This document shows, one piece after another, positions 1 through 64,000 of a stretch of DNA of 64,000 nt. The DNA is from Fragilaria crotonensis (taxonomy: Eukaryota; Bacillariophyta; Fragilariophyceae; Fragilariales; Fragilariaceae). Position 1 is the stretch's first letter. Every line of letters begins with the position of its first letter. The DNA is taken from contig JAKSYS010000234.1 of the NCBI GenBank assembly GCA_022925895.1, positions 17,839 to 81,838 of the forward strand, given 5' to 3'. Both the position numbers and the translations under genes were made by a program. The notes beneath the pieces were generated by a model. It did no database searches. It was not told the DNA's origin and saw nothing but the letters and a program-made list of their open reading frames with translations.

Positions 1-2450
1 ACGCAACAACGACATGCCAACAACCCCAAGACACGATTGACCAACTTTTTGACGAGCACATCTCCGAATGATGTTTATGCTATGGAGCATCAAGACGACG
101 ATGAACCCATTGCCGAAATGTTTTCAAATACAACAGTGGTAAGTGCACCGGTTATGACATGTCGGATCTCAGTTCTCAATGCAATAACCATGAGATTTTC
201 TGCAAACACCGTTTATCTAATATGTTGTTCATTCATTACAGATGTTTGCCGATATCGCTGGCTTTACAGCATGGAGCTCGGAAAGAGAACCAAGTCAAGT
301 CTTCAAGTTACTCGAAACCTTGTATCATGAATTCGATGCTGTTGCCACACGTCTCGGAGTGTTCAAAGTCGAAACGATTGGTGATTGTTACGTTGCCGTT
401 TCGGGATTGCCAACGCCCAACAAGGATCACGCCAAGACCATGGTACGGTTCGCCCATAAAATCCTTACCATTGCCAATCAATTGACAGAACAGCTCGAAG
501 CTGTCTTGGGACCGGGAACGTCCGATTTGGGACTACGAGTGGGACTGCACAGTGGACCCGTCACGGCAGGAGTCTTGCGAGGAGCGAAATCACGATTTCA
601 GCTTTTTGGGGATACCATGAATACTGCGAGTCGCATAGAAAGCGCTGGTGAAGCGGGGAAGATTCAAGTTTCGGAAACTACCGCCGAGTTGATTCGCGAG
701 GCAGGCAAACAACACTGGTTGACGAAACGAGATGGCAAAATCACTGCCAAGGGAAAAGGGGAATTGCAGGTATGTGCATTCTGTGTGCCCGTTTATAACT
801 CTTTTACGGTGCAAAATAGCCTAACCTCGCTTTACATCCTCACTAATGCAGACATATTGGGCCATGTTGCGTCGACCAAAGACCGAATCTGCCACACCGT
901 TGATCCAGGAGTCGGAGGATATTTCCGATGAAAATCTATGGAAAGTGGATTACCTTCGTCAGCAGCCGCATTCTCCCCTCCCCCAGCGTACATGGGGCAA
1001 TGTGCCGTCCGACGCTGAAAGTGTCATGTCTCGGTTGTCGCTTAATGTAAAGGAAGAACGCTTAATTGATTGGAACGTGGCTGTATTGATGAGCTTTCTT
1101 GAAAAGGTTGTCCAGCATAGATTGATGGCCCCTGAAAACAACAGGAGTGTTCGATTTGGAAAACATGCGTCTGACAATTTTAAGACGCGCCAATCGTTCG
1201 AGGGTGTGGGAAGTGGACTCATAATCGACGAAGTGGTGGAAGTCATTTCCCTTCCAAAGTTTAATTCAAGCCTTTCCTCCACTCGGGGTCGCGCTGCTGT
1301 TCTGCCAAAAGAAGTTCAGATGCAGATGAAGGAGTTCGTCGCATCCATCGCCAGCTTGTATCGACAAGTTCCGTTTCACAACTTCGAACATGCAAGTCAC
1401 GTTACCATGAGTGCCAACAAACTAATGAAGAGAATTATATTGCCGGAAGACAATTCGAATGAGTCTGGCATGACCGCATCGGACTTGCACTTTTCGACAT
1501 TTGGAATTTCGTCTGATCCCCTGACCCAGTTTGCGGTAGTGTTTTCCGCCTTGATTCACGACGTGGATCATACCGGCCTGTCGAATTCACAATTGACGAA
1601 GGAACGGGCCGGGATTGCTCGCATCTTCAACTACAAGTCCATTGCCGAACAGAATTCAGTTGTTGTCGCGTGGGAATTGCTCATGGAGCCTCGCTTCGCC
1701 GACTTGCAAACCTGCATATTCGCCAGTGAATCGGATCGCAAACGCTTCCGACAGCTGGTGGTCAATGTGGTCATGGCAACTGACATTATGGATCCTGATA
1801 TGGTATCTTTGCGCAAAAAGAGATGGGAAAAGGCATTCGATCCCAGCCTGTCCAACGAAGCATTCTTGCTGGATGTTGATGTAAATCGCAAAGCAACGAT
1901 TGTCATTGAGCACATAATTCAGGCCTCGGATGTGGCTCATACCATGCAGCATTGGCACATCTTTATCAAATGGAACACAAAACTATACCGAGAGTTGTAT
2001 CGAGCCTATATTGACGGGCATTCGGATAGGGATCCCTCCGAAGGCTGGTACCAAGATCAGCTTGTTTTCTTTGACAAGTACGTTATTCCTTTGGCCAACA
2101 AATTGGGAGAATGCGGCGTCTTTGGAGTATCCGGAGACGAATACTTGACTTATGCGAAACTGAATCGCGCCGAATGGGAACAGAAGGGAATCGAAGAAAC
2201 TCGAAAAATGATCAGGAAGGTGCAGGGTACGATGCGGTCGACTGAGAAATCCTTGAGATCGGTCGCGCTGATTCCGGGGGTGGTTGGATCATTGACGGTA
2301 ACGCCCCCACCTAGTAACGACTTGAGTGCGGGATACCAGGAATTCTCCAAGAAAACCCGTCGTTCGTCGAAACGTCGCAGCAGTCGTAACGGCAAGAGCA
2401 TCAAAGTCAAAACGCCATCATCAACTCCAGCCTTGACGCCAACGCCATGA
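1..2450 (+). CDS. Class III nucleotide cyclase fused to cyclic-nucleotide phosphodiesterase (5' end outside window)
   Basis: Exons 1-138, 242-769 and 852-2450; introns 139-241 and 770-851 have GTAAGT and GTATGT donors, CAG/ACAG-type acceptors and phase 0. The 754 residues in the window start with the catalytic cyclase domain (FADIAGFTAWSS, KVETIGDCY, FGDTMNTASRIES), which makes cAMP or cGMP. The Glu of KVETIGD favours GTP, but the Cys usual before LFGD in guanylate cyclases is Gln here, so the substrate is open. The C-terminal half is a class I phosphodiesterase with both metal motifs (HNFEH near 1378, HDVDH near 1557), QNSVVVAWE and ASDVAH, which hydrolyses the same second messenger. In related diatom proteins the missing N-terminus carries an extracellular sensor and membrane spans. 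Fused making and breaking activities suggest a self-limiting receptor. The basic Ser/Thr-rich tail ends at TGA 2448-2450. Frame is intact. Confidence 0.9.
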
Positions 2451-3449
2451 TTCTGACATGGTTGTGCACATTGCGTTGAAGTACTCAATGCACAACACAG
2501 ACCATTCGTGAATTTGTTGGGAGAATCATGATTTCGAATCACCGAACGATTTGAGACTTTGCTCAATCGCATCGCCTTCAAGTTTTGCGGAAACGCGACC
2601 AGCGAAACTCTGACAACGAAGAGTTGCGTGCCTCGTTCACGCTCTGAGCAAGAGTTGCGGGTCTCTTTCATGTCTTGAGCCACAGCTCTAGCACGCATGT
2701 ATCACTGGAAACGAATCGAATCGATTTTCGTTCTTGCTTTCTTTCTTTCGTGGATGCCAATACGATGAGATCAAGGACATGGCCAATGGCGTCGACGAGA
2801 ACATCCCTTTTGTGCTGGATTGCGTCGTCGACTTCAAGGACAGCATGCTGGTCACACACACGAAGAAGGAGTCTGCCGGACTTTCTCTATCCGTTCTAGA
2901 GACTGAGTCAGCTCGTATGGTCAAAGCCAACGCGATGTGGTTGTAAGCAGTTTATTTTAAACGTATGTAAGATTGAACTACTTCTTCATTTGTCCTACAA
3001 TGGACCGCATCGACCGAAACCAGTATGAATTGCGCAATCGTACGTGTACTCCACTGGCCAAACAATCTTGTGCCAAGGTGAGTAGGTGATTGCGGATGGT
3101 TTGACTTCTTGCAGGCGTTGGTGTAAGTCACGTTAAGTTCTCCGGGATTACAGCGAGCCCCATCATCAACCTCTGCCGTTGTTGACAGCTCTTCCAACAG
3201 AATGACACAAGGCACAAGGGAGGATCCTTGAAACGCTGAGCGTGCTCTTCAGTTGCGTTTCTAGAGTTGTATATTCTCATGGAGTGCATCATGCATCATG
3301 GCGGGTCATGTAAATGTTTAAAAAATGTTTCTCTACCGGTGGTTTGCCGCACAGCGCATAGTACATTATTACAGGACATGTGCAGAAATTGTGAAGGTGG
3401 TACCAGGTACAGTATTCAAACTTCAAACACACTTTCAACATTTACAGTG
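2451..3449. other. Gene-poor spacer after the cyclase-PDE gene
   Basis: I see only short ORFs without recognisable domains. One, at 2734-2946 on the plus strand, would give 70 residues, but nothing supports its being a gene. Confidence 0.4.
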
Positions 3450-3935
3450 TTGCTCGCATCTTCAACTATATATGCAAGTCCATTTGCGGAACAAAATTCA
3501 GTGGTCGTCGCGTGGGAATGCTTACTTATTGAACCACGATTCGCCGACTTGCGAACTTGCATATTTGCCAGTGAATCTGATCGGAAGCGCTTTCGACAGC
3601 TTGTGGTCAATGTCTTCAGGGCAAATGACATTATGGCTCCTGACATGGCATCGTTGCGCAAAAAGAGATGGGAAAATGCGTTCGATCCCAGCCTGTCCAA
3701 CGAAGCATTATTGCTGGATTACAACACCGATATCAAAGCGACAATTGCCCGCCCCGCCTAGCAAAGACTTGAGTGCGGGGCACCAGCACTTCTCCAAGGA
3801 AAGCGACTGTCGTTCATCAACACGTCGCTGCAGTCGTAATGGGAAGCGCATCACAAAGTCAAAACTCCAACGCCAACCCCGGCCTTGACGCTAACACCAT
3901 GATTGATTCGTACATGGTTGTGTGCACCGTGCGGT
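3450..3935 (+). pseudogene. Decayed partial copy of the cyclase-PDE gene
   Basis: From about 3450 the sequence matches the phosphodiesterase exon beginning near 1614: QNSVVVAWE, the FADL.TCIFASESDRKRF stretch and LRKKRWE are all recognisable. Just after IKATI the match jumps about 400 bp and resumes in another frame with the basic C-terminal tail (DLSAG, FSK, SRNGK), running on into the 3' flank to about 3935. Both metal-binding motifs are absent, so it cannot encode a phosphodiesterase. It lies about 1 kb downstream of its parent in the same orientation, consistent with tandem duplication followed by deletion. Confidence 0.85.
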
Positions 3936-5515
3936 TACACTGCAAATCGATGTCCCGAGCTCATTTGATCTGTTCTTCAACCCTCGTCATTCAACATGAG
4001 TCATTCAAACTTCAGCTGTGTGGATTCCCTGAGTTATCAGTTTCAAAACGTGTGCAGCACTTCCAGCCACGAGAGCGATTCGTTCTTGTGGTTGCTCCTC
4101 GCCCAAAGTTCGGACATTCAATGATAATAGTAACTCCTATTTGTGGTTTCTATTTCATCCGTCCTTCATTAAGGCAACCGCCATTGCACTTCCGGTAGGT
4201 TCTTGGTGGTACGAGATGTGTCGAGTCGCCTGCTTGTGGTGAGTGTATATTAGCTACTGTTGTGAGATACACTCAGCACCTACTTCACCCCGAAATTGTC
4301 CAGTCCAGCTTGGCATCCTTTCATGATGGTGTGGCTTGTATCTTGTTTGATGACCATTGGATTTGATTCGCGACCTGGTCTGATCCTCTCGTACTTGTGC
4401 ACTAACTTTGCATGCAGTTGGATCAACATATATGACTTGTCATCATATATGCGCAACTACACGAAATAAATTGTGTGCAAAGGCTCGTTCCAAGGACAGG
4501 TCCAACTACCAGTCCCATCAATCATCATCACCAGCCCATGTAACATGACCCCAGTCATCATCGTCGCCATACCAATATCCCCTTGCAGCAACACGATTGC
4601 TCGGCTTGTTTGCCTTTCATCTTGTGGTGCGATCCGGAATGACGAGGAGAGGAGTGGCTAATACTGCTCTTCATCGTTTGATGTTTATGGCCTTGTGGAG
4701 CATGTCTGATAGTACGAGAGCCGCCAGGCGATGCCCTGTGCGATGCCCTGTGCGATGGTGTCGTTAGTGGGATGGTGTTGGTGGGATGCCTTGATAGGAT
4801 GTCCACGATATCGTTTCTCGGCAAGTTCGCGAACCACAGCGTCAAGAGAGGTGCTGGCATCTTGGTGATTTGGAGGTTCGTCTTGAGCAAGATCTTGGTT
4901 TGAATCTTGGTCAACTTCAACAGAGGTTTGATCACTGAACCCATGAAGTAGACGGAGCGGGTCATACGCAGAAGCCTTTGAGACAGAAAGGAGCGAAGGG
5001 CAACGATGAAGGAGTTTAATGTAGTCGTTGTGTATGTCAGTATGATATGACGTGATGGAGCCGACTGAGGCGACAAAAAAAAACAGTTTTGACGTTTTTT
5101 CGGAGAAACTATTGAACGTGCCGCGTAATCCAGAAGGCTGGGGGTTGACAAGGAAATACGTACTGTACCAGTACAGTACCTTATGGTAACAAATTACTGT
5201 TACTAGTAGTGAAAAGTTCACAATACACTGGAGTACAAAGTGTGATATGTTGAGCATACAGTACGTTGATACAGCCAGTAGTTTAGTTCAGGGATCTGAT
5301 TCTAAATGTGTCTAATCATTCATGGATATGATTAAACTATTGAATCGTCACAGAGTATGGCCAGACGATATTGTCACGGTACCTGGTACAACAGTACGCC
5401 AGTACGGGGCCCTATCTCTATATGCATACATCTCCACACCATGCGTCTACTCGCCGATTAGTACAGTACATGGAGTACTCTTCGAATGCTGATAATCCGA
5501 TCGACAGAATCCCAA
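3936..5515. other. Gene-poor stretch with one doubtful minus-strand ORF
   Basis: No recognisable gene. A minus-strand ORF at 4685-5257 could encode 190 residues with an acidic, Gln/Asp-rich middle; part of it comes from a short direct repeat around 4732-4756, and an overlapping frame (4558-5151) is equally open. Neither has a domain I know. AT-rich sequence with many GTAC words fills the rest. Confidence 0.3.
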
Positions 5516-6470
5516 CAGTGGTAATGATGAAGGAAGGAGGCAGAGGCGGATCGCGCTGCTTGCGATTCATTGATGAGCAGATTAGAGAATTCGTGTCTCT
5601 TTCTTCTTCAACGATTACTGTTCGCGGCAGAATTGGCAAGTGAGACTGGAGTGAAATAACAGCAATATTTTGGCGTTTTACAAGGACTGGGTCTTGCACC
5701 TGTCGTACTACCACGAAGTCTGGCGCTACTTTTATGGTATGGAAGGACAGTCGTGACACTGGGATTTGATGCGGATACGAATCAGGATGCGAATGGAAAA
5801 TGCGTGTTGCCACCACATCGCTTCACAACGGAAGACGAAGTCCAAATGTTGTCCAAATGATCCCCTCGTGGTCCTGGAGAAGGAATGCAAGGACAAGGAG
5901 GTGTTGTTAGTCGGGTTGATGAAACATGCCGTAAACACGATGAGTGCCGAGAAAGAAACCACCATTCTAGGATCACCTCCATCCTCAATTGTTCACAAGA
6001 GTGATGCAAGACATAGCTGGGTTACGAACGTCATGGAGTGTCACATTCAATTTACGGAAATGTGGTCCAGGCCATATTTTCAGGTCAACTCACATGTGCG
6101 CCAGAAACAACATCATCAACACCACCAACAACACCTCCCACAGCAACAACAACACCCTACAATCCCAATCTTGACGAGAGTCCACTAGACGCTATTGCTG
6201 TTTCCTTATATCCCGATCGTCACGTGTAGCTCATTCATGGTCTTCCGGGTGCAGGAAGAACAAGTACAGTACCAGAACTCATTCAACAGGCTCTCCATCA
6301 TCACAAGTACAAGAAGGTTTTCATCGCGGCACCCAGTAATATTGCGGTTTTGATCATGTATTGGAACGCACATTGTCCAATCCCAACAGCTTAGTAATCA
6401 TTGCCGCGGTAACAACATCCATAACAAGAAAACACCTGCATCACGATTCCGGGCATGAAGGCCACCGACG
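5516..6470 (+). pseudogene. Decayed 5' fragment of the SMUBP-2-like helicase gene
   Basis: Nucleotide similarity to the intact helicase at 18630-19700: the IDEQIREFVSL start, the GNVVQAIFSG region, the NPNLDES motif, and a damaged Walker A region near 6240 where stop codons and changes spoil GPPGTGKT. Frames shift repeatedly. Similarity stops at about the same helicase position as in the copy at 12805-13500. Downstream sequence (6540-6850) matches that other copy and not the helicase, so both descend from one truncated chimeric unit. Confidence 0.85.
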
Positions 6471-6810
6471 AACCGGGACGTATGAATGTGCTACTGTCAT
6501 ACTTGGCTTGTCCCCATTTGGCGACTTTTTGTTCTGCATCGATGTTACCCGCCTGATGACGTACTGTTCAGAACTCGACGGAGAGACTTTTGTTGTGTGA
6601 TTGACTTTTCAATCACACATTTCAACGACGATGATTCTGTCGCTGATATTGTCCTGTGTGCCCAGTGAAATTGTTGTTTTGGAATTGTGATGTTCTTTCG
6701 ATTAATGAAACGTTCAGTCTATCTACATGTTCTGTCCTTCGGGGCATGATCGCCGTATATCAAAAGGCCTACACTGTTATTGTAGGCAATACGAGCAAGA
6801 TACAATGCAT

Positions 6811-7500
6811 TTAAGAATTGACGAAAGCGTGACTACCTTTTGCTATGGTATGCCAGGTACCTGGTACTGAGTTACTACGCCCAAGCATGAGCAACATGTT
6901 GCACATCTTGATCTCAGAACCAAACGAGTAAAAATCCTCTCGTGAATCGACAATATAACAAGAGGAATGCATTGTGATTCCATTACCTCTGATGAATGCC
7001 GAAGGATATGTCACCTTGAGGTTTGTGTTCGCCAAAATCTCAAACATGTTTCCATCGCGATTAAGCTAATCATTGAAAGTGCTGGTATTCAAGTTGTATG
7101 CAACGATCCTGGGACATGCACTGGGACAAGAAGTGAGAAGTGCTCGGAGATAGGGACGCAGTCGGAGAAACAGAAGTACTAGGAGAAACAGAAGGGCTGG
7201 AAGAGAAACAGGGAGAATCGTCGCCAATCAAGTCTGTGTTTCACATATTCTCCTGTGGCAGAGTCACAGCTGTCCTTAGTTCATGCAACATACATCAATT
7301 GTTCTTGTTGCAAAACTTACCGCTCGAAAATACAACCTTTCTCCTTGTCGCAGGAGTCACCGGTTAAAGGATCGTTGTCATTGCAAATATTCGCAGTGAA
7401 AACGTATCCTTTGTACTTGTTGCGGGTATCAATTGTACTAGCGTCGTTATCTTGGTCAAGCGTCGTTATCGTTGCAAACTATTGGTGTTGTATTGAAGGT
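6811..7500 (-). pseudogene. Decayed copy of the Cys-rich, Ser/Pro-repeat protein gene
   Basis: Reverse-strand remnants match the gene at 14010-15693: CTDC-type cysteine repeats (about 7300-7460), the Ser/Pro-Thr repeat (about 7120-7210) and the start of the C-terminal domain (MFEILANTNLKVT near 7047). Stops and frame changes break it. At the point where the better copy has a frame break (about 14404), this copy reads straight through, which marks the break as secondary. Confidence 0.75.
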
Positions 7501-8442
7501 GCAGCGAAGCGACCATGATGTGATGATAAAGAGGATCCTGTCACTGTATCTACTGTATGATATTACAGTGCACACTGCACGCTACTCAAATTTCTGTCGG
7601 GGTTCAGACGTTCAGACACACTTTGGTTAGGGTCACAAACAAGGGGATGTTCTGGGTAGTAATTCTGTTGACACCTCTATCGATAAACGCCCGAACATGC
7701 ATCGTCGTTTGACCCGAGCCACAAAGCCGCCCGCTGCCACGACGGAACCCACCAAATGAACAAATAAACTTTTTTCGCCGTACGAACCGACGCGCCCGTC
7801 ACCACCGAACCGATTCGAGATCTACGTTGGGGCTGAGCTCACCACTCCCGTCCCCCCACACGCCGCCCAACGACCGTCCGGGACCAAGAGATCACCCCCA
7901 GGCACCACGCCACAACACTGGTAAGTCCGAAACATCGACTTGCCTTCCCAGATCCTTCCTGACCCTCGCCTCGCCGACGCCCCCGCCAGCATCCTTGGAT
8001 CCGCCCAGCCGCTTACACACCCGAGGATCGAGTCCCCATTTGAATTGAAACCAGAGGCCGCCGCCCACAAAATTTCGCTACTCGAACGCAACTTGCTCGA
8101 CCTCGGCGCAGCACTCCGGGCCCAGCCTTTCAGCGCCTTGACGTCAGGGTCCCAATACTGTCTCATCAAACTCCTGGTTCGAGGAGGACTCATCACCCTT
8201 CTGGCTCTACAAAACACCCCCCTGGATCATCCAGAAACTCGGATGAGTTAGAGCTACATTACTGCCAAGGAGGACAGATCCTTGGACAAGCCAAAAGAGC
8301 GACTGCAATTCGGAATTTCGGTAGGGCTTATTCCAAGCAAGGAGAAGACAGCGACGACAAACATGATTCGACGCCAGAGTATCGAGCGTCGTACTCCCTA
8401 GTATGCTATAGTATGACAACAAATAGAGAAAAACTAAAATCA
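7501..8442. other. GC-richer stretch with a possible retroelement remnant
   Basis: A plus-strand ORF at 7940-8251 reads ...FELKPEAAAHKISLLERN... and ...LGAALRAQPFSALTSGS. I recall similar strings in repetitive diatom ORFs that I take to be retroelement-related, but I cannot confirm the family. Base composition is clearly GC-richer than the neighbouring AT-rich DNA, which fits inserted material. The opposite strand is also open (7822-8217). No other gene is visible. Confidence 0.3.
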
Positions 8443-11400
8443 TCATGACGCGAAAACACGGTAGTGCGTTGCATATTCACTTTTCACCCACTTTGGTATT
8501 CCGTTCTTATCGAGAACAGGGACCATCTGCGGTGGCTTCCACTGCGAGTGCTGCTTGGCTGCTTCTGCAATCATCTTGTATGCATCTCCCGTTAGGGTAC
8601 ACATTGGATCTACTGGTGCATCGATCGACATGGTGCCTTTTTCAAGGAGAGTTTCGCAATGTGACAAGGCGGCGATGGAACTTTCTTGCACTAACGAATC
8701 GAAAAATGTCCTCAACATTTCATGTTGCTGAAGAAATGGAATATTTGGGATTGGGAACGGTAGGCCGTGCAAATTGACAACGCCTTTCAGTGCCCCGAGG
8801 CACAATTTAAGCAAAGGCGCGACCTTGACAATCCACCCTCTAGGCATTGTGATCTCAAAGGGTTTTGTGGCCTAGTTGGCGCGAGTGGGCACAGATAAAA
8901 ACGACCTGGTAGGTTCTCATAGTCGCATTTCTGATCCAGTTTCTAGGATCATTTGACGACTCAACGGAGGTAGGAGTCACCCACACGAGATTCGGACACT
9001 CCTCGAACTGATTTGGTGCCAACAATGCCAACGCCCCCAGTGTCCGGTCTAGTCCTCCTGCAAGCCGTTGCAGCATTTCCTGCTGCTTTTGCAACGATTC
9101 ATTTGTTGCGTCAACACCCAATCGGATGGCTCGCACATCGCATCTCAACCCAACAAATTGGGAATGTTGCTTCTTTAACAAGTCATTGCCTTCGTCAACT
9201 CCCACTTTGACGCCACGCAAACCATCTGTGATATCGTGCATACCACCTTTGACATCATGCATACCATTTTTCAGCGCATCTAGTTGCTCGGAAAATCCCT
9301 TCCCGATTCTCCGCACGGCTCGTTCATCAACGTATCGGGTGTAGATCGAACCAGGAAGGAGTTGCTGTAGAACTTCATCGCGGAATGGTTCGTTCGAGCA
9401 CCCATCGGTCGTGCACCACTCATCGCACCCGTCATTATAATAATGCGTAACTTTGTTTTCGATACAAATTTTGCATAGATAATGGGTCCCTTTGGGGCAG
9501 TTCGTACCCGTCATGTTAACGTGGCAGAGTGTACACGGAAGGCTCGCACCAAAATCATCATCCACCAGACGATTTTGAATGTTTTCATTCAAATGAATGG
9601 CATTACTGAGCCGGCGAAGGAGTGCACTTGTTTCCAACCTCTTTCTAGGTGTGCGATCCATACAGTGAATCGCAGTTTGACAAACAAGTTTGAGCGAGTC
9701 TGGATTCCAGATGATATTGGGATCTGCGTCGCTCACGAGATTTTCCCATCCACTGTCAATACGCTCACCATCCTCGTCTTCAACGTATACTTCAAACACA
9801 TCGCGGAATTCCTTGCCCTTCCCAGTCGATAGACCACCATTCAAGCGTCCCAAAACAAGTTCAACCATCACGACGCCAATAGAATACACATCACAGGAAG
9901 CTTCATACGCGCATTTCCCACTAGCATACCTGGGGCACATGTATCCAAGTGTTCCAGCCGATCCAAAGCTAGTCATCACAGACAAGGACGACACCGACGG
10001 AGAAATGCGCTTGCCAGTAGGCACGAACTTGGCCAGACCACAGTCAATGAGTCGTGCTGTGAAAGCGTCGTCGAGACAAATGTTCGCACTCTTAATGTCT
10101 CGATGATAAACGTTGAAATTTCCGCAGCCACCAGTGTGCAGGAAGTGCACAGCTCTCACCAACTCATACATAATTGACAGTCGCCGATAGGCCGGCAAGC
10201 GGGCTCGACAACCATCGTCCTTGAGGAAACCATCGAGGGAGCCGTTGGCTGCATACTCATAGAGCAGATACTGTTGATCGCTATCGGTCTTTAAATTGTA
10301 TGCATATAAGACGATTATGTTGGGATGGCGAAATCGCTTAAGAGCCTGGAAGAATTGCATATGCGTGTTCATGAGAGGGCAGACTATCAATCATAAATAG
10401 GCCAATACTCAAATCGATACGTACCGAAATCTCCCTTTGAAAGCTTCTCCGAATTCCCTCAATGGCATCTTCATCCAACTGTAAGATGTTAAACTTTTTA
10501 ACTGCGAACTGCTTCTGAAGTTGCTTATCTTCTACCAACGACACTTTCCCAAAGGCACCAGAACCAAGTTCACGAAGGACGGTGCATTGCTTCATATAGT
10601 GAGAGGAAAGTTCGACAGGATCAGCTGAGGCAGTGCTCATGACGTTGTAAAGGGTTGTTCGGTCCTGAATGATCTGACGTTCCACCAGATATCGAACGAT
10701 TTCTCCCCTTTCAAATTTGATTGCAGCCTCTAAAGCTGTCGCACCAGTATTACATTTGACATTCACATCCGCATTCTTCTTCAGCAACTCGCAGACGACT
10801 TCCAAGTGGCCGTTTTGACTCGCAATGTAAAGCGCTGTCGTGCCATCATGATGTTGGACATTCACATCCACATTTTTGTGCTGGAGCAACATTAGACGAG
10901 TTGCAAATCGCCTTCTTTACTCGCAATGTAAAGCGCAGTCGAACCATCATTACATTTGACATTCACATCCACATTGTTGTGCTGGAGCAACTCGCGGACG
11001 TCTTCCAGATGGCCGTTTTGACTTGCAACGTAAAGCGCTGTCGTACCATCGTTATGCTGGACATTCACATCAACATTGTTGTGCTGGAGCAACTCGCGGA
11101 CGACTTGCACGTGGCCTTTTTTACTCGCAACGTAAAGGGCTGTCGTTCCATCATAATGTTGGACATTCACATCCACATCGTTGTGCTTGAGCAACTCGGC
11201 AACAACTTTATTCCGGCCAAATTGACTGGCAATGAAAAGGGCCGTTTTACCATCATCATCTCTGACAGTCACATCCGCGCTGTGTTTGAGCAATTCCAAG
11301 ACGATATCAACATCGCCTAGATGACATGCCTTCATGAGGGCAGTTGCACCATCGTTGCAACATTTGGCATTGACATCCACCTTGTCGTGCTGAAGCAATT

Positions 11401-12178
11401 CTCGAACGACTTCCTCTTGCAGGAAACGACACGCAATAATGAGGGCTGTTCCATCCATACATTGGGCATTCACATCAGCATTCTTGTGCAGCAATGCGCG
11501 GACGATTTCCAAATGACCTTTTAGACTCGCACACATGAGGGCTGATAAACCCTCATTCGTTTGGGCATTCACATCAACATTCTTGTGCTGGAGCAACGTG
11601 TTGACGACTTTCTCATGACCTTTTAGACTCGCACCCATGAGGGCTGATAAACCCTCATTCGTTTGGGCATTCACATCAACATTCTTGTGCTGGAGCAACT
11701 CGTGGACGACTTTCTCATGGCCTTCGAAACTCGCACCCATGAGGGATGTTGTACCATCATTCTTTTGGGCATTCACATCAACATTCTTGTTCTGGAGCAA
11801 CTCGTGGACAACTTTCTCAAGGCCTCGGAGACTCGCACTCATGAGGGCTGATTCACCACTATTTGTCGTTTTGGCATTCACATCAACATTCTTGTGCTTG
11901 AGCAAAGCGTTGACGACTTTCTCATGGCCATTCGCACTCGCAAGCATGAGGGTTGTGTGACCCCTGGTCGTTTTGGCATTCACATCAACATTCTTGTGCT
12001 GGAGCAACGCGTTGACGACTTTCTCATGACCTCCTCGAATCGCAAGCATGAGGGCTGTGAAACCCTCATCATCTTGAGCATTCACATTGGCTCCCGCTAG
12101 TAACTGGGCACGAACCTGATCGAGATTACCATGAATGGCGTTTTGGATCAAATCATTGTCAATAGCACGCAACGGCAT
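8443..12178 (-). CDS. Ankyrin-repeat protein kinase with Cys/His-rich (RING-like) segment
   Basis: Start ATG at 12178; about 1218 residues if two frame breaks are bridged. About 14 ankyrin repeats (NVDVNAQ...ALM.AS..GH..VV..LLQHK) fill 10700-12170. The kinase domain follows, with intron 10346-10424 (phase 0) between REIS and ALKRFRHPNII. It has the Gly loop (LGSGAFGKV), VAIK-type AVKK, HRDIKSANICL and GYMCPRY, but the DFG motif reads DCG (IDCGLAKF). Then comes a CxxC/CxH/CxxC cluster (LPCTLCHVNM, HYLCKICIENK) and a C-terminal region (WVTPTSVE, DPRNWIRN, WIVKVAP, WVKSEYATHY) that I recall from large diatom ankyrin proteins. Breaks: about 10890, one base lost with immediate TAA; about 8867, one extra base in an A run. 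Probable cytosolic signalling protein; kinase activity is uncertain. Confidence 0.75.
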
Positions 12179-12804
12179 GAATCAGGAGTAGTCCGAGTAT
12201 TCCAATTACTGATGTATGAGACTAAGGTTGCTCGTTGTGCAACAGATGTGTAGGCTCTTGCGCGATTCACAAGTGCACATTCCTCTGACAGATTGAAGGA
12301 TGCATGATTGAATTGGGAGGCGCGGGAGTCAAGCAGATGCACTTCCTGATTCTTGTCGAGAGGTGCCATGGCATATTTCATACATGCCATACTGTAATTT
12401 GGGCATGCATATTCTTTATGTACTGCTCAAAGACTCAAATACAGTATGGTATTGTTTACATGTAGACGACCAGCGCTCAGTATTGTCTCTTTTGGAGAGG
12501 AATTTTTCCGTGACTCCTAAGTACAGTATAATATATCATATTTATTCATAGTAATACATATAAGATCCAGACATGGTTCGCTCGATTCAGAACTGGGAAC
12601 TTCCTAATAACACTTCCATGCCGTCGAGTATGGTCAGACGACACCAATGTGACGGTACAACAGTATATCGCCTACAGTATATTTTGCACCCTGCTCCCTG
12701 CTTGCTTGCTGGGTACAAGTACTTGTATGCATACAAGGTACAAGGTGCTACTATTTGAGTACGTGACGTGGAGATCGACACACGCGTACAGCATGATAAT
12801 GGGG
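12179..12804. other. Intergenic, AT-rich
   Basis: Upstream region of the ankyrin-kinase gene. It has several GTAC-rich and TATA-like stretches (for example near 12525-12560) but no credible ORF or RNA gene. Confidence 0.4.
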
Positions 12805-13500
12805 TGGTGATGAAAGGAAGAAGGAGGAGATGGTGGTGAATCGCAATTGCACTCAATTGATGAGCAGATTAGACAACTCGTGAGTCTCCAACGATTACTG
12901 TTGGCGGCGGAATTGGCAAGTGAGACTGGAGTGAAAGAACAACAGCATTTTGCTGCTTCACCAGGACTTGGTCCTGCACCCGTGTCACACTTTGTAATCT
13001 GGCGCTACTTCAAGTGTCTGTGGGTTTATATGGAAGAACAGTCGTGACACTGGGATTCGATACGGATTCGAATGCTGAGAATGGAACATGTTTGCTGCCA
13101 CAGCATCGCTTCACAACGGGAGATGAAGTACAAGTATTATCCAAATCATCATCATCATCATCATCAACAATCGTCATTTGAAAATGTGCACCAGAATCAA
13201 CACCATCAACACAACCAACAGCAACTGCAGCTTCCGCAACAACAACAAATCCTTACATCCCGATCGTCCCGAGTCGCTTGCAATAACAGAACTCATTCAA
13301 CAAGCTGTTCTCAGCATCACAAGTACAAGATTCTCGTCGCGGCTCCCACCCAGAAATGTCGCAATTGATAATGTCTTGGAACGCATCGTTCAATCCCAAC
13401 AGCTTCAAAACGACAGCAGCAACATCAGTATCAAGAAATCATCAGCATCACAGATTTGGGTAGGTCGAATTGGGCAATCTGCAAGAATCGGAACCACTCA
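12805..13500 (+). pseudogene. Second decayed 5' fragment of the helicase gene
   Basis: Similar to 18650-19700 of the intact helicase: SIDEQIRQLVSLQRLLLAAELASETGV is nearly intact at 12850-12930, followed by frame changes, loss of the Walker A segment near 13275, and a recognisable NVLERIVQSQQL stretch near 13370. Similarity ends near 13495, at the same helicase position as the copy at 5516-6470. Not a functional ATPase. Confidence 0.85.
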
Positions 13501-15200
13501 GTGTGTTGCTGTCACTTGATTCCGCATCGCTGTTTCCTGTCTGATGATATGTTGGCCGTGGACATGCACGTCCGGTTGAGAACTTGAGGGACAGAATATG
13601 GTCTCTGACGGACTCCGGTTCAATCAATCATTTCGTTCTTACCCACGACACCATGGTACTTCAACGACGATGATTCTCGAGGGTTAATTGTCCTGTACCA
13701 AGTGAAATTGTTGTTCGGCAATTCAAATGTGCTTTCGAATTATTATTTGCTCAGTCTATCAACATGCTCTGCCCTTCGGAGCATGATCATGTTTTCGAAA
13801 GTCCTACGGTGTAGTCGTAGGCAATACAAGCAAGTTGCAATGCATTTTATCTGTAACGAATGCATGGCTACCTTGCTACTCTATGCGCTGTACAGAGCTG
13901 AAATAACAATGTACAAGCAACATACTATACACCTTGGGAAATGAGTGCATACAGTGAAGGGATCTCAGAACCATACGGTATCGATTCTTACGTGAATCGA
14001 CACTTACAATCAACACACGGCATACCTAAGAATACCATTCCAAATCTGTTGAGAATACGATTGTCCGAAAGGAGAGTCCTTTCCAATACCTGCGATGAAT
14101 TGCACATTGTCATCTTCAGAGAAGTAATCCCCGTTCGAATAACGTAGAGCTGGACCTCCAACCAAGGTGACATAGAACGAGTATGTTTCGCCAGCACTCA
14201 TGTCAACTGGAATTATGACACTACTGGGGATTGGTGTGGCAAAATATTGTTTCTTGCCATCTACACTGGTGTCGGCAATTTTTGTCCACGCAGAGGAATT
14301 CGTATCATAACCTTCATAGCTTCCCTTTTTGTAGTACACCTCCACGCTCTGATTTCCCATGGCATACGTGTGAATGTCGAAGGATGTCACCTTGAGGTTC
14401 GTCTTTCACCAAAATATCAAACATGTTGCCTTGACCAGAATTATCATCTTGGAACGTGGTAGTCAAGCTGTTAGGAACAATCCTTGGACATGCACTGGGA
14501 GAAGAGCTCTGAGACGGGGACATGCTCGGAGAAACAGAAGTACTCGGAGAAACAGAAGTACTGGGAGACAGAGAAGTGCTCGGAGACAAGGACGTACTCG
14601 GAGACAGGGACGTACTCGGAAATACAGACGTACTTGGAGAAGCCGATGGGCTGGGAGTAACGTCACAAAGTAAGTCTGTATTCAAAATGTGCATGCAACA
14701 CTCGTAATTGTTGTTGCAAACGTACCGCTCGAAAATACACCCTTTCTCCTTGTCGCAGGTGTCCTTGTCATTGCAAACTATCGCAGTGAAAACGCATCCT
14801 TTGTCCTTGTCGCAGGTGTCGATTGTACAAGCGTCGTTATCGTCGCAAACTTTTGGCGTGTAAACACACCCTATGCCCTCGTCACAGGTGTCGACGGTGC
14901 ACGCATTGCAGTCATTACAATTCTTGACTGGACGAGGGAACTTTAGGCATCCATATTTTTCACACGAACCATTTTTATGGTCGATGGTGCATTTGTTCTT
15001 GTCGTCGCAGAGAACATCGCACGACTTGTCACATTTTCCCAGCAAATCTCCGTGAGCCAAGTGTTTGTTGACAGCTTTTGCATTAACACGGATGGTCTGG
15101 AACGGACGAGCGAGCTTCGTATCCTTGTGGCAGATGGTTACTTCATTGCTAGTCAGAGCCCGCAAACCGTGGCCTCCATCCCTCATGGTTTCGGCCTCCT
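12805..15200. repeat. Segmental duplication, better-preserved copy (pairs with 5516-7510)
   Basis: Contains the helicase fragment on plus, the shared link (about 13550-13950) and the Cys/Ser-rich gene on minus, in the same order as the copy at 5516-7510. Confidence 0.8.
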
Positions 15201-15693
15201 TTGAAAGAATTGCATTGAGTTTCAGGTTGTTTCATAAAAGAAGGGAAGCGAGAGACATCGTTAGGGCACGATAGTTCATAATGCAAATGATCGGTCAGAC
15301 TTGAGGTATGATAAAGTAGCGTTATCCACAATCCACATACTGTTCGAGTGTCGGAGGTCTGAGAGCGGTGGAGAAAAGACAGGTTCCCAACAGAAGACAG
15401 ATTGGATTTGCTATGTACTGCATCAGAGGCCTGTAAATGTGAACCGCTCCGAGTACTCATTGTGTATCAAAAAACGAACCAGGTCCAATACCTCGTACTG
15501 CTCAGATTCGTGAATGAATACCGCACATTACAAGGAAACGTAGAGAGTTGTTGGCGCTACCCGAACAAACATTTGAGCAATGTGAACTTACGAGGTCCAT
15601 CGTGAGCTGCCCTTCTGCGGAGGAAAAGGCCCCACCGACCAATAGGGTAGTTGCGAGCAAGGACAACAGCATCGTCGTCGCGGTTATAAACAT
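14010..15693 (-). CDS. Secreted protein with CTDC cysteine repeats, Ser/Pro repeat and C-terminal diatom domain
   Basis: Exon 1 (15592-15693) encodes a signal peptide (MFITATTMLLSLLATTLLV). Intron 15199-15591 has a GTAAGT donor and an AAAG acceptor; exon 2 follows in phase 0. The mature part has several copies of a CTxDxCD...GCV cysteine repeat like the Dictyostelium CTDC repeat (about 14740-14930), then SPSTSLSPSTS repeats (about 14520-14650). The C-terminal domain (MFDILV, VTSFDIHTY, GSYEGYDTN, PIPSSVIIPVDMSAG, YVTL, PFGQSYS..IWNG) is a type I recall as repeated in diatom extracellular proteins. One extra A near 14404 breaks the frame just inside that domain; with it bridged the protein is about 429 residues. 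Likely secreted or cell-wall associated. The function is unknown. Confidence 0.7.
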
Positions 15694-18629
15694 GAAGAAA
15701 CTCGGATTACTTGTACTTTATTATACCCTGAACAGAAAGGCGCAAGGTGGTTAGTGCGTTATGCGGCAAAGAAAGAAGAATATGCAACCAAGACGGCGAA
15801 TCTTATTGCCTAAAGAAGAATCAATGTCACAACTGAACGAATTTATACCGAAGAAAGTCAGATCTGCAGATTCTCTCTAGATTTTTTGTCTAATTGCGTC
15901 GCTGATTGCGGATCTGGAAGGTCCGGCCCCAGCACGTTCCAACCGTTACTTGTGACACAGTTGAGTCCTCCGATGGGCGTGATGCGAGAATGTTAGCAAT
16001 CTTTGTGTGCAATTTTTTCAGTCTGTTGTGGGATCCCTTGATATCTACCGATGCAGTAGATATTGAGATAGGAACAGTGTCGATACAACCGGAGCTATCG
16101 ATTCTGTAGGTTTGATGGACTTGTACTTTGTCGGGACAAAGTGTGTCAATCAGTGGACTTGGCGCGCGGAGCGAAGCTTTGTGAAAATACTAGTTTGGAA
16201 ATATTGTGAACTAAAAGTACTTTATTACTTCGCAATCTCGATCCCTGCACTCAGTAGGCAGTTCGTATGATTCATACCAACGTGTGACTGAGGTCAATCA
16301 CCCGAGCTAGTTCGACCAATGAGATGATTCCCGAACGAGAGGTCTTGAGGACGGTTCCGAGGTGTGCATGGACGAGGGGCTTTTCCATTTCCGATGCTCC
16401 CTCATTTGGCAACATCTAAATGTCCTCATTCACACATTGTTACATACGTCGCAAGTTGACGTTTAATGCCTCACCATCGTTATCGTAGAGTGCCAGTTGA
16501 AGATCATTCAGACACACTTGTACGTTGCGACAGTGGGGATTGGATAGTGCTCGTAGCCCAGTGCTCGATGCGTCATCCCACATCTGTCAGCAAATTCTGT
16601 AAGCAAATTCTTCGTGTCAACAAATCAGATTGTCGTGAGCAAATTGTGTAAGCAATTAGGCAAATTTGAGTGTCGTAAGCACATTGTATCAGCAATTCAG
16701 CAAAACTGCTCCTTAAAAGAAAAACGTTATTAGAGGATTCAATACACACTAAAGTTCTACTATGAAAGCCAATTCTCTAAACAATTATTATTGCTGACGA
16801 AGCAAATTCGATTCACTCTAAGCAACTTTTGACAAGCCAATGAAACGTCGCAGTTTTATCATACGGTAAGGGCAGTACTTTTTCTTGATGGCGAATACTG
16901 CGGACTACATGGCTAGCAAGGCAAGAGATTCAAAGAGAGATGTGACGGCAACTTCCAACTGATGAGCGAGGAAGATTCGTCCCATTGTTGCCACTGAGAT
17001 GGTTGCTTTCGACTGTTTGCTACTTTCTACACCAACCAGCAGCATAGGAGCATTTGTGCTGACAATTCATTGAAGAATGTCTGTCATTTGAGGAAGACAA
17101 AGGAAGCAAAGAGCTGTTTGACATTGCAAGGCTATTAAATCGAATGTGACCGAGAAAATAGGCATTCAAAGCTCTTGCCATCCGATGATGCAAACCAACA
17201 AACCCATGCCATTGCAGACAACTGGTGTACAATTTCAAGCAGTTGCTTCAAATACGCAACAATATACACCAGCAGGCATCATGCCAAAAACATGATGTAA
17301 GCTATGCATTTTGACAACATCACTCGGAAGGAAAAAGCCCACTTGCGACAAAGTGGGAAGTCGTGTCGCTCTGAGTACCAGGGTGTGTGCACCGATGAGC
17401 GTGATGGTTCATTATTCTCGAAGCATCAACGTAGACTTGACTTTCAGAAAACGCGTTAATCTCGGCGAGGAGACCATTCTCTAGCTACAATGACATACCT
17501 TGCATGCGGTCGGCGGGCGTCAGGCGTGAAAGCAGAGTGTGTTTCTGAGCGCGATACACTCGGTCATGCGCATAAAGGTGTGAGGCCAATCCTTGGAGTG
17601 GAAACAAATACAACCTACGGGTAGACTGGGATAGTCTAGGTCTAGTTCCTACGAAAAAAAATGGATATCGGATTTTTGGTGCCCTTTTTACCTCTTTGAC
17701 ATGCGACACCCATATTTCGCTGAGAATGTCCTAAAATACCACTTTTCGAACTCTACTCTCTAGTAGCTACTTCTACATTTGTATGGCATGATTCAACAAT
17801 AAATTCCGCAAAATAATTCTACAACCCATATCTTTCATGGTTGTGTATATTCAACTGTGTATATACTATATGACCACCTGATTATCCTGTTATCACCATC
17901 CTCAGTCTTTTGTCAAGGACAACATGTGATGTGTTACAAGTACAAGAACCCAGGGCTGGCAAGGAGGTTAAACCACTTCCTGGCCAAAATAAAAGAAATG
18001 TGTTTTTATCGAAACTTACATAGTGGCTAGGGTTAGGGGTTACGAGGTTTGCTTGTGCCTGGCGCAGTATTCCTTGCATTCTGGTGGACTTTGTTGACAT
18101 ACTCGAGTGCTGGCAAGTCAATGAGAAATCGAAAGAAATTCTATCCTTGGACTGCTCAAGCTACTCATCCAGCACTGCAAAGCCAAGTGCAATTGTTTGC
18201 AAGAAGGACAAGGGCTACCGGTAGTAGTCAGCCTCCTGATAACATTTGATGCTCCACTAGCTTGGCTTTAACAATCCAAATCTGCCAAGAACAAAGCACC
18301 AACAGGCACTATCCACTGTGGAATCTCACTTGTTGTGCCGTCAACCTGGATCTCTTTTTCCCAAATTTTTATTTAAGCTTCCCATTGACAAATTTTCCAT
18401 CATGGTCTAACCGAAACGTACTACAGTACTACCGGTAGTCGAAACACGACTCTAGCCCCGGATCTCCCTGATGTACTATCATACCGGTAGACTAAACTGT
18501 ACTCAGTACTTCAGTATTTCCGGTTGGTACAAGAATACTGTAACATGAAGCAGTACTCGGTGTTGGAGGTTGGAGTACGGGCGAGCGTGTCCATACAACG
18601 ATTTCGTCGAGCATGAAACATTACAACAT
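15694..18629. other. 2.9 kb intergenic stretch without a recognisable gene
   Basis: Only short unconvincing ORFs. At 16575-16705 a degenerate motif around GAGCAAATTGTGTAAGCAAT recurs about four times. The last 200 bp carry many TACCGGTAG and AGTACT words and form the upstream region of the helicase gene. Confidence 0.4.
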
Positions 18630-21600
18630 ATGATTGTGATGACGGAAGGAGTCAGCGGCGGATCGCAAAGCTTGCCATCCATTGATGAGCAGATAAGGGA
18701 ATTCGTGAGTCTCCAACGAGTGTTGTTGGCAGCGGAATTGGCGAGTGAGACTGGTGTGGAAGAGCAGCAGCAACAGCAGCAGAAAAAACAACAGCAACAT
18801 GGAGCGCCAGCAGAACCTACATCTGCACCTGTCGTCCTACGAAATCTGGCGCTACTTCAAGTGTCTGTAGGATTATATGGTAGGACAGTCGTGACACTGG
18901 GATTTGATACGGATACGAATGAGAAAGGAAAATGCTTGCTGCCACAACATCGCTTTACAACGGGAGATGAAATACAAATATTGTCCAAATCATCCTCGTC
19001 GTCTGCGACAGCGTTTGGTAACAATCAACGACAGGGAATGCAAGGAGAAGGAGGAGTTGTCAGTCAGGTTGATGAAACATTCATATCGATCGCTCTCTTT
19101 GGGAAGACTCATGCTAATAATGATGCAACCACAAAAACATCCACGACGAGTGGCGAGGAAGAAACCACCATTCTAGGATCACCTCCATTCTCCATTGTTC
19201 CCAAGAGTTCCGCGGAGGTACACAACAAAATGATGCAAGCACTTACTGATTTAGAACGTCATGGAGCTTCACATGCACTTTACGGAAATGTGGTCCAGGC
19301 CATCTTTTCCGGTCAACAATACTGTGTACCAGGATCAACATCATCATCAACAGCAGGTGCACCACAGTCCACAATAGCAACAACAAATCCCTACAATCCC
19401 AATCTTGACGAGAGTCAACTCGATGCTATTGCCTTTTCCTTACATCCCGATCGTCACGTGTCGCTCATTCATGGTCCTCCCGGTACAGGAAAAACCAGTA
19501 CAGTAGCAGAACTCATTCAACAAGCTGTTCACCATCACAAGTACAAGGTTCTGGTGGCAGCACCCAGTAATGTTGCGGTTGATAATGTCTTGGAACGCAT
19601 CGTCCAATCCCAACAGCTGAATGGCAACAGTAACAAGAAAACACCAGCATCACGAATTCGGGCAGTTCGCATTGGACATCCAGCAAGAATCAAACCTGGT
19701 ATTCTTCAATACTCACTAGAAGCACAAGTTCAAAACGCCGAGGGAACAGAAATTGTACAAGCCGTCCGACAGGAATTGCAATCATATCTACAAATCTTGC
19801 TCCGACCGAAGAAATCATCATCATCACGATCACGAGGGACGGACGACAAGCGTACTGCCTATCGCGAAGTCAAATTGTTGCGACAGGAAGTTCGGCAACG
19901 AGAAACCAAAGTAGTTCAATCGCTGCTGCGGGATGCTCAGGTTATACTCTGTACGACAGTCGGTGCCGCCAACCGAATACTCAAGGATATGGAATTTGAT
20001 TTAGTCATTATCGATGAAGCGGCTCAAGCTCTAGAAGCATCGTGTTGGATTCCCATTCTCAAAGGCAAACGACTTGTTCTGGCCGGTGATCATTGTCAGC
20101 TCCCTCCCACCATCAAGAGTCATGATCCAAAGGTTCAACAAGGGCTATCGATTACCTTGTTTGAACGAATTTTGAAACTCTACGAGCGGAATGTAGATCA
20201 AGTATCGCGCATGCTCCAAGTACAATATCGCATGCATCAGTCCATTGCCGACTGGGCGAGCGGTGCCATGTACCACGGACAATTACGTACCCACGAATCG
20301 GTGGCGCAACACGTCTTGTCAGACCTGATGATTGGCACACATCGTCATGCCAGCAACAATGATGGCAATGTTAGTGATGATGGAGAAGATCGCGAACAAC
20401 CAGCACTTTTGCTAGTTGACACGGCCGGTTGTGGTATGGAAGAGGGCGAAACGAGCGCCGGGTCGCGATTCAATCAAGGTGAGGCACAATTGGTCGTCCA
20501 ACACGTCCAGACGCTGCTGCGTGCAGGAATTAAACCCGAAGAAATCGCAGTCATATCGCCCTACAATGGACAAGTCGAGTTGCTGAGAACGCTTTTATTG
20601 CCTGAGATAGCACCGAAGCTTGAAATTCGGTCCGTCGATGGCTTTCAGGGTGGCGAACGTGAGGCCGTGGTTCTTAGTTTGGTGCGCTGCAATCACAGGG
20701 GTGTGATTGGATTCCTGGGTGATTCGCGACGTCTTAATGTTGCCATTACTCGTGCCAAACGTCACTGTGCTGTCATTTGTGATACGGAAACTGTGACGAA
20801 GAGCAAATTCATTGGTGGTTTGATTGATTGGATGGAACAGCATGGCGAATATCGATCGGCGGCGGAGTATCACCAATCGGATATCCAAGGAGATTTGGAA
20901 CTTGCGGAACTGGAATTGAACAAGCTCATGGGGGAATCCAGCCCCACAAGCAAAAGCGATCCGATGACAGGGAAAAAGCCAACGAATCGAGACCATTTTG
21001 CGAAAAAGGAGCAAGAAAGGGTTACTTCTCTCGTGGATCAGATTACGGAATTTGCCCAAAAAGGCAATCCCGGCGACATGAAAGTCATGGGCACTCATTT
21101 GTCCAAGAATGATCGGCGTCTTATCCATGAACGTGCGACCGAGTTGGGAATTGAACACCGAAGCGAAGGAGTTGAGGGAGTTGATCGACACATTATTGTC
21201 AAAATCCCTGGAGGAACCGCCCCAGAGCCAGTGGTTTTACAAGAGATTGTTGAACCAAGGAGTGACGAAATGATTCTAGAAGTTCAGGAAGATGTGAGGG
21301 ACGGCGATGAAGTTGGAACACTCGGCAAGGCGTCTGCATTTCAAGTCTTGGATAGTGATGATGATGACGATGATAGCGAAGACGACGATGATGAAGACGA
21401 CCAAGGCGCAGACGAGCAAGCCAAGCCAGCCATTGACAATGATATTCCACCGAATATGAACTCTCTCTTGGCCAGTTTAGCATTGGAACGACGACAGCGA
21501 CAGCAGGGCACAAGGGCATCTGCAAGCCAGCCGCAAATAATACCGCCTCCACCTAGTGGGAAGGCTTGGAATAAGAAAAAGGGTGGACAAAAACTCGGTG

Positions 21601-21893
21601 GCTCGTCAGTTCCACCTGCGAAGAAGAAACCTGCGGATGACTTGAGTAGTCGTGATGATCTGGACGACGACATGGCATTCCTGGATTCTCAAATTGACAA
21701 GGTTCAGAATTCGCATGGTCGTAAAGTGGAAGGAACTGGTAATTACCGAACCATTATCAATGGTATTTTGATTGCAAAGCCTCCACCCCCAACTGTGAAA
21801 AAAGATACGAAGAAATCAGCTGCATTGAATGCCAAGCTCCAAGCAGCCCAAGAAGATCGAAAGCCCAAAGGTGGTAAGAAGAAAAAGAAATAG
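18630..21893 (+). CDS. IGHMBP2: SMUBP-2/IGHMBP2-type superfamily 1 helicase
   Basis: A single exon of 1087 residues from the first ATG (18630); a second Met at 18639 is also possible. N-terminal SIDEQIREFVSLQRVLL, then the superfamily 1B core: Walker A GPPGTGKTS (about residue 282), Walker B IIDEAAQA (about 460), AGDHCQLPPTI, QYRMHQSIADWAS, SPYNGQVELL, and motifs V-VI (SVDGFQGGEREAVVLS, RRLNVAITRAKRH). An R3H-like nucleic-acid-binding region lies around residues 790-860, followed by an Asp/Glu-rich stretch and a Lys-rich tail that may be a nuclear signal. In animals this family is a 5'-3' RNA/DNA helicase linked to ribosomes and translation. The frame is intact, unlike two nearby 5' fragments derived from it. 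Confidence 0.93.
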   Translation: MIVMTEGVSGGSQSLPSIDEQIREFVSLQRVLLAAELASETGVEEQQQQQQKKQQQHGAPAEPTSAPVVLRNLALLQVSVGLYGRTVVTLGFDTDTNEKGKCLLPQHRFTTGDEIQILSKSSSSSATAFGNNQRQGMQGEGGVVSQVDETFISIALFGKTHANNDATTKTSTTSGEEETTILGSPPFSIVPKSSAEVHNKMMQALTDLERHGASHALYGNVVQAIFSGQQYCVPGSTSSSTAGAPQSTIATTNPYNPNLDESQLDAIAFSLHPDRHVSLIHGPPGTGKTSTVAELIQQAVHHHKYKVLVAAPSNVAVDNVLERIVQSQQLNGNSNKKTPASRIRAVRIGHPARIKPGILQYSLEAQVQNAEGTEIVQAVRQELQSYLQILLRPKKSSSSRSRGTDDKRTAYREVKLLRQEVRQRETKVVQSLLRDAQVILCTTVGAANRILKDMEFDLVIIDEAAQALEASCWIPILKGKRLVLAGDHCQLPPTIKSHDPKVQQGLSITLFERILKLYERNVDQVSRMLQVQYRMHQSIADWASGAMYHGQLRTHESVAQHVLSDLMIGTHRHASNNDGNVSDDGEDREQPALLLVDTAGCGMEEGETSAGSRFNQGEAQLVVQHVQTLLRAGIKPEEIAVISPYNGQVELLRTLLLPEIAPKLEIRSVDGFQGGEREAVVLSLVRCNHRGVIGFLGDSRRLNVAITRAKRHCAVICDTETVTKSKFIGGLIDWMEQHGEYRSAAEYHQSDIQGDLELAELELNKLMGESSPTSKSDPMTGKKPTNRDHFAKKEQERVTSLVDQITEFAQKGNPGDMKVMGTHLSKNDRRLIHERATELGIEHRSEGVEGVDRHIIVKIPGGTAPEPVVLQEIVEPRSDEMILEVQEDVRDGDEVGTLGKASAFQVLDSDDDDDDSEDDDDEDDQGADEQAKPAIDNDIPPNMNSLLASLALERRQRQQGTRASASQPQIIPPPPSGKAWNKKKGGQKLGGSSVPPAKKKPADDLSSRDDLDDDMAFLDSQIDKVQNSHGRKVEGTGNYRTIINGILIAKPPPPTVKKDTKKSAALNAKLQAAQEDRKPKGGKKKKK

Positions 21894-22025
21894 ACTCTCT
21901 TTGTTATAGATGACGTAGTGTATCCTATCTACCGTAGATCCTTTTTCTATTATGGATATGCACACTCCTGAGCAGTAGTCGTCGACAATGCATGTTTTTG
22001 CTTGTGTGTAACAATAATAGAATCC
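21894..22025. other. Short gap between convergent helicase and pyruvate kinase genes
   Basis: About 130 bp separate the two stop codons. It must hold both 3' ends; no clear polyadenylation signal can be assigned. Confidence 0.5.
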
Positions 22026-24135
22026 TTAATCGACACGGCAGACTCCATCCCAGCACGATGGTCCTGCCGCAGGGACAATGCGCAGAACGTTGGCAGCACC
22101 AGGAGTACCGAATGGAAGTCCTGCCGTGACCACCAAGAGATCATTGGGGTCATTCACGAGTCCCTTCTTGAGGGCGGCACGGCATGCGTTACGAAGGACA
22201 AGATCAAAATCATCCGTATCACGTTCAATCATGGCTGTGTTTGTTATTAGAATAATGATATGGTAGAGACAGAAATAATACAGTCAGAACATTTGATTCC
22301 AAGCACACAATCGACACAATCTATAACAACACTTACGTCCATCATTGAACATGTCATCTTCCGAAACGGAATATCCATACGATCCAGCCTTTGGCAAATC
22401 CGGGTACACACCCCAACTGAGAGCCAACTGACGTGCCGTCTCCTTGAAAGGACAAAGAGCCAAGATTGGAACAGATGGTCTCTTCTTGGATGCTCTCAAG
22501 ACAGTCGTTCCACGAAGGGAAAAGCAAACAATAGCCTTGGCACTAATGGTTTGACAAATTTGTCGGGCTGCCACAATCATGGCATCCGTGGGTGTATTGC
22601 CAGGCGATGGAGCATTCTGTTCCAATAGGTTACGATAATGTCCATCACTTTCGACGCGATTAATGATGCGTTGTTGCATGGCAACACTCTCTTCAGGATA
22701 TTTGCCAGCAGCACTCTCGGCCGAAAGCATAATGGCATCGGCACCATCATAAATGGCAGTCGCCACATCACTGGCTTCGGCACGAGTGGGTGTGGGAGAA
22801 TCAATCATGGATTCGAGCATCTGAGTGGCAACCACCACGGGTGTTCCCTGTCGACGACATTCATCAATGATTTGTTTTTGCAACAATGGAACATCTTCCG
22901 GTGGGCTGTATATGTATAATGTATGTGTGTGTTGGTGTTCGTTTTGTGGTAAAACGAGGTGAACAAGTACAATGAGTATATGTACAGATTGGACAAGGAA
23001 TAATAACAACAACAACAATAACAAATACAACGTACCATTCGACACCCAAATCACCACGTGCCACCATGATTCCGTTGCACAATTCGACAATCTTTTCCAG
23101 ATTGTCACCATCAAAACACGATGGCTTTTCAATCTTGGCCATGATGCATGGTTTGAATTGTCCTGGGGGTAACTTTTCATCAATGAGTTGGATGATTTCT
23201 TCAATGTCAGAAGGTCTCTGAACAAAGGAAAGGGCGACCCAATCGACCCCAATTCCCAACATGTATTCCAAATCAGAACGGTCCTTGGGGGTCAATGGAC
23301 TAATTTCCAGGATGGAATCTGGAGTGTTGACACCCTGTTGTTGTAGATAATGTGTGTGTGTGAGTAAAACAGAGAATACGACTACATAACAAAACAAACA
23401 ATAGATACGAACAACAACAATACAGTACACACATGATCGTACCTTGCGATTGCTAATCTTTCCTGGAACATCAACACGACAATCCAACCATGTATTGTCT
23501 TGTGCCTTTCCAATGACTGTCAATTTGACTTTCCCATCATCGACCAAGAGTGAATGTCCAATTTCACTGGCAGCCAAAATTTCAGGATGTGGCAACATGA
23601 CACGAGTGTTGTCACCCTTGGCGGAATCACTATCGAGACGAAAGGTTTGTCCCTTCTCCAGAATTTCATATTCCTTGGAGAATTCACCAACTCGCAATTT
23701 TGGTCCTTGCAAATCCCCCAAAACACAAATGGGATGAGAATACTTTTCTTCGACTTGACGAATGGTATCCAACAATTCTTTTTTTTGTTCTTGGGAACCA
23801 TGAGAAAAGTTGAGACGAAACACATCGGCACCCGCGAGAAATAATTTTTCAATCATTTCACGATTGTCCGATGCTGGTCCCAACGTGACAACTTGTTTGG
23901 TACTCTTTCTCCAACGTTGAGCAATCTTGGGTGCAGCAGCGACAGTCGTACTATCACGTGCCGATGATGTCGTGGATGAAGCTCCATTGGGAGCAATCGT
24001 TGCCAATCGAGCAGTAGAAGTTCTTGTAGATGTTGCAGTAGTCAATGGAGTCAATTGAAAAGCAACAGTTGTCTCGGTCAAGTGTGACCCGAGGAGAAGG
24101 AGGATGGAAACGAACGCGTTGCAAGAGATCTTCAT
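22026..24135 (-). CDS. PK: Pyruvate kinase, probably plastid-targeted
   Basis: Exons, in transcript order: 24135-23443, 23334-23036, 22905-22337, 22234-22026; introns of 108, 130 and 102 bp have GT-AG ends and join in frame to 589 residues. The enzyme transfers phosphate from phosphoenolpyruvate to ADP. Visible motifs: TLGPASDN, RLNFSHGS, GDLQGPKLRVGEF, DWVALSFVQ, MAKIEKP, MVARGDLGVE, VVVATQMLESM, PTRAEASDVA and DAIMLSAESA. The N-terminus is hydrophobic and ends in VAFQLTP, like the ASAFAP cleavage site of diatom bipartite plastid presequences (A25-F26), followed by a Thr/Ser-rich transit-like stretch. The first intron is 108 bp with no in-frame stop, so a retained-intron form would stay in frame. 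Confidence 0.93.
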
Positions 24136-25944
24136 CTTGAATCTTTAGTATGTTTGTGTTTGTAATGAAGTGTAGTGTGACTATTGAAATGTACTAGTAC
24201 GACCACAGTAAGAAGATAGATTTGTGGGATTGCAATGTAAGGAGCAACGAGTGTGCGTGTAAAGTGCAAATAGAATACCGAAAGATCTTGTCAAGAGGAG
24301 ACGTCCAAATTCTGATGAACCAAAAAAGGCGACGTTGGTGGATTGAAGACTGATGGATTTGGTGGTGTGGTCTCGTCGGTGTCAAGGGATCTACACATGT
24401 ATACTGAGATTCGAACCAAACATGATGTCACTCGCTGGCCGTCCATCAACAGTGGGACATTTTTCGAACGTCACTTTTTGTCTACGAGTTCCGGTACTAG
24501 AATTCTACAGTAAGGACGCTCCTCGTGATGTCATTATGATGTCGCAGAGGAGATGATTCGACTCTTCGAAATCCATGTTGTCGACAATTTACAAATTCGG
24601 AAATCAGGAGGACGTGTGTTTAATGAAGGATACGTATCATATCCAAATATGATGTACTACATACATGTTTACTCTGAGTATATGCCACCAAAGTGATACA
24701 TGATGGAATCGACCAAGTATTCCTATATGCTTTAGTCCCAGTCGATACGTACAAGGGACATTAGCTCCAATGACATCCGAAAACGCACCTCTCGTCGTCA
24801 CGACCGTACGACGTCGAATTGCATATGACATAAACACCCGATGCCGAACGTGGGACTTCCACCTGGCATGCCAGTATTTGTGCGTTAACGTTTGACAGCG
24901 TGCGAGATTCGAGATGGGTGAGTGAGTGCGCGTGTGCGCCAAAGATAACAGGATATTCTGGAACGCCCTCGAACATACGATCATTACTTCTCTCTGATTA
25001 ATAATCCAACGATATCCAAGGAGAATCCATTGCTTTCTTGCTTGCTTGCTTGCTTTTCGCTCGCAAGACGACATGACCAGCGATAGTAAAGATGACTGCG
25101 AATTATTCCGAGATCGTACTCGATGACTTGAGATCTCTTCATTGACCATGACAAAATGTTTTCTTGGAAGCACTGCCTCTGGCAGACTGCCACTAGCAGA
25201 ACGAAGATGAAGCAGCTTGGCAGCTTGGTGCTCATCAGAGCGGCTACCAGCAGAGTGGCTAGTAATACAAAGTACAACGACAAGTCATGAAAGCCTGAAA
25301 ACCAGCTCAATAGCCTGACGTGAATCCCAAATCAGGCTACAAATACCGTAGTTGTGACGAGTGTTTTGCTGCTCTCTACCCCAGTTCAATTGCATGATTG
25401 CACAAACGGAGGCCTACTGGCTTTGGCATTTGCATTTTTGTTTTGATAAAGCTTGTTGGTGTCGGACCCTTTCCGCTTCCAATCACGGACGACCAGAACT
25501 CAATGATATCCGTTGTCAAATGTCGAATGAAGACAGCTATCGCTGACTACACCATTCCATTGCATGTACGTACGCACCTCGGCGTACTGTTCGGCGACAA
25601 GGCTAATCACAAACAAACAAACTCGTTTCAGTGGTTGTTGTGAACCAACAAGTGGACGAGACGTACGCGGTTTTCCATCACAGCTGAGAGAAATGGATGG
25701 AGGTGGTGGTGCTGTGTATGTGTGGTGATGTGACACCAGCCGAGCTTCATTGCAGTACCTTGGGAAATTAGAAATAAGACTCGTTGTTCGGCAGTGTGAA
25801 GGACCATATCATGGGTGGCAAATCACTAGAATTTCCACAACACATTTTCATTTTGTGCGCGCTCTCTAGTCGGTCAGGCGACCAACTCTACCGTAGAGCC
25901 AATGAGACAGGTGACGTACGAGTAGTCGACGGACTGATACTGTC
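24136..25944. other. 1.8 kb intergenic stretch
   Basis: No recognisable gene. It holds a short (TTGC)n run near 25040-25056 and the upstream region of pyruvate kinase. ORFs at 24637-25173 and 25398-25643 lack domains and look random. Confidence 0.4.
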
Positions 25945-26378
25945 AATTCCATTTCTGTCGTTCCAAATGTCATTGCGATTTCAACAAGAAGCGCAATCCA
26001 AGAAAAAGGTCGCATGGGCCAATGCCCTGCGCAAAATGCGGGGAAGGAAATGGCAGTCGATTCCACGTTTGAATTATGAAAAATCGACTCTGTCGAATAT
26101 GATCGTGATCTCATGGAAAGGTACACCAATTTAAGGAGAGTTGTGAACACCACCTTCAAACAGTACGACAGATGCCAAGGCAGCAAAGAAAAAGCAAGCA
26201 CGAGTTGAAATTGTAAAATCAATCGAATTGTTGCCTCCAGCTGTGTGGCAAAGAGAGAGGAAGTTATGAGGAGCTATGTCGATTCGAACGAGGAGTTCGA
26301 CTCAGAGACTTATCTTGTCTGGTGCTGGTCGTTCCGGTGTGGGCGAAGGATATGGAGCTGACCAAATGGAGGAATAGG
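25945..26378 (+). pseudogene. 5'-truncated copy of the RLP24 gene
   Basis: Similarity to the RLP24 gene at 48041-48588 starts inside the zinc-binding region (near 48130) and runs to its 3' end. The first third, with the start codon and first cysteines, is missing. Later frame shifts and a large change near 26120-26160 remove the central part. The 3' flank also matches that of the other copy (26380-26700 against 48590-49000), so the whole RLP24-LRR pair was duplicated. Confidence 0.8.
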
Positions 26379-26728
26379 AACTTGCTGTTATTACTTGCAT
26401 GCCTTGACTTAACTTGGTTACAATGGATTATAGGACTTGACTTGGATGCAATGTTACAATATCGAGCTACTGGAAACCATTGAGCACAAGACTTGGAAGT
26501 TACCCGACCTTGGAAAACAAATCACCTTTAATCTTTTGTTACTCCAGACTCCAGACTACCCACCCATCCGATCCTATCAAACACGATTACAATTCAACGC
26601 CAAATATCCTTCAGGCATCATAACACCATCGTCCTTCATTTCCGATCCGACCTCAAACTCAAACGTGCCCGTCTCCCAAGCATTGCCTTGCGGCCTTCCT
26701 CCATTCGTCCCTTAATTCATTCATGCGT

Positions 26729-28496
26729 TCATGGATCACAGGTTCCGCAACTGAAGGACATGCAATTTCACAGTCGATTAAGATATCAAAAAGAGAAGGG
26801 ATTGAGCAGAGGGATGACGCAATTGTCCCCGTCAACGTGTTGTTGAAGAAAGCCAACGTGGTCAACTGTGTCAAGCGTCCAATCTCAGTCGGAATTGTGG
26901 AAGTCAACTGATTGTCGTTAAAACCCAATGCCGTCAACTTTGTCAAGAGTCCGATCTCACTAGGAATCGCGGATGTCAAGGAATTGCTGTTGAAATCCAA
27001 TGACGTCAACTGTGTCAAGAGTCCGATCTCACTTGGGATTGTGGAATTCAACTGATTAGAGGCGAAGTCCAATTCAGTCAACTTTGTCAAGAGTCCGATC
27101 TCCCTTGGAATGGCGGATGTCAACGAATTCTCGTAGAAATCCAGCAACGTCAACTGTGTCAAGCGTCCGACCTCACTTGGAATGATGGAAGTCAACAAAT
27201 TGCTGTTAAACTTCAATACCGTCAACTTTGTCAAGAGTCCGATCTCGCTTGGAATTGCGGATGTCAAAAAATTCAATGACAAATCCAACCACGTCAACTT
27301 TGTCAAGCGTCCAATCTCACTTGGGATTGCGGAAGCCAACCTCGCGGTGTAGAAATTCAAGTACGTCAACTGTGTCAACAGTCCGATCTCACTTGGAATT
27401 ACGGAACCAGTCGTCGTTTCGCCAAACGTGGTTGTCGATCGACACCACGTCAAGTTTGTAATGGTAAGAAAGTTACAAGCGATTCCCAACGGCGTCAAGG
27501 AGGCTATCGTCGGGGTATCGGTTGCTCTAACAGATGGTGCTCGTGTGGCGATGGGTGGAGACGGGGCAATGGTTACTGGAGCGACTGATGGAGTGGTTGA
27601 TGCAGCGACTGGTGAATTGTCTAGCGCTGCGACTGGTGAAGTGGTCGCCACAGTCGGGCTTTTGGTTGGTGCCAGTGTCGGGGTTGGGATAGTGGTGGGA
27701 GAGGAGATCGATGACGAACTGCTTCCTGTAGCTGATGATCGAACGACAAGTAAAACAACTGCAACCATCGCGCCAACAAGACAGCTCACAAATAACGCGA
27801 GACCCAACGAAGTCCATCGAGATCGGTAGCGTTTCATTCTAACGTACTGGGCCTCGGCAACAACCACCGTTCCCTCCTCGTTTCCATCCGGTACCTGGTG
27901 TGCTTCCACACAGCAGACAGACCACTTCCACCAGTTGCAATTTGACTGCTGTCGTGTGCACCAGTATGTGCCACTGCGGAGTTCGGCACTCCTTCTTCCT
28001 GCTTGAATTCTTCACTTGTTATTAACTGGCTGCTGGTGGGATCATACGAACGAATTGGTGGCCTGAATGTCCAACGTGCTGCTGTGATGCGATCGGATCC
28101 TTCGCTCGCAAAAGCGCCGGTATCGACGTCGCGACTGCTTGCAACACCTGCCGGGGGCATTCTTGCCATGGAGTCTACCATCCGCAACCCAGGTGAAGGC
28201 ATTGGTTCACTCGGTGGTGCAAGTTCCAATTTCTTTGTTTCAACAACATCATGAACAAGGTCGCGACGACCACTATTATCCTCATCGGCATTATTCACCA
28301 GTGCCAATGATGGCGATGCCGAAGCGGACGGAGGAGAGGAACCAGAAGCAGCCGAGGACTCCGTGGTCATCCGTGGAAAATTATCCGACGAAAATTCTTC
28401 GGAAACGTCGTCTTCCTCGTTGATGTCGTCACCTGTAGAGTCCTCCTTGACAACAACAACGTTGTCAACGTCGTCGGCACTGCCTTGATTTTCCAT
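26729..28496 (-). CDS. LRR membrane protein, copy A
   Basis: ATG at 28496. The acidic, Ser/Pro-rich N-terminal part (about 200 residues) contains LELAPPSEPMPSPGLRM and FRPPIRSYDP, followed by KRYRSRWTSLGLALF and one membrane span (VSCLVGAMVAVVLLVV). Next comes a Pro/Thr/Ala-rich linker and about eight LRRs of about 24 residues (LTxLDFxxNxLTSxIPSEIGxL), ending in a Cys-containing cap. Probably a type II-like surface protein with extracellular LRRs; no kinase domain is present. Breaks: a TG duplication near 27908 separates the N-terminal frame from the membrane-LRR frame, and one base lost near 26745 moves the reading frame past the normal stop at 26729-26731 to 26659. About 588 residues if bridged. 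It faces the RLP24 remnant. Confidence 0.75.
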
Positions 28497-28812
28497 CAGA
28501 AAACAAGATTTCTACCAGTATATTTATAATGGAGCAGTCTACCGGAGTAGAATGATGTTTGCCTGAGTTGACGCGTTGAAGCGAGCGCGATTGGTCAAGA
28601 ATTCGAATCAGATCACCTTCGAGTATGATACTCGGAATAGGGACTCTTTCAGTACTCAGAAGGGTGCTGCAGTATACTAACAACCTCGTATTTCTCAATA
28701 ACTTGCAAGTAGAGCACGGTTATTGCTTGTGAAGTACTCCGAGTATGATACCAGTTTAATTATCTGAGAGCTGAGCGCTCTCGACGAAGGAGAATCAGTA
28801 AGCAGGTCGAAC
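28497..28812. repeat. Conserved upstream region of LRR copy A (pairs with 43667-43948)
   Basis: The 5' flanks of LRR copies A and C are nearly colinear: TTCTAC..GTATATTTATA just upstream of the ATG, the AATCAGATCACCTTCGAGTA segment, CCTCGTATTTCTCAATA, and CTCGACGAAGGAGAAT. TATATTTATA at 28518-28528 could be the TATA box. Copy A is interrupted by the copia element directly after GAAC (28809-28812). Confidence 0.7.
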
Positions 28813-29055
28813 TCAGTTGATTCCTCGCAAGAGCGGCGCATCCGCCATTGCGGGACGACTCTAAGACATGTAGTCTTCTGAGTAGCAGCTTGCAATTTGA
28901 CTATTACAAAAAGTAGTTGGCCCTAGACTTGGACCCATCATCCGCAGCTGTAACGTGTCCCATCCGCGCATGCGTACTTGGCACGCTTGCGTCAGCCCAA
29001 GATACTTCGGTCTTTTGGTGTCCGAATATCCCGCACTCATGGCAAAATTCATTCA
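28813..29055 (-). repeat. 3' LTR of copia element 1
   Basis: Direct repeat of 35354-35608: CATCCGCCATTG, ACGACTCTAAGACATGTAGT, CATCCGCGCATGCGTAC and CCCAAGATACTTCGGTCT occur in both in the same order. On the element strand it begins TGAATGAATT. Ends were set by comparison with the uninterrupted flank of LRR copy C. Confidence 0.8.
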
Positions 29056-29253
29056 GTCCTCGAGCTAATCGTCAGAGACGACCAGTTCGACCGAATTCAT
29101 CAATACAGGGCCGGCCGACTTCGGCTGTTATGGCGGTTCCACGTGCATCACGTACGTCCACCCATCCGTTTTGGGGTGGTTCCATCAATCACTGTGCTCC
29201 ACTCGTAACCGCGTCCTTTTGACCAGTCACAAAGTATGCTGAGCAGAACCCTC

Positions 29254-32200
29254 TTAGCCGTGGCCCAGGAAGACACTTGGTTGGGATATCCGCCAAGTTG
29301 GTTCTCCGTCCTCCTTAGCGATCCGCACAATACCTGCCGCTTGCGCTTCACGCACTCGGTGGTAAGCAATCGCATTGTGTTTCTTCTTCAGAGTTGACTC
29401 AGGCTTCGTCGAATTCTTGACGACGGATTCATTATCACAAAATACGTTTGTTGGCCCATCCACTTGGACATTGCCCATCTTACCTTGCTTGGGTTGTCTG
29501 CACCATCGATTGTCCACTTCTTGACTTCGGCACCTAAATATGAGTCAGGTTCCTTCACACTTCCTTTCTTTAGGGTATACTTGGAGGCGAGGTAGTCCAT
29601 GACCACTTGCGGTTCGTGCGACACGCACAAAATATCATCCACATAGCAAAGAACATACTCCCAGTATTTGTCCCCATTCGTCTTCACCTTGGGCCGCATC
29701 CATACGTCAGGATCACCTCTGCAACTTACAAAGCCTCCTTCCCGTAACGTGGCCGCCATGTGGTCTCGCCATCGAGCACCACTTGACTTCAACCCATAGA
29801 GAGCTCGAACAATTAGGACCGGTCGACCAACTTTGTCTGCACCAAACTCCAACCCAGCGGTCGTGTAAACCTTCTCCTTCGTTGGAGCATTAAGGTATGC
29901 CCCCCTGCACATCGGCAGAAAGGACATCCAAGTCATTCAGTGCCGCCAGCGTGAAAGCAATTCGTATACTGTCACGTGACACCACACTCGAGTACGTAGA
30001 CTCTTTCGGCGGATCCGTTTGGTGCCCACCGGCCACCAACCGCGCCTTTCTAGTCAAGTCCATCTTGACATCAAAGATCATGTGACAATCAATTTTCTTG
30101 TAGAATTTCGGCACTGCATCATCATCAATGAACTCGAATGCTGGCATGACGTTCTTCATCTCCAATTCGATTGCCTTCCTCCAAAAATCAGTCCCTGTTC
30201 GCTCATCGATCTTAAGGGCCTCTGCCACAGTCTTTGGGAGCTCAATGCCAAACTTATGCGTCTTCGCCCAGTATCTGGCCTTGACTTTCTTGATTATCCG
30301 ATCCCTTTTACGCAAGACGTTGCGCACCCACCAAGCGAACGCAGGTTCTTCAGCGATCTTGTTGGCGACAGCGTACTCCGCAACTTGAATCGGATTTGAC
30401 TCTTTCAATTCTGACAATGGTACCCAGGTCGTTGAGCCATCCCGCCATTCGACTTGCAACTCCCATCCCCGCGTAGTGATTCGTGGATGTCTCCGTCCCC
30501 GTTTGTCTTCAACAAACCCGTCATCCTTTGACAAGGCATGTCCGTTCGTTCGGTGATCGACAATTTCACTCATCACTGCATAACTTCGTCCCTCGTCATC
30601 GACCTGGGATAACATGTTTTCGGCAATGAGGTTTGCAGTAATCGCTTCCGTTGATCCGTCTGGAAACTCCACCTCATAGAGACGTGAATCCAGTAACGGA
30701 TTTGCGTGGCGCTGCCCAATCGGACGACCATCATGGTCGCGCTTCCTCCCAATCACAGTTGCTTTCTTAGCTTCTCCACCTTGGGGAAGTAGCACCTGGG
30801 CAGTTAAGTATTCATCATAGGACTCAGGGGTATGGTCTTCGACATCTTTGGCGGTGCCATCAAGGTCCCCTGTCCCTGACTGAACGTCGTCCTCGTCATC
30901 TTCGAAGACATCATCAGGAACCTCCGGCATGGAGTCCATTAGGTCTGGGTCGATGTCCTCTGTCTTGAGTCCATCCCCAATCTTAGACTGGATACCTTCA
31001 TCCAATTCAGATAGTCGGAGCTTTATATCTGGGTTGGCAAGATCATCCTCACTCAATCCCCAAACAGATTTCCGCACAATCACCTTCCCAGATCTGGTCA
31101 GGATATAAAACGCCATAAGGTCGGTTGAAACCTCGGCAACACCAATCCATCGACCAAACAACTTCTGCTCAAACGGGAAGCTGCCAACCGGGTCCCAGTA
31201 CATGACCGGCTCATACCAATCAAACTGGGCGTACTGGGAAATGTCGGGTGTACATCCCAGCACGTCTTCATCTGGTACCCTTCCTTGGAGTTGGGGTATA
31301 TCAAGGGCCGTCAGTCTTCTTATCGCTGCCACCCACTTTCCACAGTAACACCAAAGTCGCTTCGGTGCCTTGGAGCGCCTCAAGGTCCTCCGGATCCCGA
31401 CCTTCAATTCTCGAATTGTTGACTCAGCCAGGTTGGACCACGGACTGTATGGGACAGTTTGTTCTTGCTTGACGCGGAACCGTCTACAAATCTTTCCAAA
31501 CTCACCGTGGACCTCTTCAGGTGCATTGTCTGTCACAATAGTCTGGGGTATCCCAACCTCTTGAATGAATGGCATCAAAGCATTTTGACCAGCCAAGCCT
31601 TTGCTTTTCATGGGGTAGAAGTGGTCACTCCCGACCATTGGTGAACACCTGTGCAGCCAAGTGTCCCCTGACTGATTGTGTCTTCGAAAACATCGTATCC
31701 GAGTACCAGCGCCCGCTTAGGTTTGGGAAAGCGAGATGATCAAGCTTCTGACGTACCTTCCTTTCACCCGGTGCCAAGACATTCCTTATCCCAGATTGTG
31801 TTGTCACTTGCAACGTTCTCTTGGCAGTGTCAAGGCCAACTCCCCATCTTCTGGAAAGAATCTCAGGTGTTAAGGCAGATCGTTTCTCACTAGTTGAAAG
31901 GGAAAACAATTTCCGGCTTTCTCCATCCATTGGGTAGACATCATTGTCCGTTCTCCCGGATAAGCCGTCACCGACAATGTCATCTACTGCGACGTTAATT
32001 GCAGCCACCAACCGGTTCCCAAGAGAGTCATCCTCCAGACCGATGGGAGCGTTCATCGAGCTTAAAGATTTCACCGCCGAAACCAACCTCGAAGCATTCC
32101 TCACATGATCAGTTGCCAATAACGTTTCGGCAACACTCACGCTGGAAACATATGTCTCCTCCTTTTGGCAAACTGGTCAGAAGAGGGATCCCAGCGCATC

Positions 32201-32755
32201 GGGGATGTCAATTCAACGTGGGGTATTGTTCGTATTCTTCCCAAGTGGGTTTACGACTCACGAAACCGGAAGAGATGCCGTCAAGGGATAAAGGAATTCG
32301 CAACTTTGCGGTTGGGTGATAAATTGAATGCGAAGACTTGGAATCAAACTGGCGGGTACATCCTCAACCGTGACTCCATTCGCACGTAGTTGGTTGGGGT
32401 TGAGCAGAGTGACATCCACTCGGTCCCCGAAATACAGAGCCTCGTTGATAATGAGGATGTACGGTTGCCCGTCAGTAGGGTGAATCCACAAAGTCGCAAC
32501 AGTGGCGATGGAGACATCCGGTATGGGCTTATATTCACCGCTGTAAGGATGAACGGTGACCTGACGACCTTCGTCAGAGACAAGCAGAGTGTTGCGACCT
32601 GCGACACAAGTATCCGCATGAGAATCGAGTTCGGTGCGTGTATCTTCATCGTCCCCGGAGGGTGTCGATGCGGATACGCGAAAGACATGTTTCACAAACC
32701 GAGAGCAAAGATTAGAAGGGGGCCCGGCCTCTCGAACATAAGTGGAGACTAACAT
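29254..32755 (-). pseudogene. Copia pol region of element 1 (protease, integrase, RT, partial RNase H)
   Basis: In transcript order: aspartic protease with DSHADT (near 32600); pre-integrase segment (31625-32140, HLAFPNLSGRWYSDTM); integrase core (TDNAPEEVHGEF, SNLAESTIRELK; about 31400-31640); acidic linker; RT palm with MIFDVKMDLTRKARLVAGG, NAPTKEKVY, ALYGLKSSGARW and catalytic YVDDILCVSH (near 29640). Near 29490 the protein jumps from the end of the RT (KVRWAMSK) to the last part of RNase H (VFCDNESVVKNSTKPE), about 200 codons being missing. An extra G in a G run near 29897 shifts the frame inside the RT. A cellular role is not suggested. Confidence 0.88.
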
Positions 32756-32791
32756 TAGGTCGTCTGTCTTAACGAGAGCCGGCGCGAGGCA

Positions 32792-34219
32792 TCAAGCCTG
32801 CTTCTGCTGCTCACCATGAGCAGCACGACCAAACTGTTTTCCAGCATTGGAAACCACAGGTGTCTTGGTGCCTTCATTGTCATCAGGGGGTGCCTCCTCC
32901 TGAGTCGCGACAACGGCAACGCTGCGAGCGTCAGACTTGTCCTTCTTCTCCTTCTTCTTTGCTTCCTCACGGAGCTGCTTGACTTTCGCCTTCTCGAAAG
33001 GCTTCAATTTGTTGTAGTCTTTGGCCGAGTATTGGCCAGAATGAATTGCAATGCCACTTGGTGTCTTGTCATCATCATTGGACTTCGACTTGTCTTTCTT
33101 GTGCTTAGCCTTCTTCTTGTCCTTTTCGACTCCAACCTTAGAGATCTCACGAACATCAGAAGGTGACTTGGTCCTGGTCTTGGTATTTTCCACAATCGTC
33201 TTGAAATACTGCTGGCACACTTCAAAGTTGGTCAACTTTAGTTCATCGCCCATGCAACCTTGAATGGCGGTCTCCAACTTTGGGTCACGTATCCCAGCCA
33301 GAAAATCTGTAACCTTCTTGGTTTCAGCAACTGGCTCTTCCAAAACAACAATTCATTGTGAGCCTGTTGAAGACGTGCAACATACTGATCAAATGAGAAC
33401 TTGCCCTTGCCAGTGTAGGTAGCTGTTGCGAGCATGTTATATGCCTTAGCTTTCCTAGTGGCAATAGCAGACTTGCCCTCTGCCTGCGACTTCAAAGCCT
33501 TGAAAGCTGCGACCATCGCGCTTCTTGTTAAATGTCTGAAGGAATGGCCATCCCTGTCCCTCCATCACAAAGGGCTTAAGGATGTCAAACACACGCTTGT
33601 TGTCACGAGAAAAGGTTTCACCCTCGAGGACGGAAGTGGCGATCAAGTCATCATCGACTGAATCCCAATTATTGCGCGCAAGATCATCTGGCGCCGCCTC
33701 ATCATTGTCCCGGATGACATAAACAAGCGGGGTCCCCGCCACGACACTCCTCTGCTGAGCAAGGTAAGTCATAAACAGTTCAATCCAAGTAGGCCATGCA
33801 GTCATTAACATTAACTTTGGCGGTTCCTTCGCATCGTCCCCATCCTTCTTTGCTCGAGCAATCTCCTCCAACTCAGTCAATCGATTGAGAAAGCGCGACG
33901 AGGTGCGTTCATCGAAAAGAGCGGGGTTTGGAGCATCGCCGCGAAGAAGGGAGTAATCTGCCCACGAGCGTAGGGCCTTAAACTTCCTAACCGCAAGGTA
34001 AGGGAACGTTGGGGACGCGACAGGATCATCGTCGTCATCGACATCAGCCGCCTTTGGCTTCCACCTGGAGAGGTGCTGAATCATAGTGTCAATCTCTGGA
34101 AAAGGTAAGGCAGTTAGATCATTGATGGTACGAATACCTTGGTTTGCAATCAATTCCCGCGTAGGTACATCAAAACCCAAGCGGGTAAGGCAAGCAGTGA
34201 AGGATCTGGCATCAGCCAT
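32792..34219 (-). pseudogene. Copia gag of element 1
   Basis: ATG at 34219 (MADARSFTACLTRLGF). Motifs shared with the second element: LPFPEIDTMI, FPYLAVRKFKALRSWA, LLRGDAPNPALFDE, LMLMTAWPTW, WDSVDDDLIA and FDQYVARLQQAHNELLF. The frame is broken near 33520 and 33345, so three ORFs cover it (33455-34219, 33238-33516, 32792-33343). The C-terminal part is Lys-rich; no CCHC zinc knuckle is visible. It would form the virus-like particle shell. Confidence 0.85.
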
Positions 34220-34539
34220 GGTGACAAGTGAGACAGGAGGGTAGTTACCGGATTAACCGCGTGGTTTGCAAATTTGGCAAAATTGTGAGCCCCAGGCCCT
34301 CGGGTGCATGTACGTGTTCCTGGTACGTTCCCTACGTAGGAATACTTTGCACGTACACGTCCAATCCTGTTTGCTGTGAGTCACACGGGTAGATTCACAA
34401 GAACTCCCTAAGTACTCCGTTGCCGCGGATGACGCATTCGTGACAAATGGCTGACATACGCGTCACGCATTGGTCACACGGATGAGAGTACTTAGGAGCC
34501 TCGCAGACCAAACGCACAAACGGCCACGCGCATACGCAA

Positions 34540-34640
34540 AAACAGTCGTGTCTGTGAAGGCATGCGTGCCCAACTTGAAGTAACAGTCGTGTCTGTGGAG
34601 GCATGCGTGCCCAACTTGAAGTAACAGTCGTGTCTCGGAC
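34540..34640. repeat. Tandem repeat in the copia leader, two and a half units of about 48 bp
   Basis: The unit, starting ACAGTCGTGTCTGTG and containing GGCATGCGTGCCCAACTTG, occurs twice in full and then in part (ACAGTCGTGTCT). It lies in the untranslated leader between gag and the 5' LTR of element 1. Confidence 0.8.
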
Positions 34641-35353
34641 ATCTATGACCCCATAACAATAGGTAACCAACCCGAACGAGTACTCACAACAGTCATTGTC
34701 GTGCTCGTGCGGTTCTCGTGTTCATATGCGTGGCCATCACACGTACGTCGTACGCTTCCATATGGTTTTCACGTTCATACGCGTGAGCATTACGCGTATG
34801 TCAATCGTGACTCATTCCGATCAAAATTCTCGGTTGAAGGATACTTATGGCATCCATTCGTTACCAAGTTATGTAAACAACAAACTCTGTTCGGAAAATG
34901 TCCAGTATAAGTCAATCTCGTAGAAATTGTACTAGACAGACAACCAAGATCCAATCCTGGCATGGATTGGTACCAAATAGTGTCGTGTTCACATAAACAC
35001 CACTATACTAGTATCATGACGTGCGCTACACCACCTTTACGGCGAAAGCGAAACAACGCCTCTTATGGTCGGTCTTTCCTCTCTTATGATGGCGCCAAAT
35101 GGCGCTTCACATTGAACCCCCATCGGAGTTAGGTCTTTGCGTTCGGGAGACGTTCACCGACACGCCGACGGTAGCGTTACCGTCTTCGAGCCACGGCTGC
35201 AGGCCTGGATCATTCGACCACCACGACCACAGGACTATTATCGCAGAATCCGCGCTCCTTCTGCTGTTGAGGCTGATCAGGCCTCCTCATCAACCATTGA
35301 CGAAAGCATTTAATGTCTACAACATAGCTACATGCCTGTTGGGTCTGATAAAC

Positions 35354-35608
35354 TCAGTTGATTCCCTCGCAAGAGCGGCGCATCCGCCATTGCCAGGGAC
35401 GACTCTAAGACATGTAGTAATCAACTAGTAGCAGCATGCAACTTGACTATTTACAAAAAGAGTGAGCATATTCTAGACTTGTTCCCTCATGCCGCGGATG
35501 AAGTGTCCCATCCGCGCATGCGTACGTGGCACGCGTCTTGCGTCAGCCCAAGATACTTCGGTCTGTCCCGGTGTCCGAATATCCCGCACTCATGGCAGAA
35601 TTCATTCA
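35354..35608 (-). repeat. 5' LTR of copia element 1
   Basis: Pairs with 28813-29055, with scattered indels and substitutions. On the element strand it starts TGAATGAATTCTGCC and is followed inward by GTTTATCAGACCC. Confidence 0.8.
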
Positions 35609-35685
35609 GAACGAAACTGATCCGAAACATTCACCGAGATCGTGTCAACTACTATACCGGTAGACTGTAGAGGATTTTAAGCAAC

Positions 35686-35964
35686 TGAATGAATTCTATC
35701 ACGAGTTCGAGTTATTCGGACACCCGGACAAGCCAGGCGAGCTAGGGATTTTATGCCGGTTGCGCTATACTACATAGTACATAGGGCTCACCAAAGGACC
35801 CGGATCAGCCCTCCAGCCAGTGTCAGAAGTGTTCCTAGATTAGTAGACTCACTCTTTTTATAATTGATCAAGTTGTAAGCTGATACTTCTAGTGATTCAC
35901 TGTAATGCAAAGAGTCAATATCCTGCATGGTCAGATGTGCCGCACTTGCAATGGGTTTAATTCA
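35686..35964 (+). repeat. 5' LTR of copia element 2
   Basis: It starts TGAATGAATTC and contains TTATTCGGACACCCGGACA, matching the reverse complement of the element 1 LTR start. It ends TTCA, directly followed by GTTTATCAGACCC as in element 1. No matching 3' LTR was found. Confidence 0.7.
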
Positions 35965-37828
35965 GTTTATCAGACCCAAATGCTCAAGGGCGACCCTGTG
36001 GATCACTGCTGTCATCCAAGAATGTGGATGATGGGGCCTGATCAGCCTGAACAGGAACCTGAATTCTGCACACAGAGACTGGGGATCTTTGGTGACATAT
36101 CTCTTGAAGAAAAAACATTATGACCATTTGCACCTAGGAAACACATAACATCCCACATGTTGTTTTAAAAATGATTTACAATTGCCTAAACCTGCCATGT
36201 AACGGATCTGAACGGCTCAATTTTGAATGAAGAATGTGATACCATATGATACCATTTGAAACAAAAATCATGGTAAAAACAACGATCCACATTTATTTTA
36301 GCTAAGATTATCGCATGATACGATTTTCAAAAAATTCAAAAAAATTGAGCTTGATTTCATCTTCGTAAGAACGTACCTTAAAAAGGCAAAGTCATGGCTG
36401 AGGGGGGACCCGATTTCAGCAAACATTGTTTTGCACAGAAAAGTGCCTTGGCTGTGGTAGTATGTCATGTTTGCAGGAGGTTGCATTATAAAACCTTCAG
36501 CGCAAATCCACCTTATTGATTTTTCCGGATCATTTCTTACAGGAATGGCAAACAATGGATGAATTAAAAACAATGCTTGTTACTTAGATACATGTGCCCA
36601 ATGCTGGGCACTTGAGAATGATTTAAGCTCCTTTGTCAGCATATTTACCCTCCTGTCCAAAGAATTCAACAATGAACGCCTGCATGAACGTGAAAAGCAC
36701 ATGGGCATAACAATGATTGTTGGGGCTGAGTAACCATTTGAAAATTTTTATAGGTTGTTGGGATTTATTGAATGTCACATTGGCAAGTCCCGATTGCTCC
36801 GAGATTCTTTGTCAAAACAGCAGTCGTCAGGGCTATTGTCTATTAAACAATTTTGCAACGGTATTCACAGCAAAGACAATTGAAAAATGTGAATGACTTA
36901 AGGTAACAACTTTCCATGTAGGAAAGCAGCATACCAGATTTTAAGTACCTTGCCGGAAATGCTTTCCTGACTTTTGAGCTCACTTTTTTCAGAGTTGGCT
37001 GATAACTCCCAAATTCGTGGAAACTATATTTTTCACCACTTTCCACTATGGCAGGGCACAGGTTCTTCAGTGCTTGTCTCGCCTGCTTGGGGCTTGATGC
37101 TCCCACTTACAAATTGCTTGATGGCCAGGGAATTCACGCCATCCATTATTTGACTGACCTTCCATTTCCAGAGATTGACAAGATGATCCACCTTTCCAGG
37201 TGGAAGCCCAGGGTGGTCAATATTGAAGATGACGAAGAACTTGTACCTACCCTCATGTTTCCCTACCTTGCAGTTGGGAAGTTCAAGGCTCTCCGCTCTT
37301 GGGCGGAATAGCTACTGTATCCTTCGCGGCGATGCTCCGAACCCTGTTCACTTTGATGACCGCGCTGTCATGCACTTTCCTAATTGGTTGATGGAGTTGG
37401 AGGAGATCAACATCACAAGGTGGCGGCTTTTACACCAAAACATACATAGTAGATATTGTTACAAAATCTGTAAAAACCTTTTACAAATTGTAGGTATATA
37501 TACTTACATGTTCCAAATATCTTTTGACGCACTTCATTTTATCTGTGTGTACTATCTGTTGTCCATGAATTTAGTCCTCCAAAAATACCTATGTATACGC
37601 TGAACACCTCTATGTGTACAGTGTTCTGTCATTGTATCACCATTTTGACTCATAACCTTGTATAGTGCATACTTCAACTTCTACTTTGACCTGGCGGTGT
37701 GAAAGAATATGACACACCGTTTTGACCCATTTCTTATAGTTATGTACACTTTCCAATTATTTGCCAATTATGAGTACGCCGCTGTTCCTTCTTTTCTTTC
37801 TCCCTTCTTCAGCTTACTGTCTCAACTG

Positions 37829-37970
37829 TAAATTGTTACTGGATGGCAACAATGTACAGTCCTCTCAAGCGTCTCGACTGTAAATTGTTACTGGATGGCA
37901 ACAATGTACAGTCCTCTCGAGTGTCACTGGATCAATTGTTACTGGATGGCAACTATTGTCACAGTGGGAT
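37829..37970. repeat. Short tandem repeat around AATTGTTACTGGATGGCAAC
   Basis: AATTGTTACTGGATGGCAAC occurs three times (about 37831, 37882 and 37935) with spacers containing TGTACAGTCCTCTC and GTCTCGACTG. Confidence 0.8.
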
Positions 37971-38199
37971 ACCAGGAGGTTCCGGAAGTTTGGCTTTTTT
38001 GCCGTACGGAATACTGGCGGCTACGCATACTATCGTATTCCATTTCGAACGGATCCGGATAAATTATCCCCCCCTTGCACCGATTTCGAATGTCGGGATT
38101 ATGTGTCCCTTTTTTAATTACCAAACGTGATGTCGAGAATCTTAAGTACATTGCATCGAAACGACGTGTGCGAACGTCAAATCAACGCATTGTTCGTGG

Positions 38200-38635
38200 A
38201 ACTACTTAGGATAAAGCCATTGGCTTCCAGAAGCCAATGGCTTAAGACAAAGGTTTGAAGTCATTGGCTTAAGCCAACGGCTTCTGGAAGCCAATGGCTT
38301 CCACGCTACAGTCGGCGAAGCCAAACTGAAAAACACACGTTTTAATATTATAGCTCGTCATCAAAGGTCTAACTTACGGCTTTTCATCTTCAAATAGACA
38401 GTGTCGTTCGAACTTAGAGACTTGAATATATGGTACGCATTTGACGATGACCCCTCATTATGTCTCGTTTCTTTATAACGAGTTCCCATAGGAATAAAAC
38501 ACGTTCCTTGATTAGCTCGGCGAAGACATTGAAGTATTGACTTCAGAAGCCATTAAGCCAATGACTTCAAAGCCACTGGCTTAAGCCAATGGCTTCTGGA
38601 AGCCAATGGCTTTGGACATATCCTTACTAAGTAGT
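38200..38635. repeat. Nested foldback element built from AAGCCAATGGCTT palindromes
   Basis: Array 1 (38214-38302) and array 2 (38539-38612) each hold several copies of the near-palindrome AAGCCAATGGCTT. Array 2 is roughly the reverse complement of array 1 (both contain GCCATTGGCTTCCAGAAGCC in one orientation). The outer flanks ACTACTTAG (38201-38209) and CTAAGTAGT (38626-38634) are also inverted copies. The whole could fold into a long cruciform. Confidence 0.7.
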
Positions 38636-38940
38636 TTAACCACCTTATTTCAACCGTCGTCAGAGAAGTCATTTCCGCTACCATTACTTAAGCTCAAATA
38701 TAAGTGCTTGTTGTTAATTAAAAAGGATCATTAGCTCACCGTTCCGATTTATATCAGACGTGGATTTATTTAGCTTTGTTTTCAAGGAATCGCACGTACA
38801 GTATTTGTGTAGACAAATGTACGATACGGTATAAAAGCCAGACTTCCGGAACCTCCAGGTACCTGCAATCAAAGCTTTGTTTGAAACGACACCTGATACC
38901 CAGCGGATTGGTATGCTGGTGATGGGAAAATCAAATTTTC

Positions 38941-39020
38941 GGTTTACAATGGGAATTGAACCCACAGCCTCACTCAAGAGGGTCCTCATTGCGGAGGTTT
39001 AACCAACTATACTATATACC
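38941..39020 (-). other. tRNA-like sequence with A and B boxes (tRNA relic or SINE-like)
   Basis: On the minus strand, TAGTATAGTTGG (39003-39014) fits the A box and GGTTCAATTCC (38952-38962) fits the B box with one mismatch. A 5-bp T stem with a TTCAATT loop and a 6-of-7 acceptor match (GGTATAT with GTAAACC) can be drawn. The anticodon arm has a six-base loop and the D arm is off by one, so a working tRNA is unlikely. Confidence 0.4.
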
Positions 39021-41120
39021 AATCGCCATACATAAATATTTTTAAAATGTACTACTATATAAACTTTACTTATGTAGGGTGCAAGTAAAGGTCAATACGG
39101 ATAAATTTGAATACCATGTGACACATGGTATTCAAAATACATGAATGTACATCAAAGCATACCAGTAAAAATCTCCACAGAATTTACAAGAAGTAACAAC
39201 ATACCGTTGACTAAATTTATGCTGGGGCAGGGCAGCAAGACACAAAATTACAAAGACATGATGTAAACGCACTAAAAAATGAAGACAACTCACATTCTGG
39301 TGAGGAGGTAAGCAACAGTGCAGCAATGATATTCAAGAAACAATGCACAATTCACTGATTCAATACACCACTAGAGAAGCTGGAATGAGAATTGCTGAAG
39401 AAGAGTGCTGCTGTGCTGCTGCGGCACAGACATCTAAAGGTACTAGTGTGCGTTGTTGATTAATCTGCAAACAACATGTCCACATTTGATTACCTTCTTC
39501 TTGCCAGAATTGCTAACAACAATGACACTCTTACAGCAACAGCATGGACTGCATTGATTTTCTTTCTGAATCACGTTGTCACAATGACATAAAAGAAGTG
39601 AACCTGCCATCCAGTGGAAGTAACTTTTGATGCATGTGATGACTGTCATCGGCATGCCTTCATCAAGAGAAACCAATACTCTGCAGGGCAGGGCAGTCAT
39701 GATGATAACAGCAACACCTGGTGACCACTTGCAAATGTGATTGGAAAGTCAACCTGCCATCCAGTGGATTGACTTTCTAATGCATGTTGCAGTCATCGGT
39801 GTGCCTCCATCTTCCAGGGAAGATGTAGACCTGACGCCGATCCATTTAGTCGGGGATGCATTAAGAAGTGGCAGGGCATATCCAGCCCAGTCAGAACAGG
39901 AGCAATATGTGAGGAGCGGTGGTGATTGAATGGAGTACGTTGCAAATTGCTTTCAGTTTATGCATTGGGTTGTCGATAGCAACAAGAATCAAAGAATTAA
40001 TGTAATTGGAGTACTGTCCTCTGTACTACTATACTGTGGTAGACAAGTAAGCCAAACATAGACATTACATTGTAAAATGTTATGGTGGCGAGTGAAAAAA
40101 GAGGGTACATGTAAAATGGATGTAACACAGCTGTACTGGACTAAAAAAACTGATACACTCTCAAGGGAAATTACAGCTAACAAGATTTGGTACAAGACAA
40201 TAGGATATTACGCAGTGTACCGGACTCAAAAAAAAACGGCACGCGTAACAAATTTTTTACATGTAAAAGCCGCCACGTTGTGATGAATCAAGCTAAGAAG
40301 GACAGTAATGACACAGAGGAAGAACTGAAGCTGGCGTTGATGACAGCTTGGCCTATGTGGGTTAACTGTACACAACTTACTATTAAGCTCAACACAGCAG
40401 TGTTGTCGCCGGAATGCCTTTTGCTTATGTCGTCGGTGACAATGATGAGGTGGCACCTGATGATCTTGCTTGCAACAACTGGGACTCTGATGATGACAAT
40501 TTGGTTGCCATGTCAATCTTGGATGGTGAAACCTTCTTGCAAAATAACAAGAGGATGTTAGATATCCGCAAACCATTTGTCATGATGGAGGGACCTGGCT
40601 GGCCTTTTGTTCAACCCCTTTAACAGGAAGTGCAATGATTGTGCTGCCTTCAAGTCCTTGAAGTCTCAGGCGGCTGTGGGAAGATCTGCTATTGCCACCC
40701 AGAAGGCCAAGGCTTACTCCATGGTAACTTCCACCATTGTCACAGGGAAAGAAAAGTTCTCTTTTGACCGGTATGTTGGCAAGCACCAGCAGGCGCATAA
40801 TGACTTGTTGTTCATGGAGGAGCCAGTTGCCCACACCAAGAAAGTTACTGATTTCCTTGCCGGCATTTGTGATCCCAAGTTGGAGACTAACATCCAAACT
40901 TGTATGGGCAATGAGCAGAAGCTGACTAACTTTGAGTTGTGCCAGCATTACTTCAAGATGATTGTAGAGAACACCAAGACCAGGACAAAGTTGCCCTCCA
41001 ACATTTGAGAGATTGTCAAGGTTGAAATTGTCAAGGACGAGAAGAAAGCCAAGCAGAAGAAGACACCAAGTGGGATTGCGATTCACTCTGAGCAGTATTC
41101 TGCAAATGACTATAACAAGC

Positions 41121-41584
41121 TGGAGTCTTTTTGATGAGGTGATGTAGTAGCTAGTAGTGGACTCACTGTTAATGCCAATTTCAATTTGGCTCATCCGAAA
41201 CGATACCGACATTTTCACCGAGACAGGTCAACTAGACACATTGGTTTGCATCACCTGAACCGAGAGAAAAGTGCGCGGCGAGGACCCGAATGCACCAACA
41301 GCTCCAATATCAAAATTCTGAGCAACTAGTCATCTGTGATTTTCAACTTCATCCATCCAAATTGTCATCAACCATGGGAAAAAGTAACACCTGCCACCTC
41401 CAAGTGTCGGCAGGATGCGACAGGAGAGCAGCAACTGCTGCTTTGCATTTCGTCCATCATATAGATGACGATGACGATCACGCCGATGAAAGAATTGAAT
41501 GAATACTAGTACTGGAGTACATCATTTGAGCTGCCTTCGTCCATTCATTCGTTCACTGCAAACATTGCGCATTTATTCATTCTT
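41121..41584. other. Spacer between copia element 2 and LRR copy C
   Basis: No gene seen. CATCCGAAACGATACCGACA at about 41186 and the following TTCACCGAGA..GTCAACTA resemble the short host stretch at 35620-35660, suggesting an older local duplication. Confidence 0.35.
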
Positions 41585-43666
41585 TTAGCCGCAGGAAATA
41601 GAATAACGATCGGAGCAACAACCTGATAAACATACAATTTCACCACAGTCGATTAAGATACTCGAGTTAAGAAATGGGAGTGAGCAGAGGGATGACGGAA
41701 TTGTCCCCTTCAACGTATTGTTGAAGAAACCCAACGTGGTCAACTGTGTCAGGAGTCTCATCTCACTCGGAATGGTGGAAGTCAACTGATTGCTGTTAAA
41801 ATCCAATGCCGCCAATTCTTGCAAGAGTCCGATCTCACTTGGAATTGCGGATGTCAACGAATTGTCGTAAAAATTCAATGCCGTCAAATGTGTCAAGCGT
41901 CCGATCTCACTTGGGATTGTGGAAGTCAACTGATTGTTGGAGAAACCCAAATCAGTTAACTGTGTCAAGAGTCCGATCTCGCTTGGAATTGTGGACGTCA
42001 ATGAATTCAATGAGAAATCCAACCACGTCAACTGCGTCAAGCGTCCGATCTCACTTGGAATGGTGGAAGAAAAAAAATTGTTGTTGAAATACAAGGTTGT
42101 CAACTGTGTCAAGAGCCCGATCTCACTAGGAATTGTGAAAGTCATCTCATTGTTGGCGAGATTCAACTGTGTCAACTGCGTCAAGCGTCCAAGCTCACTT
42201 GGGACTGTGGAAGTCAACTGATTGTTGGAGAGATCTAACGCCGTCAACTTTGTCAAGAGTCCGATCTCACTTGAAATTCCGGATGTCAACGAATTGCCAT
42301 AGAAATCCAGCAACGTCAACTCTGTCAAGCGTCCGATCTCACTTGGGATTGTGGAAGTAAAAGATTGCCGGAAAAATCCAATGTCGTCAAAGTTGTCAGA
42401 AGTCCGATCTCACTTGGAATCGCGGATGTGAAGGCATTGACGGCGAGATCCAACTGTATCAACTGTGTCAAGAGTCCGATCTCACTTGGGACTCTGAAGT
42501 CAACGCATTGTTGTAGAAACTCAAGTACGTCAACTGTGTCAAGAGTCCGATCTCAGTTGGGATTGTGGAAGTCAACGCACTGTTGTCCAAATTCAAGTAC
42601 GTCAACTGTGTCAACACTCCGATCTCACTTGGGATTGCCGAACCAGTCGTTGCGTTGCCAAACGTGAATGTCGATCGACACCTCGTCACATTTGCAATGG
42701 AAAGAAAGTTACAAGCAATTACCACCTGCGTCGTGGAGGTCGTCGTCGGGATGACGGATACACTTACAGTTGGTGCTCGAGTGGAGTCAGTGGTTGGTGA
42801 AGCGGCTGGTGAAGTGGTCGCCGCAGATGGGCTTTTAGTTGGTGCCAGTGTCGGGGTTGGAATGGTGGTGGGAGAGGACATCGACGAAGAACTGCTACCT
42901 GCAGCTGTTGATCGAACGACAAGAAAAACAACTGCAACCATCGCGCCAACAAGACAGCTCACAAATAAGACAAGACCCAAAGAAGTGCATCGAGATTGGT
43001 ACCGCTTCATTCTAACGTACTGGGCCTCGGCAACTACCACCGTTCCCTCCTCGTTTCCATCCGGTACCTGTTGTGCGTCCACAGCGTACAAACCACTTCC
43101 AGTTGCAATTAGACTGCTGTTGTCGTGCGCACCAGTATATGCCCCTGCGGAGTTTGGCACTTTCTCTTCCTGCTTGAATTCTTCACTTGTTGTTAACTGG
43201 CTGATGGTCGGATCATACGAACGAATTGGTGGCCTGAATGTCCAACGTGCCGCTGTGATGCGATCGGATCCTTCGCTCGGAAATGCGCCGGGACCAACGT
43301 CGCGATTGCTTGCAACACCTGCCGGTGGCCTTCTTGCCATGGAGTCTACCATCCGCAACCCAGGTGAAGGCATTGGTTCACTCGGTGGTGCAAGTTCCAA
43401 TTTCTTTGTTTCAACAACATCATGAACAAGGTCGCGACGACCACCATTATCCTCATCGGCATTATTCACCAGTGCCAATGATGGTGATACCAAAGCGGAC
43501 GGAAGTGAGGAACCAGAAGCAGCCGAAGACTCCGTGGCCATCCCTGGAAATTCATCCGACGAACTTTCTTCGAAAAACGTCGTCGTCCTCCTCCTCGATG
43601 CCGTCACCCATAGAATGCCTCGACAACAACGTTGTCAATGTCGTCGGCACTGCCTCGATTTTCCAT
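41585..43666 (-). CDS. LRR membrane protein, copy C
   Basis: Same architecture as copy A: acidic N-terminus, LELAPPSEPMPSPGLRM, one membrane span (VSCLVGAMVAVVFLVV), a Pro/Thr/Ala linker and more than ten LRRs with SxIPSEIGLLTQLT, ending in a Cys cap (CGEIVCLSGCCSDRY). Here the N-terminal part and membrane span are in one frame (42468-43607) where copy A is broken. Breaks lie elsewhere: near 42491 and 42359-42362 (an A run on plus) one base is missing each, and the first 25 codons after the ATG at 43666 show further indels. The differing break positions between paralogs mean each frame is supported by the other copy. Confidence 0.7.
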
Positions 43667-43948
43667 CAGAAAACAAGATTTCTACTTGTATATTTATATT
43701 GAGTACTGGAGTAGAAAAATGTGCACGTGAGTTGATCGAATCAGATCACCTTCGAGTATGATACTCGGATTAGGGACTCTTTCAGTACAAGTACTCTGAG
43801 GTCAGAAGGGTGCTGGAGTACAATCACAACCTCGTATTTCTCAATACCTTGTTGCTAGTAGAGCAATGTTACTACTAGTAGAGTACCAGGTACTCCGAGT
43901 ACCAGCTTCATGAGCTGAGAGCCCTCGACGAAGGAGAATAGCAAGAAG
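43667..43948. repeat. Upstream region of LRR copy C (pairs with 28497-28812)
   Basis: Colinear with the flank of copy A, including CCTCGTATTTCTCAATA and CTCGACGAAGGAGAAT. It continues without interruption through GAACGAAACTGG and so provides the empty site for copia element 1. Confidence 0.7.
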
Positions 43949-43978
43949 ATCGAACGAAACTGGGATCTGGAACGAGAG

Positions 43979-44877
43979 TGCCTAATGCGCTTAGAATTAA
44001 TGCGCATATAAAGCACTTGCACCAATCAAAATCGTCCAAAACGTCATCGTTGCAATTTCGAAGTCAATAATTCTGTTACACCCCCTGCCTAAGTATGAAG
44101 GTCACTTTTAACGCTCATGACCACAAGATCAAACATGTAACATGTAACACGAAGTCTGTGTACGTGTGCCGTATCATAGCTGAACTACCTTGTATGAATA
44201 TCACTCCGTGTACTCAGTACTTTTTTAAATAGATCAACCAAATTAGCAGTCTTCGCCGCACTTCGCAACACTCGGAGTACTTGTGTTTTTACCAAGAGAT
44301 CGTAAAAAAAACCAAAAGAACACCATCACCGTTGCAATTTCGAAGTCAATAATTCTGTTACACCCCTGCCTAAGTATGAAGGTCACTTTAACGCTCATGA
44401 CCACAAGATCAAACATGTAACATGTAACACGAAGTCTGTACGTGTGCCGTAGCTGAACTACCTTGTATGAATATCACCCGTGTACTCAGTACTTTTAAAT
44501 AGATCAACCAAATTAGCAGTCTTCGCCGCACTTCGCAACACTCGAGTACTTGTGTTTTACCAAGAGATCGTAAAAAAACCAAAAGAAAACCATCACGCAC
44601 ACGCTCTACGAGCGTGCGTTCAGTAACCGTCAAGTTCGTTGAACCTTCAAGTCTCGCTCTTCCCAGCACCAACACCGTCGTAAATGTTTACAATGAAGGC
44701 GAAATTAAGATATATAAACTCTCGACAGGTGTTGCTTGCAACCTGCCTTGAACCGTTATTGATATTTTCAGAACAGGTAGATGACTCTTTCGGGGAGGGG
44801 CAACCCCAACCGAAATTCGGACGATTTTGATTGGTGCAAGTGCTTTATAAGCGCATCAATTCTAAGCGCATTAGGCA
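43979..44877. mobile_element. Short inverted-repeat element (about 0.9 kb)
   Basis: Inverted repeats of about 58 bp: the left end starts TGCCTAATGCGCTTAGAATT (43979) and the right end is its near-exact reverse complement ending 44877; both include GCACTTGCACCAATCAAAAT. No ORF with a known domain and no clear target duplication. Part of the inside is a tandem duplication. Confidence 0.6.
44042..44600. repeat. 280-bp tandem duplication differing almost only by small indels
   Basis: Copies at about 44042-44328 and 44331-44600 both run from GTTGCAATTTCGAAGTCAAT to GAGATCGTAAAAAAA. Differences are run lengths or short losses (CCCCC/CCCC, TTTT/TTT, TGTGTACG/TGTACG, CTCGGAG/CTCGAG), and the second copy is the shorter one each time. 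Confidence 0.9.
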
Positions 44878-45077
44878 TATTCATCTGGAACATACCGAAC
44901 ATTGCGCCCATTACTCGGATTCATATATGCAAGCAACTTCCGAAAACCTTCGGACGCACAGTTTCAGCATGGTGGACTGGGGTACTAGGTACTAGTACCA
45001 CGTATTACTGGTACTCATCGATTAGGCCACAATATGTGCTCCGGGATTATGGATGGGGAGCCCGTCTATGTATGTTT

Positions 45078-45294
45078 GGGAGCCCGTCTGTGTCCCCTTT
45101 TCGAGCCGGTCAATCTTTTACTTGCGTAGCTTCTACATCACTGTCTATACGAATACCATCCGGAGATGAGATTCTGGAGGTTTTTTTTTTATCCCATAAA
45201 AAGTACATGGTTGGCTGACGACGCAGTTAATTTCACGAAGTAGATTTATATAGAACGTTTGACCGGCTCGAAAAGGGGACATAGACGGGCTCCC
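45078..45294. mobile_element. MITE of 217 bp with 36-bp terminal inverted repeats
   Basis: Left end 45078-45113 starts GGGAGCCCGTCTGTGTCCCC; right end 45259-45294 is its reverse complement with one mismatch (TGTGTC against TATGTC). A stray extra end, GGGAGCCCGTCTATGT, sits just outside at 45056-45072, as if the element had landed beside an older copy. No coding capacity. Confidence 0.8.
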
Positions 45295-46167
45295 GGTATA
45301 ATTCAAATTTTATCATACCGTGGTATTATACCACTCCATTTTTGAGGGTGTTAGGTATAATTGTATTATTGGAATCATGTTTAGAGTTAGGGTTTCATGG
45401 TCATGCGGGTGTTTCGAGCGACGAGTATCATCATACATACACAATTCTGATAGTATTGACATCCTCCAGATCTGCAACCAGCACAAAAGCACACAAATAT
45501 CAGAGGTGAATCTAAATATGAGGAATGGGATAAAATTTGTGAACATTTTGTTGAATTCTACAGGCTCAGAGGAGATGAGTCAGAGACAGACACGCCCAAG
45601 ATTGCAATAATGCTCAGGCAGACTTCAAGATAATTGACTGAAGTGCAAGAAGCAAGAAGCACAGTAGAGCTTTTGGATAGCTTGATGCTTTTATGGAGGG
45701 TCAATGCATATCAATACAGAGCCAAACTCAAGTATCTCAATAAACAGGGGATTCTTTCCGGAACAATACTGTGAACTTCCATCGGACATATGAGTAAAAC
45801 ATAATGCCAAAGGCTCTCAAATGAATGAGTTTGATGTGAATATGTATGAGTGTTTTCAAGCTGCCAACAGAAATGGAAGGAGACTTTGATATGACTAAAA
45901 CTATGTTTTGCCCTCACAATTCGTACAACTCAGTGCCAGCCGTGGAAAATGAGTGAAAGTATCATAGCAAACCTCACCCAAACAATAATTCTGACATGAT
46001 ATTTTGCATGAAGTGCCTACACCAAACTCAACAAAATTTTCCAACTGCGGCGGGCCCACCACCTGGCTCGATTCCGTGTTGGCAGTCGTACTGGGGTACT
46101 CTAGTACTAGACTACTGGCTACTGTCAGAACAGCTGTATTATACCACGTGGTATGGTATACAATACA
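45295..46167. other. AT-rich stretch without a recognisable gene
   Basis: No domain-bearing ORF and no RNA gene seen. Confidence 0.35.
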
Positions 46168-46780
46168 GTATAAGGCTCAATCTTAGCGTGGACACAGTGT
46201 GTTTTTTTTCGACACAAACGAAATAGTTTCTCCGAAAAAAATGATTTGTGTCTGTGTTTTTTGCCTTAGCGTGGACACAACCAGGACACAAACACAGTAA
46301 ATTGGAGTTTGTGTCGGCGTTCGACGTTCGACACACGAGATTTGATGAAAAATACAATTGTGTCCCTGTTTTCGCGGACACAAACTCAAATCTCGTGTGT
46401 CGAGCATTCGACACAAACTGAATTTTTAACCAATAGCATTAAGTCGTTCTAGTCAGAGAATTTAAATTCGCATAATATTTTCCTACGGTATTCGAGTACT
46501 TCAGAGTATACGACACAAAATGATTTTCTTAACCAATAGCATGAAGTCGTTCTAGTCAGAGATTTTCAGATTTGAATTATTTTCATCCTACAGTACTTAT
46601 GTACTCCAGTACTTGGGTAGACGATACAGATTCCGCTGTGTCGATGACAACACACTTTCAAATCTTTGGTCCGAAGGCAAGCGACACGACCATCGAACCG
46701 TGTTCTGACATCAACAAATATTTTTTTAGTTTGTGTTCTCTTTCAACACACTGTGTCCTCGCTAAGATTGAGCCTAATAC
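46168..46780. mobile_element. Foldback element of about 0.6 kb
   Basis: Ends 46168-46203 and 46745-46780 are inverted copies around GGCTCAATCTTAGCG and GGACACAGTGTGTT. The inside is full of GACACAAA and TTTGTGTC words, plus a direct repeat of about 100 bp (46429 and 46533, both starting AACCAATAGCAT). No ORF of note. Confidence 0.65.
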
Positions 46781-48040
46781 AACTTGAATGAAAAAATCCT
46801 GTTATACACTTCCATATCCGGGACTGGAGTGATCGCATGACGAAAAACCAAGATCTACATACACATGCATACATACGACAGACTCCCAACTCCCAAGGCG
46901 TTTGAAGAGTTTGAAGCAAAAGCATGTCGTTGCGCGCACAGCATCGTGGTCCGTGCACAGTGCATAGTACTTCAGGTAATGGTACTGCTAGGACACTCTC
47001 TTCTGCTACAATACTACTGTACCAATGTACTGAAAACCATACTCCTCTGCCTTTAAGGACTGTTACACCTAAAATGGAGGCAATTTGAGGATCAAGGATG
47101 GTGAAAAGAGGAGTTTCAGCATCGGAATGATGTTGATAACCGTGTTGTTGTCACCACTTTTTTGCTTGATTGGCCTGTCGCTCCCAACCGGCAAAAAGAT
47201 CTCTATCACTTGTACCAAAATGCCATCAAATGTTTTGGCATGGACTACGACTTCTTGACAATGCGAAAATTCTACTCGACACTAGTCAATGCCATCCAAT
47301 ACATGGTATGCAGCAATTGTAGTCTCTTCTCTGCCAAGACTGTTGAGAATTTGTACACTCTGGAGCCTTAGATCAACATCTTCCTCAATAAGTGTGCCAC
47401 AAACATCATGTTGATAACATGATCAACCATTGCTATTGGCTTCTATCAAAACAATTTCCATGGTGATGCCAGTTGGGTGATGAATGGTGCTCATGATCAA
47501 TGCGTGCCATGCAAGAATGTTATTCTATAAGCATCTCTTAAGAACCACTATATTTTGCTTTTAGGATGAACATGAGATTCCGTCAAAATCTCTTCAAAAC
47601 CGAGGAGCAATTTACGGTACACTCAGGAGTACTACAGTACCCCATGTGCCTGGTACTAGCACTCCAGTACTTGCACAATTATTACTTAACAACACGGTAC
47701 AAGGACTGTAGACTGTAGGACGCAAATGTACTGGAGTACTGTACCGTACTCCGTACTTTGCAGTGTCGATCTGTCCGATTTCGAGGATGAATTCTCACCG
47801 TCCGTCGTTCGTGCTTAAATCGACTCGAGAAGACAATCCCCACCACCGATTTCGCCTCCATGGATTTCTCGTTTTCAAGTGAAATACGGGTAAGGCGTAC
47901 AGTACTATCGTCCAACTTCGGCAGCGACGTTGCCAGTGTATCAATTGTACGACCAATTTCCATACACTCGTTCCATTTGCAGAACAGTGTCATCAACAAC
48001 AGCAATCATCCACAACAACATCTCTTTGTAAAGCAGCATC
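46781..48040. other. Spacer with one ORF remnant (47100-47371, plus)
   Basis: An open frame over 47110-47371 reads like protein (NRVVVTTFLLDWPVAPNRQK, LYHLYQNAIKCFGMDYDF, VENLYTLEP) but has no start and no domain I recognise; it may be a transposon remnant. 47580-48040 is the GTAC-rich upstream region of RLP24. Confidence 0.3.
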
Positions 48041-48588
48041 ATGAGAATTGAAAAGTGTTACTTCTGTTCATCACCGTGTTATCCTGGTCATGGAATGACA
48101 TTTGTTCGTAACGATGCGAAACAATTCCGTTTCTGTCGTTCGAAATGTCATCGCAATTTCAACAAGAAGCGCAATCCACGAAAGGTCGCTTGGACCAAGG
48201 CCTTTCGCAAGACCCGGGGAAGGAAATGGCTGTCGATTCCACGTTTGAATTTGAAAAGAGACGAAATCGACCAGTCAAGTATGATCGTGATCTCATGGGG
48301 AAGACCATATTGGCCATGCAGAAAGTACAACAGATTAAGGAGAGTCGTGAACAACGATTCTTTCAAAACAGAATGACTGATGCCAAGGCGGAAAAGAAAA
48401 AGCAAGCAAGAGTTGAAATTGAGAAATCAATCGAATTGTTGGCTCCAGCTGTGGCGAAGAGAGAGGAAGTCATGAGGAATGTGGTCGATTCGGCGCGTGC
48501 CAGAATTGCAGCTCGAAAGAAGAGTTCGGCACAGAGACTTACCGTGACTGGTGCTGGAATTGGTGGTGCGGATCAAATGGAGGAGTAG
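48041..48588 (+). CDS. RLP24: Ribosome biogenesis protein RLP24 (L24e family)
   Basis: [20 protein letters not shown] at the N-terminus and [12 protein letters not shown] carry the four cysteines of the L24e zinc fold; [13 protein letters not shown] and [20 protein letters not shown] are RLP24 hallmarks that distinguish it from ribosomal L24e. The protein acts in the nucleolus on pre-60S particles and is later exchanged for L24. About 182 residues if one break is bridged: in the GGGG run at 48216-48219 one base is missing, changing frame between FRKT and KEMAVD. The decayed copy at 25945-26378 has the same GGGG. It faces LRR copy B. Confidence 0.87.
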
Positions 48589-49002
48589 GAGTAGGAACTT
48601 GCTTTTAGTAAGACTTGTTTACATTGGAATAACTAGAGACGATTTGGGCTTGGAAATTACCCGACCCTGACAACAAATTAAACTTGTATGTAATGGCTCC
48701 ATCGTTGTGGTGTACTCCTCTACTACGGTAGCTAGAGTGATCGACAATAGACATGGTGGTGTAGTCGTACTGGAGTAAACATTTATAATTACTGGAGACG
48801 ATTCGAGCATGGAAGTTACCCGACCCTGGCTGTCCAATCAACGTTTGCTTGGTAGTACCCATTATCCATCACGCATCATACAATTCCGATCCGATCTCAA
48901 GCTCACGCACGTACAGCCTCGTGTGCCTTTGCCTTGGTGCCTTCATCCATTCTTCCCTTTATTCATCCACACATTCATTCGTTTATTCGTTCATTCATTC
49001 CC

Positions 49003-50391
49003 TCAGCTACAGAGAGAACCATCCTCATAACGATCCCAGCAGCAACCTGAAACACATGTAACTTCAAAACAGTCAACAATGATAAAGCTATACCCGTCGC
49101 TAGGAGTGATTGGGCAGAGCGATGACGGAACTGTCCCTTGCAAAGCATTATTGGAGAAATCCAACCACGTCAACTGTGTCAAGAATCCGATCTCACTTGG
49201 AATTGTGGAAGTCAACAAATTGTACGAGAAACCTAGTGCCGTCAACTGTGTCAAGAGTCCGATCTCAGTTGGAATTGAGGATGTCAACGAATTGACGCCG
49301 AAATCCAATGCCGTCAACTGTGTCAATAAACCGATCTCACTTGGAATTGTGGAAGTCAACGAATTGAAGTTGACGTTCAAATACTTCAACTGCGTCAAGA
49401 GTCCGATCTCACTTGGAATTGTGGAACCCCTCGTAGTGTCTTGAAACCCCAAGGCCGATCGACACACATTCACGTATCGCATGGAAAGAAAGTTGCAGGC
49501 GATTAGTTCCGGCGTCAAGACGGTCGGTTCCAAGGTCGGAGGCGCTGTGGTTGGTACCCGCGAAGGCGGCGCCGTGATTGGATCCGGCGTGGGAGATGCC
49601 GCAGTTGCTTCGGCGGTTGTGGGCGCTGCTGTCGTTGGAGCGCTGGTGGGGAGCACTACCGTTATTGGTGAAAACTTGATATGGGGTCGCCGTGATTGGT
49701 TCCGGGGTCGCGGGCGCCGCAGTCGGATCGGGTGTGGTGGGCGCTGCTGTACTTGGGCCCCGGTGGGGCTCCCAGGAGTTGGTGAAGAAATTGGCGCTGA
49801 TATGGGGGTCGCTGTAATTCGTTCTGGGGATGTAGTTATAACAGGGGTGGGGACGTCAATGAAGAGCTGCTTGCTGCAGATGGGGGTCGATTGACAAGTA
49901 TTACCAGTGCCACCACCGCGCCAACAAGACAGCACACAAGCAAGATACTGCCCACCAAAATCAATCGATACACGGGACGTCGATACCATTGCGTGGGTAC
50001 TCGATAGGCTTCCACAATGTCTACATCGCTTTCGGCAGCCATGCGATTGCTGTTGTGCCCACTGGTATATTCTCCTGCGGAGTCTTCATTCGTTAGCTGT
50101 CTGGGGGATCATACGCACTTATTGGAGACAGGAATGTTCCATTTGTTGCAGTATTGCGCGATGGTGGTGCCAAGGGAAGTGCTCCGGCAGTGCCGTCTTG
50201 ATTCCTTGCATTAGAAACCGGAGGCCTTCCGAAGAGTCTGCCATTCGAATTCCGGTTGAAGGTATTGGTTCATTCGGTGGTGCATGTTCCAATCTTTTTT
50301 TACCACTAGCACTTCCTTGGTTGTGACGTTCAACCGTTGAGGCTGCCGGTAACGAAGCGATCGCAGAGGAAGTAGAAGGAGCCGATGACAT
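49003..50391 (-). pseudogene. LRR membrane protein, copy B (frame badly broken)
   Basis: Start ATG at 50391 by comparison with copies A and C (RLEHAPPNEPIPSTGIRM aligns with LELAPPSEPMPSPGLRM). Membrane span LILVGSILLVCCLVGAVVAL, a long Thr/Pro/Ala linker, then about five LRRs and the cap FEVTCVSGCCWDRYEDG. At least five frame changes: two in the N-terminal part (about 50225 and 50105), one in a GGGG run on plus (49843-49846), and two in the linker (about 49740 and 49680). It is shorter in LRRs than A and C and more divergent. Either a decaying gene or a poorly resolved sequence. Confidence 0.7.
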
Positions 50392-50921
50392 GGCCGAAGC
50401 GATCGCGATTGATCTTCAAAGTCCTTGCAACCAGTTTTCCTCCGATAATCCGAGTACAACTCCTAGTGTGCCAACAATGCACAACTTCTGTAGGACTCGT
50501 CGCGTCCTTGAGAGGCAAAAGTAAACGCGAAAAATGAAGTGTAGGTGATGCACTGCTATCATCAATCAGCAGCATTATGAGCTGAGAACTATCATGATTC
50601 ATCCGCAAGGAAAGGAGGCAATCAAAGGAATCGGAACGTTGGTGAATCGTACCTGGGTTATATTAGAATTCGTACGTATGACCTTCATGCCACGACATAT
50701 CGCAAAATAGTTGGATCTTTTCTGTATCATACGGGGTATGCATACTTGTACTGTCCTGAGTGTCGCGTGCCGTGTACGACTGTAAGTTAATAATCCAGTA
50801 GGTCTATAGACGGGAGCAGTACCGGTACAATACCGGTACCTGGTACTTGTACTCTATACTCTGAGTATGGACATCTGGGGTCGGGACTCGGTAGTTGGGC
50901 ACACAAAATAGCGATGAGCAA
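50392..50921. other. Divergent promoter region between LRR copy B and the JmjC gene
   Basis: No ORF. It contains GGTACAATACCGGTACC near 50831, AGTATGGACAT near 50864 and a TATATTAGAAT stretch near 50660. It must hold the start regions of both genes. Confidence 0.4.
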
Positions 50922-52440
50922 ATGAGCAAGCACGAAGATGGGATCAATGTGAATAGTTCTTCACATCATTCGTCAGTTAAAGTGAAACAATGTGATAAAC
51001 ACCAGCTGCAGATACTTCAGCCAAGTCAGGTCAAGAGATGCAGAAGAGACGGCTGCGACGTCGACGACGAGAGTGATAGTAGCGATGGCGAGGCGTGGAA
51101 CGTCAGGAACCAGTATGTTGGATTTTCGCTAATACCGTCATCATTGACGGTCTCTGGTACTGGTGCAACTGGTAGTAGTTTAGGTACTTGTACTGTCGAA
51201 ACGAAGACTAAAACAGGCCCCAACATCGTCACCATGATCCCAAGTTACGTTCCAAACGAATATGGTGATTCTGACATTCACACGAACAAATTTCCACAAA
51301 TTCTATGGAACGATTGCATCTCACAACGTAAGCCTTGTGTGATTCACGCCCTTCAATACTCGCTAATGATGAAGACGACGATGATGATGCCTGTCGAGCT
51401 ACGAAATCGCTGGTGTTAGACAAGGAACAACTGATCCGAGTGGCGGGCCAGGAACTAGTCCAGGTGGAACGTCGGCTGGATGCTCGAGAAACATTTGGTC
51501 AGTTGCGATGTCCCGATCGACAATTGATGATGAAAGTCCAGGATTTTTGTCAAGCGCTAGAACAATCAGATGGACATTTGCTTTATCTATCCACACAACT
51601 AACGGACGATGATGAGAATGGTGATAACGATGTGGCTAGACCAATCGTAACGACTCCATGCAAACAACTGATTGACAACAAAATCATTCCAAACACGTTG
51701 TCATGGGCAGGAAATTTGATACTTCAATCGTGCAATCTGTGGATGGGAACAAATGGCGGCAGTGCTGCCCACACCGGGACGAGTTCGGGGTTGCATCACG
51801 ACTTTCATGACAATTTTTATGTCTTGTTGCACGGATCCAAGACCTTTCGACTCTTTTCGCCCGATTGCGCTCCGCACATGAAGACTTATGGGGAGATTCA
51901 TCGCATTCATCCAAATGGTCTCATTAGTTATGTTGGTAGTGAAACACGACCGGACGGTCTGCCTGTGGAACAAGCAACAGACGACCACGATGACACGGAT
52001 GTCGAACAGCACGACACTGACGAGGAAGCGTTGTATGGCAAGGGCTTTGGTGAAGAGAGTGGAAGCGATACAGATGGCGACGAAGACAACAATGTTTCTG
52101 GGAAAGGAGCCAGGGACGACTTTGACGAAATGTGTGGCCAAGCCGATGACTCGAGTCGGAGAGAAAACCCAACAACTTTTCTCGGATAGACCTGCGAGGC
52201 CGTTCCCTTGAGGAGTTGAGAACAGAGCACGAAGGATTTTCGTGTGTCAACGAAGCTGTTGTGCATTTGAAAGCAGGACAGTCACTTTACTTACCAGCTG
52301 GTTGGTTCCATGAAGTTACGAGTCAATCTACAAAGGACCATTATCACATGGCTCTCAACTACTGGTTCCATCCTCCGGACAAGATGGACGACTTCAGTTG
52401 TCCGTACACTGACAAAGATGCATTCGGGGCAATCAGATGA
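50922..52440 (+). CDS. JmjC-domain protein (2-oxoglutarate/Fe(II) oxygenase)
   Basis: ATG at 50922 (MSKHEDGINVN). The N-terminal part is Ser/Asp-rich. The cupin-type JmjC fold follows: NDCISQRKPCVIH, LYLSTQ, NLWMGTNGGSAAHTGTSSG, the metal-binding HHDFHDNFYVLLHGSKTFRL (H-x-D), and YLPAGWFHEVTS with the third ligand His. It most resembles the JMJD7/FIH-like group of protein hydroxylases. An Asp/Glu-rich insertion (about 51975-52110) sits inside the domain. Two breaks, each a missing base in a short run, lie at CCC 51349-51351 and TTTT 52177-52180; about 506 residues if bridged. Beyond the TGA the same frame stays open for about 45 codons (to about 52586), also partly seen in the decayed copy at 61925. 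Confidence 0.78.
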
Positions 52441-53147
52441 CAACGATTCGTTGATAGATTGTATACTAAGGCGCACTCTTGGCTCGTTCCGACACACGAA
52501 CGATGGAGTCTCGCGACGAGGAACGTCGCTATTTTATTTGTTTGTTCATTGTCACAGCGACGACCATCGGCACTTGCAGAATGGTGACGTGTCGGAAGTT
52601 TTGTACTTTCCAGCTCACGCTTTACGCATGATACGTCCATGAAAAGCGGTGACAAATACAATGAGGAATATGACCAACAGCGCCTTCCCATTAATGTGGT
52701 AGCTTATAGTATACGACATTACACTAGAGGACTCGACAAGATCTCAACGCCCTCGGAGTCTACTCCAGTTGTGTATCGACGAACCGATCCACGATAAGAC
52801 TCCCAATACCTCTTTCGGAGAGGCTCCATTTCGCACGTAGCAGTTGATTCATTGTCAATGATGGAGCAAAGACGAGTAAAACTAGGCCTAATAGTAAGTT
52901 AACCCTAGTAGTCTTGTTCTATTTTGGCAATCTGGTATATGATCGTTGCATGCATAGTTTCCTTTCGGATTGACCTGCCTTGATTTGGCCGTTCAGAAAT
53001 TTGGACAACACGTCGATACGACATACGACTTTAACGGCACAGACGAGAAGAACAATCGTTATTCCAATAAACTACTACCTAATGTTCATCGAAGTACACG
53101 GCGTATGACGTGTATGCCTGGTTCTTGTACTTCAGTGCAGCAACACC
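52441..53147. other. Spacer between JmjC and Hint-protein genes
   Basis: Segment 52770-52870 recurs at 62440-62545 (both contain AAGACTCCCAATACCTCTTTC). No gene seen. Confidence 0.45.
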
Positions 53148-54831
53148 CTAATGGATTTTCAGCTTCACAATACCGCCGGCGGTCCTGGTCTGGCGCTGCT
53201 TCTTGAATGTCACCACGGATGCGAGGATGACCAAAGCCATGACAGTTGGACCCATGACTGGTCCGACGATACACTCGAACAAATAGCAAAAGAAAGAAAA
53301 CCCACACAAGCTACAAAAGAGCACAGTTCCAACTGCCACAACGCCGAAGCCATGAGTGCTGGAATGCATCCACCTGTCGGATGTTTTGTAAGCTAAGGAA
53401 AGGACGTTCCTTCCTTCCTTGTCCGCAAGCATGCCAAACCATGGTGAGATTCCAAGAGATGCAAGGCGGAGGGGACTGTGTCGAATATGACTAAACGCAT
53501 TGATTGACATGATCTTGTGTTTGCCCCACAAATACACATAATCATGTAGGTCCTCGACGAGGGAGTGAGATTGCGGTAAAGCGTAGCTTGAGGCAACAAC
53601 TCCATTGACAACAATAGTACCATCAGCGGTGAGTGGTGCATAGAATTCTTTTTTCATAACACTATCTTTCTTGATAATCTCAAGCGCGGCCTGTGTGGAA
53701 TCCGCGCCAAGAAGGACATCACCAACCTTTAAGAATTCAGACACCGCAGGAATTTCCTGTTGATCGAAGCGAAACACAAAATGACGCGACGAGATCTCGA
53801 GTGGAGCAGAGGTACCATTTGTGTGGAGACGGATGTACACAGGGGATGCATCAATCGACCAATGGTTGAAGCGTAGATAGGATGAAATTTCCCACCCATC
53901 CCAAGAACACAGTCTCCAATCTTGACATCCCTCATTCTCACTTGACCCTTCCCGTGGACCGTGACGATTGCGTCACCAGGGAAGCAGTTGGTTTGGCTGT
54001 AGGTGCTGCGGTTGGTGCTTCGGTTGGTGCGGCGGTTGGAGCGTCCGTAGGTGCAGCGGTAGGTGCTGATGTAGGTGCTGTTGTCGGTGCTGTTGTAGGT
54101 GCTGCGGTTGGTGCTGCGGTTGGTGCTGCGGTTGGTGCTGCGGTTGGTGCTGCGGTTGGTGCTGCGGTTGGTGCTGCGGTTGGTGCTGCGGTTGGTGCTG
54201 CGGTTGGTGCAGCGGTTGGTGCAGCGGTTGGTGCAGCGGTTGGTGCTACAGTAGGTGCTACAGTAGGTGCTGCGGTTGGTGCTGATGTAGGTGCTGATGT
54301 AGGTGCTGGTGTAGGTGCTGATGTAGGTGCTGATGTAGGTGCTGATGCAGGTGCTGATGTAGGTGCTGATGTAGGTGCTGATGTAGGTGGGGCGGTTCGT
54401 GGGGCGGTTGGTGGGGCGGTTGGTGCTGCGGTTGGTGGGGCGGTTGGTGGGGCGGTTGGTGGGGCGGTAGGTACTGATGTAGGTGCTGCAGTTGGTTTTA
54501 CCTTGCGCTTGTGCTTAGATTTGCGGGCAGAAGGTTTGGCGGTTGATGCAGTGGTTGGTGCGGGACTATGCGGTTTTTTCTTGCGCTTGCGCTTGGCTTT
54601 GCCACGCGCCTTCTTGAGGCCACGATGGATTACAGTGCCGGAATTCTTCCTCGAGAGCACAGAACTGGATCCCTCGATCTTGACAGCGAGGAAGCCTTCA
54701 GTTGTGCTGCCAGTTGTGGTCTCGAAGATAACGGAACTCGTGTCCTTGACAATAGAAACAGCATCTTCGACAGTGATGTCGAGGCCTTGGACAGCAACGC
54801 CAAAGATGACGATGAGAACAGTGAGCTTCAT
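53148..54831 (-). CDS. Signal peptide, Pro/Thr/Ala repeat, Hedgehog-type Hint domain and membrane anchor
   Basis: MKLTVLIVIFGVAVQG is a signal peptide. A domain of about 70 residues follows, then two Arg/Lys-rich stretches, then about 45 TxAP units (PTAAPT, PTSAPT). The Hint domain begins CFPGDAIVTVHGKG (near 53985); its Cys is the expected nucleophile. Further motifs are RDVKIGDCVLG, PLEISSRHFVF, VGDVLLG, FYAPLTADGTIVVNG and VVASSYAL. This is the Hedgehog C-terminal type, in which the Cys cleaves the chain before itself and transfers the N-terminal part to an alcohol. The tail has two hydrophobic spans near 53200-53350 and ends QRQTRTAGGIVKLKIH. One base is missing just before the catalytic Cys (about 53986-53990) and one near 53869; about 561 residues if bridged. 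Confidence 0.8.
54000..54490. repeat. 12-bp coding minisatellite in the Hint-protein gene
   Basis: About 40 units of GGTGCTGCGGTT and variants (GGTGCTGATGTA, GGGGCGGTTGGT) on the plus strand encode the PTxA repeats on minus. The length is a multiple of three per unit, so copy-number change keeps the frame. Long-read support is needed for the true length. Confidence 0.95.
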
Positions 54832-55302
54832 GGCAGCTGAAGCTTAGGAGAGACGAGCAACAACACCTGCACTCCAAACAACGTGTGTATTGTGAGAATC
54901 TTCACCCAACGCAGCATGAGTACTAAATTCCAAGTACGCAACGATGTCTCCTGGATCTGACATCTGCAACGCTACTCAGCCTTCTTGAACGAATAAACAC
55001 AAAAACACATTTTTCAAGGCACAATTACACAAATCTGTAACGTTCGATAACGGCAGCCCGCCACAACTTTGTCTCCCATTATTGAAAGCTGGCCTATAGC
55101 ACTCGTAAACCCATACATAGAAGCGTTAAATTTGTCGTGTGCACACAACGGAAAAGGTGCACAGCATGTGCGTATGTTATATGTATAGGTACACATACAC
55201 ATAAATGCGCAATCGTCACCTTCGTTTCTTCTCCCTCGAATACTCGCAATACTCCAAGTTCACTTGTCTGGTATGATACGAGTACCATACTATCATAGTA
55301 GT
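54832..55302. other. Upstream region of the Hint-protein gene
   Basis: No ORF or RNA gene recognised. It ends at the ATAA target duplication of the following transposon. Confidence 0.4.
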
Positions 55303-55306
55303 ATAA

Positions 55307-58300
55307 CCCCAGTGCGAAAATTCCGTGCGACAAAAAAGACGACAAAATGTTGAAACCCAATAACGGAGGAACAAACCATTTGATTCTGAAAAGTGCGATC
55401 TGTAATGCTTTTAACCTTCTTCCTATATCTGTGAGGATAACTTCCTAATCATGATGCTCGCAAAGTTACAACATTGCAAACTTCATCAATTTTTTTCGGA
55501 GTTCGCACGAGTTTGTCGCATGAAAAAAGCTAGCATGCGACAAAAAAGTACGACTATTGAAAAATTAACACGAGGAGACTCGCGGTGATCACATTGACAC
55601 AATGATGTTCAGTCTTAAAACCGCCTTATTGGAGCTCTCCTTGGTCTCAGCGATCTGAAGTCTTCGTGTTACCACAGGAGTAATCCGAGATCGAACTCTG
55701 CGAGGAGCAGGTGGCTCCTCGTTTTCCTGAGAAGAATCATCTGGATTCACTGAACCTCGATTCGGAGGTGGTGGTCGGTTTTGATGCGGGATGACGTGAA
55801 CCACAGCATCCATCTCGGCTGTGCAATAGTCTACCAATGATCTGCTTGTATGAAATAACTCATGGCAGCTCCTGCCGTTGAAACGCTTGACACGACAAAG
55901 GCTGACCATGCACACAGGACACATGAACTTCGTCGTACGACCATGCCTGCAGTGCTTCGGATCGGGTTGATCATGCCTCTTTCTGCAGCACCAGACACAG
56001 CTTGTTGGTTTTGATTCCACTTTGCATAGAACATGTGGCAATGACTGGTCCAATCGTCTTTGAATCATCTCGCGACTTGTGAAGTACAGCTCGCGCTTGT
56101 TGTATGTAACAGACCTTCCGCTTGTGTTCAGAACACTTCCTTCTCCCGTCTGCTGGATGCTGATACCACCATCATCTCCTCCTTCACTGTCGCTGCTGTC
56201 ATCACCTGAAACCTCGAGTGTTAGGTCTTTAGCAAGAGAACTGCAGAACTTTGAAAAAGACCCATACAGCTTTCGGTGTGCCTGGAATGCAGCATACAAA
56301 TTGCACCCATCACTTAGCAGGAATGCAACAGAGCGACTGAGAATGTAGCTCTGATATGCATTATAAACTCGAGACATCAGAAGACGAAGCCATATGTGTG
56401 CCAATGGTGAGAGCTGTGCATGCCGAGCATGGCAGTTCTTCATGTACCGCGAACACATCAACAGGACCTTTGCTTCGATTCCACATTGCTACAATGGTCG
56501 GAATCAACATGCGTCCTGCTGGCAACGGTCTGCCCTGGTCTTCACAAGATTATAGATTGCTCTCCATAGTTCCAACGTATTTTGAACAGTGTACTCGTCA
56601 ACTGCATGCCTCAGCTTCATTCCTCCCAAACACGGTAAACGACCATGAAGTACCCAGGAAAGCTCACGATCATGTACCTCTTGCAATGCACATCGATATT
56701 GCTCAACCACCTGCTCATCAACATTCACATGAACAACACGAATTATCTTGTGCAATGATGCCACCACATAGAAAGCATGTCGCAGATTGCCACATGCAAT
56801 GCCATGCAACAATTGACACCTGTACTGGGCTCAGGAATCATTCGTTTAAAGTCGTCGTTCGTAGGAGGATCCGTCATAACAACATAAATCGTTGGACACG
56901 TGCCGTAGGTCCTGGCCAATGCGGTCTCTTTCATTACTGTTGCGGGGTGCATTTGCTCTTGATCTCCACTATGAAAGGAATACCTTCTCCTCGCCAAATA
57001 TGTTTTCGTTCTCCGCAACTGCAATCGCATCGGGCGAGAATGCTGCATAGAACATACCTTTTGCACATAACAAGCCATATTCCCTGATATGTGTCACAAC
57101 GAAATCGCTTTCCTGATCAAGAAACAGGGAAGTCTTGACAATACATTTGACTCATTGAGGGTACCTTCACGCATTGAGGTCGATGAGGCAAGGGCGACAT
57201 AAACCACTTCTCCAGAAGAAGTTCCAGTATTGGGCATTCCCGTTTGACTGATCAGATCCTCCCCATGAAAGCACTCTATCAATGAGAATTGTTTTGCTCC
57301 CTGTCACCAGCAGAGATTTCGCTCGGCAAATATCTTTAGGTGTGCAACCGACAACCCCACTAACTCATGTCTACTGTAAATCCGATCAGCCACAGCCTCA
57401 TTTGGAATGAGTTCATCGAGCATTTCAACCCAAGTATTTTACAGCTTGACAGGATATTGTGCGACAGCTCCTCCACTGGTGACACTGGCGGTGTAACGAG
57501 CCCGATGCGCATAGCGCTTCCATAGTGCAAGAGCAGTGGTTCCAGTAATTGAAACTGACGCTGGTTGAACCATTCTGGAGATCGTTGCGTATCTGTCAGC
57601 TGCTCAACATGGTCTGCTTCAAACAGTCTAATTACTTCATCATCTGTAGGTTCTGGAGCGACATCGCATCCTCGTTGTCGGGTTACAAGGGTAAACTTTC
57701 CCGGTCCGTACCTGTCATCAGTCGTTTGCATGAGAACCACCCGGCCTAAGCCGTTTCGACTGGCCAGTGCATATTGATGTGTAACTCTTGAACCATTTCT
57801 TATCGCCTTCGTAGCCCAATAATGGGCTGATGCACCTTTCTCTGCAATAAGCCGCCGGTCTGGGCCCGGATGTTGGTCGTATGTAAAAGGGAACGATCGC
57901 ATTCTCTTTGTTGTTCCCAAAAGCATAGCTCCAACCGACACACTCCACTGGTTGACTTCTCCATTCACTCCACCATATCCTCGATCCCAGAAGAAAGTGT
58001 TGCCATCGAGTCGGATTTGCGATTCGGATGATACGCCTGTCATACTCCTCTGCAATATTTTCACACAGTCCAAAGTTGACTCACCCCGAGCTGCAACATG
58101 CCCGCCAATATACAAACCAGTGACCACTGACACTGCTCCATGATGAATGACTCCTAACCCTTTGCAGGGGTTGTTGATCTGTGAGAACCCGTGATTGATG
58201 ACCCTCTTGATCGCATCCGAAGTAAGTCATCGTCCAAACCAACTTGGGTCACTCCTGCAACAAAAGCTAGCTCTGACCCAGTTGAACGAACAATTTCCAT

Positions 58301-59277
58301 TGCTGCAGCCATTTCTCTGTCATGCTGCATAGGAGGTGTCCAAGTTGATGCTGATTCCTGCCTTGAAGTGCCAGACCGTGACAAAGCCTTCAAGATCTCT
58401 CGGTATCGAATGAGGTCCATACCCTGTCCTGCAGATGGAAAATTTGCTCGCTCATCCATATCAAAGTACAACGAAGGGGAGACTCGGTAGAATGAGAGCA
58501 TCAATTCAATCCGAATGAAGGCAAGTATCTCTGAATTCGAGACGGAATCCCGAGATAAGTTCTTATTGATGAATTGCTTGATATGTCCCAGCAAATTAGC
58601 ATCCATCCACGCCTCTAAAAAACGAGCAGGTGCAACCTTCCACAGATTCCTGACTCTTCCGCCAAACATCTTGGCTTTCAGACGGCTAAGGACAATTGGT
58701 ACCTCCTGGCGGGCCACCTCCAGCAGATGTCGGTCTACTAAATCGATCTCGATAGTTGTCTCAAACTCTCTGATGAAGTTCCATTCTCCTATCGGTTCCT
58801 CATCGTCTGCATCATCCAAATCAGCATCACCAGCTGAACCAGACATCAAATACATCATATCCTCAAGATCAGAGTCACTTTCATCGCCACCATCACTGTT
58901 GTTTGACATGATTGAGGGGACCTTTCAAGAGCAAGAATTGATTTCTTGTTGATGCAATGGCGGGTGCTTGTTGTTGCTGCGCACTTCAAAGTGCACATAC
59001 ACCTCTGTATGAGGGTCTACAGATAATACCTACCGTATGTAGAACCTACAGTGTACAAAGACCTGAACTTTTAGTACGGAGACAGGGTGCACAACTGGTC
59101 TCTGGAATGCATGCAAGGGGCAACAAGCGAACTTCAATTGTAGGCATCAATGAGAATCGCTGAAAAACATTTGTCGCACGAAATTTCTCGCTAGCTTTTT
59201 CGTAGGACAAAAATTTTGGGATATCCCAAAACTCGGAAGAATTTTTGTCGCATGCCATGCGACAAAAAATACTGGGG
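55307..59277 (-). mobile_element. piggyBac-like DNA transposon (3971 bp) with ATAA target duplications
   Basis: Ends CCCCAGT (55307) and ACTGGGG (59271-59277) are inverted; ATAA flanks both sides (55303-55306 and 59278-59281), like the TTAA-type targets of piggyBac. Both subterminal regions have repeated TTGTCGCATG/CATGCGACAAAAA motifs (near 55325, 55508, 59175 and 59250), likely transposase sites. The body holds one decayed transposase gene on minus. Confidence 0.8.
55589..58909 (-). pseudogene. piggyBac-like transposase, frame broken
   Basis: ATG at 58909 with an Asp/Glu-rich start. LSFYRVSPSLYFDMDER and YREILKALS lead to the DDE core: LDDDLLRMRSRG (first Asp), KGLGVIHHGA, IRLDGNTFFWDRGYGG (second Asp), and HQYALASRNGLGRVVLMQT. 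After EWFNQRQFQ the frame changes; LVGLSVAHLK and LVTGSKTILIDRVLS (about 57270-57365) look like a SAP-type DNA-binding helix pair. Near 56440-56540 NRSKGPVDV matches the third catalytic region. The tail has the piggyBac-type cysteine ribbon (CVWCCRKRHDQPDPKHC, FMCPVCMVSLC, SCHELFHT; 55840-56010). At least five frame changes, including one missing A near 58158. Confidence 0.72.
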
Positions 59278-59281
59278 ATAA

Positions 59282-60049
59282 AGTACCATGCGTACAACTG
59301 AGTTGTGGCAAGCATGCGGGCAGCAAGCGGTACTTGTACTATACCAGGTACTCGATGACCTTGACCTCTTCCGTACGATGTCGGTTCATTGAGTTCACAT
59401 CTGTGGACAAGAAACTAGACTCTAGTAGACTGAAATCCAAAAATGACAAATTTGTTTTTTTGTCCGTATACGCAGGCTTATTATGAGACGAGAAGGATAC
59501 ACATACAACGTATTCATATACCGGTACTTGAAAGTGGAATTTGCTGTACAGTGATGCAACAATACTGGAGCAATCCAGTAAAAGATCAAGTCATATGGTC
59601 GTGGAATGCAGTGAAATGAATACGGTACAGGTACCAGGTAATTGCATTGTATTCCACAAGTTGCTACCTGGTACCCATTCATGATATATTTGAAAAGAAC
59701 CACTGCTGGGAAGACTTGACGACCGATGGAAGTGAAGTATTGGTTGCCTTTGACACAACTACGGTAGTATTAGATTCTGCAAAATGACGCGAACTGCATC
59801 ATGGTAAATGATGCAGAACAACGATAGCCTCTACTTTAGCCTCCTTGTTGTTGGGCCTGGATCCACCATGCACCATGCATTCAAATCTCATGTGATGCTG
59901 ATGGATGCATCGCGTATATGATGACACAATGAAGCAACGAATCGCAATTTCTAAATACATGTGCATATTCCTATCTTCCTAAAGGAGCAACCCCGGGCCA
60001 TCCAAAACGTCTTTTTCCTGCATCCAGCCAGATGGCAGCGATAGGCACA
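59282..60049. other. AT-rich spacer between the transposon and CSN2
   Basis: No gene seen. It includes the 3' flank of CSN2 and GGTACC/GTACCAGG words common in this window. Confidence 0.4.
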
Positions 60050-61557
60050 CTAATGAGCTGCGACATTGGTAATACTCCTCATGGCCCCTTGATTAGTCTC
60101 CTTCAAACGGGTACCTGTGATGAAGTTCGAGACGCCCTCCAACGCCGTCGCCATCTGATCGAGCGCGTCGCAAACTTCAATCTGGTTCGAAATGACAGCA
60201 TTCTTCGAGGAGGTACCTTTCAACAACAACACCCCATCCACTTGATCAATCTCGCCGTCCAATTTCCCATCCAGTATAAGACCCACGAGAAGGGACTCGA
60301 CATCCCGCACTGAAATGTCATTCAACTCCTTCGAAATGGCTTCCAAGGAAATACGAGTGTATGGTTGAATGACGCGTCGTAGGACTTGACGGCGAATGGT
60401 CCGAAGCAGGTCTTCCACGTGTTCTCGCACAAACTCATCCTCCATAATTCGACCTTGATTCTCTCGCAATATTTTTTCAAATGCCTGAATCTCATTACTA
60501 TGAAACGCTTGTACAAGATTCGTCATGGCAACGATTTCGGGATCATCGCGATACGGCCGCGCTTCTTGAGAATCGAACGGGTTTATGGAGGAGGAATGAA
60601 GCATACTCGCCATAACCAAGTACTTGAGACATCTCAATCGACTCGGATCTCCAGCTTCATCGTACGATTTGAATGCCTGAAAGAACGTCTTGCCTGCCGC
60701 CTCGTACTCTCTGGCTGCCAGATGCATCTTGCCTCCCAGTTCTTGGATCAAGGCAAGAGTGCGAGGATGGGGAATACCACCGCGGACCGCGAGCGCCTTT
60801 TCGAATATTTTGCGCAACTCCTTGTTATCCTTCTGGCGTGAGTAGAGCTGAATCTGAAGTGCATAAATCTCCATCAAATGAGTCGATGAGCTGCTGGATT
60901 CTGAAAATTGAGTATTCTTGAGATCTTGCAATACCAATTGAAGTTTTCCCGTTTCATTCGTTTCGTACAAGAGTTGACCATACTTGAGATTCGTCTTGAA
61001 CCACAATCGATCATTTGGAAAGGGCCCTCTCTTGGGTTCAAAGAACTTGATGGTACGTTCGTAGATTTCACTGGCAAGGTTGCGTGGATCTTGAACCCTT
61101 GACGACGAGTTTCCTTGCAGAATGGATGAGATTCTGTCCAACATACCATTGATTCCCTTTTCTACAGCGTTCGACTGACGTTCCTCGAAATGCATTCCAT
61201 CAAACGTTCATAATGACGCAGAATCTCACTTGAATTTCCAGTTCGCAAATGAAGCTTGATGAGCTGTTTCATAGCTTTGAAGGACCATTGTCCATACTTC
61301 TTTCCTTGAGAATTGACTTGTTCACTCTGACTGTCGGTAGCAATGACCTTTTCGAACGCCTGAATTGCCTCGGTAACATTGGTGTCTCGTAAGCCCTTGG
61401 CATTGTAATAATCATTTTCCATTTTGATTTCGCCATCGTCTGCCTCTTCTTCCTCGTCCGTGTATTCAAACTTATCTTCCATCTCTTCATCCTGTTCATC
61501 ATCATACTCGTACTCATATTCCTCTTCGTCGTCGTCGTCGTCGTCGTCGTCAGACAT
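60050..61557 (-). CDS. CSN2: COP9 signalosome complex subunit 2
   Basis: ATG at 61557. The acidic N-terminus (MSDDDDDDDDEEEYEYEY) is typical of CSN2, followed by NDYYNAKGL, YGQWSFKAMKQLIKLHL, RLWFKTNLKYGQLL, MEIYALQIQLYS, IPHPRTLALIQELGGKMHL and LRCLKYLVMASML. INPFDSQEARPYRDDPEIVA and PYTRISLEAISKELN mark the PCI domain. The protein is a scaffold subunit of the complex that removes NEDD8 from cullins. About 502 residues if one break is bridged (human about 443); one base is missing near 61160, giving TAG just after NVSRTL. The remainder is well conserved, so this is probably a working gene with a sequence error. Confidence 0.9.
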
Positions 61558-61924
61558 GATGAAGGATTACTATTGTCTTGATGATTGACAACAACTCGAT
61601 GATCTTGTGCCTGTCGCGCATGGTAAGCAACACAACCAGGACCGGAATCTACGCTATGTAGTATGTCGTCTACGCGATGAGATACTGAACGACGTTGAGC
61701 TCCCATGGATACAAACCAGACGTACAGTACCAGGTACTTGCAACTTGTACAGTACGTGAACTCTACACTCTCCATACACCGTACATGTACGTACACCGTT
61801 CCAGTAAAATGTAGACGACAGTACTCCCGTATGTATCCCCATATCTATGAATCTTGGAGTCGTATACATAGTAAGCGTATACACGAAGAAAGATAATGGA
61901 GCGGAGATCCAATGAGCGACGACG
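61558..61924. other. Upstream region of CSN2
   Basis: GTAC-rich sequence without a credible ORF. A segment near 61650-61700 (GTCTACGCGATGAGATACTG) resembles 63944-63968. Confidence 0.4.
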
Positions 61925-62545
61925 ATGATGGGATTGTATACGGAAGAACTCTTCACATTGTACTTGGTCCGGAGAGTGAAAGCAACACAAATGGAGACGA
62001 AAACAGCAATTATTCTGGCCAAGGAGCCAGCAGGTCTGACGAAATGTGTAACCAAGGAAGCCCATGACTCGGAGAGAAAACCCAGTGCCATACAGTTACC
62101 AGTCAATCTACAAAGGATCATTATTATCACAGCATCATGGCTCTCAACTACTGGTTCCATCCTCCCCCACTGGAAAAGGTTCGATGACTTCAATTGACTT
62201 CAATTGCTGCCCACCATATGTACTGACAACGATGCGTTCGTGCTGTGCGGAATCGTCCAACGATACGACTCCCTTGATCGAGGCGCATGGTTCATTCCGA
62301 CGCATGAACAAATGGCATCTCGTGCGACAAGGAGCATTGCTACATTTCTTTGATGGATATTTGTTGGTTCATTGTCACAGCAACGACCAACCTATGGCTG
62401 GGCGCTTGTATACACTCTAGGCACCGGCACTCCACTCTAGTTGCTTATGTATGGACGAACCGATCCACCATAAGACTCCCAATACCTCTTTCGGGGAGAC
62501 TCCATTTCAAATGGAACAGTTGATTCATTGTTAAATAATGGAGCA
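61925..62545 (+). pseudogene. Decayed, internally deleted copy of the JmjC gene 3' half
   Basis: Matches 52050-52165 (GAGAGTG, GGAGCCAG, GACGAAATGTGT, CGGAGAGAAAACCCA), then skips the segment with the AGWFH motif and resumes at CAATCTACAAAGGA (52325), TACTGGTTCCATCCTCC and CATTGTCACAGC. The 3' flank of the parent (52770-52870) is also present at 62440-62545. It is too short to fold as a JmjC domain. Confidence 0.8.
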
Positions 62546-62593
62546 TCAACCATCATGTACCACTCGAGTACGAGATTGGAATTCATAAAAAAA

Positions 62594-63462
62594 ATGTCTC
62601 GCCCAATGCAGAAACGCAAGAAAGGTGCCATGAACGCAACAACTCGGCATGCCAGCACTCTTGATACCATTCGCGAGGATGAAGCCGCAACACTCAGCAG
62701 CACATTGCAGGATCCAACGGCGATCGGAGGATCCAACACATTTCAAAAGACGCCGTCAAGGAGTAGTCGAAGACGACGACAACACCAGGCAAAGGTCAGT
62801 TGCGACATGGAAAAGTCAGTTGACGCATAGCTGATTCTTGCCATGTCCTCTGGGTGATGTTCAATTGTGCCTCGTCAAACCAACGTTATGCTAAAATGAC
62901 ACATATCTTGTTTCCAATCACCGTCGACCATCATGTCAATCGAACAGCGTGTTCCCGCAGGAACTCGCCTCCGGTGAGCTGAGCAATGTTCTTACTGCCG
63001 TTGCATCATTCCGTGATGACCATATTCACTGACCAATGTGCTGTTGCTTGTTGGTTCAAATTAATTTTCAAAGATGTCAAGGAAGTGTTCCAGGCGCTCT
63101 GGAGGGCAATCAATCAGCAGCACACGAAATCAAATCTGATGTACCATATTGGGCAGCTCGAAAGGGCCATGGATGGAGGTTTCATTAACATGATTGGCGA
63201 CGAATTGGCAATTATTGAACTCATTTTAGACCGCGCTGTTGTTCCTCCTCCATTGAGGTTGACAGTGGTGCCTCCCTTTATGGCAATCCTTCATGCGGGC
63301 CCCATCCACATTATACGTGACGTGAAGGCAATTGGAAAAGAAATGTCCAGGAACAGTAACGTGGACATGCTGACTGGAAGCGACTCTTCCATGGATTACT
63401 CTTCTACCGTTACGAAGAGTTCTCGGAGTGACGCATCGAATGTCACAATGGATGAAGTGTAG
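62594..63462 (+). CDS. Unidentified small protein, three-exon model
   Basis: Proposed exons 62594-62794, 62961-63012 and 63074-63462 with GT-AG introns of 166 and 61 bp; phases agree and give 213 residues. The N-terminus is basic (MSRPMQKRKKG, SRSSRRRRQHQ), and the middle (ELASGELSNVLTAVASF, FQALWRAINQQ, IGQLERAMDGG, ELILDRAVVPPP) is probably helical. The C-terminus is Ser/Thr-rich (SSMDYSSTVTKSSRSD). No family recognised. The second intron is the weakest part of the model; the third exon could also start at an internal Met. Confidence 0.4.
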
Positions 63463-64000
63463 TCTTGTTCGCCTCCCACCAACAACGAATCGAATTAGGT
63501 CAAATTGAATGTAAAGCTTAGTCAATGTCAATGTCATCCTGAATAACCTGAGCCATCGAAGTCCATCGATGGTCATCAGAGCGTTTTTCAATAGTTTGGA
63601 CAGCACGACGATATGACTTCAGGGAGGGACGAGACGAGCAATACGGTACCTGGTAGTTACGACGTAGGTCACAAAATTCTCAAGCCTCAAAGCGACATTC
63701 CCGACACCGGAAGGACAATTACATTCAATCAAGGAGAATTCATCCTTTAGCACCGCTATGAAATCGGGTCTTTTCTTCTTCAGTTGGTGTTTCACACAAA
63801 TACCAAAAAACACATGGAGCCGATGGCCCATGCCAAGAGATTGATGAATGTCCCCATTGCTAACAGAGTTGATTGTTGGTCGTGTGGAATGTCCCGTTCC
63901 CATCGCAACAAACAACCCCTCCTGAATCTATGCTTGTATTTCATATGGTCTACACGATGAGATGCGGAACGAGTCTGTGCTCGTATGTCATGTGTCATGT
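63463..64000. other. Window end, no confident gene
   Basis: A minus-strand ORF at 63619-63915 (98 residues, ECNCPSGVGNVALRLENF) has no known domain. A gene continuing past 64000 cannot be excluded. Confidence 0.3.

Follow-up and report, generated by a model that had tools for sequence, protein, structure and literature searches.

A secreted PT-stalk protein with a predicted Hog domain

The window, by which we mean the whole 64,000-nucleotide stretch of Fragilaria crotonensis DNA analysed here, carries on its minus strand, at 53148-54831, a gene for a predicted secreted protein with a Pro/Thr/Ala-repeat (PT) stalk, a Hog domain (Hint plus ARR) and a membrane tail, interrupted by frame breaks near 53865 and near 53987. 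The ATG at 54829-54831 lies inside a 301-codon open frame (53938-54843, minus strand) encoding the signal peptide, a small domain, basic patches and the repeats; the start of Hint, CFPGDAIVTV..., is read in a second frame, with its Cys codon at 53984-53986; and a third frame encodes the remaining Hint, the ARR and a hydrophobic C-terminus, down to the stop at 53148. All elements that an earlier note had described for 53148-54831 were recovered on this strand, as open frames and as Pfam PT and Hint matches.

The signal peptide (54784-54831, 16 residues), read by eye, has Lys2, a hydrophobic core and small residues ahead of the cut, in keeping with the secreted design proposed earlier. It is followed by a small N-terminal domain (LDITVEDAVSIV..., 54619-54783) without a Pfam match, found elsewhere in the genome both with and without Hint, by two patches of sequence rich in Lys/Arg (54496-54618) and by the stalk itself (53987-54495), which matches the Pfam PT repeat PF04886 at 1.7e-21. 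The repeat stalk claimed in the earlier note stands; compared with its count of about 45 TxAP units, the 301-codon frame holds 42 PT dipeptides, 41 T..P and 33 T.AP. Matches of the repeat to circumsporozoite protein were dismissed as low-complexity resemblance. The array at 53987-54495 is also open in other frames (261 and 90 codons on the minus strand, 325 codons on the plus strand). A frame slip within it would therefore be slow to meet a stop. Further along the window, a PT-rich open frame at 49006-50085 contains leucine-rich repeats (LRR_14, 1.7e-10); PT linkers thus also occur on other nearby proteins. We detected no Hedge signalling domain with Pfam at E up to 1: the first frame of the window gene gave PT alone, and the protein of the contig-173 copy described below gave PT and Hint.

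Hint (53580-53986), split over two frames, is matched by PF01079 in both pieces, at 4.1e-7 (30.3 bits) for the first and 3e-10 (40.5 bits) for the second, each exceeding the cut-off of 29.7 bits. Its residue 1, the predicted nucleophile Cys, aligns with Cys258 of Drosophila Hedgehog. The predicted fold of the third-frame piece alone was unusable (mean pLDDT 38.3).

The frame breaks and the copy on contig 173

The window belongs to contig 152 of the assembly searched (62.1 Mb, 881 contigs), in which copies of its Hint-part DNA lie on contigs 173 (94%), 626 (93%), and 354 and 87 (two; 74-75%). The contig-173 copy (L010:2602-4338) is syntenic, with order and sequence common to contigs 152 and 173 on both flanks of the gene (window 47450-55111 and 59868-61097), and forms a single unbroken 583-codon frame whose protein matches Pfam Hint at 4.3e-25 and the PT repeat at 2.5e-25. 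Along the 3 kb at window 49362-52361 the two contigs differ by 13 gap openings and 1 mismatch (summed over 12 rows), six of the openings sitting in a single row of 250 bases; the adjacent cupin/JmjC gene differs by 1 mismatch and two 1-base gaps, both in the window; and contigs 626 and 173 are separated by 36 gap openings and 7 mismatches in 5,047 bases. Since small gaps are this frequent in near-identical contig sequence, the two frame breaks look like assembly errors, which, rather than gene death, are their most likely cause.

The breaks had earlier been named as a possible refutation of the reading of this gene; they are present in the letters given, but the syntenic copy is free of them. 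An intron spanning them was rejected, as the middle frame encodes a conserved start of Hint. That the window copy is a pseudogene with two frameshifts agrees with the letters as they stand, which do contain two breaks, yet we consider it improbable given the intact copy on contig 173, the similar single-base gaps in otherwise near-identical sequence there and in contig 626, and a dN/dS of 0.42 over Hint and the C-terminus between the window and contig 173. Across 10 pairs from five paralogues the same part gives 0.19-0.42, and it is under purifying selection. For the N-terminal part, two comparisons gave 0.52-0.61. In the last 76 codons, 6.5 non-synonymous and 0.5 synonymous changes between the window and contig 173 yield a dN/dS of 4.08, a ratio built on few changes.

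Divergence between contigs 152 and 173 runs at 0.0-0.8% per 250 bases at 49362-52861 and at 2.8-12.6% at 52862-55111, a peak that takes in the Hog gene (dS about 0.11) together with the sequence upstream of it and about 290 bases beyond its downstream end. Other diverged stretches reach 4.0% at 48112-49361 and 1.6-7.9% at 59868-61097. The Hog gene is accordingly a local divergence peak, stemming either from old alleles or from gene conversion with a paralogue. Between the shared flanks, window 55112-59867 (about 4.76 kb) stands opposite about 1.09 kb in contig 173 (L010:1248-2341); the open reading frames at 55589-56488 and 57360-58226 (minus strand) had no Pfam match at E ≤ 0.1, and the stretch is an apparent insertion polymorphism that may represent a mobile element. 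The Cupin_8/JmjC-type gene at window 51332-52440 is read in two frames in the window and in one 485-codon frame in contig 173 (Cupin_8, 4.1e-29, Pfam).

The Hint domain is of the Hedgehog type, with substitutions

A PF01079 profile search of the genome contigs returned 32 Hint matches, 31 of them above the Pfam cut-off, at about 29 places; among 14 control genomes the profile matched one, below the cut-off. From these places we aligned 20 rows, leaving aside the window, L026, L027, L030-L034 and a third C368 copy (fragments, frame-broken or duplicate). Profile A1 comprises 17 of the rows (the 20 minus L013, L017a and L028), and the post-Hint profile A2 comprises 12, without the window clade, L013 and L017a.

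The best relatives of A1 in the PDB are the Drosophila Hedgehog chains 6tyy, 6td6 and 1at0 (E 3e-21 to 1.5e-19), followed by SHH (chain 7e2i, 1.8e-15). The top match is the D303H crystal chain 6tyy (3.1e-21); the alignment to 6td6 (profile 1-195 against chain 258-464, 3.2e-20) is loose beyond Hint, where the helix motif discussed below is not lined up. MJ0781 and intein-type chains match at 8e-4 or worse. Vint stays under its cut-off where listed, as does Hint_2 except for L009 (32.2 against 28.4 bits; PF01079 scores 97.5 there). Inteins are defined by a C-terminal His-Asn and an extein nucleophile. By eye, neither is present here: Hint is followed by the ARR and the hydrophobic region, with no C-extein. 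Judged by profile, then, this Hint is closest to Hedgehog and not to inteins, Vint or bacterial Hint, which agrees with the type assigned in the earlier note.

The same note proposed a check for the catalytic Thr and His. The nucleophile Cys and the block-B Ser-x-x-His are kept in all 20 rows (Cys and His also in the window pieces), and the Cys-Phe start, Ser66 and His69 are invariant in the 17 rows of A1; the TXXH Thr (Drosophila Thr326) is replaced by Ser in 20 of 20 rows, with His329 retained. In the window this motif reads Ser-Ser-Arg-His (53781-53792). The end of the domain, GTIVVN...SSY, is largely kept across the 20 rows. The residue before the Cys is Gly in 2 rows and Pro in 4 of the 20, unlike Hedgehog's Gly; Pro in this position is known from intein work to be unfavourable. 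The general base of Hedgehog, Asp303, has His as its counterpart (53862-53864 in the window) in 19 of the 20 rows and Tyr in one. As the Drosophila D303H variant keeps its structure and activity and accepts more sterols (PMC9163320), His could be a working substitute for this general base. The place of Cys400 is taken by Ser, Asn or Thr; mutants of Cys400 in Hedgehog are inhibited in both steps (PMC4695875).

A segment after Hint resembles the sterol-recognition helix of Hedgehog

The predicted ARR helix 1 of the window protein, FSHIRHSPLRLA (53454-53495), contains by motif comparison an H-x4-P-x-R pattern corresponding to His374, Pro379 and Arg381 of SHH. The pattern follows Hint in 17 of 21 rows (the 20 family rows and the window), the exceptions being L011 and L013, with Val for Pro, and L017a and L017b, with Arg for His. 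Human SHH reads W372-A-H374-R-A-F377-A-P379-F-R381-L382 (numbering from PMC7242414), with identical spacing of His, Pro and Arg; where SHH has Phe377, the diatom rows have no aromatic residue at that spacing. Mutation of SHH H374, F377 or R381 drastically reduces the cell-associated, cholesteroylated product; conservation of P379 is absolute, and deletion of the loop joining the two helices is tolerated (PMC7242414). The second ARR segment, GRNVLSLAYKTSDRWM (53367-53414), is a weak candidate, not significant alone: its G...W residues are 14 apart as in SHH helix 2, a spacing kept in several rows, and the HWY of helix 2 is not kept.

To score this resemblance, the profile of the 12 diatom rows without the window clade was run on Hedgehog's own helix and on 20,000 shuffles, the human sequence being entered in two parts and its loop written as X. 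The helix 1 score was reached by 47 (Drosophila) and 61 (human) shuffles, and that of both segments in order by 99 and 16, respectively; helix 2 alone was not significant (6,688 and 1,495). A HMMER version of the test gave 10 (Drosophila) and 24 (human) of 5,000. On a profile made without it, the window clade's own helix 1 scores weakly, reached by 4 to 199 of 3,000 shuffles, and A2 alone found no PDB match at E up to 10. Taken together, helix 1 is likely homologous to the Hedgehog sterol-recognition helix.

A hydrophobic region and, often, a dilysine-type ending close the proteins

After the ARR, the family proteins carry about 50 hydrophobic residues and then a basic tail. In the window, a Kyte-Doolittle scan places a hydrophobic region of 51 residues, which we read as two spans, at 53202-53354, and the protein ends in KLKIH (53151-53165), a KXKXX dilysine-type ending. 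The earlier note proposed a C-terminal membrane anchor; the C-terminus is not just an anchor, since the helix-like H-x4-P-x-R stretch precedes the spans and a dilysine-type ending follows them.

KXKXX or KKXX endings close 10 of 19 C-termini (L025 and L017a, cut or shifted at the C-terminus, are left aside), against a mean of 0.77 when the last 15 residues are shuffled, and none of 5,000 shuffles reaches ten; because the rows are related, this statistic overstates the case. The count treats separately the window and L010 (one locus), the near-identical L023 and L024, and L011 and L013; with alleles and near-duplicates merged, it becomes 8 of 16. The endings occur in two separate clades of the Hint-part tree. 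KXKXX ends all 7 window-clade rows, the residues around the lysines varying (KLKIH, KVKLH, KVKIH, KVKTT, KFKAA), and three rows with a PBP-type N-terminus end in KKSA. Dilysine signals (KKXX/KXKXX) act on cytosolic C-termini of COPI cargo. Such a tail could recycle the Hog protein, although two spans alone would not give a lumenal Hint together with a cytosolic tail.

Hog is joined to several unrelated N-terminal modules

The window's PT-stalk type and a Cys-rich N-terminal type on contig 368 (both read by eye) are two of several architectures in the family. A PBP_like_2 N-terminus is joined to Hog in L012 (4.1e-11) and L023 (2.2e-7, Pfam); together with L024, assigned by its likeness to L023, these genes on contigs 413, 121 and 33 combine a PstS-like phosphate-binding domain, Hog and the KKSA tail. 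L012 matches a solved phosphate-binding protein at 2.3e-10 and scores 72 bits on the NCBIfam PstS model, under its cut-off of 206.6. Peptidase_M43, a pappalysin-type metalloprotease domain, precedes Hog in L021 (3.6e-12) and L025 (2.9e-17) on contigs 12 and 78, and the C-terminal quarter of Trypsin does so in L031 (7.8e-10; L030 and L031 lie on contigs 376 and 753). In the remaining Hint genes we saw no named partner within the exon. In the Hint-part tree the PT clade is well supported at 100/99, the PBP clade at 100/100 and the Cys-rich pair at 99/93; its deeper branches lack such support, and it does not show the two M43 rows as one clade.

Searches with a few short peptide patterns gave 30 matches in viral contigs, none confirmed as a relative, and, for the PstS-type Hog protein L012, 18 matches in prokaryote genome contigs, again with none confirmed. 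The genome gave no Patched match at E ≤ 0.001, with one candidate scored. It holds 19 matches (not 19 genes) to the silicon transporter family, 18 of them above the cut-off and the best at 4e-193, which point to a diatom as its most likely source; on contig 97 (29749-33762, L042), three silicon-transporter domains lie within one 1456-codon open frame.

Hint-less siblings on contig 354 stop where Hint would begin

The small N-terminal domain occurs five times on contig 354 (L048-L051 and L022), four times without Hint and once, in L022, with it. The Hint-less copies at 4142 and 43461, mutually near-identical, run in one frame through the repeat and stop after ...PTAAPA; those at 13255 and 17015 have the same ending, reached after frame changes within the repeat. 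In the stretch examined around these four copies, tblastn at E ≤ 0.01 found no Hint. At the corresponding point the Hint-bearing copy reads ...TASPA-Cys, its frame changing between the N-terminal domain and Hint in the letters given. As the Hint-less paralogues stop where Hint would start, the genome seems to make directly the product that self-cleavage is predicted to release. Among nematode genes, Hog has been lost in a number of cases (PMC2362128).

A proposed mechanism and its alternatives

Sequence by itself shows how the domains are ordered, which residues they keep, that they belong to a family and how selection acts on it. The reading of them that we favour, with slightly more confidence than doubt, is a Hog self-processing protein whose stalk would be released with an ester-linked lipid, probably a sterol, while the Hog anchor is retained. 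The signal peptide would direct the precursor into the secretory pathway, the C-terminal spans would hold it in an early secretory membrane, and the dilysine tail could recycle it. The Hint Cys would attack the preceding peptide bond, an N-to-S acyl shift assisted by Ser-x-x-His giving a thioester; the Hedgehog-like helix beside Hint would present a membrane sterol or similar lipid alcohol; and the lipid hydroxyl would resolve the thioester, the active-site His acting where Hedgehog has Asp303. The released N-terminal part, made up of the small domain, the basic patches and the PT stalk, would then travel to the cell surface with a lipid ester at its end, and the Hog fragment would stay behind. 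Of these parts, self-cleavage at the Hint Cys is the one we consider probable; for the lipid or sterol adduct the case is evenly balanced, for retention of the Hog half we see roughly equal chances of either outcome, and a surface role for the stalk product is inferred.

The main rival, which we think rather unlikely though deserving of attention, is that water or a small thiol resolves the thioester and a free mucin-like stalk is shed with no lipid attached. Isolated Drosophila Hint without the sterol region does cleave by hydrolysis (PMC4695875), the window-clade helix 1 scores weakly and HWY is absent, and the Hint-less paralogues show that a stalk protein with a plain C-terminus is possible. 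Set against shedding, however, none of the 7 window-clade rows examined lacks H-x4-P-x-R, and since the Hint-less genes already yield a free product, retention of Hint suggests that something is added to it. A different view of the added group starts from the long-chain polyamines that diatoms possess: such a polyamine, or a hydroxyl of a wall polysaccharide, might take the thioester and weld the stalk to the silica matrix or wall. The His at the general-base place, which in Hedgehog widens sterol choice, could accommodate this, and basic patches with a PT stalk would suit a wall protein; yet there are no sequence signs of polyamine or sugar recognition, the adjacent helix resembles a sterol helix and the hydrophobic C-terminus favours a membrane substrate, so we hold this to be very improbable. 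We also give little credence to an inactive Hint, a structural relic in a protein that works uncut as a membrane-anchored stalk. The loss of Cys400, the replacement of Thr by Ser and the Pro that precedes the Cys in 4 of 20 rows would fit a relic, but Cys1, Ser66 and His69 are invariant across diverged paralogues (in the window clade, dS rises to about 2) and the Hint-less paralogues stop at the predicted cut.

If release with a lipid is correct, Hog may be a device that pins several secreted diatom proteins to membranes, which would explain what the Hint expansions of diatoms do and would amount to a surface-anchoring tag in a major algal group. The family would also be a test case far from animals, with cholesteroylation residues at the same spacing and a natural His general base, and with several unrelated cargoes and natural Hint-less siblings. 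A broader and more tentative proposal is that Hog is a plug-in lipid-anchoring system for secreted diatom proteins, parallel to GPI anchors: a dilysine-held Hog cassette would cut itself and pin whichever module lies upstream (phosphate-binding, metalloprotease, trypsin-like, Cys-rich or mucin-like stalk) by a sterol ester, with soluble versions arising by loss of Hog at the cut. Were this so, protein sterolation would be old and general eukaryotic chemistry and not a speciality of animal Hedgehog.

Comparison with known systems

By its Hint profile, most of its residues and helix 1, the predicted window protein is a Hog protein; it is not a Hedgehog. It shares with the Hog part of Drosophila Hh and human SHH the Hint profile, the Cys-Phe start, the TXXH His and a precursor predicted to be secreted, as well as the APxTxxGTxxV and S-S-Y / S-C-Y-A blocks and H-x4-P-x-R beside Hint. 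Unlike Hedgehog, the diatom proteins have no Hedge domain; they carry Ser for Thr326, His for Asp303 and Ser, Asn or Thr for Cys400, have an insert before helix 1, keep neither Phe377 nor HWY, and vary in the residue before the Cys. They further extend into a hydrophobic region and a basic tail that often has a dilysine-type ending, whereas the SHH sterol region is predicted to have no membrane-spanning part (PMC7242414).

Burglin (2008, PMC2362128) described Hog proteins in protists, red algae, mosses and nematodes. Like the present family, with its signal peptide predicted by eye, they combine a signal peptide, a lineage-specific N-terminus and Hog; in these, too, the Cys of motif J is often replaced, and some nematode genes are without Hog. 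The words 'diatom' and 'stramenopil-' do not occur in the main text of that paper, and its available part does not describe PstS, M43, trypsin or PT-stalk partners, a hydrophobic tail or dilysine endings. A study of diatom Hog processing was not found among the matches listed from the open-licence literature, which is no proof of absence. In that literature we did not meet the helix-1 match (H-x4-P-x-R, 17 of 21 rows), the dilysine-type tails (10 of 19 C-termini), the Hint-less contig-354 paralogues or the N-terminal partners.

Already published, as counts, are the Hint expansions of diatoms: Pleurosigma pacificum has more than 290 Hint-domain genes and Seminavis robusta 112 (PMC12803021). The present genome resembles both in its many Hedgehog-type Hint genes; in contrast to our analysis, that study, in the part available, gives domain counts without partners, residues or mechanism. 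Hint-domain proteins are also mentioned in connection with sexual reproduction in Seminavis (PMC3879662). Cyanidiophyceae have Hog, trefoil and kelch proteins (PMC13353863), which are likewise non-Hedgehog Hog proteins, multigene and of unknown function, and which differ from the diatom proteins in their N-terminal partners.
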